A stretch of DNA of 64,000 bases from positions 1 to 64,000 of the forward strand of contig JAAYDC010000016.1 of assembly GCA_012729455.1 (NCBI GenBank). Reading direction: 5' to 3'. A program made the translations under genes and the position numbers. This DNA is from Chloroflexota bacterium (GTDB lineage: Bacteria > Chloroflexota > Anaerolineae > UBA1429). Below are positions 1 to 64,000 of this stretch, in pieces. The notes under the pieces were generated by a model. That model had not been told where the DNA came from and made no database searches. It saw only the letters and a program-made list of their open reading frames with translations. Positions within the stretch are counted from its first letter, which is position 1, and each line of letters begins with the position of its first letter.

Positions 1-112
1 TACCCATCAGAAGAAAGAAAATAAGCGGAACAATATAACAGGTAACTAGCAAATTTTTACTTCGTATATCCAGTTTGCATTGTAATGCTACTCCATATAA
101 AAAACCGCTCAT
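1..112 (-). CDS. ABC transporter permease, N-terminal fragment
   Basis: A reading frame opens with ATG at 112 on the minus strand and runs off the window after 37 codons. The translation starts MSGFLYGVALQCKLDIRSKN and then becomes hydrophobic (VTCYIVPLIFFLLMG), which looks like the cytoplasmic start and first membrane helix of an ABC-type permease. It begins 5 bp after the stop of the ABC ATPase gene upstream, so the pair should form one exporter or drug-efflux transporter. The DNA is AT-rich like its two neighbours. Only the first helix is visible, so the permease assignment rests mainly on context. Confidence 0.6.
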   Translation of the reverse strand, partial: MSGFLYGVALQCKLDIRSKNLLVTCYIVPLIFFLLMG

Positions 113-117
113 TCGTC

Positions 118-921
118 TTAACTCCTCGTCTTTTCAATAAAGTGCTGCTCTAATGTGCCGCGATCAACCTTAATATCCAGTACATGAATATCCTTTTGTT
201 TTAGTTCACCAAGCAGTGAGTACAACGTATCTTCTATATTATCCGTCTCTAAAGTGCGATCCCCTTGTTGCGTTTTTATATGTACCAGGTATTTTCTCCC
301 AACTTCATTGGTCAGTTCCTCAGCTGTACCGCAAAAGACAATATTGCCATTATTCAGAATGGCAATACGATCGCATAGTGCTTCTACTTCCGCCATATCA
401 TGGCTAGCGAGAACAATCGTTTTTCCATGTGTCTTAAGTTTTCGGATTTGTTCATGCAGTGACAGCCTACCTTCAACATCAAGTCCCGCAGTAGGCTCGT
501 CCAGAAAAACAATGTCTGGATCACCGATTAGTGCAAGAGCAAGATGCAGCCGTTTCTTTTGTCCTGTCGATAACTCGAGATACTTGTTCTTGATTTCTTC
601 TATACCGAGGGCTGAAAGAATATCATGATCAATGTTTGCTTTTTTCCATTTTGCAAATAGCTTGACAGCTTCCATCGGTTTTATGTGTGCAGGCAAAGAT
701 GCGGATTGTAGTTGGATACCCATCTCTCCATTTACAGAAATCTCACCATAGTCATACTTTTTTAATCCTTCGATACATTCAAATGTAGTTGTCTTGCCTG
801 CCCCATTCACACCAAGAAGAGCAAAGATCTCTCCCCTTTCAATTTGAAAATTGAGGCCTTTGAGAACAACATGATCACCATAGCTTTTTCGTAAATCACG
901 TACTTGAATCGCACTGCTCAT
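118..921 (-). CDS. ABC transporter ATP-binding protein
   Basis: A 267-residue ATPase subunit. Visible motifs are Walker A GVNGAGKTT near residue 37, the signature LSTGQKKRL in the middle, Walker B DIVFLDEPTAGLD, and a switch His in VLASHDMAE. This is the CcmA/NatA type of ATPase that pairs with a hydrophobic permease in multidrug, lantibiotic or Na+ efflux systems. The permease begins 5 bp downstream, and the MerR-type regulator upstream overlaps by 4 bp (ATGA), so the three form one operon. Codon use and base composition are AT-rich, unlike everything after about 2540, and suggest Firmicutes origin. The substrate cannot be told from the sequence. Confidence 0.9.
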   Translation of the reverse strand: MSSAIQVRDLRKSYGDHVVLKGLNFQIERGEIFALLGVNGAGKTTTFECIEGLKKYDYGEISVNGEMGIQLQSASLPAHIKPMEAVKLFAKWKKANIDHDILSALGIEEIKNKYLELSTGQKKRLHLALALIGDPDIVFLDEPTAGLDVEGRLSLHEQIRKLKTHGKTIVLASHDMAEVEALCDRIAILNNGNIVFCGTAEELTNEVGRKYLVHIKTQQGDRTLETDNIEDTLYSLLGELKQKDIHVLDIKVDRGTLEQHFIEKTRS

Positions 922-1718
922 TGCTGCTCCTCCCCAAACGGGTTTGCTCCAATCTTTGAGAAATAAATACCCAAAGCAGGCGTTAAGTACTCATTGATAA
1001 TTGCTTGCTTTTTCTCCCATTCATTGGTCGTGTTTTCAAAATCTCCAATTTTCAGTAGCTTGGGCAGCATACTCATATCGCCGTTTGTAAACTCTACTAT
1101 CAAATCCCAATAAGCCTTTGTTAATTGCTGACATTTTTCGCTTTCTGGTGACACATTCTCTTTTTGGAGCTTTAATATATCATTGCACAAGTGATTAAAC
1201 CTGTTTATAAAATCCAGACCACTGTCTTTATCAAAACGGTCACGGATATGATCAAGCGTATCATCATCAAATTTCTTGATCAGAAAGTAATACTCGTTGC
1301 TCATTTGAAGATTAACAATTATATCTGCGTATTTCTTAAAATTTACCTTTTGCATTTGTAAAACTTCGGATTTTAACTGCTCAATGGCTTTCAAAGAAGC
1401 ATTCAGTCTTTCTATTTCCCTACGTATTTTGCCTGCCTGCTCGGTAAGTGCATTCGCAACATCAGTTGGCGTCTCTAACGAAATCAGATGTTGTTTTATC
1501 TCCTCCAAAGAAAAACCCAATGACTTTAAAGACAAAATCTGATGAAGCACAACCAAATCCTTATCTGTGTAAAGCCTACGCCCACCTTCACTTTTTTCCG
1601 ACGGTGAGAGCAGACCCTCTTTATCATAGTACTGGAGCGTACGGACGGTCACGCCCATTTTCTTTGCTGCATTACCAACAGTCATAAATCCCTCTGGAAT
1701 TGCCCTATGTTTTTCCAT
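918..1718 (-). CDS. MerR-family transcriptional regulator
   Basis: A 266-residue regulator. The N-terminus carries a MerR winged helix-turn-helix (TVGNAAKKMGVTVRTLQYYD, then GGRRLYTDKDL), followed by a coiled-coil dimerisation helix around residues 95-130. The effector domain of about 130 residues has no metal-binding Cys pattern and resembles TipA-like or multidrug-sensing regulators. It is the first gene of the operon and overlaps the ABC ATPase gene by 4 bp, so it probably controls the transporter and itself in response to a toxic compound. An SD-like AGGAGGC lies upstream of the ATG. Composition is AT-rich, as in the rest of the 1-2540 block. Confidence 0.88.
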   Translation of the reverse strand: MEKHRAIPEGFMTVGNAAKKMGVTVRTLQYYDKEGLLSPSEKSEGGRRLYTDKDLVVLHQILSLKSLGFSLEEIKQHLISLETPTDVANALTEQAGKIRREIERLNASLKAIEQLKSEVLQMQKVNFKKYADIIVNLQMSNEYYFLIKKFDDDTLDHIRDRFDKDSGLDFINRFNHLCNDILKLQKENVSPESEKCQQLTKAYWDLIVEFTNGDMSMLPKLLKIGDFENTTNEWEKKQAIINEYLTPALGIYFSKIGANPFGEEQQ

Positions 1719-2538
1719 AATGATCCGCCTCCTGATATGTATTATAAATCATTACGTAACGTCACGAGCAAGACCTTAATGCACTTTTAGGCATAGTTTT
1801 TTCTGCCATCTTTTATAAATAGTTACCTTTTAAATCTTGTGCACACGCCAGTACCATAAGCCATAAATACTATCTCATAGTGAACGTCTCAACGATGTTA
1901 GATTGCTGTAATAACCGAAAAATAATTCGGTGAATAGATTGCGGGGAATCTTTTACTATCAACAGTTCTATTAGATCAAAAGACCTGTAATTACGGGCAG
2001 ATGCCTATGACTTCGGAAAATCCAAGATCCGCCGTGTCGGAAAGTTTGAGCAGCCTTAATCTTTAATGAAAGAGCGGCGTGAAATTATTTCCACACCGCT
2101 CTGTCTTTTATCGTTTCGTGTCTTGTTTATATAGTTTTCTTCCTGTGTATTTCCCGTCGCAAGATACTGTAAACGCTCTTGCGGATTTACTCGGCTTCCT
2201 TTACATCGCCTCTCAGCATGTTATATCGGCGGTCAGCTTGCTGCGTTCCGCCTTCCATCTCTTGGCAGGAATGTTGGTATTGCCGTTCATCACGGATACA
2301 CGCACTTTGAGCTGCCATAAACGCTGATAGGTAAGCTCGACTTGCAGTTGAGGTTTCCGCACTCTGCTTATGCTGCGCTGCTCAAGCGTGTCTACAGATT
2401 TCAGCCTACACCGCCCGCTATATCTCTGCTTTGGTCTGCTCGTTCCAGCCAATGGCGCGAATAGATATGCGTCCTTGTCTGGAATGTAATCCTTTCTGTT
2501 CCGCACCTCAGACAGCAAAGCGGGTTCTTGTTTGATGC
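1719..2538. mobile_element. Non-coding stretch with debris of a Firmicutes-type mobile element
   Basis: No intact gene is visible in about 820 bp. Short stretches look like ends of mobile-element proteins. On the minus strand, one frame reads IRAIGWNEQTKAEI then stop near 2413-2455, and another ends MLRGDVKEAE then stop near 2190. On the plus strand, a frame reads YDFGKSKIRRVGKFEQP then stop near 2059. These resemble small proteins and C-termini carried by Tn1549/ICE-like elements of gut Clostridia, but this is recognition from memory and not a search result. A hairpin terminator at 2071-2102 separates the plus-strand remnant from the rest. Base composition changes from AT-rich to GC-rich at about 2530-2541. 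Confidence 0.45.
2071..2108. terminator. Hairpin terminator in the AT-rich block
   Basis: AGAGCGGCGTG at 2071-2081 can pair with CACACCGCTCT at 2092-2102 (11 bp with one G-T), with a 10-nt AT-rich loop and T-rich sequence (GTCTTTTATCG) after it. It follows the plus-strand stop at about 2059-2061, so it probably ended the gene whose 3' end remains there. Confidence 0.6.
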
Positions 2539-3624
2539 TTAGTGCACGTCCGGGACGGTGACAGCCACCTCTTTGCCGCCTGCGGCAGACGAGTCAATCA
2601 CACCCTGGATGATCACGTTGGTCAGAAGCATGCCGTCGGGATCGATAGGCGAGGGCTTGCCCTCACGGATGGCATCGGCAAAGGCCAGGTTTTCGCGCTT
2701 GAAGAGCTCGATGCCCTGCAGCGGGCGCATGAACAAGGCGCTCGTGTTGGTGAGGGTGCCGAACTCGTCGCGATAGACCCACAACCCTTCCTCGGGCCCC
2801 TTGACCTCAGAGACGCCAATGCGCAGCCCGGCTTTGGTGCCCAGGAAAAAGGTGCCGCCCAGCGAATCCATGTGCATGCACCAGCTGGTCTTGAAAACCA
2901 TGCGGATGCCGTTTTCAAAACGCACCCAGGCCACGCCGAAATCCTCCACCTCAGTGTTGGTGACATCTGGATTCCAGGCTCCCAGGACGGCGGGGTTGTT
3001 CTTGGACAAATAGTTCGAGGTAATAGCCGAGACCGAGATCGGCTTGGGATGCCCCATGATGTAGAGCGCCGTATCGAGGGCATACACGCCGATATCGGCA
3101 GCCGCGCCAAAACCGGCGGTATCTTTGCGCACAAAGGAGCCGCCCGGGTTGCCGCGCCGGCGGTCGGCCACGCATTCGGCGTAATAGATGTCTCCCAGGG
3201 TGCCTTCGGTGACCACGCGGCGCGCGGTAATGACCTGAGGGCTAAAGCGCAGCTTGAGCGCGACCATCAGGATCTTGCCGGTGGCGTGCGCGGTGCGTAC
3301 CATCTCGGCTGCCGCGTCCAGGGTGGCTTCCATGGGCTTTTCGGCCAAGACGTGCTTGCCAGCCTTGAGCGCCGCGATGGTGGGGGCAGCGTGCAGCGCC
3401 GTGGGCGTGCACACGATCACTCCGTCGATATCGGTTTCCTGCAGCATCTTGTTATAGTCGCTGTAGACCGCCGGGATGCCGAACTGAGCCGCAGTCTTTT
3501 GAGCCTTTTCGACGACGATATCCGATACCGCGGCGATCTCGATGCCTTCGACCTCGCTGATCGCCCGACAGTGGGTCTGGGCGATCCCGCCAGAACCAAT
3601 CAAACCAACGCGAATTGTGCGCAT
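2539..3624 (-). CDS. Gfo/Idh/MocA-family NAD(P)-dependent oxidoreductase
   Basis: A 361-residue protein with the N-terminal Rossmann motif GLIGSGGIAQTH (residues 7-18), the conserved EKP signature (VLAEKPMEATLD, about residue 95), and the C-terminal alpha/beta domain of the Gfo/Idh/MocA family. Such enzymes oxidise or reduce sugars, inositols or related polyols with NAD(P). GGAGGGA lies 5 nt before the ATG. The gene stands alone, and its stop codon (2539-2541) lies on the boundary between AT-rich and GC-rich DNA, so any natural downstream partner has been separated from it. The substrate is not predictable; it could equally act on a glycoside or an inositol. Confidence 0.9.
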   Translation of the reverse strand: MRTIRVGLIGSGGIAQTHCRAISEVEGIEIAAVSDIVVEKAQKTAAQFGIPAVYSDYNKMLQETDIDGVIVCTPTALHAAPTIAALKAGKHVLAEKPMEATLDAAAEMVRTAHATGKILMVALKLRFSPQVITARRVVTEGTLGDIYYAECVADRRRGNPGGSFVRKDTAGFGAAADIGVYALDTALYIMGHPKPISVSAITSNYLSKNNPAVLGAWNPDVTNTEVEDFGVAWVRFENGIRMVFKTSWCMHMDSLGGTFFLGTKAGLRIGVSEVKGPEEGLWVYRDEFGTLTNTSALFMRPLQGIELFKRENLAFADAIREGKPSPIDPDGMLLTNVIIQGVIDSSAAGGKEVAVTVPDVH

Positions 3625-3654
3625 AAAGCTCCCTCCAATGGCTAGTTATGTGCT

Positions 3655-3682
3655 AGTATGCACGAGCAGCATGCGTTGTCAA
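3655..3682 (-). promoter_or_regulatory. Candidate promoter of the Gfo/Idh/MocA gene
   Basis: Minus-strand TTGACA (3677-3682), 16-nt spacer, CATACT (3655-3660). The -35 box is perfect and the -10 box is weak. It lies back to back with the thrS leader promoter at 3701. Confidence 0.45.
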
Positions 3683-3700
3683 CGTCCGTCAGCTGCCGAT

Positions 3701-3729
3701 TTGCAGCTCGCTGCACAGGGGTCTATAAT
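3701..3729 (+). promoter_or_regulatory. Promoter of the thrS T-box leader
   Basis: TTGCAG (3701-3706), 17-nt spacer, TATAAT (3724-3729). Transcription should begin near 3736, which puts the whole T-box leader (3736-3960) on the mRNA. Confidence 0.75.
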
Positions 3730-3735
3730 CCGCCC

Positions 3736-3960
3736 TTGAAAGGCTTTGACCAGAACGAGTACCTGCGATCAGATGCCAGGGAGATGCGGTCGCGACTGCA
3801 AGCCGCATCCATCCAGACGCAGCGAAAACCCTCTGCGAGCCGGCTCCCCAGTCAATAAGGAGCCCCGGAACCCCCGTTATGGGCATAGAGCGCAGCGCAA
3901 TCGGCTGCGGAGTTTGGGTGGAACCGCGACAACCTCTCGCCCCAAGCGAGAGGTTTTTGT
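3736..3960 (+). promoter_or_regulatory. T-box riboswitch controlling thrS
   Basis: The thrS leader has the hallmarks of a T-box, an RNA that reads the charging state of a tRNA. The conserved T-box sequence GGGTGGAACCGCG lies at 3916-3928 and can form the antiterminator bulge that binds an uncharged tRNA CCA end. A Rho-independent terminator follows directly (3933-3958). Stem I features are visible at the 5' end: AACGAGTACCTGCG near 3752 (AGTA turn) and GCCAGGGAGATGCGG near 3775. A candidate specifier GAAAACC has the Thr codon ACC at 3828-3830, which fits the downstream enzyme. The specifier position is inferred from motif spacing and was not folded. Confidence 0.88.
3933..3960 (+). terminator. 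T-box attenuator hairpin
   Basis: CCTCTCGC (3933-3940), loop CCCAA, GCGAGAGG (3946-3953), then TTTTTGTTTC. This is the premature terminator of the thrS T-box, 20 nt before the thrS ATG. Confidence 0.9.
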
Positions 3961-3979
3961 TTCATTTGCAGGAGGGATC

Positions 3980-5719
3980 ATGGAACCCATTACGCTCGAG
4001 ATGTTGCGTCACAGTGCTTCACACGTCATGGCAGCCTCCGTCATGAAGCTGTTTCCGGGCGCCAAACTGGCGATCGGCCCAGCCATCGACACCGGCTTTT
4101 ATTATGATTTCGACCTGCCGCGCAACCTGACCAACGAAGACTTGGCCAAGATCACCGAGTTAATGCGCGACGAGATCAAGGTGCGCCACAAATTCGAGCG
4201 CCGTGAGATCTCGCGCAACGAAGCACTGGAGATCTTTGCCGACCAGCCCTACAAGCTGGAACTGATCAACGAGCTGCCCGAAGGCGAGACGATCAGCCTC
4301 TACCAGCATGACGGCTTTGTAGACCTGTGCCGTGGGCCTCATGTCCCGCATACCGGCTACATCAAGGCCAACGCCCTGCAGCTCTTGTCAATCGCGGGGG
4401 CTTACTGGCGAGGCGACGAAAAGCGCCCCATGCTGCAGCGCATCTATGGCACGCTGTGGAACAACAAGGAAGAGCTGGAGGCATATCTGCAGCACCTGGA
4501 AGAGATCGAGCGGCGCGACCATCGCCGTCTGGGACGCGAGCTCGACCTCTTTAGCCTGCATGAAGATGCCGGGCCTGGGCTGGTTTACTGGCACCCCAAG
4601 GGAGCGCGCATCCGTTCCATCGTCGAGGATTTCTGGCGTAAGCAGCACTATGCCGGCGGCTACGACCTGGTCTATACCCCGCATATCGGGCGCTCGACCT
4701 TATGGGAGACCTCGGGCCACCTGGTCACCTATCGCGACGGCATGTACTCGCCCATGGATATAGATGGGCAGGACTACTATATCAAGCCGATGAACTGTCC
4801 CTTCCATATCCTGATATACCAGACGCAGACGCGCTCTTATCGCGACCTGCCCCTGCGCTGGGCGGAGCTCGGCACGGTTTACCGTTACGAGCGGTCCGGC
4901 GTGCTGCACGGCTTGTTGCGCGTGCGCGGTTTTACCCAAGATGATGCCCACATCGTCTGCACGCCCGAGCAGATCGAGGATGAGGTGCTCGCTGTGCTGC
5001 GTTTTTCGCTCAGGATGTGGCAGAGCCTGGGCTTTACCAAGATCAAGCCCTACCTCTCGACGCGCCCGGAAAAGTCGCTCGGTGAACAGGCTCAATGGGA
5101 CCAAGCCATCGCCAGCCTGCGCACCGCCCTCGAGGCAGAGGGGCTGGAATACGAGGTCGACGAGGGCGGCGGGGCCTTTTATGGCCCCAAGATCGACTTG
5201 AAGGTGATGGACGCCCTCGGGCGCGAGTGGCAGATGACCACGATCCAGTTTGATTTTAACGAGCCGGAACGCTTTGACATGAGCTATGTCGGCGCCGACG
5301 GCAAGAACCACCGCCCCTATATGGTGCACCGCGCCCTGCTTGGCTCGCTCGAGCGCTTTTTCGGCGTGTTGATCGAGCACTATGCCGGCGCCTTCCCGTT
5401 GTGGCTGTCTCCGGTGCAGGCCAAGATCATCCCCATCGCCGACCGGCATCATGACTATGCCCAGCAGATAGCCCGGGCACTCGCAGCAGCCGAGTTGCGT
5501 GCCGAGGTGGACGCATCGGGCGAGCGTATGAACGCCAAGATCAGGACGGCGCAGCTCAACAAGATCCCCTATATGCTGGTAATCGGCGACCGCGAAGCCG
5601 ATACGCGCTCGGTCTCGGTGCGGCTGCGCAGCGGCGAGGATCTAGGAGCCATGGTACTGGACGACTTTATCGCACGCGCCACGTCGTTGGTTGCCCAGCG
5701 CAACAATACCGAACTATAA
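3980..5719 (+). CDS. thrS: Threonyl-tRNA synthetase
   Basis: Charges tRNA-Thr in the cytoplasm. The frame is open further upstream into the T-box leader, but the start is set at ATG 3980 with GGAGGG 4 nt before it, which gives 579 residues. The protein begins directly with the tRNA_SAD editing domain (HSASH near residue 12; CRGPH near residue 118) and therefore lacks the N-terminal TGS domain of longer ThrRS. The class II core follows: zinc ligands in MNCPFH, DDAH and VHRALLGSLERF, motif 2 RYERSGVLHG, then an anticodon-binding domain from about residue 475. It is controlled by the T-box at 3736-3960 and ends at its own terminator (5735-5766). Confidence 0.97.
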   Translation: MEPITLEMLRHSASHVMAASVMKLFPGAKLAIGPAIDTGFYYDFDLPRNLTNEDLAKITELMRDEIKVRHKFERREISRNEALEIFADQPYKLELINELPEGETISLYQHDGFVDLCRGPHVPHTGYIKANALQLLSIAGAYWRGDEKRPMLQRIYGTLWNNKEELEAYLQHLEEIERRDHRRLGRELDLFSLHEDAGPGLVYWHPKGARIRSIVEDFWRKQHYAGGYDLVYTPHIGRSTLWETSGHLVTYRDGMYSPMDIDGQDYYIKPMNCPFHILIYQTQTRSYRDLPLRWAELGTVYRYERSGVLHGLLRVRGFTQDDAHIVCTPEQIEDEVLAVLRFSLRMWQSLGFTKIKPYLSTRPEKSLGEQAQWDQAIASLRTALEAEGLEYEVDEGGGAFYGPKIDLKVMDALGREWQMTTIQFDFNEPERFDMSYVGADGKNHRPYMVHRALLGSLERFFGVLIEHYAGAFPLWLSPVQAKIIPIADRHHDYAQQIARALAAAELRAEVDASGERMNAKIRTAQLNKIPYMLVIGDREADTRSVSVRLRSGEDLGAMVLDDFIARATSLVAQRNNTEL

Positions 5720-5734
5720 AGACAGTACTGGTAC

Positions 5735-5766
5735 CGAGAAGAGTGTTAACCCGCTCTTCTCGTTTA
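5735..5766 (+). terminator. Terminator of thrS
   Basis: CGAGAAGAG (5735-5743) pairs perfectly with CTCTTCTCG (5754-5762), followed by TTTATCC. It lies 15 bp after the thrS stop and just before the ftsZ promoter. Confidence 0.8.
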
Positions 5767-5769
5767 TCC

Positions 5770-5798
5770 TTGACACCCCTTTGTCGCTGTGCTAGACT
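5770..5798 (+). promoter_or_regulatory. Promoter of ftsZ
   Basis: TTGACA (5770-5775), exactly 17 nt, TAGACT (5793-5798). The expected transcription start, near 5805, excludes the in-frame GTG at 5805 and supports the ATG at 5841. Confidence 0.8.
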
Positions 5799-5840
5799 CG
5801 AGCAGTGTTCCCCTATGCAGCAGGGCTGGCTGGAGGCGTT

Positions 5841-7076
5841 ATGAGATATTCTTCGATGGATGACATGCACCAACCATCTGGTTATGAAAACGGCCGTTTG
5901 TTCCCCGAAGAAGATCCGCTTGCGAAAATCAAGGTCGTTGGCGTCGGTGGTGGTGGACAGAACGCCATCAACCGCATGATTGAAGCTGGCCTGGGCGGCG
6001 TCGAGTTCATCGCCGTCAATACCGATGGCCAGGCACTGCAGATGTCGAATGCCTCGGTGCGGCTGCGCATCGGTTCGGCCGTCACGCGCGGCCTGGGCGC
6101 CGGCGGTGACCCTACACAGGGCGCCAAGGCAGCTGAGGAATCGCGGGCCGATCTAAAGGAAGCACTTGGCGATGCCGACATGGTCTTTATTACCGCCGGT
6201 ATCGGCGGTGGTACGGGCACGGGTGCTGCACCGGTTATCGCCTCGATCGCGCAGGAGCTGGGGGCGCTGACAGTCGCTGTCGTCACGCGGCCATTCGAGT
6301 TTGAAGGCTCGCGGAGGGCGCGGGTGGCGGATGGCGGTATCAAGACCCTGGTCGAACATGTCGACACGATGATCATCATCCAGAACGACCGCCTGTTGCA
6401 GCTGGCCGACCGCCAGGTGACGCTCGAAAATGCCTTCAAGATGGCGGATGATATCCTGCGTCAGGGTATTCAGGGTATCTCTGAGCTGATCACAGTGCCC
6501 GGGCTGATCAACATGGACTTTGCCGATGTGCGCGCCATCATGACCAAGGGCGGCGCGGCGTTGATGTCGGTGGGCAGTGCCACCGGCGACGAACGCGCCC
6601 TTGTGGCTGCCCAGCAGGCCATTACCAGCCCGCTGTTGGATATCGATATTAACGGCGCCAACGGTGTGCTCTTTAACGTGCGCGGCGGGCCAGATCTCTC
6701 GCTCTTTGAGGTCAACCAAGCGGCCGAACTGATCCATCAGAACGCCTCGCCCGAGGCTAACATTATCTTTGGCGCAGTGATCGACGAGCGCATGAAGGAC
6801 AAGGTCCAGATCACCGTGATCGCCACGGGCTTTGAGGTCAGCAACCGCACCGGCATTTCGGCGCCTGCACAGCAGCAGCGCGTGATCCGCCCCAACCCGG
6901 TAGTTCAGCCGAAAGAACCCGTCTACGAACGCCCCGTGCCGAGCCCTGCGCCGGCAGAGCCGGTTGCTCCGCCGCCTGCCGAACCCGAACCGGTACAGCC
7001 GCGTACCTTTAACAACGACCCGATCGAGCTGCCCGCCTTCCTGCGGCGCAAGAGCAGCGACAAGGGTCGCCGCTAA
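5841..7076 (+). CDS. ftsZ: Cell division protein FtsZ
   Basis: Tubulin-like GTPase that forms the division ring. The start is ATG 5841 with GGAGG 4 nt upstream (411 residues). Residues 19-320 form the GTPase/tubulin core: [10 protein letters not shown] near residue 27, the tubulin signature [10 protein letters not shown] near residue 118, and NTDGQAL. A proline- and glutamate-rich linker follows ([15 protein letters not shown]). The C-terminal peptide [10 protein letters not shown] matches the conserved tail that binds FtsA/SepF-type partners. The gene is monocistronic with its own promoter and lies beside thrS; no ftsA, ftsQ or mur genes are nearby. It overlaps the convergent aroQ stop by 4 bp. 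Confidence 0.98.
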
Positions 7077-7504
7077 ACTCCGGAATTCACCTGGCGCTGC
7101 AGTGCCTGCAGCGCCAGGATGTAACCGTACCACTCCAGTCCGCAGATCTGCCCCACACATACCGGTGCGATCACCGATTCGTGTCTGAATGCCTCGCGCG
7201 CATGAATGTTTGACAGGTGCACCTCGACCGTAGGCAACGCCACGCCGGCAAGTGCATCGCGCAGGGCATAACTGTAATGCGTCAGCGCGCCGGCATTGAT
7301 CACGATCCCCTGCGCCCAGTCGGGTGCCTGCTGGATCGTATCTACCAGCACGCCCTCGTGGTTGGATTGCACAATACGCAGCTCGCAGCCCTGTTCCTCA
7401 GCCCAGGCTTGCAGGCGCTCGTTGACCAGTTCAAGTGTATCATGCCCATAGATACCAGGCTCGCGTTTGCCCAGCAGGTTGAGGTTGGGGCCGTGCAGCA
7501 CCAT
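7073..7504 (-). CDS. aroQ: 3-dehydroquinate dehydratase, type II
   Basis: Third step of the shikimate pathway: 3-dehydroquinate to 3-dehydroshikimate. The translation from ATG 7504 (143 residues, the usual family length) begins [20 protein letters not shown], with the catalytic Tyr in the flexible loop. [17 protein letters not shown] and [16 protein letters not shown] follow, with the conserved Asn and His residues. An earlier in-frame ATG (7546) would add 14 residues that do not belong to the family and would overlap the aroB remnant. The start lies 4 nt after the stop of that remnant, and no strong SD is visible. It is the only intact gene left of what appears to be a deleted aromatic operon. 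Confidence 0.93.
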
Positions 7505-7508
7505 AAAA

Positions 7509-7650
7509 TCAGTTCTGCTGGGTGACGGTGTCATCGATGACCACATCGCCGATGGTGCGTGGCAGGATAAAGCGCATACGGTCCTGCTGGCGCTTTATAT
7601 CCTGCCCGATGGCGGCTGCTGCCAATCCCACTGTACATAGCTGCCCAGTT
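7509..7650 (-). pseudogene. C-terminal remnant of 3-dehydroquinate synthase
   Basis: The minus strand in this interval reads, in a frame different from the aroH fragment, [19 protein letters not shown] followed by [10 protein letters not shown] and a stop at 7509. This matches the usual end of AroB (a DKK motif, then RFVLLR-IG-V). Only about 45 residues remain, without a start codon or any of the NAD or metal sites, so the fragment is non-functional. It lies immediately before aroQ and immediately after the truncated aroH, as expected if an internal deletion removed the middle of an aromatic operon. The family assignment from such a short tail is probable, not certain. Confidence 0.55.
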
Positions 7651-7837
7651 AGCAGGCAGCGCGCGCCGGAAAGGCCGCTGTGAGGTCGGGCGTGGCGGTG
7701 AACCAGATCGCCGCCAGGTCATCTGGCGCAAAGTCATTCGCCGCTTGCAGGGCTTGCAAGAGTTCCTGGGTAGCCTGCAGGATGCTCTCGGACGTGTTCT
7801 CTGCGGTGGTGGCACCGAGGAAGCCTCGGGTTGTCAT
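7649..7837 (-). pseudogene. Truncated chorismate mutase, AroH type
   Basis: The frame begins MTTRGFLGATTAENTSESIL and continues to TATPDLTAAFPARAAC, then stop. This is the N-terminal half of the trimeric AroH chorismate mutase (family signature RG-GATT...T and TPDL-AAFPARAAR). The complete protein has about 120 residues; here 62 remain. The second half, including the Arg that binds chorismate late in the chain, is replaced by a remnant of aroB. The start has a good SD (AGGAGAG) and sits behind an attenuator hairpin, so transcription signals are intact although the gene is not. Confidence 0.75.
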
Positions 7838-7854
7838 GTTCTCTCCTGAAAAAC

Positions 7855-7878
7855 AAAAAACGTGAGGTTCACCTCACG
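7855..7878 (-). terminator. Attenuator hairpin before the aroH remnant
   Basis: On the minus strand CGTGAGGT (7878-7871) pairs with ACCTCACG (7868-7861) across a 2-nt loop (shorter pairing in practice), followed by TTTTTTGTTTTT. It lies between the short leader reading frame and the aroH start, about 20 nt before the ATG. A CACGC shortly after the leader stop could pair with GCGTG of the terminator arm as a weak antiterminator. Confidence 0.75.
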
Positions 7879-7936
7879 CTTGTTACTGAACGCCTGCTTT
7901 TGCTGCTTTGCTATGATCGGATTGCGTGCAGGTCGC

Positions 7937-8059
7937 TTACTCCTTAATAAAGCCAGCATAATAGTAGCGCAGACCATCAAACGCCTTCCCGCGGCCGACC
8001 GCGCCGGAGGGAATACGGATAACGTGCGTTTGATTAACGGAGAGCGCTTGAATACGCAT
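7937..8059 (-). CDS. Tyr-rich leader peptide of the aromatic operon (candidate)
   Basis: A 40-codon frame starts at ATG 8059 with GAGG 4 nt upstream. It lies just behind a promoter (TTGACG-N16-TATGCT) and ends about 60 nt before an attenuator hairpin. The peptide reads MRIQALSVNQTHVIRIPSGA and ends GLRYYYAGFIKE. Three consecutive Tyr codons and a Phe near the end, directly before an attenuator of an aroH gene, fit a ribosome-stalling leader that senses Tyr/Phe supply. The peptide is longer than most leaders and an alternative is a small protein of unknown role. No homologue is recognised. The T-box motif TGGAACCGCG is absent, so this is not a T-box. Confidence 0.55.
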   Translation of the reverse strand: MRIQALSVNQTHVIRIPSGAVGRGKAFDGLRYYYAGFIKE

Positions 8060-8076
8060 GCAACCTCGCTGGCCTC

Positions 8077-8104
8077 AGCATAGCGAAAGGGCTGGCAGCG
8101 TCAA
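8077..8104 (-). promoter_or_regulatory. Promoter of the aromatic leader/aroH-aroQ unit
   Basis: Minus-strand TTGACG (8104-8099), 16-nt spacer, TATGCT (8082-8077). The predicted start near 8070 leaves about 11 nt before the leader-peptide ATG at 8059. The -35 box begins 10 bp past the hpt stop. Confidence 0.65.
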
Positions 8105-8113
8105 ATTAGAGCA

Positions 8114-8659
8114 TCAGCTATAGACCTCGGGTTTGAGGACGCCGATATAGGGCAAGTTGCGGTAAGCCTCGGCGTAATCCAACCCGTAGCCGATCACAAA
8201 GTCGTTGGGGATCTCAAAGCCGACGTAATCTGCCTGCAAAAACACCTCGCGGCGCGACGGTTTGCTCAGCAACGTGCAGACCCGCACACTGGCCGGCTGG
8301 CGCGTGCGCAGGTTCTCCATGATGTAGGCGATGGTATTGCCGGTATCGATGATATCCTCGACCAGCAGCACGTTGCGGCCGCTGATGTCGCGGTCGAGGT
8401 CTTTGAGAATGCGCACCACCCCGCTCGAGACCGATCCGTTGCCATAGCTGGAGATAGCCATGAAATCGACCGCGTGGTTGATGCTGAGGGCGCGGCTGAG
8501 GTCGGCCAAAAAGATATAACCGCCCTTTAGCACGCACACCAGCAGGGGATTCAGGCCTTTGTAATCCGCAGAGATCTGTTCGGCCAGCTCTGCCACGCGT
8601 GTCTGCAACGCTTCCTGGCTGATCAACACCCTGTCGATCCCTTGTAACAGCGTCTTCAT
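8114..8659 (-). CDS. hpt: Hypoxanthine phosphoribosyltransferase
   Basis: Salvages hypoxanthine and guanine to IMP/GMP with PRPP in the cytoplasm. The 181-residue protein has the usual length. The PRPP-binding signature is VLLVEDIIDTGNT (about residues 99-111), and the pyrophosphate loop is in VCVLKGGYIF (about residues 43-52). The flexible loop SSYGNGSVSSG and the C-terminal base-binding DYVGFEIPNDFVIGYGLDY are also present. It has its own promoter (8691-8718), and GGAGGC lies upstream of the ATG. In many bacteria hpt sits next to tilS; here tilS is only one gene away. Confidence 0.95.
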   Translation of the reverse strand: MKTLLQGIDRVLISQEALQTRVAELAEQISADYKGLNPLLVCVLKGGYIFLADLSRALSINHAVDFMAISSYGNGSVSSGVVRILKDLDRDISGRNVLLVEDIIDTGNTIAYIMENLRTRQPASVRVCTLLSKPSRREVFLQADYVGFEIPNDFVIGYGLDYAEAYRNLPYIGVLKPEVYS

Positions 8660-8690
8660 AACCAGCCTCCGCGTTGCGTGGATACACGCT

Positions 8691-8718
8691 ATTGTAGCGG
8701 GTTTAGTTGGAGATGCAA
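8691..8718 (-). promoter_or_regulatory. Promoter of hpt
   Basis: Minus-strand TTGCAT (8718-8713), 16-nt spacer, TACAAT (8696-8691), about 32 nt before the hpt ATG. Confidence 0.6.
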
Positions 8719-8723
8719 CACCA

Positions 8724-9911
8724 CTATTCGATCCTCAGGAGCAGCCCCTTCAGGTAAGCCGCCTCTGGAAAGGTCAGTAAGACGGGATGATCCTGCGACT
8801 GCGAAAGCTGGGCGAGGATGCGCGCTTGACGGCCGGCATCCAGGCTGGCGCCAAAGGCCACCTTTTGGTAGAGCTCGCGGCTCACCAGCCCCGAACACGA
8901 AAAGCCCGCCAGCAGCCCGTCGGGGCGCACCAGCTGCATGCCCAGGAGGAGGATATCCTTGTAACCGCGCAGACCCTGTTCGAGCTGATTGCGCGAAAAC
9001 ACAAACTTGGGCGGATCCAGAATCACCATGTCGAACTGTTCACCGCGAGCGCGCAGCTCACGCAACAGTGTAAAGGCATCTCCTTCTAGCGATGTGACGC
9101 TCGCATCTGGCGCGTTGAGGGCGATGTTGCGCTCGGCACGTGCAAGTGCGTCGGCTGAACTATCCAGGTTGACCACCTCGCGTGCTCCAGCAGCGGCGGC
9201 ATACACGCCAAAGCCTCCGGTATATGCAAAGGCATTCAGAACCCGCGCGTCGGCGCAGTAGGGAACCAGCAGACGGCGGTTTTCGCGCTGGTCGAGGTAA
9301 AAGCCGGTCTTGTGCCCATGCAGGGTATCGACCTCAAAGGTGAGGCCGTGCTCCAACACCCTTACCGGATTGGGCGGCTGGCTGCCCACCAGTAGGCCGT
9401 TCATCTGGCGCAAGCCTTCCTGCGAGCGCACATCCGCGTCGCTGCGCTCGTACACGCCGCGGCATCCGGTAAGAGCCAGCAACCACTCGGCCAGCTGCTG
9501 CTTGATACGGTCAATACCGGCCGTCAGGGCTTGAAGGATCAGCCAGTTATCGTAACGGTCGACGATCAGGCCGGGCAACGCGTCGGATTCGGCATACACC
9601 AGTCGCAGCGCGGTGGTCTGCCCGGGATGATACAGCCCTGCACGGCGCTGGATAGCCGCCTGCAGGCGGCTTTGCCAAAAGGCATCATCGATCGCCTCGG
9701 AGGGCTCCCACGTGAGCAGCCTCAGGGCGATCTGCGAATGTCGATTATAATAGCCGCGCGCCAACCAGGTGCTGTCATCGGCGTGCACCTCCACCAGGCT
9801 GCCGGGCGGCACCTGCGGGGCTCTGGCGATCGCCCCGCTGAACACCCAGGGATGGCGGTTGTGCAGGGCTCTTTCCTTGCCTCTGAGCAGGATCACCCGT
9901 TCACTCATCAT
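8724..9911 (-). CDS. Class I SAM-dependent rRNA methyltransferase, RlmI-like
   Basis: A 395-residue protein with an N-terminal PUA RNA-binding domain (HPWVFSGAI, then VEVHADD, about residues 20-75), an RlmI-like middle domain, and a C-terminal Rossmann methyltransferase. The latter has AFAYTGGFGVYAAAAGA as SAM motif I (about residue 230) and VILDPPKF as the catalytic DPPxF-type motif IV. E. coli RlmI makes m5C1962 in 23S rRNA; other members have related specificities, so the exact site is open. The start overlaps the tilS stop by 4 bp (ATGA), so both are translated from one message. Confidence 0.9.
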   Translation of the reverse strand: MMSERVILLRGKERALHNRHPWVFSGAIARAPQVPPGSLVEVHADDSTWLARGYYNRHSQIALRLLTWEPSEAIDDAFWQSRLQAAIQRRAGLYHPGQTTALRLVYAESDALPGLIVDRYDNWLILQALTAGIDRIKQQLAEWLLALTGCRGVYERSDADVRSQEGLRQMNGLLVGSQPPNPVRVLEHGLTFEVDTLHGHKTGFYLDQRENRRLLVPYCADARVLNAFAYTGGFGVYAAAAGAREVVNLDSSADALARAERNIALNAPDASVTSLEGDAFTLLRELRARGEQFDMVILDPPKFVFSRNQLEQGLRGYKDILLLGMQLVRPDGLLAGFSCSGLVSRELYQKVAFGASLDAGRQARILAQLSQSQDHPVLLTFPEAAYLKGLLLRIE

Positions 9912-11368
9912 CCCACCAGCCTATGCAAACGCAGCAGCATCGCCTGGCGCGTGCGGGGCTTGATCGCATAACGCTCGTCCTGGCGCAAGCCCACGACCCA
10001 CACCAGCTCAGCTCCGCAGCGCACCACCGGTACAAAGGGCCGCTGGTCTGCCGGTACCTTGCAGTTGATCATCATGTCGTGCAGCTTGACGCTGCGTCCG
10101 CCCATCCCGAGAGGCTGCATACGATCGCCCTCCGCGCGCGTGCCAACCGTCAGCTCATAACCGAGGCGTTCGGCATCCAGCACGATGGTGAACGGATCCG
10201 CAGTAGCCAGCTGCAGCCCAGTCTGCGGCTCGGTCAGCTCGGCCGAAAAGCGCCAACCATCAGCCTGATTGATGAGCTCACCGGGCAGTGCCAGAGTCAA
10301 TGGCAGTTGGTGCGTCATGGCAGGCCAGGCGGGCGTGCAGGCCGCACGATTACTGTGCTCAAGCACGATCTCGGTATAGCCCAGTTGCACGAAAAGGCCG
10401 CCGGGCAGGTCGGCGAGGCTGCCCGTTACGCCCTTGTTCAACATGTTCAACGCGGATTCAATCGAATTGAACGATATGTCACGCAAATTTCTCGATAATT
10501 GTGTAATCGCGCAGCGTAACAGGGCACGCTGCAGCGCGCGGGATTGAGCCAGGAAGTGCGCGCGCGCAAACACGACCTGCTCAGTGGCGTCCTCGATAAT
10601 AACAGCATCCCAGGCTGCCTGTACGACCTCTTCCAACAAGGCGGCATCGCCCTGCAGCACCTCGGCGGTGCGCACCAGGCGAGCCCGTAGCTGCGGGTTG
10701 TAGTGCTCGAGGGTTGGAATCAGTTCGTGGCGCAGACGGTTGCGCAGCAGATTCAGGTCGGACGAGGTCTCATCGATGCGCGGCTCCAAGCCATGCGCAC
10801 AGCAATAAGCCTCGATCTCCTGGCGAGTAGTCTGCAAAAGCAGCCGCACCAGGCAAAGCTGGGGAGCCCCCGGCACGGGCTCGACCACGCGCATGCCGCG
10901 CAGGCCATCCAATCCGGCACCGCGCAGCAGGTGCATCAACACCGTCTCAGCCTGGTCATCGGCGTGGTGCCCGACGCAGATGGTGCCGGCACCACAAGCC
11001 GCTGCCGTCTGCGCCAGAAAGCGATAGCGCTCCTGACGGGCAGCCTCTTCCAGCGAGCGGCGCGTACACCTGGCAATGGCGGGCACATCGGCCTCGCCAA
11101 GGGTACAGGGAATATCCCACTGTTGGCACAACTCTGCGACAAATGCTGCGTCAGCTGCGGCGCTCTGCCCACGGATGAGATGGTTGAGGTGCGCAACCGC
11201 AAGCACCAGGCCGCGCGGCGGGGCAAGCTCTCGGAGCACATGCAGCAAGCAGAGCGAATCGGCACCTCCCGAGACGCCCACCAGCAGACGTTCGCCAGGG
11301 ACAAAGAGGCCCAGTGCATCGACCAGTTGGGCAACTTGCTGAGGCAGGCGTTTGGCAGTGCTCATCAT
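9908..11368 (-). CDS. tilS: tRNA(Ile)-lysidine synthase
   Basis: Converts C34 of the tRNA-Ile CAU anticodon to lysidine so that it reads AUA. The 486 residues include the N-type ATP pyrophosphatase loop GVSGGADSLCLLH (about residues 28-40) and CVGHHADDQAETVLMHLLRGAG with the family HHxDDQxET motif. A central TilS substrate-binding domain follows, then the C-terminal TilS_C domain (SVKLHDMMINCKVP). Two adjacent ATGs open the gene. A promoter-like TTGGCG (11403-11398)-N17-TACAAT (11380-11375) ends only 6 nt before the first ATG, so the transcript may have almost no leader. Confidence 0.95.
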   Translation of the reverse strand: MMSTAKRLPQQVAQLVDALGLFVPGERLLVGVSGGADSLCLLHVLRELAPPRGLVLAVAHLNHLIRGQSAAADAAFVAELCQQWDIPCTLGEADVPAIARCTRRSLEEAARQERYRFLAQTAAACGAGTICVGHHADDQAETVLMHLLRGAGLDGLRGMRVVEPVPGAPQLCLVRLLLQTTRQEIEAYCCAHGLEPRIDETSSDLNLLRNRLRHELIPTLEHYNPQLRARLVRTAEVLQGDAALLEEVVQAAWDAVIIEDATEQVVFARAHFLAQSRALQRALLRCAITQLSRNLRDISFNSIESALNMLNKGVTGSLADLPGGLFVQLGYTEIVLEHSNRAACTPAWPAMTHQLPLTLALPGELINQADGWRFSAELTEPQTGLQLATADPFTIVLDAERLGYELTVGTRAEGDRMQPLGMGGRSVKLHDMMINCKVPADQRPFVPVVRCGAELVWVVGLRQDERYAIKPRTRQAMLLRLHRLVG

Positions 11369-11410
11369 TGCCCCATTGTACGGCTGCCGCGCAGCAACGC
11401 CAAGGTGCGG

Positions 11411-12700
11411 TTAACGCCTGGCAAGCGGCATGTAAACGTGCTGCAACGGATCGCCCAGAATGAGATGGATCGGAATGCTGCGCGTATAGGGCACATACTC
11501 GCCATCCGCGGTCGAGAGCAAGAGCTCGCTCTGGTGCCAGCCGGGCTCGAGTGCGCTGGCATCCACCGTAAACTCCACGGTAGCAGGCGTGCTGCCGCTG
11601 GTCAGCGATGGCGTGATCCATTCCGCTTGCTCGGTGAGCTGCCAGGCCGGGTTACAGCGCCGGCTGGCGAGGGTAATGGTAAAGCTGGTAACTGGCGCAC
11701 TGGCATCTAGCGCCAGGCTATATACAGAAGGTTCAGCTTGTAGGAGCGCTTTAACCGACGGCGGACCAGCCATTAGCAGGCTAGTGCCATCCCCAGCCGG
11801 AAAGTCGTCAGGACGCGCCAGCTCGTCGACCATAGTCATGCTAGATTCACGATGGTCGGTGCGCGTGACGTACAGATAGTTCAGACCAAAGTCAGACGGT
11901 ACTACTGCCAGATGTACGCTATCGACCCAGTTCGTCGTGCGATACGGGTCAGAAGGTACCCAGCCTCTATCCGGGTAATACACCAGGATCCACCAACGGC
12001 GTGCCCCACCCTCAGGCACCGGCCAGGCCCATCCCAGGGTTGCATCGCTCAACACACCGCCGATAACCGGCTTGGCGGGGATCCCTGCGGCACGTAAAAA
12101 GGCGCATGCCAGGTTCGCATACCCCAAATCCACCGCCGTATTCGTGTCAAAGACGTCCAGCGAATCATTAAGAGTGACGGTGGGTGAGTAAACCAGCCGT
12201 GCCTTGATATAGGTTAGGATCGCATCGACTGCTGCCTGCTACCGGGTAATGCCCGAGGTAAGCGACTGCGCAGCCGCAACGATAGCCGGGTCATCCGAGG
12301 CGATCACGCGCCCTTGCGGTACCAGTGCAGCTGTCGCATCGGGCGGTAAACCCGTCCGTATCAGGGGATAGGGTGCCGTACTCGTCAACCAGGCATGCGT
12401 CACAACCAAAACCGTCACACACGTAGCTGGCTGAGGCGACTGCCGAAACTGTGCATAGTTCGCCCAGCGTACGTCACTACCAAGTGCCACAAGGTGGTTG
12501 GCTTTATCGTTGCAGATGCGATAGGTTGAGCGCATCTCGCCGGAATAGACCGGGTCGCAGGCAAGCGGTGGAGAGGATGGCTTGAGCATCTCTGCACCGC
12601 GCACTGAGCCCGAGGCGGTGACGCACAGCACCATCCCCATAGTCAGTCCCAGCAAGACCGCCAAAATGCCGATGCGTCGCATTACACGCTCCGAGAGCAC
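11411..12700 (-). pseudogene. Secreted transglutaminase-like protein, interrupted by an amber codon
   Basis: One frame of 430 codons runs from ATG 12700 to 11411, broken only by TAG at 12239-12241. The N-terminal part has a Sec signal peptide (MRRIGILAVLLGLTMGMVLC). The second part carries a transglutaminase-like core (LRAAGIPAKPV, then DRGWVPSDPY), an Ig-like C-terminal region, and a VYMPLARR tail as in many secreted Chloroflexi proteins. In the core the catalytic Cys position holds Asp (AVDLGYANL where VCxDYANL is usual) and the His position lacks His. Even without the stop the protein would not be a standard protease or transglutaminase. The first part could still be secreted as a 153-residue fragment. 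Confidence 0.8.
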
Positions 12701-12733
12701 TCTACCCGCCCTGGGCAGACGGGCTTCCTGGCA

Positions 12734-14470
12734 TCAGGATAGGCCCCGGATCCTTCCGTCTTCGTCGAGGTCGATATCCATAAACACCGGCCGGCTGGGC
12801 AGGCTTGGCATGGTACGCATATCGCCACACAGAGGGTACAAAAAGCCGGCGCCGACGCTGGCACGGATATCGCGGATCGGCAAGCACCAACCCTTGGGCA
12901 CACCCTTGAGCTTGCTGTCATGGCTAAGCGAGAGATGGGTCTTGGCCATGCAGATCGGCAGTTTGTCATAACCCAGCTCGGTATACATCTCCACCTTCTT
13001 CTCGGCCTCGGGCAGGTAATCCACCCCGTCAGCGCCATAAATGCGCGTGGCGATAGTCTCTATCTTGTCTTTGATGGGCATATCGAGCGGGTATAGCAGC
13101 GAGATCTGGCTCGGTTTTTCGCAGGCCTTGAGCACCGCCTCAGCCAGAGCCACCGCACCGGCGCCGCCCTTGGCCCAGTTCTCAGCCGGCACGGCATCTT
13201 CGGCGCCAGCTTCCACCGCCATACGGCGGATGAGCTCAATCTCGGCATCGGTATCGGGCGTAAAGCGGTTGATCGCCACCACCACCGGCGCGCCGAACTG
13301 GCGGGCGATGTTGATATGGGCGATCAGATTGGCGCAACCCTTTTCGAGGTATTCAAGATTCTCCTCGACCAGCTCCTTGGGCAGCGGCTTGCCAGCCACG
13401 ACTCGCCCCAGGCCGCCGTGCATCTTGAGTGCGCGCACGGTTGCCACCAGCACCACACAGGAGGGCATGATCCCACTGGTGCGGCACTTGATATTGAAAA
13501 ACTTTTCCATGCCGATATCGGCGCCAAAACCTGATTCGGTGACGACATAATCAGCCAGTTTTGTAGCAATCATATCGGCGATGCACGACGAGTTGCCATG
13601 CGCGATGTTGGCAAACGGCCCGGCATGCACAAAAGCCGGAGTACCCTCCAGCGACTGCATCAGATTGGGCATCAGGGCATCTTTCATCAGCGCCGCCATC
13701 GCCCCCGCCACGCCTAGGTCCTCAGCCGTGACTGGCACGCCTTTGCGGTCGTTGCCGACCACCATGCGTCCCAGGCGCTCACGCATATCGCTCAGGCTGG
13801 TCGCCAGCGCCAGAATCGCCATGACTTCGCTGGCTACGGTGATATCAAAACCGGTCTGGCGTGGCAAGCCGTTTGCTAGCCCGCCTAGGCCGATCATGAT
13901 CTGACGCGCTGCGGCATCTTCGACATCGACGACTCGGTTGAGCAGGATCGAAAATGGATCGATATTCAAGCGCCTGAGGCCCGCCCTTTCAAGAGCGCGG
14001 TCACTCATCTTGAACTCGTGCGCCATGCGGGCGTCGACAGCCGCCGCCAGCAGGTTGTGCGCCACCCCCACGGCATGAATATCGCCCGTCAGATGCAGGT
14101 TAAAATCCTCCATCGGCACGATTTGCGAGTAGCCGCCACCAGCTGCTCCGCCCTTGATGCCAAAAGTCGGCCCCATGGAGGGCTGGCGGATGCAGGTAAA
14201 GACCTTTTTGTTGAGATGCGCTCCGAGTGCCTGCGAGAGCCCTACGGTGGTGGTGGTCTTGCCCTCGCCCAGCGGGGTGGGGGTAATGGCCGTCACATCG
14301 ATGAGCTTGGCAGTCGGTCGGTCTTGAAGGCGATCCAGTACATCCAGGTGGACCTTGGCCTTGTACCAGCCGTACGGCTCGAGGTCATCCTTGGTCAGAC
14401 CGAGCTGAGCGGCAATGTCGAGGATCGGGATCAGTTTAGCAGCCTGGGCAATCTCTATATCACTTGGCAC
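12734..14470 (-). CDS. fhs: Formate-tetrahydrofolate ligase
   Basis: ATP-dependent formylation of THF, the entry of formate into the Wood-Ljungdahl methyl branch. The 578-residue protein is close to the bacterial length (about 555-590). The ATP-binding loop is [14 protein letters not shown] (about residues 66-79). The family blocks [20 protein letters not shown] and [15 protein letters not shown] are intact, as is the C-terminal [20 protein letters not shown]. It is the last clear gene of the long minus-strand operon, 21 bp after folD. A secreted pseudogene follows 33 bp later. Confidence in function is very high. Confidence 0.98.
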
Positions 14471-14491
14471 ATTTCCTCCAACAGATGCAGT

Positions 14492-15343
14492 TTATAACAA
14501 GCGTTCAGCCGCCATAAGGGTATTCAACATCAGCATAACGTTGGTCATCGGGCCGGTTCCGCCGGGCACGGGCGTCAGATAGCCCGCCACCTGCGCGACA
14601 CCTTCACTCTCGACATCCCCCAGCATGCGGTCGCCGACCATGTTGACGCCAAAATCGATCACCACCGCCCCTGGTTTGACCATGTCAGCCGTGATCATGC
14701 CGGCCTTGCCGATTGCCGCCACCAGTACATCCGCCTGGCGGGTGAGCTCGCTCAACTCGGCAGTATGCGAGTGGCAGATGGTGACGGTGGCATTCTGGTG
14801 CAGCAACAGGAGCGCCATAGGGCGGCCTACCACGTTGCTGCGCCCCACCAGCACGGCACGTTTACCGCGCAATGGGATCTGATAGCGCCGGAGGAGCTCC
14901 ATGCCACCGGCGGGAGTAGCCGGCGCGAAATAATCGCCCAAGCCCTGCATCAGGCGTCCGGTGTTCAACGAGGTGATGCCGTCGACATCTTTGGCGGGGT
15001 CAAGCAGGTCGGCCACCAGGCTCTGCGGCAGATGTTTTGGCAGCGGCATCTGCACGATCACACCATCCACACCGACGTCGGCGTTGAGCTGCCGGATCAG
15101 GCCTGTTAGTTCATCTGCCGTGCACGCTTCTGGCAGGCTGTGCAGGCCAAAGCCCATGCCGGCTCCTACAAAGCTCTTTTCGATCTGGCGCACATAGGCC
15201 ACCGACGAGGGATCGGCCGCGACCTGCACGACGGCAATGGTGGCCTGGCGACCAGCTTGCGCGCTGAATGCAGCAGCGCGCTCTGCGATTTCTCTCCGCA
15301 TCGTCCTGGCTATTGTGCGGCCATCCAGAATTTGAGCGCTGAT
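14492..15343 (-). CDS. folD: Methylenetetrahydrofolate dehydrogenase FolD with the cyclohydrolase lysine replaced
   Basis: NAD(P)-dependent interconversion of methenyl- and methylene-THF. The fold and other residues are intact: DGVIVQMPLP, the PAKDVDG Asp, GRSNVVGRP nucleotide loop, and a PVPGGTGPMT tail. The Lys of the usual Y-V-R-x-K motif, needed for cyclohydrolase activity in characterised bifunctional enzymes, is Ile (YVRQIEKS). The separate cyclohydrolase gene fchA directly upstream explains how this can be tolerated. Start: the family start MSAQILDG is read here as ISAQILDG, with ATC (15343-15341) placed 4-5 nt behind a perfect AAGGAGG. A GTG 30 nt further up (15373, inside fchA) is the alternative and would give 293 residues. 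Confidence 0.9.
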   Translation of the reverse strand: MSAQILDGRTIARTMRREIAERAAAFSAQAGRQATIAVVQVAADPSSVAYVRQIEKSFVGAGMGFGLHSLPEACTADELTGLIRQLNADVGVDGVIVQMPLPKHLPQSLVADLLDPAKDVDGITSLNTGRLMQGLGDYFAPATPAGGMELLRRYQIPLRGKRAVLVGRSNVVGRPMALLLLHQNATVTICHSHTAELSELTRQADVLVAAIGKAGMITADMVKPGAVVIDFGVNMVGDRMLGDVESEGVAQVAGYLTPVPGGTGPMTNVMLMLNTLMAAERLL

Positions 15344-15353
15344 AGGTGCCTCC

Positions 15354-15983
15354 TTAACCCACAAACTGGGCACGCACGTGGTTGACGGTCATTTCCTTGG
15401 TCTCACTGGAGCGCGCCGTGAGGGCAGCGGCGCGTTCCGCGAGTTCGGCGGCCACCTGGGCATCCTTGATACTGGCGATATTGACATCCACGTTGAGCAG
15501 CGCCGCCCGCAGACTAGCCTCCGCCAGCAGGGCGCTCGCGGCGGCATCGCTGATCACCCATTTGTTGCTGATCCGGGCAGATTCCTGCGCCAGCGCGAGC
15601 ACCTCGGCGCAGCACTCGCCAATCTGCAAGGGTACCCGCGCGGCTTCAACCAGAGCAACCTGGATGCTGGTCTGACGCGCTGCTTTTTCCTCAGCGCTCT
15701 TGTGCGGCAGGCGGTAAGCAGCCATCACGTGGGAATAAACCGCCATGTCGGCATCCACCAGGTGCGCCAGATCGCTGCGGAGTGCTTCGGAACGCGTCTT
15801 GATAGCCTCCAGGCGCTCCCAAGCATCGGCGTATTCTTCTTTGGAGAGCGTCAGGTTGCAGACCATCGTCACCAAGGCTGCCGCCAGGCTGCCCCCCAGA
15901 GCTGCGGTGCTGCCGCCGCCCGGCACCGGCTCTGAAGATGCCAGAGCCTCGAGAAAGGTGTTGACTGTGTTTTCGGTATACAT
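15354..15983 (-). CDS. fchA: Methenyltetrahydrofolate cyclohydrolase
   Basis: Converts formyl-THF to methenyl-THF. The 209-residue, mostly helical protein belongs to the formiminotransferase-cyclodeaminase family (FTCD_C), shown by PVPGGGSTAALGGSLAAALV (residues 19-38), the DADMAVYSHVMAAYRLP segment, and ARISNKWVISDAAASA. Acetogens use such an enzyme next to formate-THF ligase. Here it sits between flxA-like and folD genes in the order fchA-folD-fhs, which gives all steps from formate to methylene-THF. Its 3' end overlaps the alternative GTG start of folD. The start ATG at 15983 follows the flxA-like stop by 7 bp. Confidence 0.93.
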   Translation of the reverse strand: MYTENTVNTFLEALASSEPVPGGGSTAALGGSLAAALVTMVCNLTLSKEEYADAWERLEAIKTRSEALRSDLAHLVDADMAVYSHVMAAYRLPHKSAEEKAARQTSIQVALVEAARVPLQIGECCAEVLALAQESARISNKWVISDAAASALLAEASLRAALLNVDVNIASIKDAQVAAELAERAAALTARSSETKEMTVNHVRAQFVG

Positions 15984-15990
15984 CCGGCTC

Positions 15991-16839
15991 CTAGTATTCG
16001 GGCGGCAGGGCGCTCAGCTCTGCCATACTAAAGACCGGCCCATCCAGGCAAACATATTTGTGCCCGATATTGCAGCGCCCGCATTTGCCGATGCCGCACT
16101 TCATGCGGTTTTCGAGCGAGGTATAGATCTGCTGGTTTTCGAACCCCAGGCGCGCGAGCACCGGCATTGTAAAGCGGATCATGATGGGCGGCCCGCAGAC
16201 GATCGCAATGGTCGCGGATGGGCTCGGCGCCGTCTGCTCAAGTACGGCCGGCACCAGCCCCACCTGGCCTTCCCAGCCGACATAGGGCTGATCGATGGTC
16301 TGGATCATCCGCATATCCGAGCGAGACTGCCAGGCATCCAGGTCGCTGCGATACATCAACAACCCCGGCGTGCGCGCGCCATAGATAACGGTAATATCGC
16401 CATAGTCGGCGCGCTGGTCAAGCAGTGAAACGATCAGTGCGCGCAGTGTGGTAAAGGCAAACCCGCCGCCGATGATCAGCACATTTTTAGCGCGCATCAG
16501 CTCAAGCGGGAAGGCATTCCCGAGCGGCCCGCGCAAGCCGATTTGATCGCCCGCCTTTAAGCGATGCAGGGCGGCCGTCACAACGCCAGCCTTTTTGACG
16601 CTAAAGCGCAGCAGCTCAGGTTCAGCCGGCGAACTGGCGATGCCAAAAGGCGCCTCGCCAACGCCCAGCAGCGAAAGCTCGCAGAACTGGCCCGGCTGCC
16701 AGCGGAACGCCTCAGCATCTGCGCTCTCGCGAAAAGCCAGGTCATAGGTCTTGATCGAGCGGTCTTCGACCTCGTCGGTTACCTGACGGATCACCATCGG
16801 ATAGGGCAGGTAAGGATTATGGCAGTTACACGGTGCCAC
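15991..16839 (-). CDS. FlxA-like FAD/NAD(P)-binding oxidoreductase with [2Fe-2S] site
   Basis: A 282-residue flavoprotein of the ferredoxin-NADP reductase fold. The FAD domain has WQPGQFCEL and GIASSP (about residues 50-70), the NAD domain IIGGGFAFTTLRALI, and the C-terminus carries CGIGKCGRC plus a fourth Cys seven residues on (a C-x4-C-x2-C-x7-C cluster as in PyrK). AsrB and FlxA have this layout. In Desulfovibrio-type FlxABCD-HdrABC, FlxA takes electrons from NADH. The start is GTG 16839 with GAGGAGG 6 nt upstream, overlapping the FlxB-like stop; the frame stays open far into the upstream gene but that part has no coding sense. This is the probable NADH entry point of the operon's complex. 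Confidence 0.85.
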   Translation of the reverse strand: MAPCNCHNPYLPYPMVIRQVTDEVEDRSIKTYDLAFRESADAEAFRWQPGQFCELSLLGVGEAPFGIASSPAEPELLRFSVKKAGVVTAALHRLKAGDQIGLRGPLGNAFPLELMRAKNVLIIGGGFAFTTLRALIVSLLDQRADYGDITVIYGARTPGLLMYRSDLDAWQSRSDMRMIQTIDQPYVGWEGQVGLVPAVLEQTAPSPSATIAIVCGPPIMIRFTMPVLARLGFENQQIYTSLENRMKCGIGKCGRCNIGHKYVCLDGPVFSMAELSALPPEY

Positions 16840-17878
16840 GCGAGGCCTCCTCGGGCAGAGCCCGGCGCACGGCATCCAGCACCTGGCGGATATCGAGGCG
16901 CACCGGACAGCTGGTAATGCAACGTCCGCAGCCGACACAGCCATACAACCCAATGTTGGCTGGCAAATAGCTGAACTTGTGCATGATGCGCTGGCGCCAG
17001 CGCGCGCCCTGGTCGGGGCGCGGATTGTGGCCGCTGGCATGCACGGTGAATTGGGCATACATGCAGGCATCCCACCCGCGTACGCGCTCACCGCCATCTG
17101 CCAGGGGCAGGTCGCGGATATCAAAGCAATGACACTCGGGGCAGTTATAGGTGCAGGTACCGCAGGCGATGCACTTTTCGGCGGCCTCACGCCACAGCGG
17201 GTGATTGAACAGGCCCTCCAGCTTTGCTTCGATACCCGCCAGCGACTCGATCGGCTTGAGCTTCTCAACGGCAACTGCATGTGCCCTGGTAGCCTGCTCG
17301 CGATGATCGCCATCAGCCGGGTCGAGCCCCCAGCCAGCGGCCGCGCTCTGACCGGCCGGGGTAATGGTTTCCAGCAAGTACCCCCCGTCGATAACCGTCA
17401 GCAACAGGTCGGCGCCGGCAGCATCCGCCGGGCCGCCGCCCAGAGCGTGACAGAAACAGGTGGACGTCGGTCGGGCACACGCCAGGGCGATCACCAGGGT
17501 ATTCCGGCGGCGCGCGGCATAATAGGGGTCGTGATAGTTATCCATAAAGATGCGGTCCAGCATCGGAAGGCTGGCAGCGTCGCAGGGAGCTACACCCAGC
17601 AGCACCTGCGGTGTGTTATTGGGCTGCGCCACCTCGGCACTGGCATAATCATCCGCCTGGCGGCGGAACCTTAGCATGGCCTCGTGCTGAGGGAAAAAGA
17701 CCCATTTGGGCGAGCGGCGCGTGAGCCCGCGCCCCAGCATGGGCAGCTCATCGTCAGCCAGTACGTCGAAGCGATATTCGCCCTCTCGCATCACCGGCGC
17801 GATCAGCCGGCCGTGACGGCGCAGGGTTGCCAGCCAGGCATCGTACTGGCCGGAGGGGAGGTGGTATGCCTCTGGCAT
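16826..17878 (-). CDS. FlxB/AsrA-like 4Fe-4S dicluster protein
   Basis: A 350-residue iron-sulfur subunit. The N-terminal domain of about 240 residues matches the AsrA/HydB-type fold that begins with a PSGQYDAWLATLRRHG-like segment. Two [4Fe-4S] motifs follow: CIACGTCTYNCPECHCF (about residue 250) and CVGCGRCITSCPV (about residue 318). These proteins relay electrons between an FAD/NAD subunit (the FlxA-like protein, overlapping 14 bp downstream) and further Fe-S subunits. The start is set at ATG 17878, 10 nt after the FlxC-like stop, because it aligns with the normal family start; a GTG at 17920 would add 14 residues without similarity. Confidence 0.82.
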   Translation of the reverse strand: MPEAYHLPSGQYDAWLATLRRHGRLIAPVMREGEYRFDVLADDELPMLGRGLTRRSPKWVFFPQHEAMLRFRRQADDYASAEVAQPNNTPQVLLGVAPCDAASLPMLDRIFMDNYHDPYYAARRRNTLVIALACARPTSTCFCHALGGGPADAAGADLLLTVIDGGYLLETITPAGQSAAAGWGLDPADGDHREQATRAHAVAVEKLKPIESLAGIEAKLEGLFNHPLWREAAEKCIACGTCTYNCPECHCFDIRDLPLADGGERVRGWDACMYAQFTVHASGHNPRPDQGARWRQRIMHKFSYLPANIGLYGCVGCGRCITSCPVRLDIRQVLDAVRRALPEEASRGTV

Positions 17879-17888
17879 CGGGCTTGAT

Positions 17889-18830
17889 TTAGAGCACAAA
17901 GCTGTTGTCATCCTCTTCACGATAGGTCGTCAAGGGCGGCTTGGCATCCGGATTGGTGCCGGCATCATCCTGGTAGAGCTCCCAGACATCAGCGCGCAGC
18001 TTGTCGAGCAGCAGCCACAGGTTGACGCCCTGCGGGCAGACGCGCGTGCAGGCATAGCACCCCGCACAGCGCCCAGCCAGATGAAAGGTGCGCATGACCT
18101 GGTAAAAATGGATATCGGGCGGCGCTGTCGTCGCGGTAAACCAGCGCGGTGCATCCTGGTCGACAAAGCAGACGTTGCAGTAACACATCGGGCAGGTGTT
18201 GCGGCAGGTGTAGCACAGGTTGCATTTGCTGAGCTCTTGGGTAAAGAACTGCCAGCGCTCGTCGCTCGAGAGCGCTTCTATCTCACGCACCGCGGCAAAG
18301 CTGTCGGGATGCTCCTCGGGAGGCGGATCCCCCACCAACAAGTCGTAATCCGTCGGAGTATGCTGCAGACACAGCGCGCAGGTGACATGGCGAATATCGG
18401 CCAGAGGCGTCAGCGTTTCGCCGTGTTGCCAGCCCTGTGGAAGGAGCTGGCCGGGCAGATTCTCTATCTCGGTATGCGCCAGCTCGACCATACGGCGCAC
18501 ATCGAGCACGCCCGGGCAAGCTGCCGCCACGATGCGCAGGCGTTCACGGATCCACTGTCCCTCGCGCATCAGGCTCACCAGCGAACGAGCATCACAACCC
18601 TTGAGCATGATGCCCACTTTTTGCCCGCGGTAGCGCTTCAGAAAGCTTACCAGGTTGTTTTCGCAGGTAGCGTCCCATATCAGGCGGTCGACCTCTTCGG
18701 GCTGGCGGATAAAGGCCGGCGTGGCCTGAAAGGGCAGGCTGCTGGCTTCGTAGCCGATAAACAGGTCGATCTCGCCCTGCGCGAGCCATTCGGCAATGCA
18801 CGCACGCACCTCAGCGGGCAGCTGGCTCAT
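17889..18830 (-). CDS. FlxC-like iron-sulfur protein with FrhB/FdhB-type N-terminus
   Basis: A 313-residue protein. The N-terminal half has GIMLKGCDARSLVSLM and RIVAAACPGV, as in the F420-dehydrogenase/FdhB-like beta subunits. The C-terminal half carries CNLCYTCRNTCPMCYC and CAGCYACTRVCPQG, two [4Fe-4S] motifs rich in extra Cys. Similar proteins lie between MvhD/FlxD and AsrAB-like subunits in Hdr-Flx operons and pass electrons toward HdrA. The start at ATG 18830 overlaps the MvhD-like stop (ATGA); the open frame extends further upstream but only in the shadow of that gene. Confidence 0.8.
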   Translation of the reverse strand: MSQLPAEVRACIAEWLAQGEIDLFIGYEASSLPFQATPAFIRQPEEVDRLIWDATCENNLVSFLKRYRGQKVGIMLKGCDARSLVSLMREGQWIRERLRIVAAACPGVLDVRRMVELAHTEIENLPGQLLPQGWQHGETLTPLADIRHVTCALCLQHTPTDYDLLVGDPPPEEHPDSFAAVREIEALSSDERWQFFTQELSKCNLCYTCRNTCPMCYCNVCFVDQDAPRWFTATTAPPDIHFYQVMRTFHLAGRCAGCYACTRVCPQGVNLWLLLDKLRADVWELYQDDAGTNPDAKPPLTTYREEDDNSFVL

Positions 18831-19267
18831 GGCTGCACCTCGCGCGGGTTGATGGTCAGGCGCTGCGCCGGACCGAGGGCGCGCACCGACTCGGTGACCT
18901 CGGTGATGACCTCGGCAAAGCGCGTCCCCTCCGAAGCCGAGATCCACGTGAACTGTACACGGCCGGGTTCGATGCCCAGGTATTCGAGGTACCGCTGCAG
19001 CAAGGTAAAGCGCCGCCGGGCATAATAGTTGCCCGCCAGATAGTGGCAATCGCCGGGGTGGCAGCCAGAGACGAGTACACCATCCATCCCCTGGCGCAGG
19101 GCTGCCACGATGATAATCGGGCTGACTCGCCCCGAGCAGGGCACCCGCACCACGCGCACATTGGGCGGATACTGCAGCCGTGAGCTGCCGGCCAGGTCGG
19201 CCCCGGCATACGAGCACCAGTTGCACAAAAAGGCAACGATTTTAGGTTCCCAGGTCTCTTCCATCAT
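18827..19267 (-). CDS. MvhD/FlxD-type hydrogenase iron-sulfur subunit
   Basis: A 146-residue protein with the full MvhD pattern: CNWCSYAGADLAG (residues 15-27), VRVPCSGRV, and SGCHPGDCHYLAGN. Together these supply the Cys ligands of a [2Fe-2S] cluster. In methanogens MvhD links a hydrogenase to HdrA; in FlxABCD the homologue FlxD links the NADH module to HdrA. It begins on the base after the stop of the large HdrA fusion and overlaps the FlxC-like gene by 4 bp, so it very probably docks the FlxABC-like proteins onto the HdrA fusion. Confidence 0.92.
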   Translation of the reverse strand: MMEETWEPKIVAFLCNWCSYAGADLAGSSRLQYPPNVRVVRVPCSGRVSPIIIVAALRQGMDGVLVSGCHPGDCHYLAGNYYARRRFTLLQRYLEYLGIEPGRVQFTWISASEGTRFAEVITEVTESVRALGPAQRLTINPREVQP

Positions 19268-22200
19268 TTAACTCGCTGCCAGCGCAGTGATCTGCGCCAT
19301 GATTTGCTGGTCATCTAAACCATCCAGGGTAATGCACCCGGAACGGCACGACGTGCAGGCTCCGCAGCCCTTGCACAGCGCCGTATTTACCTCGGCACAA
19401 TCCTTAAAGACGCGCCGCCCGACTTCCTTGTTGACTATACTGATGGCTCCGTACGGGCAGATCGCGACACAATCGCCGCAGGCCACACAGCTAGCCTGGT
19501 TGACATGCGCAATGACGCCGGACGCATGCAGCTCGTCTTTGCTGAGCACCGTGCAGGCGCGCGAGACCGCCGCGGCCGCCTGCGAGAGAGATTCATCGAT
19601 GAATTTGGGGCCGTGCCCGAGGCCCGCCACGTAGATGCCCTCAGTAGCGAACTCGACCGGGCGCAGCTTCATGTGCGCCTCGAGGAAAAATTCTTCTGCA
19701 TTGAGCGGCACTTTAAGCATCGAAGCGAGCCGCCCGGCCTCGGGACGCGGAGCAATGCCCACACTCAGTACGACATGCGCCGCGGGCAGCTCGAGCAACT
19801 GCTGGCTGACGGGGTCGTAGACGCTCACCACCAGCTGACCATTAACATCGTTCACCGCAGGTAGTCCGCCGCGGCCTTCGGCATCGGGCTCGAGTTCGTA
19901 ATGCACAAAGAGCACTCCCAGACGGCGTGCCTCTGCATAATAGCGCTCGCGCAGGCCATAGCTGCGGATATCACGATAAACGATCACCACCTCACAATCC
20001 GGGTAGCGGCGCTTGAGCGTGATGGCGTTCTTGAGCGCCTGCGAACAGCACACCCTGCTGCAATAGGGATGCTCTCTGGTGCGCGATTCGACACACTGGA
20101 TCATCACCACCCGGCTATACCCATCGCCGAGCGCAAAGCGGCCATCAGTGAGTTGGGTCTCCAGTTCACGCTGAGTGAGCACACCGGCATGCTGGCCGTA
20201 TAGATAGCTGCGTGTGCGTCGCTCCTGAGCGCCCGTAGCAACGATAATTACGCCATGCTCAAAAACCTCGCCGCAGGCTTGCGGATCTTCCAGGGTGCTG
20301 CGGAAATTGCCCACAAAGCCCTCGACTCTTGCCAGCCGGCGGTTGAGATGCACTTGAATGTTGGCATCTTTCGCGATACGCCGCTCAAGGTCGGCCAGCA
20401 AGGAGGGCACATCGTTGCCTTCCAGGGTTTTCAACAGCTCGCGGGCGTTGCCGCCCAGTACAGCCTCCTGCTCGACGAGATGCACCGGGTAGCCTTGGGC
20501 AGACATCAGCAAGGCGGCCGACATACCCGTCAGCCCGCCGCCCAGCACCAATGCGCTGCGGGTTACCGGCAGAGTTTGGCCATACAGCGGCCGGGCATCC
20601 ACCACACGACTGACAGCCACGCGCACCAGGTCCTTGGCCTTGTTGGTGGCCTCGGCCGGCAGATCGGCGTGCACCCAGGAGCACTGGTTGCGGATATTGG
20701 CAATCTCAATGAGGTAGGGATTCAGCCCCACCTCCCGGATGGTCTCCTGGAAGAGCGCCTCGTGGGTACGCGGCGAGCACGACGCTACCACGATGCGGTT
20801 GAGGCGATGCTTGATCACCAGGTCTTTGAGCGATTCCTGGGCATCCTGCGAGCAAGCAAAGAGGCTGCGCCCGGCATAGGCCACAAAGGGCAGACCGCGG
20901 GCATATTCGCGCACCGCTTCTACATCCACTGTGGCCGCAATATTAACCCCGCAATGGCACACAAACACGCCCACCCGCGGGGCAACTCCCACCACATTGG
21001 TCTCGGGCGCAAAGGTCTTGGTGGTCGCCAGGCTGCCGCGCGCGCTGGCCAGTAGGGCGCCCGCCTCGGCGGCGGCGGCACTGGCCTGCACCACCGTCTC
21101 AGGAATATCCTTGGGACCGCTGGCGGTGCCGCCCACAAACACGCCGGCGCGCGAGGTGCGCTGCGGGGCAAAGGGCCCGACCTTGATAAAACCGCTCTCG
21201 CCGCTGCGCAGCCCTAACTTGGCGACCAGGTCACGCGTGCCCTGCGAGGGCTCCAGCCCTACTGAAAGCACCACCATGTCAAACGATTCGCGCACCAGGC
21301 GGTCCTCTTCCGTCGCATACACGACCTCTAGCTCGCCGACGGCATTGCGCTCAACCTTGGCTGAGCGGGAACGCAAAAAGCGCACGCCGTACTCATCGCG
21401 CGCCCGTTCATAGTATTTGTCGAAATCCTTGCCAAAAGCACGCATCTCCATGAAAAAGATGGAGGTTTCGGCTCCTTTGGCATGCTCCTGGGCGATAACG
21501 GCCTCTTTGATAGCCGACATGCAACACACTGAGGAGCAGTGCGCGTTGCCGCACTGGGCGTCGCGCGAGCCGACGCACTGCAGGAAGGCGATGCGCCTGG
21601 GCTGCTTGCCATCGGAAGGACGCACCAGATGCCCTCCGCAGGGACCCGAGGAGGAGAGCAGGCGCTCGAATTCGATGCTGGTGATAACATCCGGGTAGCG
21701 GCCGTAGCCGAGCTCGTGTTTGGTACGGGCGTCAAACACCTGGCTGCCGGTTGTGAGGATAACTGCTCCCACCTGCAGCTCGGTCGTATTGGGCTGCAGG
21801 CTATGATCAACCGCCTTGGACTTGCACACATCCACACAGCGGTAGCACTCGGCGCAGATACCGCAGTTGAGGCACCTTTGCGCTTCGCTGCAGGCTTCTT
21901 CAGCCGCCAGCCCCAGCTCGACCAGCGCCATGGTCGCGGCGTGCTCATCGGGCTCGGTACGCGCCCGATGATGGTGGCGTCCCTGAGCAGCTTCCTCAGC
22001 AATCAGGCTGCGATCCAGCAGGGCGATGAAATCCGGGTCGATACGCGGTACGAGCTGGATCTCTTCACCGTTAAGATAGGCGTGAATGCGCTCGGCAGCG
22101 TGGTGTCCGGCGGCTACTGCATCCACCACGTTGCCGGCAGAGGCGACTGCGAAAAAGCCGGCATCGTGCAGCTGCGGGGCTGCGGTGGCGATGGGGTCGG

Positions 22201-23623
22201 GCGCCAGGATGACAGTACTAGCCGGTAACTCGAGCGATGCGGCGCCTGGTTCTGCAGAGGGCTTGATGCATACCCCCGTAACGGCCGATTCTCCTTGGAT
22301 GGCCACGAGCGTGTGCTCCAGGATGACTTGGATGCCTTCGGCGGTAGCCTGCTCAAGCTTCCACCAGGGCGGTAGGGCCGCCAGGCTGTGGGGTAGCACC
22401 AGAGTTACCTCAGCACCCAGACGGCGCACAGCACGCGCGGCATCCAGTGCTGCTGCACCGCGGCCGGCTACCACGACGGCACCGGCTAAAGGCTCCTGCT
22501 GGCCGCTATTCAGGGCGCGCAGCCAAGCCAGTGCCGTGTGCACGCCCGGCAGGTCCTCGCCGCTCACCTCGGAGCGCGGCTCGGTGGGCACATCGCTGGC
22601 CCATAGGAGGGCCTGGTGATCCGCCAGTAAGGCAGCCGCGTCATCCACCGGCGCGTTGGTGGTGATCGTCACCCCCAGGGAACTGATGCGCCGGATCTCG
22701 TTATCCAACACCTCGCGCGGCAGACGAAAGGCCGGCACGCCATAGCGCATCATGCCGCCTGCCTCAGGTTCGCGCTCATAGACCTCTACCGCATACCCCA
22801 AGCGTGCCAGGTCGGCCGCCGCTGTCAGGCCAGCCGCGCCTCCACCGGCAATCGCCACCCGCTGTGAACGCGTAACAGGGGGTGCCTTGAGGGACGGATC
22901 ACCGCGTTCAACAGCCCAGTCGCTCAGGTAACGCTCGAGCGGGGCGATCGCCAAGGGTTGGCCGTCGTAGAGCTGGCGGCTGCAGACCGATTCACACGGG
23001 TGATCGCAGATATAGCCGCATACGCCGGTAAAGGGATTGCTGCGGCGGGCAAGCTCGAGGGCCTGCGCCAGGCGCCCCTGGGCGATCAGCGCGATAAAGC
23101 CCTGCACGCTGGTGCCGGCCGGACAAGCCGCCTTGCAAGGCGCCGTGCCACGCTTGTCGATGGCAAAGGTATTGGGCACCGCCTGAGGGTAGGGGCGGTA
23201 GATTGCCTTGCGCATGCTCTGGCGCTCGTCATATTCGCTGGGCACCTCGACCGGGCAAACTTTGGAACAGGCCCCACAGCTGATGCAACGTGCCGGATCG
23301 ACCAGACGCGCCTTGTTGCGCAATGTCACGGTAAAGCTGCCCGCCTCACCGCTGATAGCCTCAACCTCAGCGAGGGTGTGCAGCTCGATGTTGATATGGC
23401 GGGCACACTCGACCACCTTGGGAGAAAGAATGCACATCGAGCAGTCGTTGGTGGGAAAGGTCTTGTCGTGCTGGGCCATCACACCGCCAATGGCGGGTGA
23501 GCTCTCCACCAGATGCACACGGTAGCCCGATTCTGCCAGATCCAGGGCAGATTGGATCCCGGCTATACCGCCGCCCACCACCAGCACCGCGCCAGTTACG
23601 GGGGTGCTGCGCTCGTCGTTCAT
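19268..23623 (-). CDS. Giant HdrA fusion: HdrA interrupted by a GltD-like module, plus a second HdrA
   Basis: A 1451-residue flavin/Fe-S protein. Residues 10-125: HdrA FAD loop VVGGGIAGIQSA and CISCGACSKVCPV. Residues 160-600: GltD/NfnB-like module with CKAACPAGTSVQGF, CDHPCESVC, a second FAD loop AIAGGGAAGLTAA (257-269), and the Fe-S motif CLNCGICAECYRC. Residues 610-870: the rest of the first HdrA with CVGSRDAQ and CSSVCC. Residues 884-1451: a second HdrA with its own GGGLTGMSAA, CVESRT...CSRVCC, and terminal CVACGDCVAICP and CKGCGACTSC clusters. Ordinary HdrA has about 650 residues. HdrA is the flavin-based bifurcation site in Hdr complexes. It lies between HdrC- and MvhD-like genes with no spacing. 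Confidence 0.9.
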   Translation of the reverse strand: MNDERSTPVTGAVLVVGGGIAGIQSALDLAESGYRVHLVESSPAIGGVMAQHDKTFPTNDCSMCILSPKVVECARHINIELHTLAEVEAISGEAGSFTVTLRNKARLVDPARCISCGACSKVCPVEVPSEYDERQSMRKAIYRPYPQAVPNTFAIDKRGTAPCKAACPAGTSVQGFIALIAQGRLAQALELARRSNPFTGVCGYICDHPCESVCSRQLYDGQPLAIAPLERYLSDWAVERGDPSLKAPPVTRSQRVAIAGGGAAGLTAAADLARLGYAVEVYEREPEAGGMMRYGVPAFRLPREVLDNEIRRISSLGVTITTNAPVDDAAALLADHQALLWASDVPTEPRSEVSGEDLPGVHTALAWLRALNSGQQEPLAGAVVVAGRGAAALDAARAVRRLGAEVTLVLPHSLAALPPWWKLEQATAEGIQVILEHTLVAIQGESAVTGVCIKPSAEPGAASLELPASTVILAPDPIATAAPQLHDAGFFAVASAGNVVDAVAAGHHAAERIHAYLNGEEIQLVPRIDPDFIALLDRSLIAEEAAQGRHHHRARTEPDEHAATMALVELGLAAEEACSEAQRCLNCGICAECYRCVDVCKSKAVDHSLQPNTTELQVGAVILTTGSQVFDARTKHELGYGRYPDVITSIEFERLLSSSGPCGGHLVRPSDGKQPRRIAFLQCVGSRDAQCGNAHCSSVCCMSAIKEAVIAQEHAKGAETSIFFMEMRAFGKDFDKYYERARDEYGVRFLRSRSAKVERNAVGELEVVYATEEDRLVRESFDMVVLSVGLEPSQGTRDLVAKLGLRSGESGFIKVGPFAPQRTSRAGVFVGGTASGPKDIPETVVQASAAAAEAGALLASARGSLATTKTFAPETNVVGVAPRVGVFVCHCGVNIAATVDVEAVREYARGLPFVAYAGRSLFACSQDAQESLKDLVIKHRLNRIVVASCSPRTHEALFQETIREVGLNPYLIEIANIRNQCSWVHADLPAEATNKAKDLVRVAVSRVVDARPLYGQTLPVTRSALVLGGGLTGMSAALLMSAQGYPVHLVEQEAVLGGNARELLKTLEGNDVPSLLADLERRIAKDANIQVHLNRRLARVEGFVGNFRSTLEDPQACGEVFEHGVIIVATGAQERRTRSYLYGQHAGVLTQRELETQLTDGRFALGDGYSRVVMIQCVESRTREHPYCSRVCCSQALKNAITLKRRYPDCEVVIVYRDIRSYGLRERYYAEARRLGVLFVHYELEPDAEGRGGLPAVNDVNGQLVVSVYDPVSQQLLELPAAHVVLSVGIAPRPEAGRLASMLKVPLNAEEFFLEAHMKLRPVEFATEGIYVAGLGHGPKFIDESLSQAAAAVSRACTVLSKDELHASGVIAHVNQASCVACGDCVAICPYGAISIVNKEVGRRVFKDCAEVNTALCKGCGACTSCRSGCITLDGLDDQQIMAQITALAAS

Positions 23624-24100
23624 CTAGAGTGCCTTATCCTTGATCATCTGTTCTATCTCAGCAGCAGCGCGCTCCAGCGGGGCCGGCGCCGGGTCCTCGG
23701 CGCGGTCGATGGCTTCCTGCACTAATTTTAAGCGCATGGCGTGCGCCAGACGGTCGACCTCGCGAATGCGCTGCATCAGCTCGGGCGAAAAGTAACCTTC
23801 TGCCACCGCCATGGCACGTAGGGCGCGCATTACATCGCCGAATTTCACATTCTGGGGGCAATAAACCGAACAAGCATAGCAGGTTTCGCAATACCACAAC
23901 AGTGGATCCGAGAGCACCTCGCGGCGCTGCCCCAGCAGAATTTTGCGGATGATACGGCGCGGGCTGTAGCGCTCATCGGCCTCGGTGACGGGGCAGCCCG
24001 CCGTACAGGTGCCGCACGAAAAGCACACCTGCAGGTTTTCTCCGCCAGGCTGGGCAGCTACCTCATATTTAAAGTTCGGATCGGAAGCCTGTTCGCTCAT
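23624..24100 (-). CDS. HdrC-like 4Fe-4S protein
   Basis: A 158-residue protein with two [4Fe-4S] motifs, CFSCGTCTAGCPV (about residue 26) and CETCYACSVYCPQ (about residue 70), followed by a helical tail. This is HdrC, the electron carrier between HdrA and a partner. In methanogens that partner is HdrB, but no HdrB (CCG-domain) gene occurs in this operon. MetFV, encoded directly upstream, may take its place, as in the MetFV-HdrABC-MvhD operon of Moorella, which does have hdrB. The start is ATG 24100, 1 nt after the metF stop, with GGAG inside the end of metF. Confidence 0.88.
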   Translation of the reverse strand: MSEQASDPNFKYEVAAQPGGENLQVCFSCGTCTAGCPVTEADERYSPRRIIRKILLGQRREVLSDPLLWYCETCYACSVYCPQNVKFGDVMRALRAMAVAEGYFSPELMQRIREVDRLAHAMRLKLVQEAIDRAEDPAPAPLERAAAEIEQMIKDKAL

Positions 24101-24101
24101 G

Positions 24102-25040
24102 CTATTCTCCCTCGGCCAGCACAGGGCGCGGCAGCAGGCCGGCCATCTCGGTGAGCGGCTGGACAGCCTCTTCCCACTCGACCGCCATGATATGCACGCC
24201 ATGCACGCCCGGAATCTCGCGCACTTGCTCGATGATCTCTGCCGTGATCCTGATGCCTTCGTCGCGGGCTTTTTGCCCCTTGCCGGCCGCACTCATGCGC
24301 TTGACGATTGGGTCGGGCACATAGATGCCCGCTACGTTGTTATTGATGTAGCGCGCGGCTCCCGCCGATTTGAGCGGCATGACACCCGCCAGAATATGGA
24401 CGTGCTCGGGAATGCCAAGGTCGGTCACGCGCTTCATCCACTCGCGAAAGCGCACCATGTCATAGATGCACTGGGTTTGAATAAACTGTACGCCGGCGTT
24501 GGCCTTTTTAAGGGCACGAAGTACCTGCAGCTCGAACGGATCGCCAAAGGGGTTGGCAGCTCCGCCGATAAACATGGGCATGGCGCCGTCGACAGGCTCG
24601 CCCCCCAGGGTGAGGCCTTCATCGCGCAGACGCTTGACCATGCCGATCATCTGCACCGAATCCAGGTCAAAGACGTTCTTAGCGGTGGGATGGTTGCCGA
24701 ACACCTGATGATCGCCCGAGAGGCACAGCAGGTTGCGCACCCCCAGCGCCACCGCGCCAAACAGGTCGGCCTGGATCGCCAGGCGGTTTCGGTCGCGGCA
24801 GGTCATCTGCATGATCGGCTCAATGCCCTGCTGCACCAGCAGGGCGCAGGTGGCTGCGCTGGAAATGCGCACGATAGCCGTCTGGTTATCGGTGACGTTG
24901 ACGGCATCGCACATACCGCGCAGCAAGCCGATCTTGGTTGTTATCACCTCGATGTTGGGGCCCTTGGGCGGACCCAACTCGGCTGAGACGGTAAATTCCC
25001 TGCGTTCCAGCAGGCTTTGCAGGCGGCTAACGGGGCTCAT
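24102..25040 (-). CDS. metF: Methylenetetrahydrofolate reductase
   Basis: Reduces methylene-THF to methyl-THF with FMN or FAD, the last step of the methyl branch. The 312-residue TIM-barrel protein has the MTHFR features SAELGPPKGPN near the start (conserved Glu), AVNVTDNQTA, MTCRDRNRLAIQADL, LCLSGDH, and a FIQTQ strand. It overlaps metV by 4 bp, and the HdrC-like gene begins 1 nt after its stop. It has no NADH-binding extension, so electrons must come through MetV and the Fe-S subunits of the operon. High confidence. Confidence 0.95.
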   Translation of the reverse strand: MSPVSRLQSLLERREFTVSAELGPPKGPNIEVITTKIGLLRGMCDAVNVTDNQTAIVRISSAATCALLVQQGIEPIMQMTCRDRNRLAIQADLFGAVALGVRNLLCLSGDHQVFGNHPTAKNVFDLDSVQMIGMVKRLRDEGLTLGGEPVDGAMPMFIGGAANPFGDPFELQVLRALKKANAGVQFIQTQCIYDMVRFREWMKRVTDLGIPEHVHILAGVMPLKSAGAARYINNNVAGIYVPDPIVKRMSAAGKGQKARDEGIRITAEIIEQVREIPGVHGVHIMAVEWEEAVQPLTEMAGLLPRPVLAEGE

Positions 25041-25705
25041 CGTATATCCTCGCGCTGGATGCGGCGCGGACCGCCGTGCAACGAGCTCGACCAGTCTTTC
25101 GCCGGCTCGTTGGTGAGGTAGCGGTCGAGCTGACCCAGTGCCACCCAGCGGTCATAGATCAGCTGCCAGGCACAGGGCAGACGCTCCGGATCGACCTCAC
25201 AGCGGCCGTTGGCTGAGCCGCCGCAGGGGCCGTTGAGCAGGTTCTTACTGCAGCGTGTTATGGGGCATACTCCGGCATAGCGCTCGAGCACACAGTTACC
25301 GCAGCCCGCGCAGCGCTCCGACCATTCGCCCAACCCCTCGGGGCGCCCCATGAACTTGGTGTTGAGCGCAGGGATGACCACAGCGGTGTTGAACTGCTCT
25401 GCCAAGGTCTGCACGCCCACGCCGCAGGCCATCGAGAGGATCACCTCATAGTTGCCCAAGCTGGGGGCCAACTCGGCGTTCATCTCGACCTCACACTGGC
25501 GCTCGACGCAGGTCTCATCCACACGCGTCTCGGGGTGCTCGCGCCCCAAGGCAATGCGCAGGAGCGCCGACGTGACAGCCACCTCTTTGGCGCCGCCCGC
25601 CGAACAGACCGCCACACAGGTGTTGCAGCCCACTACCAGGATACGCCGGTAAGGGGCCAGCCGGCTGGTCAGTTCAGCGATGGGTTTGCGCTCAGCGACG
25701 ATCAT
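25037..25705 (-). CDS. metV: MetV, Fe-S/zinc partner of methylenetetrahydrofolate reductase
   Basis: A 222-residue protein with the MetV (MTHFR C-terminal zinc-binding) pattern: VVGCNTCVAVCSAGG at the N-terminus, RCAGCGNCVLERYAGVCP, and the signature CSKNLLNGPCGGSANGRCE (about residues 175-193). In acetogens MetV forms a heterodimer with MetF and connects the flavin to external electron carriers. Transcriptionally it precedes metF, with a 4-bp overlap, and follows the first MvhD-like gene by 3 bp. It is the strongest single marker that the surrounding Hdr/Flx proteins serve methylene-THF reduction. Confidence 0.95.
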   Translation of the reverse strand: MIVAERKPIAELTSRLAPYRRILVVGCNTCVAVCSAGGAKEVAVTSALLRIALGREHPETRVDETCVERQCEVEMNAELAPSLGNYEVILSMACGVGVQTLAEQFNTAVVIPALNTKFMGRPEGLGEWSERCAGCGNCVLERYAGVCPITRCSKNLLNGPCGGSANGRCEVDPERLPCAWQLIYDRWVALGQLDRYLTNEPAKDWSSSLHGGPRRIQREDIR

Positions 25706-25708
25706 GTT

Positions 25709-26107
25709 CTATTCTGCCTTCTCTGGTTCAGCCTCAGCCGGCAAGGGCTGCACAAACTCATCCAGCCAGATGCACAGGTCAGCCGCCATGGTCGGGCTGA
25801 TCTGACGAAAGCTCACACAGCGCGGATTGACCCCGACCTCGCTTAACAGTGTGCGTGCCCGTGCACTGCGTTGGGCAGCACGCCGCGAGCCATCCAGCGA
25901 ACGGCAGGCGTCGTCGTTACAGCTCAGCACCAGCACGCGCTCAAATCCCTGTTCAAAGGCCCGCAGAATGTACAGCACATCCAGACTGCCGCTGCACGGC
26001 AGAGTGCGGTATTCTACCTCATCCGGCAGCACATAGCCCGTGCGGCACAGATCGGCCAGTGCACGGGATGCCGAACGGTCGCAACCCAACACCAGATAAG
26101 GTTTCAT
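25709..26107 (-). CDS. Degenerate MvhD-like iron-sulfur subunit
   Basis: A 132-residue protein aligned with MvhD through TLPCSGSLDVLYILRAFEQG and VLVLSCNDDACRSLDG, but the first Cys pair (CNWCSYA in the copy at 18827) is reduced to LGCDRSAS with one Cys. Four candidate ligands remain in total, differently arranged. It overlaps the upstream FAD/ferredoxin protein by 4 bp and precedes metV by 3 bp. It may join the small HdrA pair to MetVF. Whether it still holds a cluster is not predictable. The start is ATG 26107; the longer open frame upstream belongs to the shadow of its neighbour. Confidence 0.8.
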   Translation of the reverse strand: MKPYLVLGCDRSASRALADLCRTGYVLPDEVEYRTLPCSGSLDVLYILRAFEQGFERVLVLSCNDDACRSLDGSRRAAQRSARARTLLSEVGVNPRCVSFRQISPTMAADLCIWLDEFVQPLPAEAEPEKAE

Positions 26108-27213
26108 GGAGCCGCCTCTTGCAGCCAAGCCGGCACGGCCTGGCCGCGCATGCTGATAGCCTGAACCGGGCAGTTGGCGATGCACATACCGCAGCCAAAG
26201 CAAGCCGCTTCGAGCACATGCGCCGCGGTAACGCCCTCAGCATCGGCCAACTCGACGGCACTGTGCGGACAGGTGCGAATGCATGTCAGGCAGCGGATGC
26301 ACTTTGCCCTGTCGACCCAGGCCAGCACCGCCTCGGGCTGCGTGCCGTTCACCGTCAGCAGAACGGCAAGTTGGCTGGCCACCAGCTCGGCATCCTGGCG
26401 CACACCAGAGTCGTCAGTATCCAGATGGCAGCGCCCTACCAGGTACACGCCCTTACGGGCTGTGCCGCCAAAATGGTAAAGGTGTACGTTGAAGGGCTGC
26501 AGGTAACCATCCTCGCCCACGCGGATCCCGAGCGCCTCTGCCAGGGCAGGATGATCGCGCCGTGGACGCACCGGCTGAGCCACCCCCAGCAGGTCAGCAC
26601 GCAGCTGGCCATCGGCATGGCGAATGGTGATGCCCTCAGCATCGGGCTCCGGCATTGCCGCCTGCAGGCGATGAAACGCTACACCGGCAGCACGCAGATC
26701 GCGTACGCGTTTTTCCAGCCAGTCGGTATCGACCTGCAGCTCGCGGTAGAGCACCGAAACCTCGCACTTACACTTGTCTCGCAGCTGCCCGGCCAGATCG
26801 ATCACTTCGCGGGTGGCCTCGCGGCTGGCGGGAGTCATCAGGTCAATCGTCAGGGCGATGTGCTGGCGCTGGCGCGAGGCACGCTCGGTGATCGACGCGG
26901 GTTTGGTCAGCTGTGACGCCAATTGTTTCGTCGACACAATGCGCGCGTGCTGCGGCAACTTTTTAAGGGCGGTCAGTGGCACCCGTTCGTTGCCCGTAGC
27001 AACCACCACAGCTCCAACGCTCAGCGCTGTCAGGCTGCCATCACAGAATCCGCGCAGGGCAAAGCTGCCGACATAACCCTCCAGTGTGCTCAGCTGGAAG
27101 GGCGCTGAGGGGCCCTGTACAATGCGCTCGACCCTGAAGCCGTGCGACCGCAGTGCCTGCGCGGCACAATCCGCGTCATAGCCCGTGCCGATGACCGCCA
27201 CAAGCTCGTTCAT
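26104..27213 (-). CDS. HdrA-like protein with C-terminal 2x[4Fe-4S] ferredoxin domain
   Basis: A 369-residue protein. The N-terminus begins MNELVAVIGTGYDADCAAQA, a weakened dinucleotide-binding loop. The middle follows HdrA (ITERASRQRQHIALTIDL, VEVSVLYRELQVD-like) but lacks the C-V-G-S-R cluster motif of true HdrA. The C-terminus has CIRCLTCIRTCP and CFGCGMCIANCP. It looks like the second half of an HdrA, split from the preceding gene, with which it shares an ATGA overlap. Together the two could equal one HdrA of about 716 residues. The start ATG 27213 fits the overlap pattern. Confidence 0.82.
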   Translation of the reverse strand: MNELVAVIGTGYDADCAAQALRSHGFRVERIVQGPSAPFQLSTLEGYVGSFALRGFCDGSLTALSVGAVVVATGNERVPLTALKKLPQHARIVSTKQLASQLTKPASITERASRQRQHIALTIDLMTPASREATREVIDLAGQLRDKCKCEVSVLYRELQVDTDWLEKRVRDLRAAGVAFHRLQAAMPEPDAEGITIRHADGQLRADLLGVAQPVRPRRDHPALAEALGIRVGEDGYLQPFNVHLYHFGGTARKGVYLVGRCHLDTDDSGVRQDAELVASQLAVLLTVNGTQPEAVLAWVDRAKCIRCLTCIRTCPHSAVELADAEGVTAAHVLEAACFGCGMCIANCPVQAISMRGQAVPAWLQEAAP

Positions 27214-28253
27214 GCCGGCTGCTCCTGCAGATCCTGCAGACAAGCAGCGGCGGCGCGCCGAGCATGAGCGATCGAATCGGCGATCGAACGGGGCGCCTGG
27301 CAGCAGCCTGCCAGATAAATGCCCGGCACGGCGGTACGCACATCATCAGCAGCTGATGCCATAAAGCCAAAGGCGTTGCGCTCCAGGCCGAACAGGTCGG
27401 CCGTAGCAGCCGCATCGGCGCGCGGCTGGATACCCGTCGAGAGCACTACCAGGTCCGCCAGCAGCGAGGTGTATTGTCCGGCATGGATATCGTCATACTG
27501 CAAGAGCACTTGCTCATTGTGCGCGCCGGCACGCTGTATCTGGGCCGGCAGCCCCGTCACAAAGGTAATGTCTTCCTTTTGAGCCAGATCGAAAGCCTGC
27601 GAATCGCGCCCGCAGTGCTGGATATCCATCCTGAATACCGTCACCACGGTGTTGGGCGAACGCGCCTTCAAGAGCCTGGCAAGGCGCACTCCATAGCGGC
27701 AGCAAACCTGGGAGCACCACCCGCGGCCAGCCTGCTCGTCGCGTGAGCCGACACACTGGATAAATGCCACCTGGCGCGGTTCGTCAGTATCAAAAGCGGC
27801 CTGCCCTGCCTCGCTCAGACGGCGTTCGAGCTCGTCACCGCTGATGATCGCTGGCAAGAGCCCATAGCCAAAAGCGCCCTTGGTGCGCGCATTTACATGG
27901 TCAAAACCGGTCGCCAGGATAACGGCAGACGCGGTACCTTCCAGGCTGCCATCGAGGGTGCAGAGAGTATAGCGGAAACCGCCTTCAGAGGGGTTGCAGC
28001 TGGTAACTGTGGTGGTGAGTTGTATATCGATGCGGGTCTGATCGGCACAGGCTTGTAACTGGCCGGCATACAGGCAGCCGCCGCACTGCTGGCAGCGCCC
28101 TGCGACAGCCTTGCAGCATACGCTGCTCGCCTGGCCGCCCAGCTGGGCATCGCGTTCGACCAGCGTCACCGGCACGTCGCGCTCGGTAAGCGCCAACGCG
28201 GCGCTCACTCCGGCGATGCCACCTCCTATCACAAGCACACCGTGGCTCGTCAT
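27210..28253 (-). CDS. HdrA-like FAD protein, first gene of the methyl-branch operon
   Basis: A 347-residue flavoprotein: VIGGGIAGVSAALAL FAD loop (residues 7-21), CQQCGGCLYAGQLQAC near residue 55 where HdrA has an Fe-S motif, and the HdrA signature CVGSRDEQ with CSQVCCRYG (about residues 170-190). It ends IYLAGCCQAPRSIADSIAHA, the FAD-closing motif. It is about half the length of canonical HdrA, and the following gene supplies the ferredoxin domain. The promoter TTGACT-N17-TATAAT (28322-28294) lies 41 bp upstream, so this is the head of an operon that runs without a gap larger than 21 bp to fhs. Confidence 0.88.
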   Translation of the reverse strand: MTSHGVLVIGGGIAGVSAALALTERDVPVTLVERDAQLGGQASSVCCKAVAGRCQQCGGCLYAGQLQACADQTRIDIQLTTTVTSCNPSEGGFRYTLCTLDGSLEGTASAVILATGFDHVNARTKGAFGYGLLPAIISGDELERRLSEAGQAAFDTDEPRQVAFIQCVGSRDEQAGRGWCSQVCCRYGVRLARLLKARSPNTVVTVFRMDIQHCGRDSQAFDLAQKEDITFVTGLPAQIQRAGAHNEQVLLQYDDIHAGQYTSLLADLVVLSTGIQPRADAAATADLFGLERNAFGFMASAADDVRTAVPGIYLAGCCQAPRSIADSIAHARRAAAACLQDLQEQPA

Positions 28254-28293
28254 AACACCGTCGTTACGTAAGTATTAAAGGTCACGATTGAGC

Positions 28294-28322
28294 ATTATAG
28301 AGAACGCTTAGAAGCAAGTCAA
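28294..28322 (-). promoter_or_regulatory. Promoter of the Hdr-MetVF-Flx-fhs operon
   Basis: Minus-strand TTGACT (28322-28317), exactly 17 nt, TATAAT (28299-28294). It is nearly consensus, which suggests strong housekeeping transcription. The divergent hsp20 promoter begins 24 bp away. Confidence 0.85.
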
Positions 28323-28345
28323 CCGCCAGTGGGGGCCCGCAGCAT

Positions 28346-28374
28346 TTGAGAAGCGCACATTTCTGTGGTAAAAT
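28346..28374 (+). promoter_or_regulatory. Promoter of hsp20-lon
   Basis: TTGAGA (28346-28351), 17 nt, TAAAAT (28369-28374). No CIRCE-type inverted repeat was seen between it and the hsp20 ATG. Confidence 0.75.
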
Positions 28375-28419
28375 ACTCAAAATTGTAGGTTCCGTACGAG
28401 AAAAGACGAGGAAACTTTC

Positions 28420-28818
28420 ATGTCTGGGTATCTGAACCCGAGCAGTGATTTGCCCCAGCATGGGATCGATTGGTTACATCCGCGTAACAAGCGCCGCTGG
28501 CATCCGCCCACGGATGTTTATGAGACCGATGACGCCATCGTGATCAAAGTCGAGGTGGCCGGCATGACCACCGAGGACTTTTCGATTATCTATGCTGACC
28601 GGGTGCTGACAATCAGCGGCTGCCGGCGCGATATCACGGACAAGATCATCTACCAGAATATGGAGATCCCTTACGGCGAGTTCCGCACCGAAGTGCGCGT
28701 CAACTGGCCGCTGGAAGAGCGCGATATTGAAGCCCTCTACGAGAATGGCTTTTTATATGTGCGGTTGCCCAAAGGCGCCCGCGAACGGCGCATCCCCATT
28801 AAACAAAACTCTGACTGA
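28420..28818 (+). CDS. Small heat-shock protein, Hsp20/alpha-crystallin
   Basis: A 132-residue ATP-independent holdase. The alpha-crystallin domain occupies about residues 35-125: [20 protein letters not shown] at its start, [20 protein letters not shown]-type strand, and a C-terminal IPI motif (RERRIPIK) that mediates oligomer contacts. GAGG lies 9 nt before the ATG. The lon gene follows after 32 bp, probably in the same transcript, which pairs a holdase with a protease for damaged proteins. Confidence 0.93.
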
Positions 28819-28850
28819 TTGTGCCTGAGCACATGCATTATTGGAGATCC

Positions 28851-31316
28851 ATGGAGACACCCATTTTAGCAATGCAACAGGGCGGCGGTGAGGAGCACCC
28901 GCAGACGCCCAACAACCTGCCGGTTTTACCGCTTAAAAATACCGTAATCTACCCGCTGACAGTTTTTCCGCTGGTGGTGCAAAAGCCGCGCTCGGTACGC
29001 CTGGTGGACGATGCAGTCGTGGCCGACCGTACCGTCGCCCTGGTAGCGCTGCGCGACCCCGAAGTGGAAGAACCCACCCCCGAAGACCTGCACGAGATCG
29101 GCACGCTGGCCACCATCCACCGCATGGCCCGCTCGCCGGACGGCACCCTGCACATTGTGGTTCACGGCACTGAGCGTATCCGTCTGGGCGCCATTACACA
29201 GCGCGACCCGTACATGCGCGGTGATATTGAGGTGCTGCCCGACTTGGTCGAGGATACCATCGATACCGAAGCCCTGGTACGCAGCGTTTCAGACCTGTTC
29301 CGCAAGCTGATGGGCCTGGCGGCTTATATGCCCGAAGAAGTGGCGCTCAATGCCCTCTCGGTGGATGAGCCCCGCCAGTTGGTCTATCTGATCGCCTCGA
29401 TCACGCGCATGGATTTGGCGACCCGCCAGCGTATCCTCGAAGCGGATAGCGTTGCCGACAAGCTGCGCATCCTGCTGGGAGTGCTGACGCGCGAAGTCGA
29501 AGTGCTTGAGCTGGGAAAAAAGATCCAGACCGATGCCCAGTCGGGGATCGAAAAGGTACAGCGCGAGTATTATCTGCGCGAACAGATCAAGGCCATCCAG
29601 CGCGAGCTGGGCGAAGAGGATGAACAGGCTGCCGAAATCAACCAGCTGCGCGAGCAGATCGAAAAGGCGGGACTCTCGGAAGAGGCTCTCAAAGAGGCGC
29701 ATCGCGAGCTCGACCGCCTCTCAAAGCTGCCGCCGGCGGCGGCCGAGTATTCGGTGATCCGCTCGTATCTGCAATGGCTGGCCGAGTTGCCTTGGCAAGT
29801 CACCACCACCGACCACCTGGATGTAAGCGCTGCGCGCGCCATCCTCGATGAAGACCATTACGACCTTAAAAAGGTCAAGGACCGCATCATCGAGTTTTTG
29901 GCAGTACGCAAGCTGCGCCAGGAGCGCGCCAACCCCGATGCCGAGCAACCGCGCGACCACATCCGCCAGGAACGCGAAGGCGTGATCCTGTGTTTTGTGG
30001 GGCCTCCGGGGGTCGGCAAGACCTCACTGGGCAAGTCAATCGCGCGCGCCCTTGGGCGAGAGTTTATTCGCCAGTCATTTGGCGGTCTGCACGATGAATC
30101 CGAGATCCGCGGACATCGCCGCACCTACATCGGCGCCATGCCCGGGCGCATCATCCAGGCGATTCGCCGCGTGGGGACGCGTAACCCGGTGTTCATGCTC
30201 GACGAGGTCGACAAGATCGGCGCCGATTACCGCGGCGACCCATCTTCGGCGCTCCTCGAGGTACTCGACCCGGAACAGAACCGCGAGTTCCGCGACAACT
30301 ATCTCGACGTGGCCTTTGACCTTTCGCAGGTGATGTTTATTGCCACGGCCAACGTGCTGGATACGATCCCCGCCCCCTTGCGCGACCGCATGGAGATCCT
30401 GCAGCTTTCGGGCTATACCGAAGAAGAAAAGATCCTGATCGCCAAAAACTATCTCGTGGCGCGCCAGATCAAGGAAAACGGCCTGCGCGACGACGAGGTC
30501 AGTTTCGATGACGATGCTCTGAGGGTGATCATCCGTGAATACACCCGCGAGGCGGGCGTGCGCGAGCTCGAACGCCAGATCGGCACGATCTGCCGCAAAA
30601 TCGCCACCACTATTGCAGCTGGCGAGACCAGCCAGGTACAGGTGGGAGCTGAGGATATGCACAAATACCTGGGCAAGCAGATCTATTTCTTTGATGTGGC
30701 CGAACGCACGCAGGTGCCTGGCGTGGCCACCGGACTGGCCTGGACGGCAGCAGGCGGCGATATCCTGTTTGTCGAAGCGACCAAAATGCGCGGCAACAAG
30801 GGCTTTACCGTGACCGGACAGCTCGGCGATGTGATGCGCGAATCGGCCACTACCGCGCTGAGCTATGTGCGTGCCAACGCGCAGCGCCTCGGCGTCCCCG
30901 AGGATGCCTTTAACGACCTCGATATTCACCTGCATGTGCCAGCTGGCGCCACCCCCAAGGATGGCCCCTCGGCTGGCGTGACGATGGCCACCGCTCTGGC
31001 TTCTTTGATGATGAACAAACCTGTCAGCGGCGAACTGGGCATGACCGGCGAGATCACGCTGCGCGGCCAGGTATTGCCGGTAGGGGGCATCAAGGAAAAG
31101 GTGCTGGCTGCTCATCGCGCGGGGCTCAAGCGCATCTGCCTGCCCCGCAAAAACGAACGCGACCTCGATGAATTACCCGAACAAGTCCGCAACGAGATAA
31201 TTTTTATCCCCTGCGACCGTGTGGAGCAGGTTTTTGCGGAGGCCTTCGGACTAACGGAAGGAAATAACCGTGTCCAAAGCGACACAACCCAAGACGACCA
31301 ACAACAGCCCGACTAA
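28851..31316 (+). CDS. lon: ATP-dependent protease Lon (La)
   Basis: An 821-residue AAA+ protease of usual bacterial length. The N-terminal LonN domain begins [14 protein letters not shown], a coiled coil lies near residues 220-280 ([18 protein letters not shown]), and Walker A is [13 protein letters not shown] (about residue 384). The sensor region contains [10 protein letters not shown]. The protease domain has the catalytic dyad Ser in [15 protein letters not shown] and Lys in [14 protein letters not shown]. The start is ATG 28851 with GGAG 5 nt upstream; the in-frame GTG at 28821 is less likely. It overlaps the following PHP gene by 47 bp. Confidence 0.97.
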
Positions 31317-33147
31317 TCAGATGCAATGGCGGCGGGCGGATTTGCACGTCCACACGCCCGGCTCACGCGACTATCAGGAACCGGGCATCACGTATCTCGA
31401 TATCCTGCAAAAAGCAGCTGACGAAAACCTCGACATCATTGCCTTTACCGACCATAACACGATCGCTGGCTATGCTGCCATGCAGCAAGAGATCAACGAC
31501 TTGGAGCGTTGGGTAGCCCTCGGCAGGGCTACCCCGCAGGAAAACGAGCGCCTGGCGCGCTACAAACAGCTCTCCAAACGGTTGCTGATCCTGCCGGGCT
31601 TTGAGTTCACCGCCACCCTCGGATTCCACATCCTGGCGCTCTTTGACCCCACCACCTCGATCCGCGCCATCGAGCATGTGCTGCTGCGGCTCAACATCCC
31701 TCCGGCAATGCTTGATGTGGGCGCTACCGAAGTGGGCGCCACCACCGACGTCCTGACCGCTTACCGTATTATGGCCGAAGCGGGCGCGTTGGTGATTGCA
31801 GCGCACGCCAACTCGACCCATGGCGTGGCGATGGTGGGCTTTGATTTCGGCGGCCAGACCAAGATCGCTTACACCCAGGATGCCAACCTGGCGGCGCTCG
31901 AAGTCACCGACCTGACGGCAAAACGCCGCCGCACGACCGCCTCGTTCTTTAACGGGTCCAAGCCCGAATATCCGCGCCGCATGCACGTCATTCAGAGCTC
32001 GGATGCGCATCGACTAAAGGGCCTGCCCGGTACGCACGCTAACCCGGGCGTGGGGGAGCGCCTCATCGAGCTCCTGCTGCCCGAAGTCTCGTTCAGCGCC
32101 ATCAAGGCGCTCTTTGCCTCACAGGATTTCAGCCGTACCCGCCCCGCCTCAGCTACGCCGGATGTGGTCTTTGACCACGTGCTGGACGCGCGCAAACAGG
32201 GCATCTCGATTGTACAGAGCTTTCACGAGCAGGGCAGCCGCGCCGGCGGAAGACTGCATGCTATCCTGCGCGACGTGGTAGCCTTTGCCAACACCAACGG
32301 CGGCACCATATGGGTGGGCGTCAGCAGTAATGCGCGTGCCAAGATCGCGGGCATTGACGACCCCAAGGCGTTGATCGACGACCTGCGTAACTCAGCTGAG
32401 CGCATGATCAGCCCGCCGCTTGAGCTGACCTTTACGGTGATGGAAACCGGCGGCAAGCACGTGGTACAGCTGCAGGTGCCGCGCGGCAACGAGCAACCAT
32501 ACGTGCTGGAAGGCAGCAAGATCTATATTCGGCAAGAGACCGAGACCAGCCTGGCGATGCGCGAAGAAATAATTGCCATTATCCGCCGCCAGATCGAGGC
32601 CGAGCGGCCTGCTGCCCCGCGGCGCGGTCGCCGGACGGCATCCAAGGCAGCTAACATGGCACCGACTGTGGTCGAAGAGCCCGTAGCACCAGAAGCCCCC
32701 GTGGATGAGTCGATCGAGCCGCCCATTAATACGACACCGAGCGTGCCGCTCTCACCCGAGAACACACCCGACTATCCGCACACCGGTGTCGAGATTGTCG
32801 AATCGGTTGAACGCAAGGGCCAGGTGTATCACGCGATGCGCGACCTGCGCGATGGCGACATTGTCAACAACGTCACGCGCGCCTCGGCGCGCAGGTTGTG
32901 GCGTTATGCCATCGCCCTCAAGGAAAAGCACTCGTTCAACGAAAGCTCGGTCAAGTGGCAGGGTGACATCGGCCTGTGGCACCGCTACTTGCGCAACGGC
33001 AAGTTGCAGTATGACCTTGTTCAGCGCACCCCGGATGGCCAGGTGCACATCTTTTACGGTGTCACCGAAGAGGGTATCCACGGTCGCTGGAAGGACCTGG
33101 TCGAGCGCAATGCCTCGAGGAATGAACCCACTGACGAAAGCGCCTGA
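31270..33147 (+). CDS. PHP phosphoesterase domain fused to an AlbA_2-type domain
   Basis: A 625-residue protein. Residues 20-260 form a PHP metal-dependent phosphoesterase: [31 protein letters not shown], and SSDAHRLKG supply the usual His/Asp ligands. Residues 320-440 resemble the Schlafen/AlbA_2 (ATP-binding DNA-binding) domain, with [20 protein letters not shown]. After a Pro/Ala/Glu-rich linker (450-500), a C-terminal domain contains [17 protein letters not shown] and ends near WKDLVERN. The substrate is unknown; a nucleic-acid or nucleotide phosphodiesterase is plausible. It starts with GTG 31270 (SD GGAAGG) inside the end of lon and is followed by a GNAT gene 3 bp later. Confidence 0.8.
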
Positions 33148-33150
33148 ACG

Positions 33151-33567
33151 ATGCTGATTCGTCCGTTTACCATGTCCGATTATCCTGCCGTTCGGCGCAT
33201 CTGGGAAGCCAGCGCCCCGGGCGTAACGATGCGCCCCTCGGACGAACCTGATGAGGTCGACAAGATGCGTGAGCACAATCCCGACCTCTTTCTGGTAGCA
33301 GAGCGGGAGGGCGAGGTCATTGGGGTGATCATGGGTGGCTGGGATGGCCGGCGCGGCTGGCTGCACCACCTGGCCGTTTCGCCCGAATTGCGCAACCAGG
33401 GAATCGGCAGCGCCCTGCTGGAAGCTGTCGAGACGCGTCTGCGCGCTTACGGCTGTTTAAAGGTCAACCTGATGGTGCATGCCTACAATACAGACGCCCA
33501 GCGCCTCTATGAGCGCCTCGGCTATAGCAAAATGTCGACGGTGCTGCTGATGGGCAAGGAATTCTAG
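33151..33567 (+). CDS. GNAT-family N-acetyltransferase, RimI-like
   Basis: A 138-residue acetyltransferase. Acetyl-CoA binding motif A is LHHLAVSPELRNQGIGSALLEAV (the RNQGIGSAL part is the Q/R-x-x-G-x-G/A signature), followed by MVHAYNTDAQRLYERLGY, the typical motif B end. Members acetylate protein N-termini (RimI), antibiotics or small amines; the substrate cannot be read from the sequence. It sits between the PHP gene (3 bp) and RNase Z (1 bp), so it is translated from the same polycistronic message. Confidence 0.9.
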   Translation: MLIRPFTMSDYPAVRRIWEASAPGVTMRPSDEPDEVDKMREHNPDLFLVAEREGEVIGVIMGGWDGRRGWLHHLAVSPELRNQGIGSALLEAVETRLRAYGCLKVNLMVHAYNTDAQRLYERLGYSKMSTVLLMGKEF

Positions 33568-33568
33568 C

Positions 33569-34519
33569 ATGTTCGACATCGTCTTTTTGGGCACCTCGGC
33601 CTCGGCGCCCTCCGTCGAACGCGGGCTCTCGTCGGCTTTGCTGATGCATCGTGACCAGCGCTTTTTGCTGGATTGCGGTGAGGGCACCCAGCGCCAGCTG
33701 ATCCGCAGCGGTATGGGATTCCGCAAGATCGATAAAGTCCTGCTCACCCACGGCCACCTCGACCACATCCTCGGCCTGGGCGGGCTGGTTTCGACCTTCT
33801 CGCGCTGGGAATCGATCGATACCCTGTCGCTGTATGGCGGCCACTGGGCCCTGCAGCGCGTGCACGACCTCATGAACGTGGTCCTGCGCGGCGGTGAAGC
33901 CGAGATGGAGATTCACTATCACCCGGTGAATGCCGGCGTCATCTGGCAAAACCAGCATCTGCAGGTGTCGGCCTTCCCGGTCAATCATCGCGGACCGGGC
34001 TGCTTTGGCTACCTTTTTCAAGAGCCCAGCCATCGCCCCTTTATACCCGAGATAGCCGACGCGCTGGGCGTGCCGCGCGGCCCCGAGCGCAAGCAGCTGG
34101 TGCAGGGATCCAGCATTACCCTGGCAGATGGCCGCCTGGTGCACCCCGACGAGGTGCTCGGCCCAGCTGAGGCGGGCGTCAAGGTGGTGCATGTGGGCGA
34201 TGCCGGCAGCACCGCTGATCTGGTGCCCTATTGCGCCCAGGCCGATGCGCTGGTGATCGAAGCGACCTACACCAGCGCCGAAGAAGCCATGGCCGCCCAA
34301 TTTGGTCACCTAACAGCCGCACAGTCTGCCCGACTGGCAGCCGAGGCTGGTGTAGGCGCGCTCTTCCTGGTGCACCTCTCGCGGCGTTATTCAGAGCGCG
34401 AGATCCTCCGCGAAGCGCGCGCAATCTTTCCGAACACGTTTGTACCGTGCGACCTCGAGTGTTACCGGGTGGGTAAAGGCTTCGCCGAGCGGGTGGAGGT
34501 GAGCGATGGATTGGCGTGA
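33569..34519 (+). CDS. rnz: Ribonuclease Z
   Basis: Endonuclease that trims tRNA 3' ends. The 316-residue metallo-beta-lactamase protein has FLGTSASAPSVERGLSS at the start (the family's GTS/GTxxxxP-type loop), LLDCGEGTQRQL, and the zinc motif LTHGHLDHILGLGG (about residue 62). Further ligands are VNHRGPGCFG, the HVGDAGST Asp, and HLSRRYSERE near the end. Length and motifs fit RNase Z better than the many other beta-lactamase-fold hydrolases. The end overlaps the UbiD-family gene by 14 bp. Confidence 0.92.
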   Translation: MFDIVFLGTSASAPSVERGLSSALLMHRDQRFLLDCGEGTQRQLIRSGMGFRKIDKVLLTHGHLDHILGLGGLVSTFSRWESIDTLSLYGGHWALQRVHDLMNVVLRGGEAEMEIHYHPVNAGVIWQNQHLQVSAFPVNHRGPGCFGYLFQEPSHRPFIPEIADALGVPRGPERKQLVQGSSITLADGRLVHPDEVLGPAEAGVKVVHVGDAGSTADLVPYCAQADALVIEATYTSAEEAMAAQFGHLTAAQSARLAAEAGVGALFLVHLSRRYSEREILREARAIFPNTFVPCDLECYRVGKGFAERVEVSDGLA

Positions 34520-35846
34520 TCTGCTTGATCTGGCTGACCGCCGCGGTTGGCTGCACCATGTTCGCAGCGAGGTTGACCCGTACCTCGAGATGGCACGCGT
34601 AATCAACGCCCTCAACGAAGAGCTGGTGCTCTTTGAACACCCGCTTGGCTCGCGCTTTATGGTATCGGCGGGCGCCTGCAGCCAGCGCTGCTACCTGGCG
34701 GCTGGCATGGAGCTGGAAGAGGCCGACCTGCCGCAGGCTCTGCACCAGGCACTCGCCAACCCGAGCGCTCCAACGGTCGTCAGTAAAGCAGCCTGTCAGG
34801 AAGAGGCGATCGAGGGCGCCGACCTGATGGCATTGCCGATCCTGACGCATTACGCCAACGATGGCGGGGCATACATTACCTCGGCTGTCGGGGTGGTGAA
34901 CGACCCTGAGCTCGGGCCCAATCTCTCGTTCCACCGCCTGATGCGCGTCGATGCCAGGCGCGGCACGATCCGCCTGGTGGAAAACCGCGGCATGCACACC
35001 GCCTGGCTTAAATCCTCGGAGCGCGTGCCGGTGGCACTGTGCATCGGCGCGCCCATCCAGGTGCAGGTAGCAGCCTCGATATCGCCCTCCCCCGGCATCG
35101 ACGAGATGACCATCGCCAACACCCTGAGCCAAACTGAGGTAGTGCGCGCGCTGGGCAGCGACCTGCTGGTGCCCGCCAGCAGCGAGTTCATCATTGAAGG
35201 CTGCCTGGCGCGCGAGCTGGCCGACGAAGGCCCCTTTGTCGACCTGACGCGCACGCGCGACATCGTGCGCCAGCAGCCCTGGTTCGTGGTCGAACGCATC
35301 ACCCATCGCAAGGACGCCATCTTCCAGGCCCTGTTGCCGGGCGGCAGCGAGCATCGCCTGCTGATGGGCATGCCGCGCGAACCGACCATCTATGCAGCCG
35401 TCAACCAGGTTTGTAAGTGTCTGGCGGTCAGCATCACTCCGGGCGGCGGTCACTGGCTGCATGCCGTGGTACAGATCAACAAACAGCACCCCGATGACGG
35501 ACTGCGGGCTATTGAGGCAGCCTTCAAGGGGCACAGCTCGCTCAAGCACGTCGTGGTGGTCGATCGCGATGTCGACCCGAACGATTCCGAGGCGGTCGAG
35601 TGGTCGATCGCGACGCGCTTTCAAGCCAGCAAAGACCTGCTGGTGCTGCATGACCAACCTTCCAGCTCTCTCGACCCATCGGCAACCTATGTGCCGGGCG
35701 CCAAGACGCGCACCTCCAAGATGGGCCTGGATGCCACCATCCCGTGGGAAGGCGAAGATGGACCGGCACATCCTGCCGATTTCGAGACGATGCATTATGA
35801 GCCGATCGACCTGGCGCGCTTTTTGGAGCCGGGCTCATGCAATTGA
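34506..35846 (+). CDS. UbiD-family decarboxylase, probable trans-anhydromevalonate 5-phosphate decarboxylase
   Basis: A 446-residue member of the prenyl-FMN dependent UbiD family: ENRGMHTAWLKSSERVPVALCIG (substrate/cofactor region), PASSEFIIEGCL, and HVVVVDRDVDPND all match family blocks. The neighbours decide the likely reaction. It overlaps aconitase-X large subunit (10 bp), which is followed by the small subunit and isopentenyl phosphate kinase. In the archaeal mevalonate pathway these three activities turn mevalonate 5-phosphate into IPP, with a UbiD-type enzyme decarboxylating trans-anhydromevalonate phosphate. No ubiX is visible. Taken alone it could be any UbiD decarboxylase; the assignment is an inference from context. 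Confidence 0.82.
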   Translation: MDWRDLLDLADRRGWLHHVRSEVDPYLEMARVINALNEELVLFEHPLGSRFMVSAGACSQRCYLAAGMELEEADLPQALHQALANPSAPTVVSKAACQEEAIEGADLMALPILTHYANDGGAYITSAVGVVNDPELGPNLSFHRLMRVDARRGTIRLVENRGMHTAWLKSSERVPVALCIGAPIQVQVAASISPSPGIDEMTIANTLSQTEVVRALGSDLLVPASSEFIIEGCLARELADEGPFVDLTRTRDIVRQQPWFVVERITHRKDAIFQALLPGGSEHRLLMGMPREPTIYAAVNQVCKCLAVSITPGGGHWLHAVVQINKQHPDDGLRAIEAAFKGHSSLKHVVVVDRDVDPNDSEAVEWSIATRFQASKDLLVLHDQPSSSLDPSATYVPGAKTRTSKMGLDATIPWEGEDGPAHPADFETMHYEPIDLARFLEPGSCN

Positions 35847-37087
35847 GCGACTACGAAGCCGCCCTCCTTGCAGGGCAGGAGGGGCCAGCTGTACAACGCG
35901 CCATGCAGATCGTGACCACACTTGGGCGCGTGTATGGCGCACCTGACCTGATACCGGTTGCGAGCGTCCAGGTAGCGGGCGTGAGTTACCGCAACCTGGG
36001 CGATGCCGGGCTCGAGTTTAACCAGGATTGGGCAGCTCAGGGCGCGCGGGTGCAGGTGCCCACCACCCTCAACCCCTCCGGTATGGACCACAAACAATGG
36101 CGCGAACAAGGTTTTAGCGAAGATTTTGCCGCGAAACAGGTTGCCGTGGTAGCGGCATACACTGCCATGGGCATCATGCCCACCTGCACCTGCATCCCCT
36201 ATGAGATCGGCAATCGCCCACGGGCCGGCCAATCACTGGCATGGAGCGAATCATCCGCGGTGGTTTACGCCAACTCGGTGCTGGCAGCGCACACCAATCG
36301 CGAAGGCGGGCCGAGCGCCCTCGCTGCCGCCATTTGTGGGCGCACCGCGCGCTATGGGCTGCATCTGCCGCAAAACCGGCTGGCGACGCATCGCATCACG
36401 GTGCGCTGCCCAGTACGGACTTCCCATGAATTCGCCGCGCTGGGCTATCTGGTAGGTAAGCAGGTCGGCGATGGGGTTCCCTGTTTCGTGGGACTCGAAT
36501 TACCGCCTATTACATTAGGTGTTGACGGCAGCGCCAGTCTGGCGAGCGATCACAACGATGCGCTCAAGCTGATGGGCGCAGCGCTGGCATCCAGCGGAGC
36601 TGTGGCGCTTTACCACGTTGAAGGCGTCACCCTTGAGGCACAAAACGAGAGTATGGTGGGGCCAGCCCCTCACGAGATCACTGTCGATAGCCTCGCTCCC
36701 ACGATCGCAGAGCTCAACCACGCCATCGACCAGATCGACCTGGTGGTGATCGGCTGCCCACATGCCTCACTAGCCGAGATCGGCGCCGTCGCCGAGGAAC
36801 TGCGCGGGAAAAAGTGCCGCGCGCAGGTATGGGTCACCACCGCGCGGGCTGTGCGCGACCAGGCGGCGGAACGCGGCTGGGTGGCAGAGATCGAAGCCGC
36901 CGGCGGGTTGGTGGTGGCGGATGGCTGCGTGGTAGTAGCCCCGATGCGCGAGCTGTGCTACCGCACCCTGGCGACCAACTCGCCCAAGATGGCGGCCTAT
37001 GCCCTGCCGCACGCTGGCTTACAGGCGCGCTTTGGAGACCTATCCGCCTGTATGCGCGCTGCGGTCACCGGCTGCTGGGAGGCCTGA
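35837..37087 (+). CDS. Aconitase X catalytic (large) subunit, probable phosphomevalonate dehydratase
   Basis: A 416-residue AcnX (DUF521) protein: PTTLNPSGMDHKQW, TCTCIPYEIGNRPR with Cys for the Fe-S cluster, WSESSAVVYANSVLAAHTNREG, and IGCPHASLAEI. AcnX large and small subunits form phosphomevalonate dehydratase in archaea; other AcnX enzymes act on hydroxyproline or pyrroline compounds. The order UbiD-AcnX large-AcnX small-IPK supports the mevalonate role. It overlaps the UbiD gene by 10 bp and the small subunit by 1 bp (TGATG), so subunits are translationally coupled. Confidence 0.9.
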   Translation: MQLSDYEAALLAGQEGPAVQRAMQIVTTLGRVYGAPDLIPVASVQVAGVSYRNLGDAGLEFNQDWAAQGARVQVPTTLNPSGMDHKQWREQGFSEDFAAKQVAVVAAYTAMGIMPTCTCIPYEIGNRPRAGQSLAWSESSAVVYANSVLAAHTNREGGPSALAAAICGRTARYGLHLPQNRLATHRITVRCPVRTSHEFAALGYLVGKQVGDGVPCFVGLELPPITLGVDGSASLASDHNDALKLMGAALASSGAVALYHVEGVTLEAQNESMVGPAPHEITVDSLAPTIAELNHAIDQIDLVVIGCPHASLAEIGAVAEELRGKKCRAQVWVTTARAVRDQAAERGWVAEIEAAGGLVVADGCVVVAPMRELCYRTLATNSPKMAAYALPHAGLQARFGDLSACMRAAVTGCWEA

Positions 37088-37476
37088 TGGGCACACATCT
37101 GCAGGGGCGCGCCATTGTCGAGGGACAAGCCAAAGGGCTCGCACTGGTGAGCCGCACCCCCATCTCGTTTTTGGGCGGCGTCGATGGCGAACGCGGCATC
37201 ATCACCGAGACCGACCATCCCCTGTACGGCGAATCGGTGGCTGGCCGGATACTGGTCTTTCCGCATGGCAAGGGCAGCACGGTCGGATCGTATGTCATCT
37301 ACCGCCTGGCCAGAGCCGGGCTGGCGCCGGCGGCGATCATCAACGTCTCGACCGAGCCGATCGTGGCAGTCGGTGCGCTGATCGCCGATATTCCGCTGGT
37401 CGACCAGGTGGATATCAGCCAGATCGAGACGGGCATGCCCGTCTCACTGGAAGGAGCGGACATTACCCTTGGATGA
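37087..37476 (+). CDS. Aconitase X swivel (small) subunit, probable phosphomevalonate dehydratase
   Basis: A 129-residue DUF126 protein, the swivelling domain of AcnX. The signature HGKGSTVGSYVIYRL (about residues 59-73) with the conserved Ser that binds the substrate phosphate or carboxylate is present, followed by INVSTEPIVAVGALIADIP. It works only as a heterodimer with the large subunit encoded directly upstream (1-bp overlap). The isopentenyl phosphate kinase gene begins inside its last codons at TTG 37469. Confidence 0.9.
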   Translation: MGTHLQGRAIVEGQAKGLALVSRTPISFLGGVDGERGIITETDHPLYGESVAGRILVFPHGKGSTVGSYVIYRLARAGLAPAAIINVSTEPIVAVGALIADIPLVDQVDISQIETGMPVSLEGADITLG

Positions 37477-38275
37477 GATCGTCTTTTTAAAATTGGGCGG
37501 GTCGCTCCTTACCGACAAACGTCACCAAAACAGCGCGCGCACAGCGGTGATCACGCGGCTGGCCGGTGAAGTTGCCGCCGCCCTGGCACAGCGCCCCGCC
37601 CTGCGCCTTTTGTTGGGACACGGCAGCGGATCCTTTGGCCATTACCCGGCCGCCCTTTACGGCGTACGAGCCGGCAACCTGCGCGACTGGTTCGGCTATG
37701 CCGCCACCAGCGATGCCGCCCAGGCCCTCAACCGTTTGGTTGTCAGCGCATTGGTCGCGGCCGGCGTGCCGGCTGTAGCAGTGCAACCATCCGCAACGGC
37801 GCGCTGCCGGCAAGGGCAACTGATCGAGCTCGACCACACGGTCGCCCAGATCCTCCTCGAACGCGGTTGCGTGCCAGTGGTATATGGCGATGTAGCGCTC
37901 GATGAGGCGATCGGCTGCACGATTATCTCCACCGAACAGGTATTCAGTTATCTGGCAGGTGTATTCAACCCGCAGCATATCCTGCTGGCTGGCGAGGTGG
38001 CGGGCGTTTACCAGACTGATCCGCACTTGGATGCCAATGCCGCGCTTTTACCCGAGCTGACCTTTGCCGAATTCCAACACCTGGCCGGCGGCATCGGCGG
38101 GGCCGGCAGCGTCGACGTAACTGGAGGGATGGCCAGCAAGGTACAGTTGATGTTTGGCCTGCTTTCGAGCGGGTTAGCCGGCACGGTGACCATTATGGGG
38201 GCCATGGAGGCCGGCACACTCGAGCGTGCTCTGCTCGACCCTGCGAATGCTGCAGGAACTATGCTGCACATTTGA
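37469..38275 (+). CDS. Isopentenyl phosphate kinase
   Basis: Phosphorylates isopentenyl phosphate to IPP with ATP. The 268-residue amino-acid-kinase-fold protein begins MDEIVFLKLGGSLLTDK (phosphate loop) and has LLLGHGSGSFGHYPAA, the IPK motif whose last His contacts the substrate phosphate. PVVYGDVALD and the lid region LAGEVAGVYQTDP follow. It starts with TTG 37469, 8 bp inside the AcnX small-subunit gene, with GGAAGGAG upstream. IPK occurs in archaea, plants and some Chloroflexi. Here it completes a set that fits the archaeal mevalonate pathway. Length and motifs are normal. Confidence 0.92.
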   Translation: MDEIVFLKLGGSLLTDKRHQNSARTAVITRLAGEVAAALAQRPALRLLLGHGSGSFGHYPAALYGVRAGNLRDWFGYAATSDAAQALNRLVVSALVAAGVPAVAVQPSATARCRQGQLIELDHTVAQILLERGCVPVVYGDVALDEAIGCTIISTEQVFSYLAGVFNPQHILLAGEVAGVYQTDPHLDANAALLPELTFAEFQHLAGGIGGAGSVDVTGGMASKVQLMFGLLSSGLAGTVTIMGAMEAGTLERALLDPANAAGTMLHI

Positions 38276-38332
38276 TCGTTCATGGTACAATAAGAGCATT
38301 AAGGCGCTGCGGCGCATCAAGGGTTTGAAGAG

Positions 38333-39367
38333 ATGGAAGGGTTTATCGCCTTTGTTGTGATATTGGGCGTATTGGTCGCTCTGCACGAATTTGGCCACAT
38401 GATGGTGGCCAAGGCGTTCCACGTTAAAGTCGACGAGTTTGGGCTGGGGTTTCCGCCGCGGCTGATCAAACTCTTTACCTGGGGCAGCACCGATTTTACG
38501 CTCAACGCCCTGCCTCTGGGCGGTTTTGTGCGTATGGCCGAAGACGACCCCGCCTCGCCAGGAAGCCTGGCCAGCAAAAAGCCGTTGGTGCGCGCTCTGG
38601 TGCTGGTAGCCGGGCCGCTCACCAATCTGATTTTGGCAATCCTGCTGCTCAGCGTGACCTTTATGGCTGGCACGTTAGAGCCTTATGACGGACCAGGGGC
38701 GGGGGTATATGGCGTTTCGTTGCGCTCACCCGCCGAAGCTGCCGGCATCGCTCCGGGCGACAATATAATCAGCATCGATGGGCAAACCATCGAGACCGCT
38801 GACCAGGTTTCGCAGATCGTACAGCAGCGCCTGGGGCAGGAAGTGACCCTGGTCGTTACCCGCAACGGCGAGGAACTCGCCCCCATCAAGTTGGTACCGC
38901 GCACCGGCCCGCCTCCGGGCGAGGGCGCTATCGGCATCGCGGTGGATCTTCCGCTCAAGATCGTGAAATATCCCATCTGGGAAGCGATCCCGCTGGGCGC
39001 CAAGACCTCTTACCTGATGATGCGCAACCTCTTCCGGACCATTGCGGCAGCCTTCCGTAAAGAGGTCGCCTTTGAGGTGACTGGTGTGATCGGTATGTAC
39101 CGCATGACCAAGCAGGTTGCACAGACTGGGCTGATCCGCCTGCTGGAATTCGCCGGCTTTTTATCGGTGAACTTTGCGCTGTTAAACATCATGCCGATCC
39201 CGGCATTGGATGGCGGACGATTGATATTTGCGTTGCTCGAATGGATCCGCGGCGGGCAAAAGATCCCCCCCGAAAAGGAAGGGCTGGTGCATCTGGTTGG
39301 CATGGTGCTGCTGGTGGCCCTGATGGTGGCCGTGGCCGTGCTCGATTATAACCGCTACTTTCGCTGA
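38333..39367 (+). CDS. rseP: Site-2 protease RseP, M50 family
   Basis: A 344-residue intramembrane zinc protease. The first membrane helix contains the catalytic HEFGH (about residue 21), a PDZ domain lies at about residues 115-190 (AAGIAPGDNIISIDGQTI), and the third ligand region is NIMPIPALDGGRL near residue 282, followed by a final helix (VGMVLLVALMVAVAVL). It releases membrane-bound regulators such as anti-sigma factors. In many bacteria rseP follows dxr of the MEP pathway; here isopentenyl phosphate kinase is in that place, 57 bp upstream. Confidence 0.95.
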   Translation: MEGFIAFVVILGVLVALHEFGHMMVAKAFHVKVDEFGLGFPPRLIKLFTWGSTDFTLNALPLGGFVRMAEDDPASPGSLASKKPLVRALVLVAGPLTNLILAILLLSVTFMAGTLEPYDGPGAGVYGVSLRSPAEAAGIAPGDNIISIDGQTIETADQVSQIVQQRLGQEVTLVVTRNGEELAPIKLVPRTGPPPGEGAIGIAVDLPLKIVKYPIWEAIPLGAKTSYLMMRNLFRTIAAAFRKEVAFEVTGVIGMYRMTKQVAQTGLIRLLEFAGFLSVNFALLNIMPIPALDGGRLIFALLEWIRGGQKIPPEKEGLVHLVGMVLLVALMVAVAVLDYNRYFR

Positions 39368-39385
39368 ATATATAAGGTGAAATGA

Positions 39386-40444
39386 ATGCCTTCTGTATTT
39401 GAGAATGCTTTGAACAAACTGGTTAACCTGAGCGAACCGCTGCAGAGCAAGTCGCTGGCGATGCTCTCGGGACCTTCGCGCGAGGACGCCAAAGCGTTTG
39501 CACTCGCCTGGGCTGTGCTGCCCGACGAACGCCGAGAGGAAGCCATGCAGTGCCTGGTTGACCTGGCCGAAGGACGTTTTGATATCGATTTTAACGCCCT
39601 CTTTCGGGTTAGCCTGGCAGATCCGAGTGCTCTGGTGCGCCGCCTGGCGATCGAAGGACTGTGGGAAGACGAAGCCTGGGACCTGGCCGTCCTGCTGATG
39701 CGCGTACTGCTGACGGATGAATCGATCAATGTGCGAGCCGCAGCCGCCACCTCGCTGGGGCGCTATGTCTACCTGGGCGAGTGTGACGACCTGGCGCCCA
39801 CTCGCGCGCAACAGATCCGCACCGTGCTCGACCAGGTAGTTGCCGATCCCGAAGAAGCACCCGAGGTGGTGCGCCGCGCAGTTGAATCGCTGGCGTTTAT
39901 CAATGATGAATCAACTGTTCAGATGATCCGCACGCTCTATAAGCTGAGCGACGAATCAATGCGCGTGAGTGCCCTCTTTTCGATGGGACGCAATGCCGAC
40001 GATTGCTGGGTGAACATCGTGTGCGACGAACTGAACAACGCAGCGCCGGCCATCCGTTACGAGGCCTCGCGTGCCTGCGGCGAGATGCAGCTCAGCCGTG
40101 CCGTGCCGCGCCTGGCTGAGCTGGCCGACGACGCGGATGCCGAGGTTTCACAGATGGCGATCTGGGCACTGGGCCAGGTGGGCAACAAACAAGCCGAGAC
40201 AGCCCTCAGGGCGCTCTTGGAACACGATAATGAGGCCATCAGCACAGCCGCCGCCGAGGCGCTCGATTCTCTGGAGAGCGGTATCCCGTTCGACATGATG
40301 ATCCACGTGCCCAGCAAGGATTCTGACCTGGTCGAGGTTACGTCCGACGACGATGACGACCTAGACGAGTTTGACGAGTTCGACGATGCCGAGGATATCG
40401 ACGACGCCGAATCGTGGGATGACGATCCGCTGGAACTGGATTGA
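39386..40444 (+). CDS. HEAT-repeat protein with acidic tail
   Basis: A 352-residue soluble protein made of HEAT/armadillo-type helical repeats. Repeated units with L-A--D-D-S-LVRR-A-E-L and similar helices can be followed from about residue 60 to 300, for example DADAEVSQMAIWALGQVG. No catalytic motif is seen. The last 35 residues are very acidic (DDDDDLDEFDEFDDAEDIDD), with 20 or more Asp/Glu. Such proteins serve as scaffolds or as subunits of larger assemblies. It lies 18 bp after rseP and 3 bp before acylphosphatase. The function is unknown. Confidence 0.8.
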   Translation: MPSVFENALNKLVNLSEPLQSKSLAMLSGPSREDAKAFALAWAVLPDERREEAMQCLVDLAEGRFDIDFNALFRVSLADPSALVRRLAIEGLWEDEAWDLAVLLMRVLLTDESINVRAAAATSLGRYVYLGECDDLAPTRAQQIRTVLDQVVADPEEAPEVVRRAVESLAFINDESTVQMIRTLYKLSDESMRVSALFSMGRNADDCWVNIVCDELNNAAPAIRYEASRACGEMQLSRAVPRLAELADDADAEVSQMAIWALGQVGNKQAETALRALLEHDNEAISTAAAEALDSLESGIPFDMMIHVPSKDSDLVEVTSDDDDDLDEFDEFDDAEDIDDAESWDDDPLELD

Positions 40445-40447
40445 GGC

Positions 40448-40747
40448 GTGAACGGCACACCACCTCCGGCGAAGCGAGGACGCTTTGAGGCGGCCGTTAG
40501 CGGGCGCGTGCGGGGGGTTGGCTTTCGCCAGGCTGCCTGTGAGCGTGCCCTGGCGCTGGGCTTGAGCGGACATGTGCGCAACACCTATGAGCGCACCGTC
40601 GAGGTGGTGGCAGAGGGGCTCGAGCCCGAGCTGAACGTCTTTCTACGGTGGCTGCACAGCGGGCCATCCATGGCGCATGTGGCGCACGTACAGGTTCGTT
40701 GGCTGGACGCGATCGACGACTATACCCAATTCGAGGTCAGCGGTTAA
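40448..40747 (+). CDS. acyP: Acylphosphatase
   Basis: Hydrolyses acyl phosphates such as carbamoyl or 1,3-bisphosphoglycerate. The 99-residue protein has the signature GRVRGVGFRQAA with the phosphate-binding Arg (about residues 18-29) and the catalytic Asn in GHVRNTYERTVEVVAEG (about residue 46). The N-terminal 10 residues are an extension relative to the minimal domain. It starts with GTG 40448, 3 bp after the HEAT gene. Its stop overlaps the ATG of the next gene (TAATG). Confidence 0.93.
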   Translation: MNGTPPPAKRGRFEAAVSGRVRGVGFRQAACERALALGLSGHVRNTYERTVEVVAEGLEPELNVFLRWLHSGPSMAHVAHVQVRWLDAIDDYTQFEVSG

Positions 40748-41946
40748 TGGACAAGAACCCAGAGCAGACGGCCTGGTTTTTTCTGATCGCCGCTGCGATC
40801 CTCTTCCTGGTGATCATCGTGGGGGTGCCCCTTGGGGTACGCCACTATATCATCAACGCTCAGCACGAAGAAATGGCGGTGGTTGAATCGATCAATGGCA
40901 CCATTGTGGTTGAGCCGCCCCTTGGGCGCGGCGCTGTGCCGGTATTGAAAGGCCAGAGCATCGTTGTTCCGATCGGCACCCTGGTGCGCGCCGATGAATC
41001 CTCCGAGGCGATGGTCACCTTTTTCGACCACAGCTTTATGCGCGTTTTTTCGGGCTCGACTGTGCGGCTCGAGCGCATGATCGCCAAGCGCTACAAAGCC
41101 GGGCGGGTGCCCAACATCATCGATCTGCGACTGATCGATGGCCACCTGCAGATCGGCACGGCCTTTTCGGATGTGCCGCTCGAGTTTACCGTGGTCACCT
41201 TCCAGAGCGTGACCAACCTGGCGCCTGATGGCAGTTATTCCATCGAGACCGACAATGCTGCTACCGAAGTGGGCACCTTTAAGGGGGTCGCCCAGGTCAC
41301 CGCGCAGGGACGCACCATTGAACTCAAAGACCGCCAGCGCACCACCATTGCCATCAACCAGTCCCCCCAGCCGCCCACCTCGATGGCACGCGACTTGTTG
41401 GTGAACGGCAACCTGCAGCAACCGCTGGGGGATGCCTGGGAGATCTTTAACGACCAGGGCTCCGACGGAGGCACGGTAGACGGCACCGTCAAGCCGGTCG
41501 TGGATGAGGGGCGCCGTGCGCTCGAGATCCTGCGCGCTAACGGCCATGGCGACCATTGCGAGACCGGCCTGGAACAGGTGCTCAACCGCCCTCTATCCGA
41601 GCCAATGACCTCGCTGAGCGTGCGAGCCACCATCAAGGTGCGCAGCCAGGGGCTTTCGGGCGGCGGTTACCTCAGCTCTGAATACCCGCTGATCATCCGT
41701 CTGACTTATCGCGACCAGTATGATAACGAAGCCGAGTGGATCCAGGGCTTTTATGTGCAAAACAGGGACCAGAACCCCACCATGTACGGCCTGGAGGTCC
41801 CCGCCGGCAGCTGGTATTTGTATGATTCGGGCAATCTGTTGGAGAGCCTGCCGGTGCGTCCCAGCAAACTGATCCGTATCCGTGTGTATGCCTCAGGGTG
41901 GGATTACAACAGCCTGATATCGGATATCGCGCTGGTCGTCGAGTAG
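40747..41946 (+). CDS. Membrane-anchored FecR-like protein
   Basis: A 399-residue protein with one N-terminal membrane helix (WFFLIAAAILFLVIIVGVPL, residues 9-28) and an extracytoplasmic part. Residues 50-210 resemble a FecR domain: VPIGTLVRADESSEAMVTFFD, VRLERM, then YSIETDNAATEVGTFKGVAQV. The C-terminal 190 residues form a probable beta-sandwich carbohydrate-binding-like domain (LLVNGNLQQPLGDAWEIFND). No enzyme motif is present. It shares TAATG with the acylphosphatase stop. It may sense or bind an envelope ligand. Confidence 0.78.
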   Translation: MDKNPEQTAWFFLIAAAILFLVIIVGVPLGVRHYIINAQHEEMAVVESINGTIVVEPPLGRGAVPVLKGQSIVVPIGTLVRADESSEAMVTFFDHSFMRVFSGSTVRLERMIAKRYKAGRVPNIIDLRLIDGHLQIGTAFSDVPLEFTVVTFQSVTNLAPDGSYSIETDNAATEVGTFKGVAQVTAQGRTIELKDRQRTTIAINQSPQPPTSMARDLLVNGNLQQPLGDAWEIFNDQGSDGGTVDGTVKPVVDEGRRALEILRANGHGDHCETGLEQVLNRPLSEPMTSLSVRATIKVRSQGLSGGGYLSSEYPLIIRLTYRDQYDNEAEWIQGFYVQNRDQNPTMYGLEVPAGSWYLYDSGNLLESLPVRPSKLIRIRVYASGWDYNSLISDIALVVE

Positions 41947-41952
41947 CGCCGC

Positions 41953-42531
41953 TTAACCCCTCAGCTGCGCGCGCAGCAGCTGGCGAATCTCTTCCATCAC
42001 CGCCAGATAGGCGGGGGTTGTGTAATCCGGATAAGTCCATGGATTGGCTTGCCAGCGCCCGGCACGGTAGTTGAGCGTCACCTCCGCATAGATGCCACGT
42101 CCCAGATAAATGCGATGCGACTGATTTTTGGTGGTGGCGAGCACCAGCTTGGCGAACGTCAGGTAGCCCGGGTCGATGTTGACGCGCCGTTTGCCACTCA
42201 GGGCCAGGTCGCTTTCGAGGTCGTTGGTAGCCAGCTTGATCTCGGCCAGCGCCGCGGGATCGATCAGTTCGCGAAAGGCAATAAACTGGCGCTGCAGGCC
42301 GCTGCCAAACTCGGGTGTGTAATAGTCGCTATAGGTAAAGGGCATTCGGACGCTGGTGAGATCGACCGGCCCGTAGAGCGCCATCAGCCGCTCTACTGCC
42401 CCGAGATAATCAGGCTGGTTGGAGAGCAGCCCCACCACCAGCTTGGCCGGCTGTGTCGCTACTGCAACGCCCACCACATCCTCCTCAACACGCGCGCGAA
42501 CAGGCTTGTCGGATATGCCAAGTCCATCCAA
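41953..42531 (-). CDS. DUF4416 family protein
   Basis: A 192-residue protein matching DUF4416, a family of unknown function found in anaerobic bacteria. Recognised blocks are AKLVVGLLSNQPDY, YGPVDLTSVRMPFTYSDYY, ELIDPAALAEIKLATNDLE, VNIDPGYLTFAKLVLATTK, and IYLGRGIYAEVTL. The first 25 residues before AKLVVGLL are not part of the family, so a downstream GTG could be the real start; no good SD decides it. A TATAAT (42592-42587, minus strand) and three copies of a 9-bp repeat lie upstream. It converges with the FecR-like gene (6 bp between stops). Confidence 0.85.
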   Translation of the reverse strand: MDGLGISDKPVRARVEEDVVGVAVATQPAKLVVGLLSNQPDYLGAVERLMALYGPVDLTSVRMPFTYSDYYTPEFGSGLQRQFIAFRELIDPAALAEIKLATNDLESDLALSGKRRVNIDPGYLTFAKLVLATTKNQSHRIYLGRGIYAEVTLNYRAGRWQANPWTYPDYTTPAYLAVMEEIRQLLRAQLRG

Positions 42532-42538
42532 ATCGTTC

Positions 42539-42565
42539 TGTTCAACCTGTTCAACCTGTTCAACC
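42539..42565. repeat. Three tandem copies of a 9-bp repeat
   Basis: TGTTCAACC is repeated at 42539-42547, 42548-42556 and 42557-42565, directly upstream of the DUF4416 gene (on its strand GGTTGAACA). It could be a binding site for a regulator or a slippage repeat; nothing else supports either. Confidence 0.7.
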
Positions 42566-42651
42566 GATTAAATGTTCGGTAATTACATTATATGCTCTTT
42601 GAACTCGCAACCGCTAGGCTGCCCGTGAGCGCGCCGCGTACGCCATGCCGC

Positions 42652-43460
42652 TCAGGCCAGCTGCGCGCCAAACAGACGATGCGCTACATAGGCGAGTGCC
42701 CGGTCTGCGGCGGACTGGTTCGACCGACCGGCCGACAGCCAGGCGCGCTCCTTGTCGGCAGCCGCGGTATCGTGATACAGGAGCGCGGCGGCGGTAACGG
42801 CCAGGGACTGCGTATCGGAGGGCGCGAGGTTGCCCAGAACGCCCTCTGGCAGCGACAAGCTAAAGATGGCATACAGCACCGCTAGGTAGAGCTGCTCGCG
42901 GATACTGGGCTGATGCAGCGCAGTGCGGGCATTTGACAGGAACAGCTCATACTGAGGATGATGGCCCAACAGCAAAGCCGCTGAGGTCAGGCGCAGTGCC
43001 GATGCATTGCCCGCATCTGCTGGCTGCTCGGCGAGGGCACTGTAGAGCGTATCGAGCAGATACCAGGTGGTATCTCCCAGGAGGTCGTTGAGCAGCAGGG
43101 CCGATATCGCCAGCTGCGCTACAAGCTCACCCTCCGGCATACTGCTCTGACCGAGAGCCTTGAGGTGCTCGGCCGCCAGGTAACCCACTAGCCCGGTCGC
43201 CTGCAGGCGCGGCCTCCAAGCCCGGTGGGATGTTCGGGCGAACTGCCTGCCAGCGCCATACTCAGGGCAGCGGCGCTCTCCGGCACAATGCTGCCGGCAT
43301 AGCCAAAATAGAGGGTCCGGGCATTATTTGGCACAGGCTGCAGGCGCGGCTCCGCATCGACAATGTACTGTTGAAGGAGTGCCAGGTAAGCACGGCTGCG
43401 CGGCGTCTCCGCCCAGGGCAGCTTGGCACTGCGGAAAATCGTGCGGACCTCTCAGATCAT
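42652..43460 (-). pseudogene. Unrecognised gene broken by an early stop and a frameshift
   Basis: ATG 43460 overlaps the upstream phosphatase stop (ATGA) and has AAGGGG upstream, but codon 3 is TGA (43454-43452). The frame then reads VRTIFRSAKLPWAETPRSRA and on to LSMALAGSSPEHP until TAG near 43185. From about 43215 the sense jumps to another frame (RAWRPRLQATGLVGYLAAEH) that runs to 42652 and contains long Ala/Leu-rich helices (LALRLTSAALLLGHHPQYEL-like). The two frames join smoothly near CCACCGGGCTTGG, so one frameshift and one nonsense change have hit a protein of about 265 residues. The family is not recognised. Recoding is unlikely because both lesions would be needed. Confidence 0.65.
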
Positions 43461-44650
43461 TGTTCCCCTTGTGAGAACTGAATCACCCCCCAGCGGCCTT
43501 CTGTCAGCCAGCCGGGGTCCTGCGCGGCAACCCGTTCGTCCACACCGAGCGCCAGGCCGCACACGATCTCGCTCTTGATCGCCCGTAGCGCGGCATACGG
43601 GCGCGGCACGCGGTTTGCCAGAGCCGCAAAGGGCATCTCGTGCGGCCAGTAGCGGTCATCCGCCAGGCGGCGATAGTTGACATCGCCCTTGAACAGTAAC
43701 AGATCGGCCTGTGCCAGGGTTTTAACAAGCTCATCCGGCAGGTGAAAGGCGGTCTCGGCGGTCGTCCAGAAGAGATGATTGCGCAACTCGAGGCGCTCCT
43801 CGTGCAAGGCGGTATCCAGGCGCGCCCCAAGCGATGCCAGCTCACTTACTGCGGAGGTACGCAGGGCGGCCACACTGGCCAGTACATCCTTGGGCATGGC
43901 ATCTGAGACGTAATAAGGCTGCGCCTTCAAATGCAGCCGCAGCCGCCTCGCTGTGCCAGCCTGCAGCAGCCAATCGGCCAGCGCCAGGTCGTTGAGTAGC
44001 TCATAGCCGGCGTTATCGCAGATGATATCGATTTTGGGTTCACTCTGGGCTTCCAGATAGCCCCAGATGGCGGTACCATCATCGACCAACACCCGGCCCT
44101 CGCTGCCCTTCTGGCTGGTGGCACTCGCCAAAGCGGCCTGGTTGCTGAAATCCGCCTGGTTGCCCCACAGGCTGATACGCAGCCATGCACGCAGGGCAGC
44201 CTCATTAAAGCCAGACGGTACTGTCGGTAGGATATCGGCGAGCTGGATGAGTCCCTCCTGCAGCGCCCTCTGTTTGACGACGAAAAACGGGTCGTGGTAT
44301 TGCGAGGGGCCGGCGGTATAATAACCGGTCTCGTAGAGGATACGGCGGTAGAACCAGGTCTCTGCCAGAAACCAGGGCAGCTCCTGCCAGGCGACAACTC
44401 CCCAGCGGCCCCACTGGGCGTGCCAATAAGGCGTATCTGGTCCGGCATCCAGGAATGGCTGTGGGAAGCCCTCTGCCAGCTCATCGCGGAATGCCTGCAA
44501 GTGTGCGTGCACAGACTGCGGGTAGGGGTTATCTCGCAGGACCTGCTCGAGGATGCTGGGCAGACGCTCCTGCATGGTATAGGCCGCAAAGGAGGCTGGG
44601 TCGTTGCCGCGTGCCTGCGGCGGTAGGTGCTCTTTGGTATCCATAAACAT
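43457..44650 (-). CDS. ARMT1-like damage-control phosphatase (DUF89)
   Basis: A 397-residue protein of the DUF89 family, metal-dependent phosphatases that remove harmful sugar phosphates (for example fructose 1-phosphate) or damaged metabolites. Family blocks are DIICDNAGYELLNDLALADWLL (metal and substrate Asp/Asn) and DLLLFKGDVNYRRLADDRYW, plus PEPxxx-like VPRPYAALRAIKSE near the C-terminus. The start is set at ATG 44650: the promoter TTGGAA-N17-TATAAT ends 3 nt before it, so the message would be leaderless, and no SD is seen. An open frame further upstream lies before the promoter. Confidence 0.85.
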   Translation of the reverse strand: MFMDTKEHLPPQARGNDPASFAAYTMQERLPSILEQVLRDNPYPQSVHAHLQAFRDELAEGFPQPFLDAGPDTPYWHAQWGRWGVVAWQELPWFLAETWFYRRILYETGYYTAGPSQYHDPFFVVKQRALQEGLIQLADILPTVPSGFNEAALRAWLRISLWGNQADFSNQAALASATSQKGSEGRVLVDDGTAIWGYLEAQSEPKIDIICDNAGYELLNDLALADWLLQAGTARRLRLHLKAQPYYVSDAMPKDVLASVAALRTSAVSELASLGARLDTALHEERLELRNHLFWTTAETAFHLPDELVKTLAQADLLLFKGDVNYRRLADDRYWPHEMPFAALANRVPRPYAALRAIKSEIVCGLALGVDERVAAQDPGWLTEGRWGVIQFSQGEQ

Positions 44651-44653
44651 GGC

Positions 44654-44682
44654 ATTATAGCGGTTGCGGCGGCAGATTCCAA
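44654..44682 (-). promoter_or_regulatory. Promoter of the DUF89 gene, probably leaderless
   Basis: Minus-strand TTGGAA (44682-44677), 17 nt, TATAAT (44659-44654), then GCC and ATG. Transcription should start at or within 3 nt of the ATG. Confidence 0.7.
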
Positions 44683-44695
44683 GGTGCTTGGACGA

Positions 44696-44724
44696 TTGAC
44701 AGGGCTCTTTAGCTTCGTTAATAT
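44696..44724 (+). promoter_or_regulatory. Promoter of the fucose-isomerase-like gene
   Basis: TTGACA (44696-44701), 17 nt, TAATAT (44719-44724). It is divergent from the DUF89 promoter with 13 bp between the -35 boxes. Confidence 0.8.
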
Positions 44725-44769
44725 CAGGCATCGAGTGCGTTCGAACCATTCAAATAAAGGAGTGCAATA

Positions 44770-46269
44770 ATGCGTTCAGTTCCTATTGGAATCGCGATCC
44801 TCAGTGATGAGCGACCGCATGTTTACGAGACCAACAATGCCTTGAATATGCAGGTGGTCAACAAATGGGCCGATATCATCCGCAAGGGCATGGTCAACAA
44901 GGATGGCACCGCCCCAAAGGTGGTAGTGGGTTCTGAGCCGATCACCTCGCCGCGCGTGGCACAGCAGGTCGGTGAGGAGCTGCATCAGGCGGGCTGCCGC
45001 GTGATCGTGATGTGCTACAACATCTGGTGCTTTCCGTTTCTGGCGTGGCCGTTTGTCAACACCGTCGGGCGCGAACTGCCGATCCTGAGCCTTTCCAACA
45101 ACAACGGCCAGTTCCCCGGCAACGTGGGCCTCCTGGCCAGCGATGGCGCGCTGCGGCAGGCCGGTATCCGCACCCATCGCATCGTGGGAGATATCGATGA
45201 CGTCGCTGTGCACCAGCAGGTCTTTGACTGGCTGCGCGCCGCTCAGGCGGTTGCCACTATCCGCAACGAAGTCTATGGCATGTATGGCGGTGCCTCGATG
45301 GGCATGGATACCGGATTTTACCCGTTGGTGCCGATGCTCAAGACCCTGGGTTGCGCGACGCAGCAGGTCGACCAGCTGCAGCTTGTCAAGGTGATGGAGC
45401 GCGATGTGGATGAGGCCGAGGTCGAAAAGGCTTTTGCCTGGTTCGGCAAGATGCTCGGTGAGCGCATCCTCTACGATAGCAAGATGCTGACCCCCGAGAC
45501 GCTCAAAACCCAGATCCGCCTTTACATCGCCATGCGTATGGTCAACAAGGAAAAGGGCTTTGATTTCTGCGGGTTAAAGGGCCAGCGCGAGCTGACGGAG
45601 AACATCTGCCTGGGCGATGTGGCCGAGATGGTGATGAACGACCCGTACGACTGGAACGGCCCCAAAGAGCCTTTCGTGTGCGCCACCGAGGCCGACTCGA
45701 TGGCCGCTATCACCATGCAGCTCCTGAAATATGTGTCGGGCGGTATCCCCTCGCTCTTTATGGACGTGCGCCTCTACATACCCGAGCTGGACCTGTGGGA
45801 TTGGTGCAACTCGGGTAATCACAGCTCGTGGTATGCCGCCCAGAGCTGGGATCCTGCCGAGAACTTTAAACATATCCGCTTCCACCCGGCGCTCGAGTTC
45901 TATTTCAAAGCTGGCGGCGCATCTGTCGAGTTTAACGCCATGCCCGGCGAGATGACTTTTGCACGCATGGGCTTGTGGGATGACAAGCCCTTTATGGCGA
46001 TCGTCAAGGGTGAAAGCGTCGGGCTGCCGGCCGAGCAGGCCAAGGCCATCAACCAGCAGACCGACCCGACCTGGCCGCACGTGCATGCCAAGGTCGAATG
46101 CCGTTTTGAGGAGTTCCTGACACTCTTCCCCTCCAATCACGTGATGGGTACCGTGGGCGACCAGGTACGTGCGCTCAACTACCTGTGCGAGATCTCGGGC
46201 ATCACCCCGATCATCATGGGTGAAGCGGGCGCCCAGCGCATCCCGCCGATCTGGGAGCGCGTGCGCTAA
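44770..46269 (+). CDS. L-fucose/L-arabinose isomerase family protein
   Basis: A 499-residue protein of the FucI/AraA fold, somewhat shorter than E. coli FucI (about 590). Recognisable segments are IGIAILSDERPHVYETNN, LPILSLSNNNGQFPGNVG, RNEVYGMYGGASMGMDTG, ENICLGDVAEMVMND, CATEADSMAAITMQLLKYVSGG (metal Glu/Asp region), and WCNSGNHSSWYA. Such enzymes interconvert aldoses and ketoses with Mn2+. The sugar is not known, and no kinase or transporter is adjacent. It has its own strong promoter and a GGAG SD 8 nt before the ATG. The divergent DUF89 phosphatase may handle phosphorylated by-products. Confidence 0.85.
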   Translation: MRSVPIGIAILSDERPHVYETNNALNMQVVNKWADIIRKGMVNKDGTAPKVVVGSEPITSPRVAQQVGEELHQAGCRVIVMCYNIWCFPFLAWPFVNTVGRELPILSLSNNNGQFPGNVGLLASDGALRQAGIRTHRIVGDIDDVAVHQQVFDWLRAAQAVATIRNEVYGMYGGASMGMDTGFYPLVPMLKTLGCATQQVDQLQLVKVMERDVDEAEVEKAFAWFGKMLGERILYDSKMLTPETLKTQIRLYIAMRMVNKEKGFDFCGLKGQRELTENICLGDVAEMVMNDPYDWNGPKEPFVCATEADSMAAITMQLLKYVSGGIPSLFMDVRLYIPELDLWDWCNSGNHSSWYAAQSWDPAENFKHIRFHPALEFYFKAGGASVEFNAMPGEMTFARMGLWDDKPFMAIVKGESVGLPAEQAKAINQQTDPTWPHVHAKVECRFEEFLTLFPSNHVMGTVGDQVRALNYLCEISGITPIIMGEAGAQRIPPIWERVR

Positions 46270-46285
46270 TATCGACCGTCTAGAA

Positions 46286-46307
46286 GGGGGCGCCGCACGG
46301 CGCCCCC
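46286..46307 (+). other. GC-rich perfect hairpin between the isomerase and DUF6391 genes
   Basis: GGGGGCGCCG (46286-46295) is followed after 2 nt by its exact complement CGGCGCCCCC (46298-46307). There is no T-run after it; the SD GAGGAG of the next gene follows instead. It may stabilise the upstream message or tune translation. Confidence 0.6.
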
Positions 46308-46319
46308 TGAGGAGACCGA

Positions 46320-46799
46320 ATGAACCCCTGGCAACGGCTGCAACAAAACCACGCCCTCGAACACGCCACCATGTACATCCTCGCGCATACCACGCCGGGC
46401 TTGCGTGTATATGCACTCTCGGACTGGGCAGGCTTTAGCGTGTTTGGCGAGCTTGAGACCTCGGCATTGATCGATGCCGTCTCGGCAGCCCTGCAGGCTC
46501 TGCGCAGCGGCAACCTCACTCTGGCGCAGCACCCGCGCTGCGGCACCAACCTGGCGTTGCCGTTGGGGCTGGCAGGCGGTCTGGTGCTGACGGCATTGAG
46601 CCTGCCGGCACGTTACCATTACACACAGGCAGCCCTGATGATGCTGGCCGGCGGCGTCGTGGGAGCGCGCAAGCCGCTCAGCCGCAAGCTGCAGCAGGTC
46701 ATGACGCGCATCAGCGATCTGGATGGCGCAGCGATCCGCTCCGTCGAAAGACACACGGCGGGCAGCTGCCTGATGCACCGCGTTTCGATCTCTTACTGA
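46320..46799 (+). CDS. DUF6391 family protein
   Basis: A 159-residue protein with LQQNHALEHATMYIL at the start (the family's N-H-A-L-E-H-A block) and two probable membrane helices (LALPLGLAGGLVLTALSL and YTQAALMMLAGGVVGA, residues 78-120). The family is found in Chloroflexi and cyanobacteria and its function is unknown. A His-x-x-x-His-like pair (HALEH) hints at metal binding. GAGGAG lies before the ATG. holA starts 1 bp after the stop. Confidence 0.75.
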   Translation: MNPWQRLQQNHALEHATMYILAHTTPGLRVYALSDWAGFSVFGELETSALIDAVSAALQALRSGNLTLAQHPRCGTNLALPLGLAGGLVLTALSLPARYHYTQAALMMLAGGVVGARKPLSRKLQQVMTRISDLDGAAIRSVERHTAGSCLMHRVSISY

Positions 46800-46800
46800 T

Positions 46801-47901
46801 ATGCCGTACCAGATCATCCACGGCGACGAAGCGTTTTTTCGCGCCAAGGAACTGGCCAGGCTCAAGGCAGCCTATACCACCGCCGGCCTGGGCGATCTCA
46901 ACATCAGCATTTTGGATGGCCGCAAGGTCACCATGCCGATCCTGCGCGAAGCCTGCGAGACGATGCCCTTTATGGCCGAAGGGCGCCTGGTGATTATCCA
47001 CGACTTGCTGTCGCGCTTTCAGGGCGCTGGCCGCAGTGACGATGAGAACACCCCCGCCGAAAAGCCCTCTGATAGCAGCCTGGCCAGCGAAGTAGCAGAG
47101 TATTGCGCCCATGTGCCGCCTTTTACGCGCCTGGTATTTGCCGAAGAGCGCCAGATCAACGCGCGCAACCCGGTGATGCGGCGTGCCGCCGCCGATAAAG
47201 AAGCGCTCATCACCCTGTGCGCTCCGCTTTCACCTGACGACCTGTTTGGCTGGGTCAATGCCCAGGTGAGCGAAAAGGCGGCCGCCGCGCAGACTCAGCT
47301 GAGCATCGAAGGCGACGCGGTGCGTCTGTTGGTGAACCAGATCGGCAACAACCTGCAGCAGCTCGACCTGGAACTCGACAAGCTGGCGGGCTATGCCGAC
47401 TACGGGCGTATCAGCGCCGAGCACGTGCGTGCCTGTGCATCCGAGAACCTGGATGCGCGCATCTTTGCCATGGTGGATGCCCTCGGCCGGCGCGAACGCC
47501 GCAATGCGCTGCACGAGCACAGCATGCTGCTAGCCAGCGGGGCGCATCCGCTCTATATCCTGACCATGATAGCACGCCAGTACCGCCTGCTGATCGGCGC
47601 TAAAACCCTGGCGCAGGAATCTCGCGCCGATGCGCGCCTGGTGTCGCAAGAGCTGGGCGTGCGCGACTTTGCCACGGAGAGGTTGTTGCAGCAGGCACGC
47701 CTGTACACCCTGCCAGAGCTGGTGGCGATCTATCGCTCTCTGGCGGTGCTTGATCAGCGCATCAAGACTGGTCAGGTAGAAGGCGAGCTGGGGCTGGAAC
47801 TATTCATCATTGAGACGACCCGCACCCCTCAGAAAAGGTCTTTGCGCAGCGCGCGCGCCAGTTCGAGCTCTTCGTCATCACCAGAGGCCAGGTCCAGGTA
47901 G
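46801..47901 (+). CDS. holA: DNA polymerase III, delta subunit
   Basis: Clamp-loader subunit that opens the DnaN ring. The 366 residues begin MPYQIIHGDEAFFRAKELA, the HolA N-terminal domain, followed by LVNQIGNNLQQLDLELDKLAGYA (AAA+ lid) and IFAMVDALGRRERRNAL with HPLYILTMIARQYRLLI (collar domain). The last helix LDQRIKTGQVEGELGLELFI is the normal family end. The further 30 residues (SLRSARASSSSSSSPEARSR) overlap the convergent winged-helix gene by 73 bp and are probably an unstructured read-through tail caused by loss of a nearer stop. Confidence 0.92.
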   Translation: MPYQIIHGDEAFFRAKELARLKAAYTTAGLGDLNISILDGRKVTMPILREACETMPFMAEGRLVIIHDLLSRFQGAGRSDDENTPAEKPSDSSLASEVAEYCAHVPPFTRLVFAEERQINARNPVMRRAAADKEALITLCAPLSPDDLFGWVNAQVSEKAAAAQTQLSIEGDAVRLLVNQIGNNLQQLDLELDKLAGYADYGRISAEHVRACASENLDARIFAMVDALGRRERRNALHEHSMLLASGAHPLYILTMIARQYRLLIGAKTLAQESRADARLVSQELGVRDFATERLLQQARLYTLPELVAIYRSLAVLDQRIKTGQVEGELGLELFIIETTRTPQKRSLRSARASSSSSSSPEARSR

Positions 47902-48872
47902 AGCTGCAGACGGCTGACATAGCGCTCGGCTGGGCTGGTTTCTGTGCAATCCCACAACTGGCTTTCGTCACGCGGCTGAAACACCACCACGGGAATCCGT
48001 CCGTGTTCGTGGCTCAGACCCAGCTCATCGGTGAGTGCGGCGATGGTACGCGTCCAGTAAAATGCCAGGCGCTCGCCGCCCGAAGGGCTACCCAACAGGC
48101 ACTCGGCCGCCGGCCAGAGCGTCCACGCCCAGGCGCCCTGCGGTTGAGCTGCCAGCCGGCTCTTTAAGCTTGTTAAATCGTCACAGCGCAGTAACTGGAA
48201 GGGGTTTTCGTTCACCTGATAGGCCTCAGTCCACTTATCCAGCAGGATATTGGCATCAAAGAGGCTGATCCCCTTGCGATTTTTGACCACCGCCTCCATC
48301 GCTTCCAGCTCCGTGGTGACCATGCTGGTCATGCCAACGCTCAGGCCGCATGCACTGGCCAGAGTGCGCGTCTTCCAGGTTGTGCCGGGGCTGCCCAACA
48401 GAAGGCGCGCGACGCGCTGGGCCTTGGCCTCAAAGGGCTGGATCACACGCTTGGATACCTTCAGACTGCGCTGGGCATCGCGCTCGATCAACAGCCACAA
48501 CCTAGGCGCCTCGACAAAGAGGTTACCCTCCAGGTCGAGGTAGGCGATGCCGCGCCGCTGCAACAGTGCGCGCGAGGTAGCATCGAGATAGGGCGCCAGC
48601 AGGGCCGGATGCGCAGGGCTGGCTCCCGGTTCAGCCGCCCAAGGTTCAATGCGCCGGCTCATGCGCTCAACCTCTTCGCGGTAGCCGGTGTGCAACACCA
48701 GGCAGCCCAACTCGAGCTCGCTGCCATTGGGCAGTGCAAAGCGCAGCAGCACCTGGTAAGGGGCATCGTCGCGACCTGGCGGCGCCAGCCGGCGCAGGTT
48801 GCGAAAGACCAGGCGCGGAAAAAGGTGCTCAAAGCGCGAGATCAATTGGTTGATAACATCACTGGGTTGCAT
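47829..48872 (-). CDS. Winged-helix protein of the AbiEi-like type
   Basis: A 347-residue protein. Residues 1-160 form an N-terminal domain (LISRFEHLFPRLVFRNLRRL, then RRGIAYLDLEGNLFVEAPRLWLLI). Residues 170-235 resemble a winged helix (RVARLLLGSPGTTWKTRTLA, ASACGLSVGMTSMVTTELEA). The GNLFVEA-plus-wHTH arrangement is seen in AbiEi-like regulators, but no AbiEii nucleotidyltransferase partner is present. It is divergent from an alcohol dehydrogenase gene over a palindromic promoter and may regulate it and itself. The start is ATG 48872 with GAGG 5 nt upstream. Confidence 0.72.
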   Translation of the reverse strand: MQPSDVINQLISRFEHLFPRLVFRNLRRLAPPGRDDAPYQVLLRFALPNGSELELGCLVLHTGYREEVERMSRRIEPWAAEPGASPAHPALLAPYLDATSRALLQRRGIAYLDLEGNLFVEAPRLWLLIERDAQRSLKVSKRVIQPFEAKAQRVARLLLGSPGTTWKTRTLASACGLSVGMTSMVTTELEAMEAVVKNRKGISLFDANILLDKWTEAYQVNENPFQLLRCDDLTSLKSRLAAQPQGAWAWTLWPAAECLLGSPSGGERLAFYWTRTIAALTDELGLSHEHGRIPVVVFQPRDESQLWDCTETSPAERYVSRLQLYLDLASGDDEELELARALRKDLF

Positions 48873-48888
48873 GGTACCTCGGCGAGCC

Positions 48889-48917
48889 ACAATAACATGC
48901 CTGATCGAGGCTGTCAA
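48889..48917 (-). promoter_or_regulatory. Promoter of the winged-helix gene
   Basis: Minus-strand TTGACA (48917-48912), 17 nt, TATTGT (48894-48889). The -35 box forms the left arm of the palindrome at 48911-48930. Confidence 0.75.
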
Positions 48918-48930
48918 CCGTGTTTGACAG
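48911..48930. promoter_or_regulatory. Palindrome containing the -35 boxes of two divergent promoters
   Basis: CTGTCAA (48911-48917), 6-nt centre CCGTGT, TTGACAG (48924-48930). Each arm contains a perfect TTGACA on the opposite strand. A protein bound here would affect both the winged-helix gene and the alcohol dehydrogenase gene. Confidence 0.7.
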
Positions 48931-48952
48931 GGGCGCCACGGCGCTGCACAAT
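48924..48952 (+). promoter_or_regulatory. Promoter of the alcohol dehydrogenase gene
   Basis: TTGACA (48924-48929), 17 nt, CACAAT (48947-48952). The weak -10 box suggests help from an activator or low basal use. Confidence 0.55.
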
Positions 48953-48981
48953 CGCTGTATCCCACGATCGAGGGCTGAACC

Positions 48982-50007
48982 ATGCAAGCTTTGCGTCTAT
49001 ACGGTCCGCGTGACCTGCGCCTGGTCGAAGAACCAACCCCGGTACCCGCACCAGGACAGGTGCTCTTACGGGTGCGCTCGGTGACGGTGTGCCATTCTGA
49101 TATCCACTATTACCACGATGGGCACATCGGTGATACGCACGCCACCGTACCTCTGGTGCTGGGTCATGAGTTTTCGGCGGAAGTGGTCTCGGTGCCGGAA
49201 GGCGTCACTCACATCAAACCGGGCGACTTGGTAGCCGTAGAACCGGCCGTCAGTTGCGGCCATTGCTGGGCCTGCATCGAGGGCAACCCCAACATCTGCG
49301 AGTATCTGCAGTTCAGCGGCACTCCGCCGCTTGATGGCGCACTGCGCGAATATATGTCCTACCGGCCCGAATTCTGCTTTGCCCTGCCCAAGGACATGAC
49401 GGCTGATGAGGGAGCCCTACTGGAACCGCTTGGGGTGGCGCTTTATGCCTGGGATCTCGGGAGATTGCGAGTGGCTGAGACGGTCGCGATCGTCGGCTGC
49501 GGGCCGATCGGACTGCTTGCCGTTCAGCTGGCGCGCATTGCCGGCGCTAGCCAGATACTGGCTGTCGAACCGTTGGCATATCGCCGTGAACTGGCTGAAC
49601 GGTGGGGCGCTATTGCGCTCGACCCTGCCGACGATCTGGAAGCACGTGTAAAAACGCTTACGCATGGGCGCGGCGTGGACCTGGTGATCGAGATGGCCGG
49701 CGCGCTGCCAGCCCAGGACACCGCCAGCCGCCTGGCACGGCGCGGCGGCAAGGTGCTGCTGGTGGGCATTCCGCCGGAGGACCAGATCCTGATGAGCCAC
49801 CACGTCCCGCGCCGCAAGGACCTGAATATCCACGTGGTGCGGCGCATGAAGCACACCTATCCGCGGGCGATCAAGCTGGTACAACAAAAGATGATCGCCG
49901 TGATGCCGCTGGCCACCCATCACTTTCGTTTGGATCAGGCCAGCGAGGCGTTTGAGCTCGTCTCGGAATATCGCGACGGCGTGTTAAAGGCCGTCATCAC
50001 CCCGTAA
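48982..50007 (+). CDS. Zinc-dependent medium-chain alcohol/polyol dehydrogenase
   Basis: A 341-residue MDR enzyme. Catalytic zinc ligands are in TVCHSDIHYY (Cys) and GHEFSAEVV (His-Glu). The structural zinc loop is CGHCWACIEGNPNIC (four Cys, about residues 92-106). The Rossmann loop is VGCGPIGLLAVQLA (about residue 170), followed by an acidic residue in AVEPL that suggests NAD. The CHSDIHYY motif and overall pattern resemble sorbitol/iditol and threonine dehydrogenases. The exact substrate is unknown. The nnr gene follows after 10 bp. Confidence 0.9.
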   Translation: MQALRLYGPRDLRLVEEPTPVPAPGQVLLRVRSVTVCHSDIHYYHDGHIGDTHATVPLVLGHEFSAEVVSVPEGVTHIKPGDLVAVEPAVSCGHCWACIEGNPNICEYLQFSGTPPLDGALREYMSYRPEFCFALPKDMTADEGALLEPLGVALYAWDLGRLRVAETVAIVGCGPIGLLAVQLARIAGASQILAVEPLAYRRELAERWGAIALDPADDLEARVKTLTHGRGVDLVIEMAGALPAQDTASRLARRGGKVLLVGIPPEDQILMSHHVPRRKDLNIHVVRRMKHTYPRAIKLVQQKMIAVMPLATHHFRLDQASEAFELVSEYRDGVLKAVITP

Positions 50008-50017
50008 GGCTGACACG

Positions 50018-51607
50018 ATGCGCGTAATCGACGCAGCCACCATGCGCGAATTGGAGCGTCGGACAGATGCGCAGGGGCATTCCTATGCCGCCATGATGGA
50101 ACTGGCCGGCCAGGCCGTTGCCCAGGCAGCAGCAGCGTGTATGCCGAAAGACTCCGGACGCGTGCTGGTTTTAGTGGGGCCCGGCAACAACGGCGGCGAC
50201 GGGCTGGTGGCTGCCCATTGGCTGCACACACAAGGGTACACCGTTAGCTGCTACCTGCTGCGCGAGCGCCCCGCGGATGACCCGCAGCTTGTCCGGGTGT
50301 GTACCGACGGCATCCCCGTCTCCGACCAGATCAGCACCCTGCCAGAGATGCTTTCGGGCTGCGGACTGGTGCTCGATGCCCTGTTCGGCACGGGGCTACA
50401 TGGCGTTCTGCGCGACGCCACTCCCGAGGTGCTCGAGATCGTGCGAAACTGGGCAAACGCGGCCGACGATCCAGCCGCCAGTGTGCAGGATTTCCAGCCG
50501 TGCAGCCAGCATGCACGGCCTAAAATCGTAGCGGTAGACCTGCCCAGCGGGGTGGATGCGGACAGCGGTGCTGCGGATGCGCACACTCTTTCAGCCGACC
50601 TCACGGTGACCTTTGGACACCCCAAGAACGGCCACTTTATCTTTCCGGGCGCCCAATATGTCGGCGATCTAAGGGTAGCGGATATCGGCCTGGCGGCGCT
50701 CGAGCAATGCGCTAATCTGCCGACGGTCGCGACCCCCCAACAGGTGCGGGCGTGGTTGCCCAAACGCCCAGCTCAGGCTAACAAGGGCACCTTTGGCAGT
50801 GTGCTGGTAGTGGGCGGCTGTGCCAGCTACCGCGGGGCGCCACGCCTGGTGGCTGAGGCAGCCTATCGCAGCGGAGCCGGGCTAGTAAGTGTGGCAGCGC
50901 CGGCACTGACGGCTCAGGCAGTGGCAGGGCAGCTTCCGGAGGTCACCTTTATCGAGCTGCGCGGCGACTCGGCTGAGCTGACAGTTGAAGATGCCCAACG
51001 CCTCGCCCCCGAGCTGGGGCGCTACCATGCGCTGTTGGTGGGGCCGGGCATGAGCAGTGCTCCGCAGTCGGCTGCCTTTTGGGAAGCCCTGCTCGAACAG
51101 CTCCCGCCTGATACGCCGCTGGTGGTGGATGCCGACGGACTCAACCTGCTGGCGCGCCAGCCCGACTGGCATACCCAGCTGCCATCACACACAGTGCTGA
51201 CGCCGCATCCTGGTGAGATGGCCAGATTATGTGGGATGAGCGTGGCGCAGGTGCAGCGCGAGCGCTGGGCTCTGGCACGCGAGATGGCGCGCAGCTGGGG
51301 AGTGTCGTTGGTGCTCAAGGGCGCCTACAGCGTATGCGCATCGCCACAAGGCGAGCTCACCGTCATTCCCTTTGCCAACCCGCTGCTCTCGGTGGCAGGC
51401 ACCGGAGATGTCCTGGCCGGGTTAATCACTGGTCTGCTCGCGCAAGGGATGCCTACCGAACGCGCCAGTATCGCAGGCTGTTACCTGCACGCCCTGGCTG
51501 GCCAACGCTTGAGTGAGCGTCTGGGCAGCGGCGGACTGCTGGCACACGAGCTGGCGGGTGAGCTGCCCAGGGTGATACAGGTTGTGCGCGGAGCGTCTTC
51601 CAGATAA
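50018..51607 (+). CDS. nnr: Bifunctional NAD(P)H-hydrate epimerase/dehydratase
   Basis: Repairs hydrated NAD(P)H. The 529-residue protein joins an N-terminal epimerase domain (RVLVLVGPGNNGGDGLVAA, about residue 46; VDLPSGVDAD) to a C-terminal ADP-dependent dehydratase (CarKD/YjeF_C). The latter shows NKGTFGSVLVVGG, VVDADGLNLL, TPHPGEMARL, and GTGDVLAGLITGLLAQG. Length and motifs are typical. Residues 145-165 hold a small insertion (ANAADDPAASVQDF) before the VAVDLPSG strand. It ends just before a terminator that serves the convergent ytxH-like gene. Confidence 0.95.
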   Translation: MRVIDAATMRELERRTDAQGHSYAAMMELAGQAVAQAAAACMPKDSGRVLVLVGPGNNGGDGLVAAHWLHTQGYTVSCYLLRERPADDPQLVRVCTDGIPVSDQISTLPEMLSGCGLVLDALFGTGLHGVLRDATPEVLEIVRNWANAADDPAASVQDFQPCSQHARPKIVAVDLPSGVDADSGAADAHTLSADLTVTFGHPKNGHFIFPGAQYVGDLRVADIGLAALEQCANLPTVATPQQVRAWLPKRPAQANKGTFGSVLVVGGCASYRGAPRLVAEAAYRSGAGLVSVAAPALTAQAVAGQLPEVTFIELRGDSAELTVEDAQRLAPELGRYHALLVGPGMSSAPQSAAFWEALLEQLPPDTPLVVDADGLNLLARQPDWHTQLPSHTVLTPHPGEMARLCGMSVAQVQRERWALAREMARSWGVSLVLKGAYSVCASPQGELTVIPFANPLLSVAGTGDVLAGLITGLLAQGMPTERASIAGCYLHALAGQRLSERLGSGGLLAHELAGELPRVIQVVRGASSR

Positions 51608-51638
51608 AAAAAGAGGGCATGCCAGTGGCCTGCCCTCT
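51606..51638. terminator. Terminator between convergent nnr and YtxH-like genes
   Basis: AGAGGGCA (51612-51619) pairs with TGCCCTCT (51631-51638) around TGCCAGTGGCC. The A-run at 51606-51612 gives a T-run on the minus strand, so it mainly ends the YtxH-like transcript. Confidence 0.75.
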
Positions 51639-51654
51639 CAGTTCGCGCTATCAA

Positions 51655-51993
51655 TTACGCGTTGTTATCCTGCAGTTCGATCGAATCGATCGCATCACCG
51701 GCTTTCTCGAGCTGAGCGAGCAGCTCTTCGCGGCGCTGCGCAGCAGCACGCTTGCCTTCGCGGACGGCTTCTTGGAAGCGGGCTTTTTGCGTGTCGATCA
51801 CACCCTGACCCTTTTCCATGATGCTGTCAGCCCGGTCAACGACCTGGGATTTGAGGTTCATACCCTCTTCCCTGATCTGTTCGCGGAATTCACGGCCTGA
51901 CTTGGGCGCCAAAAGCAACCCTGCCGTTAACCCCAAAAGCGCTCCGAATACGAAACCACCGATGAAATTGTCGAAATCGCTACCCTGAGCCAT
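51655..51993 (-). CDS. YtxH-like envelope protein
   Basis: A 112-residue protein with one N-terminal membrane segment (FIGGFVFGALLGLTAGLLLAP, residues 10-30) followed by the YtxH motif APKSGREFREQI and a long amphipathic, charged coiled-coil helix. YtxH proteins are common small stress-related membrane proteins without known enzyme activity. It is preceded by a DUF948-like membrane protein on the same strand (32 bp), and the two probably act in the same compartment. An SD (AAGGAGG) lies upstream of the ATG. Confidence 0.85.
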   Translation of the reverse strand: MAQGSDFDNFIGGFVFGALLGLTAGLLLAPKSGREFREQIREEGMNLKSQVVDRADSIMEKGQGVIDTQKARFQEAVREGKRAAAQRREELLAQLEKAGDAIDSIELQDNNA

Positions 51994-52025
51994 GATACCC
52001 TCCTTAAGACAGCCTCGAACGTTGG

Positions 52026-52358
52026 TTATGAGCGGCTGTTATCTACTGAAGTAGGCGATGCCTTGTTATTGGGCTTGTGACCCATTGTCAGAAAATAGAG
52101 CGCCCCTTTGAGAGCCCCCTTGGAGACACTGTTGATCTTGACCAGCGGATTCACCACTGTGTCGGTGACAATCGTCGCCGTGCCTTTGACCGTCTTGGTC
52201 GTATCCTTGATAGAAGTGAGGACTGGCGTGACTTCGTTGCGCAGAATCAAAATCAGTTCGCGGATGCGCGCGAGGGTCACGATCAACAGAATGCCGATGA
52301 TAATCGAGACCACCGCCAACAGGACGATGGCAATATCTCGGACGATCTCTAACCACAT
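52026..52358 (-). CDS. DUF948-like single-pass membrane protein
   Basis: A 110-residue protein with one N-terminal membrane helix (DIAIVLLAVVSIIIGILLIV, residues 8-27) followed by a heptad-rich helical region (IRELILILRNEVTPVLTSIK, then DTTKTVKGTATIVTDTVV), as in DUF948 proteins of Gram-positive-type envelopes. The C-terminus is short and polar. It is followed by the YtxH-like gene, a pairing often seen with DUF948. The function is unknown. Confidence 0.75.
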   Translation of the reverse strand: MWLEIVRDIAIVLLAVVSIIIGILLIVTLARIRELILILRNEVTPVLTSIKDTTKTVKGTATIVTDTVVNPLVKINSVSKGALKGALYFLTMGHKPNNKASPTSVDNSRS

Positions 52359-52459
52359 ATCTGTTTCCCCTCAGCTACCACTCTGCTGCAGATGTTCACG
52401 ACTCGAGTTTATCATATCTGACAAGCAGACGCAAGAATCGTTTTGAATCGAGACGCCGC

Positions 52460-52852
52460 CTAAAAAGAGGTGCAAAAGGGCACCGTTGGATGCTTGGTGC
52501 AATAGTCGCGCAGGGCAGCGTTGATGGCGGATGCCGCCATTATGGCACAGTGGAACTTGGCTTCGGGCAGCCCGCCCAGCTCTTCAGAGACCTCTTCACC
52601 CGTCAGGCGTGAGGCTTCTTCCAGGGTGCGGCCTTTGATCATCTCGGAAGCCATCGAGCTGGAGGCGATCGCAGCGGCGCAGCCAAAGGCGCGGTAGCGG
52701 ATATCGCTGATTCGCTCATCTGTCACCCGCAAAAAGAGCTCCATCTGGTCGCCGCAGCCGGGGCTGGTAACGCGTGCATAGCCATCCGGGTTATCCAGCG
52801 TGCCGATGTTACGCGGGTTGGTAAAGTGATCCAGCAGCACAGGCGAATACAT
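52460..52852 (-). CDS. Iron-sulfur cluster scaffold, NifU/IscU type
   Basis: A 130-residue scaffold on which [2Fe-2S]/[4Fe-4S] clusters form. The three ligand Cys are in SPGCGDQ (about residue 33, with the conserved Asp), FGCAAAIASSSM (about 57), and FHCAIMAASAI (about 101). It ends shortly after the last helix with CTKHPTVPFCTSF, which adds two further Cys. The C-terminal Nfu domain of full NifU is absent. It follows nifS by 8 bp; together with the Rrf2 regulator and cysE these make one operon for Cys supply and Fe-S assembly, needed by the many Fe-S proteins encoded in this window. Confidence 0.93.
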   Translation of the reverse strand: MYSPVLLDHFTNPRNIGTLDNPDGYARVTSPGCGDQMELFLRVTDERISDIRYRAFGCAAAIASSSMASEMIKGRTLEEASRLTGEEVSEELGGLPEAKFHCAIMAASAINAALRDYCTKHPTVPFCTSF

Positions 52853-52860
52853 AGCGCCTC

Positions 52861-54063
52861 CTACCAGGCCGGGGCGCTGAGCGCCACCGTTCCATCAGAA
52901 TTGTAGTAGGGTGAAAGAGCCCGCAACGACGCGATGATCGGCGGGAGCTCGCGCAGCACGTGCTCGACATCCTCGGGCGTGTTCTCGCGCCCCAGGCTGA
53001 GCCGCAGGCTGCCGCGCGAGAGGGGATACGTGTAACCGAGCGCTGCGAGCACCGGCGATGGCCCCTCATCGCCCGACGAGCAGGCTGAGCCGCTCGAGGC
53101 GGCAATGCCGGCCATATCCAGCTTGAGCACCACACCTTCGCCCTCAACGCCGTTGAACAAAAAGCTGGTGTGGCTGGCCAAGCGCTCGGTGGTGCTGCCC
53201 GTCAGCACGGCATCGGGGATGGAGTTGAGCACCCCCTGAATCAGGTCGTCACGCAGAGCCGTCAGACGCAGCACTTCTGCAGGGCGCGCGGATTCGGCCA
53301 GCTCGAGGGCACGCGCCAGGCCGATGATCAGAGCGGTGTTCTCGGTACCGGCGCGCATGCCGCGCTCCTGTCCGCCGCCGGTTTGGGTCGGCACGAGTTT
53401 GGTGCCGGTGCGCACATACAGCACCCCTACTCCTTTGGGAGCGTAGAACTTGTGGCCGGAAATGGCCATCAGGTCGACTCCCAGCGTGTCGACATTCAGC
53501 GGCAGGAGGCCAGGCGCCTGCACGGCATCGGTGTGGAAGGGAATCTGGTGCTGACGGGCGATTTTGGCGATCTTGTTGATCGGCTCGACCGTGCCGACCT
53601 CGTTGTTGGCATACATGATACTGATCAGCGCAGTGCGCTCGGTGATGGCGCGCCCAACGGCGTCCGGGTCGACCAGGCCCTCACGATCAACCGGTAGGTA
53701 GGTAACCTCGCAGCCAAAGACCTCTTCAAGCTGCTTGCAGGTATGACTGACAGCGTGGTGTTCGACCTGGCTGGTGATGATGTGGTTGCGTGCATCGCGT
53801 TGCGCCCACACTGCGCCTCGGATGGCCATGTTATCGCTCTCGGTACCGCAGCTGGTAAAGAATATTTCCTTGGGGCGCGCTCCCAGCACCTCGGCGATGC
53901 GTCTACGCGCTTCGTCCAGCGCCTGGCGCACCGTCGCACCCGCCTGATACAGGCTGGAGGGGTTGCCGTAGCGCTCGCCAAAGTAGGGCAGCATCGCTTC
54001 CAGCACCCGCGGGTCGGTGGCGGTGGTGGCGGAATGATCCAGATACGTGCTCGGTTTGCTCAT
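52861..54063 (-). CDS. Cysteine desulfurase, NifS/IscS type
   Basis: PLP enzyme that takes sulfur from cysteine for Fe-S clusters. The 400 residues start YLDHSATTATDPRVLEAM. The PLP Lys lies in MAISGHKFYAPKGVGVLY (about residue 206), the cofactor His in QVEHHAVSHTC, and the active-site Cys loop is SGSACSSGDEGPSPVL (about residue 326). The loop length is that of IscS/NifS (class I). It overlaps cysE by 1 bp and precedes nifU, so sulfur donor and scaffold are co-expressed. Confidence 0.95.
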   Translation of the reverse strand: MSKPSTYLDHSATTATDPRVLEAMLPYFGERYGNPSSLYQAGATVRQALDEARRRIAEVLGARPKEIFFTSCGTESDNMAIRGAVWAQRDARNHIITSQVEHHAVSHTCKQLEEVFGCEVTYLPVDREGLVDPDAVGRAITERTALISIMYANNEVGTVEPINKIAKIARQHQIPFHTDAVQAPGLLPLNVDTLGVDLMAISGHKFYAPKGVGVLYVRTGTKLVPTQTGGGQERGMRAGTENTALIIGLARALELAESARPAEVLRLTALRDDLIQGVLNSIPDAVLTGSTTERLASHTSFLFNGVEGEGVVLKLDMAGIAASSGSACSSGDEGPSPVLAALGYTYPLSRGSLRLSLGRENTPEDVEHVLRELPPIIASLRALSPYYNSDGTVALSAPAW

Positions 54064-54752
54064 CAGCGCTCTCCTGCCGGAATGGGCTCGGATTCACGCT
54101 CGGTCTCAAGGGGGTTAACCGTCATATTCAGGTGCTTTTCGATCAGGCGCAGGCGCTGATCGAGTGCGGCACAAGCCTCAGCGGTCGGGTCGGGCAGGCG
54201 GTCGTGCTGCAGGGCAACCGAGGGCTTGAGCTCGACACGCGGCCCACGCACAACCCGCGCAGGCACGCCTACAGCCGTTGAATTCGCCGGCACGGGCTTG
54301 AGCACTACTGCGCCAGACCCGATACGCGCGTTATCGCCAATCTCCAGCGGCCCCAGGATGACGGCGTTGCTGCCGATGATCACGCACTTGCCGACTGTCG
54401 GGTGGCGTTTGCCCTTATCCAGCGAGATACCACCCAGCACGGCGCCTTTGTAGATCAGCACATCGTCGCCCACTTCGGCGGTCTCGCCGATCACCACGCC
54501 CATACCATGATCGATAAATACCCTGCGGCCGAGTTTGGCCCCCGGGTGAATCTCGATGCCCGTACGAAAACGCGTCACGTGCGAAATATAGCGCGCCAGC
54601 CACCGGAATCCGTGGTGCCATAGCCAACTGGCAATGCGGTGCCACCAGATCGCCTTCAGCCCGGGATAACAGGTGACCACTTCCCACCAGTTGCGCGCGG
54701 CGGGATCCATCATCATGACGTTTTCGATATCTTCACGGATGCGACTTAGCAT
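54063..54752 (-). CDS. cysE: Serine O-acetyltransferase
   Basis: Acetylates serine with acetyl-CoA, the committed step of cysteine synthesis. The 229-residue protein has the CysE N-terminal helices (RIREDIENVMMMDPAARNWW) and a left-handed beta helix with the catalytic FIDHGMGVVIGETAEVGDDV (about residues 93-112) and a Pro-rich C-terminal cap. The 45-residue tail is longer than in minimal CysE and ends in an acidic segment. It lies between an Rrf2 regulator (7-bp overlap) and nifS, so cysteine supply is coupled to its use in Fe-S assembly. Confidence 0.94.
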   Translation of the reverse strand: MLSRIREDIENVMMMDPAARNWWEVVTCYPGLKAIWWHRIASWLWHHGFRWLARYISHVTRFRTGIEIHPGAKLGRRVFIDHGMGVVIGETAEVGDDVLIYKGAVLGGISLDKGKRHPTVGKCVIIGSNAVILGPLEIGDNARIGSGAVVLKPVPANSTAVGVPARVVRGPRVELKPSVALQHDRLPDPTAEACAALDQRLRLIEKHLNMTVNPLETERESEPIPAGER

Positions 54753-55183
54753 ATAGCAGGTTCCTCGCGGTTCTGATCGAGATCGCTAATGATAGCCGCC
54801 AGGGTCTGTCGGTCGAGCGCCTGTTCAAGATGGCTGGAGATGACTTGCAGTACCTGATGCGCGGCACAGCCCACCTCATGGCAGCGCGCCTGTCCGCGTT
54901 CGGGGGCACAGTCGATCAGCATAACGGGGTTTTCGACGGCGCGCATGATGTCGGCGATCGAGATATCCTCTGGCGGGCGCGCCAAATAATAGCCGCCGCG
55001 AGCGCCGCGCACACTCACCACCAGGCCTGCTTTGCGCAGGTCGGTGGCAACTCGCTCGAGGTAAGGCAATGGCAGGCCTTCGGTGGCTGCCACGGCCGTC
55101 AGAGAGATCGGCCCTTGCCCATAACGGCGCGCCAGCTCTGCCATGGCGCGTAATGCAGTTCGTTCTTTGGCAGAAAGCCGCAT
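54746..55183 (-). CDS. Rrf2-family regulator, IscR/CymR-like
   Basis: A 145-residue regulator with the Rrf2 winged helix: ALRAMAELARRYGQGPISLT, PLPYLERVATDLRKAGLV, and SVRGARGGYYLARPPEDISI (wing). Three Cys in CAPERGQARCHEVGC (about residues 96-110) are placed like the [2Fe-2S] ligands of IscR, though the spacing differs (C-x8-C-x4-C). It heads the cysE-nifS-nifU operon. A perfect 20-bp palindrome directly downstream of the promoter -10 box is its probable operator, so it should repress its own operon when cysteine or Fe-S status is sufficient. Confidence 0.9.
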   Translation of the reverse strand: MRLSAKERTALRAMAELARRYGQGPISLTAVAATEGLPLPYLERVATDLRKAGLVVSVRGARGGYYLARPPEDISIADIMRAVENPVMLIDCAPERGQARCHEVGCAAHQVLQVISSHLEQALDRQTLAAIISDLDQNREEPAIC

Positions 55184-55193
55184 AGCGGTTTAA

Positions 55194-55213
55194 TCCTGAT
55201 TTTAAAATCAGGA
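55194..55213. promoter_or_regulatory. 20-bp perfect palindrome, probable Rrf2 operator
   Basis: TCCTGATTTTAAAATCAGGA is its own reverse complement. It covers the predicted transcription start of the Rrf2-cysE-nifS-nifU operon, 4-23 bp after the -10 box, a position suited to repression. Confidence 0.85.
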
Positions 55214-55216
55214 ATT

Positions 55217-55244
55217 ATTATAAAGAGGCGTAATCGCCTGTCAA
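55217..55244 (-). promoter_or_regulatory. Promoter of the Rrf2-cysE-nifS-nifU operon
   Basis: Minus-strand TTGACA (55244-55239), 16 nt, TATAAT (55222-55217). Both boxes are perfect, as expected for a strong promoter kept in check by a repressor. Confidence 0.88.
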
Positions 55245-55271
55245 AAATTTATGCCTCGAGCAACGTCTGAT

Positions 55272-55300
55272 TTGCAGCCGACCCTCTTTCGGCTTACTAT
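55272..55300 (+). promoter_or_regulatory. Promoter of the ADP-forming acyl-CoA synthetase gene
   Basis: TTGCAG (55272-55277), 17 nt, TACTAT (55295-55300), about 37 nt before the ATG. Confidence 0.6.
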
Positions 55301-55337
55301 ATCTTGAGTATTCTTCTCAGGACAAGGAGGTTTTTAT

Positions 55338-57425
55338 ATGCTTGACATGTTTTTCAAGCCCAGTTCGGTTGCCGTCATTGGGGCTTCTGAAAACCCCAAA
55401 AAGCTGGGCAACCAGATCATGGTAAACATTATCGACGGGTACAAGGGCGAAATCTATCCGATCAATCCAACCTCCAAAGAGATCCTCGGCCATAAATGCT
55501 ATCCCTCGATCCTGGATGTGCCCGGTGAGGTCGAACAGGCCATCATCGTTGTGCCGGCAGCCGCCTCGGTGGTGGTTATGGAACAGTGCGGACAAAAGGG
55601 CGTCAAGGGTGTGATCGTGATCACCGCCGGGTTCCGTGAAGCCGGTGAAGAAGGCAAAAAGCTCGAAGACCAGCTGCTCGAGATCGCTAAAAAGTATGGC
55701 ATGCGTGTGGTGGGGCCCAACTGCCTGGGCCTGATCGACATGTGGACGCCGGTCAACTCATCATTCGCCAATAACTCTACGCCTGCTGGGCCGATTGCCT
55801 TTACTTCGCAATCGGGGGCGCTGGGTGCTGCCGTGCTCGACTATGCGCTCACGGCTAAAATCGACTTTTCGCACTTTGTGAGCCTTGGCAACAAGGCCGA
55901 TGTGGATGAGGTGTCTCTCTTTGAGGCCTGGGCCGACAATCCGAACACCAAAGTGATTATGGCATACATCGAAGGCCTGCGAAACGGCCCGGCTTTTATC
56001 AAAGCCGCACGCGAAACCGCCGCCAAGAAACCGATCATTGCCGTAAAATCCGGCCGCACCGCCTCCGGCTCCAAGGCCGTGTCGTCGCACACCGGCAGCC
56101 TGGCCGGCTCGGACGCCGCCTACGACGCCGCATTCGCCCAGTCGGGCGTGCTGCGCGCCAGCTCGGTGCAGGAACTGTTCGACTATGGCATCGCCTTTGC
56201 CTACCAGCCCCTCATTCAGGGCAACCGCATCTGCATCGTGACCAATGCGGGCGGCCCTGGCGTGATGGCCACTGATGCGCTCGAGCCCAACGGCCTGGTT
56301 CTGGCTAACCTCGATCAATCCACTGTGGATGCCCTTGCGCCGGTACTGCCGGCAGCCGCCAACATCCACAACCCGGTGGATGTGCTGGGTGACGCGGATG
56401 CCAAACGTTATGGCATCGCTCTGGATATTGTCCTCAAAGACCCCAACATCGATGGTATCATCGTCATTCTGACGCCGCAGTCATCCACCGAAGTTAAAGA
56501 GACCGCCGAGATCGTAATCGAGCGCAGCAAGTCGGCCAACAAGCCGATCGTGGCCTGTTTCATCGGCGGTGAAGTGACCTCGCAGGGCGTCGAAGCGTTG
56601 ACCACCGCGCATGTGCCGACCTATCCCTTCCCCGAGCGCGCTATTGCCGCGCTGGGAGCGATGTATCGCTACTATAGCTGGCTGAACGAGCCCCAGAGCA
56701 AGGTCGAAAGCTTTGCGGTTGACAAGGCAGCCGTGGCTGACTTGTTTGCCAAGATCCGCGCCGACGGCCGCAACACTATCGGTGACTCAGAAGCTCAGGC
56801 GATCCTGAAGGCTTATGGCATCACGACGCCGCGCTCAAGCGTGGCCGCCACGACCGAAGAAGCTGTCAAGTACTGCGAAGAGATTGGCTACCCGGTGGTG
56901 ATGAAGATCGCCTCGCCGGATATCCTGCACAAGTCGGACGTGGGCGGCCTCAAGGTAGGCATCAAGAACGCCGACGAAGTGCGCGAATGGTTCAAGACGA
57001 TCATCGACCGCGCCAAGGCAGCCATGCCCAACGCCACTATTTGGGGCGTACAGATCCAGGAAATGGTGCAGGGCGCGAGAGAGATCATCATCGGCATGAA
57101 CAACGACCCGCAATTTGGCCCCCTGATCATGTTCGGCTTGGGCGGCATCTATGTTGAGGTGTTAAAGGACGTCACCTTCCGCGTGGCGCCCATGACGCGC
57201 CTGCAGGCCCAGCAGATGATCCAGTCGATCCGTTCGTACAAGCTGCTCACCGGCGTACGCGGCCAGGCCGCCGCTGACATCGACGCTGCCACCGAAGTGG
57301 TGCTCAAGGTATCGCAGCTGGTCACTGACTTTCCCGAGATCGCCGAGCTGGACATTAACCCGCTCCTGGTGCGCGAACAGGGCAAGGGCGCCGTGGCTGT
57401 CGATATGCGTTTGATCTTGAAATAA
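55338..57425 (+). CDS. ADP-forming acetyl/acyl-CoA synthetase, fused alpha-beta
   Basis: Converts acyl-CoA, ADP and phosphate to the acid, ATP and CoA. The 695 residues contain a CoA-binding domain (SSVAVIGASENPKKLGN, residues 9-25), two ligase-CoA domains with the phosphorylated His251 in SSHTGSLAGSDAAY, and a C-terminal ATP-grasp domain from about residue 485 (VVMKIASPDILHKSDVGG). AAGGAGG lies 8 nt before the ATG. In an organism with the Wood-Ljungdahl genes seen here, it offers a one-enzyme route from acetyl-CoA to acetate with ATP gain. The real acyl group is not fixed by sequence. Enolase follows 10 bp later. Confidence 0.93.
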   Translation: MLDMFFKPSSVAVIGASENPKKLGNQIMVNIIDGYKGEIYPINPTSKEILGHKCYPSILDVPGEVEQAIIVVPAAASVVVMEQCGQKGVKGVIVITAGFREAGEEGKKLEDQLLEIAKKYGMRVVGPNCLGLIDMWTPVNSSFANNSTPAGPIAFTSQSGALGAAVLDYALTAKIDFSHFVSLGNKADVDEVSLFEAWADNPNTKVIMAYIEGLRNGPAFIKAARETAAKKPIIAVKSGRTASGSKAVSSHTGSLAGSDAAYDAAFAQSGVLRASSVQELFDYGIAFAYQPLIQGNRICIVTNAGGPGVMATDALEPNGLVLANLDQSTVDALAPVLPAAANIHNPVDVLGDADAKRYGIALDIVLKDPNIDGIIVILTPQSSTEVKETAEIVIERSKSANKPIVACFIGGEVTSQGVEALTTAHVPTYPFPERAIAALGAMYRYYSWLNEPQSKVESFAVDKAAVADLFAKIRADGRNTIGDSEAQAILKAYGITTPRSSVAATTEEAVKYCEEIGYPVVMKIASPDILHKSDVGGLKVGIKNADEVREWFKTIIDRAKAAMPNATIWGVQIQEMVQGAREIIIGMNNDPQFGPLIMFGLGGIYVEVLKDVTFRVAPMTRLQAQQMIQSIRSYKLLTGVRGQAAADIDAATEVVLKVSQLVTDFPEIAELDINPLLVREQGKGAVAVDMRLILK

Positions 57426-57435
57426 GGAGCGATAG

Positions 57436-58719
<1,284 letters not shown>

Positions 58720-58730
58720 CGAGGACTCGC

Positions 58731-58763
58731 AAGAGGGGAGATTACCTCTCCCCTCTTTTTTTT
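58731..58763 (+). terminator. Terminator of eno
   Basis: AAGAGGGGAGA (58731-58741), loop TTACC, TCTCCCCTCTT (58747-58757), and a T-run to 58763. A perfect 11-bp stem. Confidence 0.92.
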
Positions 58764-58773
58764 ACGAGGTAAG

Positions 58774-61011
58774 ATGATTGCTCAAATTGCGCTGTGGTGG
58801 CTCGCCTCCAGCCTGCTCGGTTGGCTGGCCTGGCCGCTATGCGCCCTGATGTTTCGCCAGAGCCGTCTGCGCGGTTGGGCCGTGAGCCGCATTGCGGGCC
58901 TGCTGCTGGTAGGGTGGGTCGCCTGGCTTGTCAGCGTGCTGCGGATCGCACCGCATGCAGCGAGCCTTACACTGGCCCTCACAGGCATGCTGGCATTCGG
59001 CGGGATATTGGCCGCCTGGCGCAACCGTGACGATCTGCGCCAAGTCATTCAGCACGAGTGGCGTTTTATACTGTTCTTAGAAGTATTATACATATTAGTA
59101 TTTTCTGCTGCGTCTTATTACAAGGCGCATACTCCCGATCTGGTCGCTACCGAACAGCTGATGGATCTGATGATCCTGCGCAGCTTGCTGCGTTCTCCGC
59201 AGATGCCTCCGCCAGATAGCTGGTTGGCGGGCTACAACATCAACTATTACTATGGCGGCTATGTACTGGGCGCTCAACTGTCTCATCTGACGGGCACTCC
59301 AGCTCCGGTGGCCTATAATGCCGGGATCGCCAGCGTCTATTCCAGCGCGTTCATCGGTATCTGCGGCCTGATCTATGAGCTTCTGGGCGTTCGCGACATC
59401 AGCCGACGCCTATGGCGCTGCCTGATACCGCTCGCGGGGGCCGGCGCGGTCATGGTAGCCAGCAACTTGGCCGGCACCCTGTTGGCGCTCGAACACCTGC
59501 AGGGACTGCCGGTCGGCAGCTGGCTGCGCGCACTGGGCGGTAACCCGTCTGCTGTGAGCTCCCCCTGGTGGTGGTGGGCCGGTCGCCCCTTTAGCGATAT
59601 CAACCTGTTTGGACGTCTCCCCGAGGTGATCAGCGAGTTCCCCGCCTACAGCCTGCTGGTGAGCGATCTGCACCCGCATTTTATGGCACTGCCGGTCGTC
59701 ATCCTGACCCTGACCATTGCCGTCGAGCTCTATTGTGTAGCACATACCAAGTCGTGGTGGCACATCCCACTGGCCTGGGCGGCGCCACTGGCGGTTGGGG
59801 CACTGGGTTGGATCAACAGCTGGGATATGCCTGTCTTTGGCACTTTGATGTGGGCTGGATATGTGCTGGGACGCGCGCACCTGCTGTGGCGGCGGCGTGT
59901 GCTGGAGGCCGCCAGCCTGGGCGCCTATCTACTGGCAGCGAGTATGGTTTCGTTCTTGCCCTTTTATCTGCAGCTCGAGAGCCCCCTAGGCAGGATCGCT
60001 GCTCAGTACTATGTGCGTACCAGCACGCCCGAGCTGCTGCTCTCAAGCGGTATCTGGCTGGTGCCCTGCCTGCTGGTACTGGCTCGCAAGGTCCGCTGGG
60101 ATCGGCGTCTGTACCTTACCTGGGGAGCAATCGTCGCCTGCGGCATGCTGCTGAGCCTCGTGTTTGGTTCACCAGACCGCGTCCTGCTGGGAGCCGTCAC
60201 GTCCCTGCTGCAGGGCTGGGGCAGCGGATTGCTGCTCACCCTTGTTTGTGCGCTGACGATCCGCCTGCTGACAGATCCTGTAACCACCGAACGCCCAGAG
60301 CATCGCCTTCTGACCTTGTTCACGCTCGCGGGCACCGCCCTGCTGTATATCTGCGAGCTGGTGTATCTGCGCGACATCTTTAACACGCGCATGAACACGC
60401 TCTTTAAACTTTCGTATCAGGCATGGCTGTTGCTGGCCCTGGCTGCTATCGGGTGGATAGCCGGCTGGTTGAGTGCAGCACGCGTGCGCACCTGGATGCG
60501 CGCTTTGCTGGTCGTAGGAGCGCTTCTGGCGTGCCTGTATCTGCCTGTGGCGGCTTTTGATCTCAGCCGCGATGCCAGCTTACCCCTCACACTGGACGGC
60601 ACACGCGCCTATTCGGCCGACGAGCGTGCTGCTGCGGACTGGCTGGCCGCGAACGCCCTGCCCGGAGAGTACCTGATGGAGGCCGCCGGCCCCGATTACA
60701 GCGCTGCCAACCGCCTCTCCGCCCTGAGCGGTGTGCCAACCCTGCTGGGCTGGCCAGGGCACGAGCGTCAGTGGCGCGCAGATGCCGGCATCGTCGTGCG
60801 GCGTGAGACTCTGGCGCAGGGGCTCTACCAGCGCGCCTCTGTAGAAGAGCTCCGCACCCAAAGCGAGGCGTATCAGATACGCTATATAGTGCTGGGGGAG
60901 CACGAAATCCGCCGTTATGGGCTCAGCCCGGAGCGGATCGCGTGGTTCGCGGAGCACTTAAAACTGGTGTTCGAGGGTGACGAGCTGCGGATTTATCGAA
61001 TGCCCAAGTAA
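58774..61011 (+). CDS. DUF2298 'YYY' polytopic membrane protein
   Basis: A 745-residue membrane protein with about 13-15 hydrophobic segments and a short extracytoplasmic C-terminal domain (about residues 610-745, starting DGTRAYSADERAAADWL). The signature NINYYYGGYVLGAQLSHLTG near residue 152 defines the Chloroflexi/archaeal YYY domain (DUF2298). The topology resembles GT-C glycosyltransferases and oligosaccharyl transferases; a role in transfer of sugars from a lipid carrier is possible but unproven. GAGG lies before ATG 58774. It lies alone between the eno terminator and a terminator shared with rpsT. Confidence 0.88.
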   Translation: MIAQIALWWLASSLLGWLAWPLCALMFRQSRLRGWAVSRIAGLLLVGWVAWLVSVLRIAPHAASLTLALTGMLAFGGILAAWRNRDDLRQVIQHEWRFILFLEVLYILVFSAASYYKAHTPDLVATEQLMDLMILRSLLRSPQMPPPDSWLAGYNINYYYGGYVLGAQLSHLTGTPAPVAYNAGIASVYSSAFIGICGLIYELLGVRDISRRLWRCLIPLAGAGAVMVASNLAGTLLALEHLQGLPVGSWLRALGGNPSAVSSPWWWWAGRPFSDINLFGRLPEVISEFPAYSLLVSDLHPHFMALPVVILTLTIAVELYCVAHTKSWWHIPLAWAAPLAVGALGWINSWDMPVFGTLMWAGYVLGRAHLLWRRRVLEAASLGAYLLAASMVSFLPFYLQLESPLGRIAAQYYVRTSTPELLLSSGIWLVPCLLVLARKVRWDRRLYLTWGAIVACGMLLSLVFGSPDRVLLGAVTSLLQGWGSGLLLTLVCALTIRLLTDPVTTERPEHRLLTLFTLAGTALLYICELVYLRDIFNTRMNTLFKLSYQAWLLLALAAIGWIAGWLSAARVRTWMRALLVVGALLACLYLPVAAFDLSRDASLPLTLDGTRAYSADERAAADWLAANALPGEYLMEAAGPDYSAANRLSALSGVPTLLGWPGHERQWRADAGIVVRRETLAQGLYQRASVEELRTQSEAYQIRYIVLGEHEIRRYGLSPERIAWFAEHLKLVFEGDELRIYRMPK

Positions 61012-61016
61012 CACAA

Positions 61017-61046
61017 AAGACACCGCCATCCACACTACGGTGTCTT
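61017..61046. terminator. Bidirectional terminator between the DUF2298 and rpsT genes
   Basis: AAGACACCG (61017-61025) pairs with CGGTGTCTT (61038-61046) over a 12-nt loop. It serves convergent genes: the plus-strand stop at 61011 and the minus-strand stop at 61062. Confidence 0.75.
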
Positions 61047-61061
61047 GAGAGGATCGTCAGT

Positions 61062-61334
61062 TCAGACGGAGCGAACGAGGGTTGCCAAACGCTTGGCCAG
61101 GCGCGCCTTGCGGCGGTCGGCATTGCGAGTGTGCAGGGTTCCCTTTTGCGCGGCACGATCGAGCTGGCTCATCGCCTGACGTACGGCTTCAGTGGCGCTT
61201 TCGGCGTCCCCGCTGGCCAGCGACTCGTTGGCTTTCTTGACAAAAGTACGCGCCTTGGTGCGCACCATGCGGTTACGCAGGCGGCGCTTGGCATTCTGGC
61301 GCATACGCTTCTTGGCAGAGGTGATATTTGGCAA
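61062..61334 (-). CDS. rpsT: 30S ribosomal protein S20
   Basis: A 90-residue, highly basic helical protein that binds 16S rRNA early in assembly. The sequence PNITSAKKRMRQNAKRRLRN and the rest (RTKARTFVKKANE, LDRAAQKGTLHTRNADRRKA) are typical of S20. The start is TTG 61334 with a perfect AGGAGG 6 nt upstream; an earlier in-frame ATG (61355) lies before the SD and is not used. E. coli rpsT also starts with UUG, a feature linked to its autogenous control, so a weak start may be a conserved regulatory device. The terminator at 61017-61046 follows. Confidence 0.95.
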   Translation of the reverse strand: MPNITSAKKRMRQNAKRRLRNRMVRTKARTFVKKANESLASGDAESATEAVRQAMSQLDRAAQKGTLHTRNADRRKARLAKRLATLVRSV

Positions 61335-61355
61335 CTGAATCCTCCTGGAACTCAA

Positions 61356-61499
61356 TTCAAGAGGGCAAGTCTATCACAAGCACGCGTTTCTGTCCAATCG
61401 CGGCTGCTCCGGCTGTATTTGAAGCATCTGCGGTGACAGCTTACAATAACTGGCGATCGAATGGTGTAAAATTGTTACACGTGAAACATTGAGGAAGAC
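61356..61499. promoter_or_regulatory. Divergent regulatory region with promoter and parS-like site
   Basis: No gene. On the plus strand, TTGAAG (61419-61424), 17 nt, TACAAT (61442-61447) is a good promoter for the methyltransferase gene. A parS-like 16-mer follows at 61473-61488. No DnaA box of the TTATCCACA type was found here. Confidence 0.65.
61473..61488. other. parS-like ParB binding site
   Basis: TGTTACACGTGAAACA differs from the widely conserved bacterial parS TGTTTCACGTGAAACA at one base (T to A at position 5). dnaN and recF start about 1 and 2.1 kb downstream, an origin-proximal setting where parS sites cluster. Confidence 0.75.
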
Positions 61500-62390
61500 A
61501 TGAGCGATATTGTAGACCTGCCCCCGATCTGCGACTATGAGAATAGCAGCTACCGCACCGACTTTTGGGAGGGGCAGGGACGTGATTATGAAGACCAGGT
61601 CGAACGCATTGCGTTAAAGCGCTTGTTGCCGGCGCGCGGCTTGCGCCTGGTCGATATCGGCTGCGGTTTTGGGCGCCTGGCCGGACTATATAACAACTAT
61701 CAGCATGTGATTTTGCTGGATTATTCGCACTCACAGCTCGTCTATGCCCGTCAGCACTGGGGCGATGCGCGCTTTACCTATGTCGCGGCGGATATCTACC
61801 GCCTGCCATTGGCAGCCAGTGCGGTCGATACAGCCGTGATGGTGCGCGTGATGCACCATCTGGCGGATGTACCGCGCGCTCTCGCTCAGTTGCGGCGTAT
61901 CCTTGTGCCCGGCGGCACGCTGATCGCCGAATTTGCCAACAAGCGCCACCTAAAAAACCGTCTGCGTCACCTGTTGAAAGGCGGTCCTGATCCCAACTCC
62001 CCCGAACCGGTTGAGTTCGTGCCGCTTAACTTTAACTTTCAGCCTGCCTGGATGAAGGCGCACCTGCGTGAAGCCGGTTTTGACCTGCACGAGACCCTTT
62101 CGGTAAGCCTTTACCGCTCGCGCAGCCTGAAAAAGCTGCTTGGTGCGGGCCTGCTCAGCCGCCTGGATGGTTTGCAACAACGCATTCTAGCACCGTCGGA
62201 GATCTCGCCGAGCCTGTTTACACACCTCACCTCGCCCAGCGCACCCAACCCGGTACTGGCTCCCATCGATAAGCTCTTTATCTGCCCGGAATGCCAATCT
62301 GGAGCGTTGGAGCGGTACCCCGAGTGTCTGCATTGTCAAACCTGCGGCCGCGACTGGCCGATCGTTGATGGCGTATACGTCTTCAAGTGA
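61500..62390 (+). CDS. SAM-dependent methyltransferase with C-terminal zinc ribbon
   Basis: A 296-residue protein. Residues 15-165 form a class I methyltransferase: RLVDIGCGFGRLAGLYNN (motif I, about residue 50) and an acidic residue after VILLDYS (motif II), then MVRVMHHLADVPRALAQLRR and VPGGTLIAEF. The C-terminus (about 260-296) has CPECQSGALERYPECLHCQT and CGRDWPIVDGVYVFK, a Trm112-like zinc ribbon often fused to such enzymes. The substrate is unknown; quinone, tRNA or lipid methylation are all possible. It lies just before dnaN with a parS-like site in front. GAGG lies 6 nt before the ATG. Confidence 0.87.
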   Translation: MSDIVDLPPICDYENSSYRTDFWEGQGRDYEDQVERIALKRLLPARGLRLVDIGCGFGRLAGLYNNYQHVILLDYSHSQLVYARQHWGDARFTYVAADIYRLPLAASAVDTAVMVRVMHHLADVPRALAQLRRILVPGGTLIAEFANKRHLKNRLRHLLKGGPDPNSPEPVEFVPLNFNFQPAWMKAHLREAGFDLHETLSVSLYRSRSLKKLLGAGLLSRLDGLQQRILAPSEISPSLFTHLTSPSAPNPVLAPIDKLFICPECQSGALERYPECLHCQTCGRDWPIVDGVYVFK

Positions 62391-62391
62391 C

Positions 62392-62419
62392 TTGCGCACC
62401 GGTGCCGGATTCGTATAAT
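62392..62419 (+). promoter_or_regulatory. Promoter of dnaN
   Basis: TTGCGC (62392-62397), 16 nt, TATAAT (62414-62419). It starts 2 bp after the methyltransferase stop and lies 37 bp before the dnaN ATG, so the frame open from 62387 is not the start. Confidence 0.65.
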
Positions 62420-62455
62420 GGTACTACTCGAAAAAGAACCACGACGGGGGTTTCC

Positions 62456-63589
62456 ATGCGCATCTCCTGTATGCAAGAAAGTTTGGCACGCGGACTCTCG
62501 ATCGTAGGGCGTGCTGTCTCAACCCGCAGCAGCCTGCCGGTCCTCTTGAACGTGCTGATGACCACTGATAACGGCCGCCTAAAGCTCTCTGCCACCAACC
62601 TAGAGATCGGTATCAACTGCTGGGTGGGCGCGCAGGTGGAGCAGGAAGGCGCCATTACCGTGCCGGCGCGTATTCTGGCGGACCTGGTCAACTCGCTGCC
62701 GCCCGAACGCATCGATATGCAGCTGAACGCGCGCACCAACACCCTTAATCTGCGCTGCGGCCGCCAGGAAGCCAACATCAAGGGCTTGGATGCGCAGGAT
62801 TTTCCACCTCTCATCATCATTCCCGACGACGAAACGCCGGTAGAGGTCAATGCTGGCACCTTTTTCCAGATGATTGACCAGGTGGCCTTTGCAGCCGCCC
62901 AGGATGAGAACCGCCCGATCCTGACGGGCGTGCTGGCCGAAATCCGCGAAGACACCCTGACCCTCGCCGCCGCCGATGGCTACCGCCTGTCGGTACGCAA
63001 GGAACCGATCGTGAGCGACGCGCGCCAGTCCAGCGTGGTGATCCCGGCACGTGCTCTGCAGGAGCTGCGCCGTGTGGCGATCGCCGATGACCAGCCGGTC
63101 TCGATGCTGATCTCGCGCAACCGCAACCAGGCGTTTTTCCACCTCGACGACGTGGATGTGATCTCACAGCTGGTCGAAGGCAACTTTCCGGATTACCGCG
63201 CCCTGGTGCCCACCCATCACAACACCGAGGTAACCCTGTCAACGACTGATTTCCTCAGTGCGGTGCGCGTGGCATTTATTTTTGCGCGCGATGCCTCTAA
63301 TATGACCAGGCTGCAGATTGTGCCCGACGAGGGGGACGGCCCCGGTAAGGTAGTGGTGACGGCCACATCGTCCGAGCATGGCGACAACGTCTCTGAGATT
63401 GATGCTACCGTCAAAGGCGCGCAAATGGAGATCGCCTTTAACGCGCGCTTTTTGATCGACGTTTTGCAGGCCATTAACACGCCGCTGGTGTCATTCTCCA
63501 CCCGAGATGCTTCCAGCCCCGGTGTTTTCCGCCCTGTAAATGGTCCAACTTTTGAGCATGTGCTGATGCCCATGCACATCGGCCGATAA
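62456..63589 (+). CDS. dnaN: DNA polymerase III, beta subunit (sliding clamp)
   Basis: Ring-shaped processivity factor. From ATG 62456 (GGGGG 5-9 nt upstream) the protein has 377 residues and begins MRISCMQESLARGLSIVGRA. Three clamp domains follow, with GVLAEIREDTLTLAAADGYRL (a typical domain-2 strand), QLVEGNFPDYRALVP, and the C-terminal end FRPVNGPTFEHVLMPMHIGR in place of the common MPVR-type tail. The loader subunit holA lies at 46.8 kb. recF starts 4 bp after the stop, so the pair is the conserved dnaN-recF unit usually found near oriC. Confidence 0.96.
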   Translation: MRISCMQESLARGLSIVGRAVSTRSSLPVLLNVLMTTDNGRLKLSATNLEIGINCWVGAQVEQEGAITVPARILADLVNSLPPERIDMQLNARTNTLNLRCGRQEANIKGLDAQDFPPLIIIPDDETPVEVNAGTFFQMIDQVAFAAAQDENRPILTGVLAEIREDTLTLAAADGYRLSVRKEPIVSDARQSSVVIPARALQELRRVAIADDQPVSMLISRNRNQAFFHLDDVDVISQLVEGNFPDYRALVPTHHNTEVTLSTTDFLSAVRVAFIFARDASNMTRLQIVPDEGDGPGKVVVTATSSEHGDNVSEIDATVKGAQMEIAFNARFLIDVLQAINTPLVSFSTRDASSPGVFRPVNGPTFEHVLMPMHIGR

Positions 63590-63593
63590 GTGC

Positions 63594-64000
63594 ATGCACC
63601 TACGGCGCCTTGAACTAGGCAACTATCGCAACTATGCCCGTCTGGAACTGCCGCTCCAGTCGGGCCTTGTTGTCTTTATGGGCAGCAATGCCCAAGGCAA
63701 GACCAATCTGCTCGAGGCGATCAACTATCTGGCGACGCTCAAATCACCCATCACCTCCGCCGAACGTCAATTGATCGGGCTGGCGCCTGATGATAGTTTG
63801 CTGCCGTATACCGCTATTGTGGGCGATTTTACCCGCGGCAACGAAAACCACACCCTCGAACTGACCCTTATGAACACGCCAGAGTCGGATGCAGACGGTT
63901 CCCGGGGCATAGTGCGCAAACAGGCGCGGCTGGATGGCCAGGTACAGCGCCTGATCGATTGTGTCGGCTGCTTTATGGCCGTGCTGTTTCTGCCCAAGGA
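63594..64000 (+). CDS. recF: DNA replication and repair protein RecF, N-terminal part
   Basis: ATP-binding SMC-like protein of gap repair, cut by the window end after 135 codons. It starts MHLRRLELGNYRNYARLELP, the RecF N-terminus, followed by Walker A MGSNAQGKTNLLEAINYLAT (about residues 29-48) and the beginning of lobe I (VGCFMAVLFLPK at the end, where RecF usually has V-FSPED). It lies 4 bp after dnaN. No SD of note is present; translation is probably coupled to dnaN. Confidence 0.94.
   Translation, partial: MHLRRLELGNYRNYARLELPLQSGLVVFMGSNAQGKTNLLEAINYLATLKSPITSAERQLIGLAPDDSLLPYTAIVGDFTRGNENHTLELTLMNTPESDADGSRGIVRKQARLDGQVQRLIDCVGCFMAVLFLPK

Follow-up and report, generated by a model that had tools for sequence, protein, structure and literature searches.

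Overall, our analysis makes us confident that a four-gene operon in the window (the whole stretch of 64,000 nucleotides that was analyzed) is the lower half of the archaeal (Aeropyrum-type) mevalonate pathway and the route of this bacterium to isopentenyl diphosphate (IPP). This conclusion is based on gene content, gene order, protein families, key residues, phylogenetic trees and co-occurrence, together with searches in which neither DXR nor an MDD-type decarboxylase was found. The original prediction of archaeal-type mevalonate genes in a bacterial operon is thus supported by families, residues, trees and genome content alike.

Organization of the operon

The run lies at positions 34506-38275 (+) and encodes, in this order, a UbiD-family decarboxylase, the large and small subunits of AcnX (AcnX-L and AcnX-S) and isopentenyl phosphate kinase (IPK), with neighbors overlapping by 1-10 bases in the list of open reading frames (Table 1). 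Four overlapping genes of these families had been proposed here, and the reading frames and the domain and NCBIfam searches agreed. The best solved match of AcnX-L was Thermococcus kodakarensis 7cnr_A, and AcnX-S matched 7cnr_B at 140 bits and retained the catalytic Ser-Thr. The solved chains nearest to the window IPK were IPKs, including 3ll9, and those nearest to the decarboxylase were Escherichia coli UbiD and the 6h6x enzyme, which we take to be HmfF-like.

Table 1. Features of the operon and its surroundings (positions in the window)
Feature	Positions	Strand	Basis
FAD-dependent protein	27210-28253	-	HdrA-like by eye (cysteine-rich, flavin-binding start)
PHP-domain protein	31270-33147	+	partial likeness to TrlF and anti-phage Ppl, well below cut-offs
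RNase Z, conserved upstream neighbor, overlaps UbiD start	33569-34519	+	NF000801 over cut-off; synteny
UbiD-family decarboxylase, probable trans-anhydromevalonate 5-phosphate decarboxylase	34506-35846	+	446 aa; PF01977/PF20695/PF20696 (N/Rift/C domains); TIGR00148 over cut-off
AcnX large subunit, probable phosphomevalonate dehydratase large subunit	35837-37087	+	416 aa; PF04412 450 bits
AcnX small (swivel) subunit	37087-37476	+	129 aa; PF01989 118 bits
Isopentenyl phosphate kinase, TTG start	37469-38275	+	268 aa; amino-acid-kinase fold; NF040647 168 bits, cut-off 120
RseP-type site-2 protease, conserved downstream neighbor	38333-39367	+	TIGR00054 over cut-off; synteny

AcnX and UbiD group with archaeal enzymes

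The cluster and substrate residues of AcnX from Aeropyrum pernix and T. kodakarensis have been named (PMC10040528, PMC8184944). As in type IIb enzymes, the window AcnX consists of separate large and small subunits from adjacent genes (PF04412, PF01989). AcnX-L carries Cys119, Cys307 and Cys364 (sites A, 1 and 2), the catalytic Glu138, and Val366 instead of a cysteine at site C, in agreement with archaeal phosphomevalonate dehydratase (AcnX type IIb). All 10 positions that bind mevalonate phosphate in T. kodakarensis AcnX are identical in the window. The residues that hold the 5-phosphate (T. kodakarensis Gly48, Val49, Ser50 and Asn53, plus Ser131) are kept in 39-40 of 40 enzymes of the class; hydroxyproline-type AcnX proteins, like the second AcnX copies of the class, have mostly lost them. 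The marks of cis-3-hydroxyproline dehydratase are missing, as the site-C cysteine of type I is absent and the motif reads Glu-Ser-Ser, the same as in archaea, rather than Glu-Ser-Asn. In a tree of 55 sequences, only two of them archaeal, the window AcnX joined the archaeal enzymes, with type I and the paralogs separated from them (SH-aLRT 99). Phylogeny had been proposed as a check, and it placed AcnX with the archaeal phosphomevalonate dehydratases, not with the hydroxyproline type.

Other forms of AcnX also occur in the class. A second, hydroxyproline-type AcnX is encoded in several genomes (L125-L133), beside or instead of the dehydratase. In family f33, we observed an AcnX that is a single chain of about 600 aa and carries the swivel domain at its C-terminal end (L111:5520-7310, L113:8315-10129, L118:11360-13204), a domain order that is the reverse of the published type I order. 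This fused protein directly follows the decarboxylase in two of three genomes and keeps Gly-Val-Ser but not Asn53.

For the decarboxylase, the same kind of check gave a matching answer. The window UbiD shares a clade with the AcnX-adjacent UbiD of the archaeon Ca. Benthortus lauensis. E. coli UbiD, the 6h6x enzyme and one paralog of the class fall outside it (SH-aLRT 99), so that the window enzyme sides with an archaeal AcnX-linked decarboxylase and not with E. coli UbiD or HmfF-like enzymes. The Glu-Arg-Glu/Asp network of UbiD enzymes lies next to prenylated FMN (PMC5818171). The corresponding Glu241-Arg144-Asp246, assigned by comparing spacing and alignment with Fdc1 and not by structure, was present in all 46 UbiD sequences of the class and in the archaeal one.

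It could be argued that a hydroxyproline dehydratase and an aromatic-acid decarboxylase have merely been joined by chance. The only NCBIfam match of AcnX-L is indeed the cis-3-hydroxyproline dehydratase model (309 of 700 bits, far under the cut-off), and hydroxyproline-type paralogs do occur in the class. However, the window AcnX belongs with the phosphomevalonate dehydratases by both tree and residues, and the UbiD-AcnX pair often adjoins mevalonate kinase (MVK) or IPK in the 49 genomes that have it. We therefore regard a chance pairing as very improbable.

Upper pathway genes and the putative route to IPP

The window lies on contig 12; the assembly amounts to 2.64 Mb and is 99.2% complete. 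On contig 10, genes for HMG-CoA reductase, HMG-CoA synthase, thiolase, a DUF35 protein and mevalonate kinase are clustered on the same strand. The synthase is archaeal-type (TIGR00748, 515 bits), the DUF35 partner is a zinc-ribbon/OB-fold protein, and the reductase is taken as class II from its match to the TIGR00532 model. Among the other GHMP kinases of the genome, the three that were scored all stayed below the mevalonate kinase cut-off. A type 2 IDI (IDI-2) is also encoded, so the genome holds HMG-CoA synthase, HMG-CoA reductase, mevalonate kinase and IDI, with no MDD_C match for an MDD-type decarboxylase. The original prediction placed the other mevalonate genes and ubiX outside the window; mvaS, mvaA and mvk, absent from the window, were found elsewhere in the genome, whereas ubiX was not. 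It further proposed looking for the absence of dxs and dxr, and on the DXR side this agreed: a DXR search of 100 genomes of the class found none, either in the window genome or in its 99 relatives. The content that would have spoken against the assignment, a complete MEP pathway and no HMG-CoA reductase, does not fit this genome, in which HMG-CoA reductase was found and DXR was not.

From these data we infer the individual reactions, the type of cluster and the need for prenylated FMN. Thiolase, HMG-CoA synthase with its DUF35 partner, HMG-CoA reductase and mevalonate kinase, all encoded on contig 10, would convert acetyl-CoA to mevalonate 5-phosphate. Using an iron-sulfur cluster, the AcnX heterodimer would then remove water to give trans-anhydromevalonate 5-phosphate, which the UbiD protein would decarboxylate to isopentenyl phosphate. 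This step should need prenylated FMN from UbiX. Finally, IPK would phosphorylate isopentenyl phosphate to IPP, and IDI-2 would provide DMAPP.

Distribution and gene order in the class

Our survey covered 100 genomes of the class with a completeness of at least 85%. Of these, 51 had a phosphomevalonate-dehydratase-like AcnX (including the three divergent fused proteins) and 52 the decarboxylase; both occurred in 49, one alone in 5, and at least one in 54 (Fisher p=4e-22). When dehydratase or decarboxylase was set against the MDD-type enzyme, 8 genomes had both, 46 lacked MDD, 36 had MDD only and 10 had neither (p=1e-10); both p-values treat the genomes as independent, which they are not. MDD-like genes were found in 44-47 of the 100 genomes. 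The dehydratase/decarboxylase route thus largely replaces the MDD route in the class, the two being nearly exclusive. Some of the genomes with neither route carry a divergent MVD-like protein, and a decarboxylase of the type seen in family f4 may account for some of the genomes with neither route. The f4 protein (L148:3656-4825; PF22700, 99 bits) was nearly missed by the MDD_C model. In a separate draw of 121 genomes across the phylum, a close dehydratase (at least 45% identical) was found in two genomes besides that of the window, one of them of the same class; therefore, the pathway appears to be concentrated in the class.

The nearest named relative, Anaerolineales bacterium UBA6128, is 66% identical and has the same gene order. 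The conserved block reads lon, PHP protein, RNase Z, UbiD, AcnX-L, AcnX-S, IPK, rseP and HEAT protein, and, small gaps or contig ends aside, it recurs in G062, G016, G040, G075, G096, G048, G027 and UBA6128. Throughout the block, the PHP-domain protein sits between lon and RNase Z. Other families show the order MVK-UbiD, in part with AcnX and IPK behind it. The order of the four operon genes is found again in several other families of the class and is therefore not due to chance. Bacterial rseP usually has dxr as its upstream neighbor; as a curiosity only, IPP-making genes here occupy that place.

Since archaeal-type genes were found within a metagenome-like assembly, the operon might be archaeal DNA misbinned with a bacterium. 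Nevertheless, bacterial lon, RNase Z and rseP flank it, their order is kept across several families, and the GC content of the operon equals that of its flanks. The conserved bacterial flanks refute misbinning, and we give it practically no weight.

UbiD without a detected UbiX

According to PMC6541611, UbiX makes prenylated FMN for UbiD enzymes. A profile search across the window genome did not find UbiX; its superfamily was represented by CoaBC alone. A profile built from UbiX proteins of the class was then run at E up to 10 on 18 genomes scored as lacking UbiX, and it found UbiX in none and CoaBC in some; both positive controls were detected at E 2.5e-62 or better. Thirteen genomes of six families, the window genome included, keep the decarboxylase and lack DXR, MDD and UbiX (f1, G000 and G062; f6, G005 and G069; f7, G006 and G040; f17, G016; f27, G026, G056 and G081; f39, G048, G075 and G096). 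All thirteen retain the intact cofactor-side network and have no other visible route to IPP. Moreover, no UbiD residue separated the UbiX-bearing from the UbiX-lacking genomes, so the decarboxylase of the latter looks normal.

In four other families, UbiX lies in the operon or adjoins the decarboxylase (G012 and G044; G037 and G066; G054; G159). In G159 (f26, L139:3-3746), UbiD, AcnX-L, AcnX-S and UbiX form one run, with UbiX directly linked to the dehydratase genes.

It is quite possible, short of probable, that the pathway operates as stated and that UbiX exists but was missed, either because the assemblies do not contain it or because its sequence has diverged beyond the reach of the profiles. 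All of this rests on draft genomes, and G050, which lacks UbiX while its close sisters have it, looks like plain incompleteness. However, UbiX is absent from thirteen genomes in six families, most of them 91-99% complete, and within each of these families every sampled genome that bears the decarboxylase lacks it. On the decarboxylase tree, its absence runs along families (5 changes) instead of being scattered, which makes chance assembly gaps a poor explanation. As for divergence, the profile gives about 20 bits even for a domain as remote as CoaC in CoaBC. A UbiX-like protein should therefore not escape it, and the UbiX of relatives scores E 1e-45 or better.

It is about as possible, in contrast, that at least six bacterial families make IPP through a UbiD-type decarboxylase without UbiX. 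They might use an as yet unrecognized enzyme for prenylated FMN (or, for example, CoaBC in a double role), or a different cofactor. The operon neighbors in the UbiX-lacking families (lon, PHP, RNase Z, rseP and HEAT) offered no candidate for a replacement, and much of the lon-to-HEAT block is also found in G027, a UbiX-bearing genome.

Relation to known pathways and significance

Hayakawa et al. 2018 reported the modified mevalonate pathway of A. pernix (described in PMC10040528 and PMC9128505). The window pathway resembles it in the AcnX dehydratase with the same cluster cysteines, the UbiD decarboxylase and the final phosphorylation to IPP, and differs in its bacterial host, its class II HMG-CoA reductase and the lack of any detected UbiX-like partner. 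Within Chloroflexota, the MPD-IPK pathway of Roseiflexus castenholzii (Dellas et al. 2013; PMC3857490) is likewise a mevalonate route with IPK as the last step, but it uses an MDD-like phosphomevalonate decarboxylase instead of AcnX and UbiD. According to a 2026 review (PMC13001223), which cites Kanno et al. 2024 (AEM) on Ca. Promineifilum breve, an archaeal-type mevalonate pathway is encoded by some Chloroflexota. Judging from the title of that paper and the citing review, this bacterium, which belongs to another lineage than ours, shares the archaeal-type pathway with the window genome. Therefore, having been published in 2024, such a pathway in Chloroflexota is not new in kind. How widely it is spread across the class, the conservation of its gene order and the failure to find UbiX appear to go beyond the published account as known from the citing review, and Kanno et al. 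2024 may already mention some of these points.

The archaeal mevalonate route is thus common in one bacterial class, in about half of 100 sampled genomes, and is not a single odd case. In thirteen of the sampled genomes, an apparently essential decarboxylase is not accompanied by the one enzyme known to make its cofactor, a gap that could lead to a second route to prenylated FMN.
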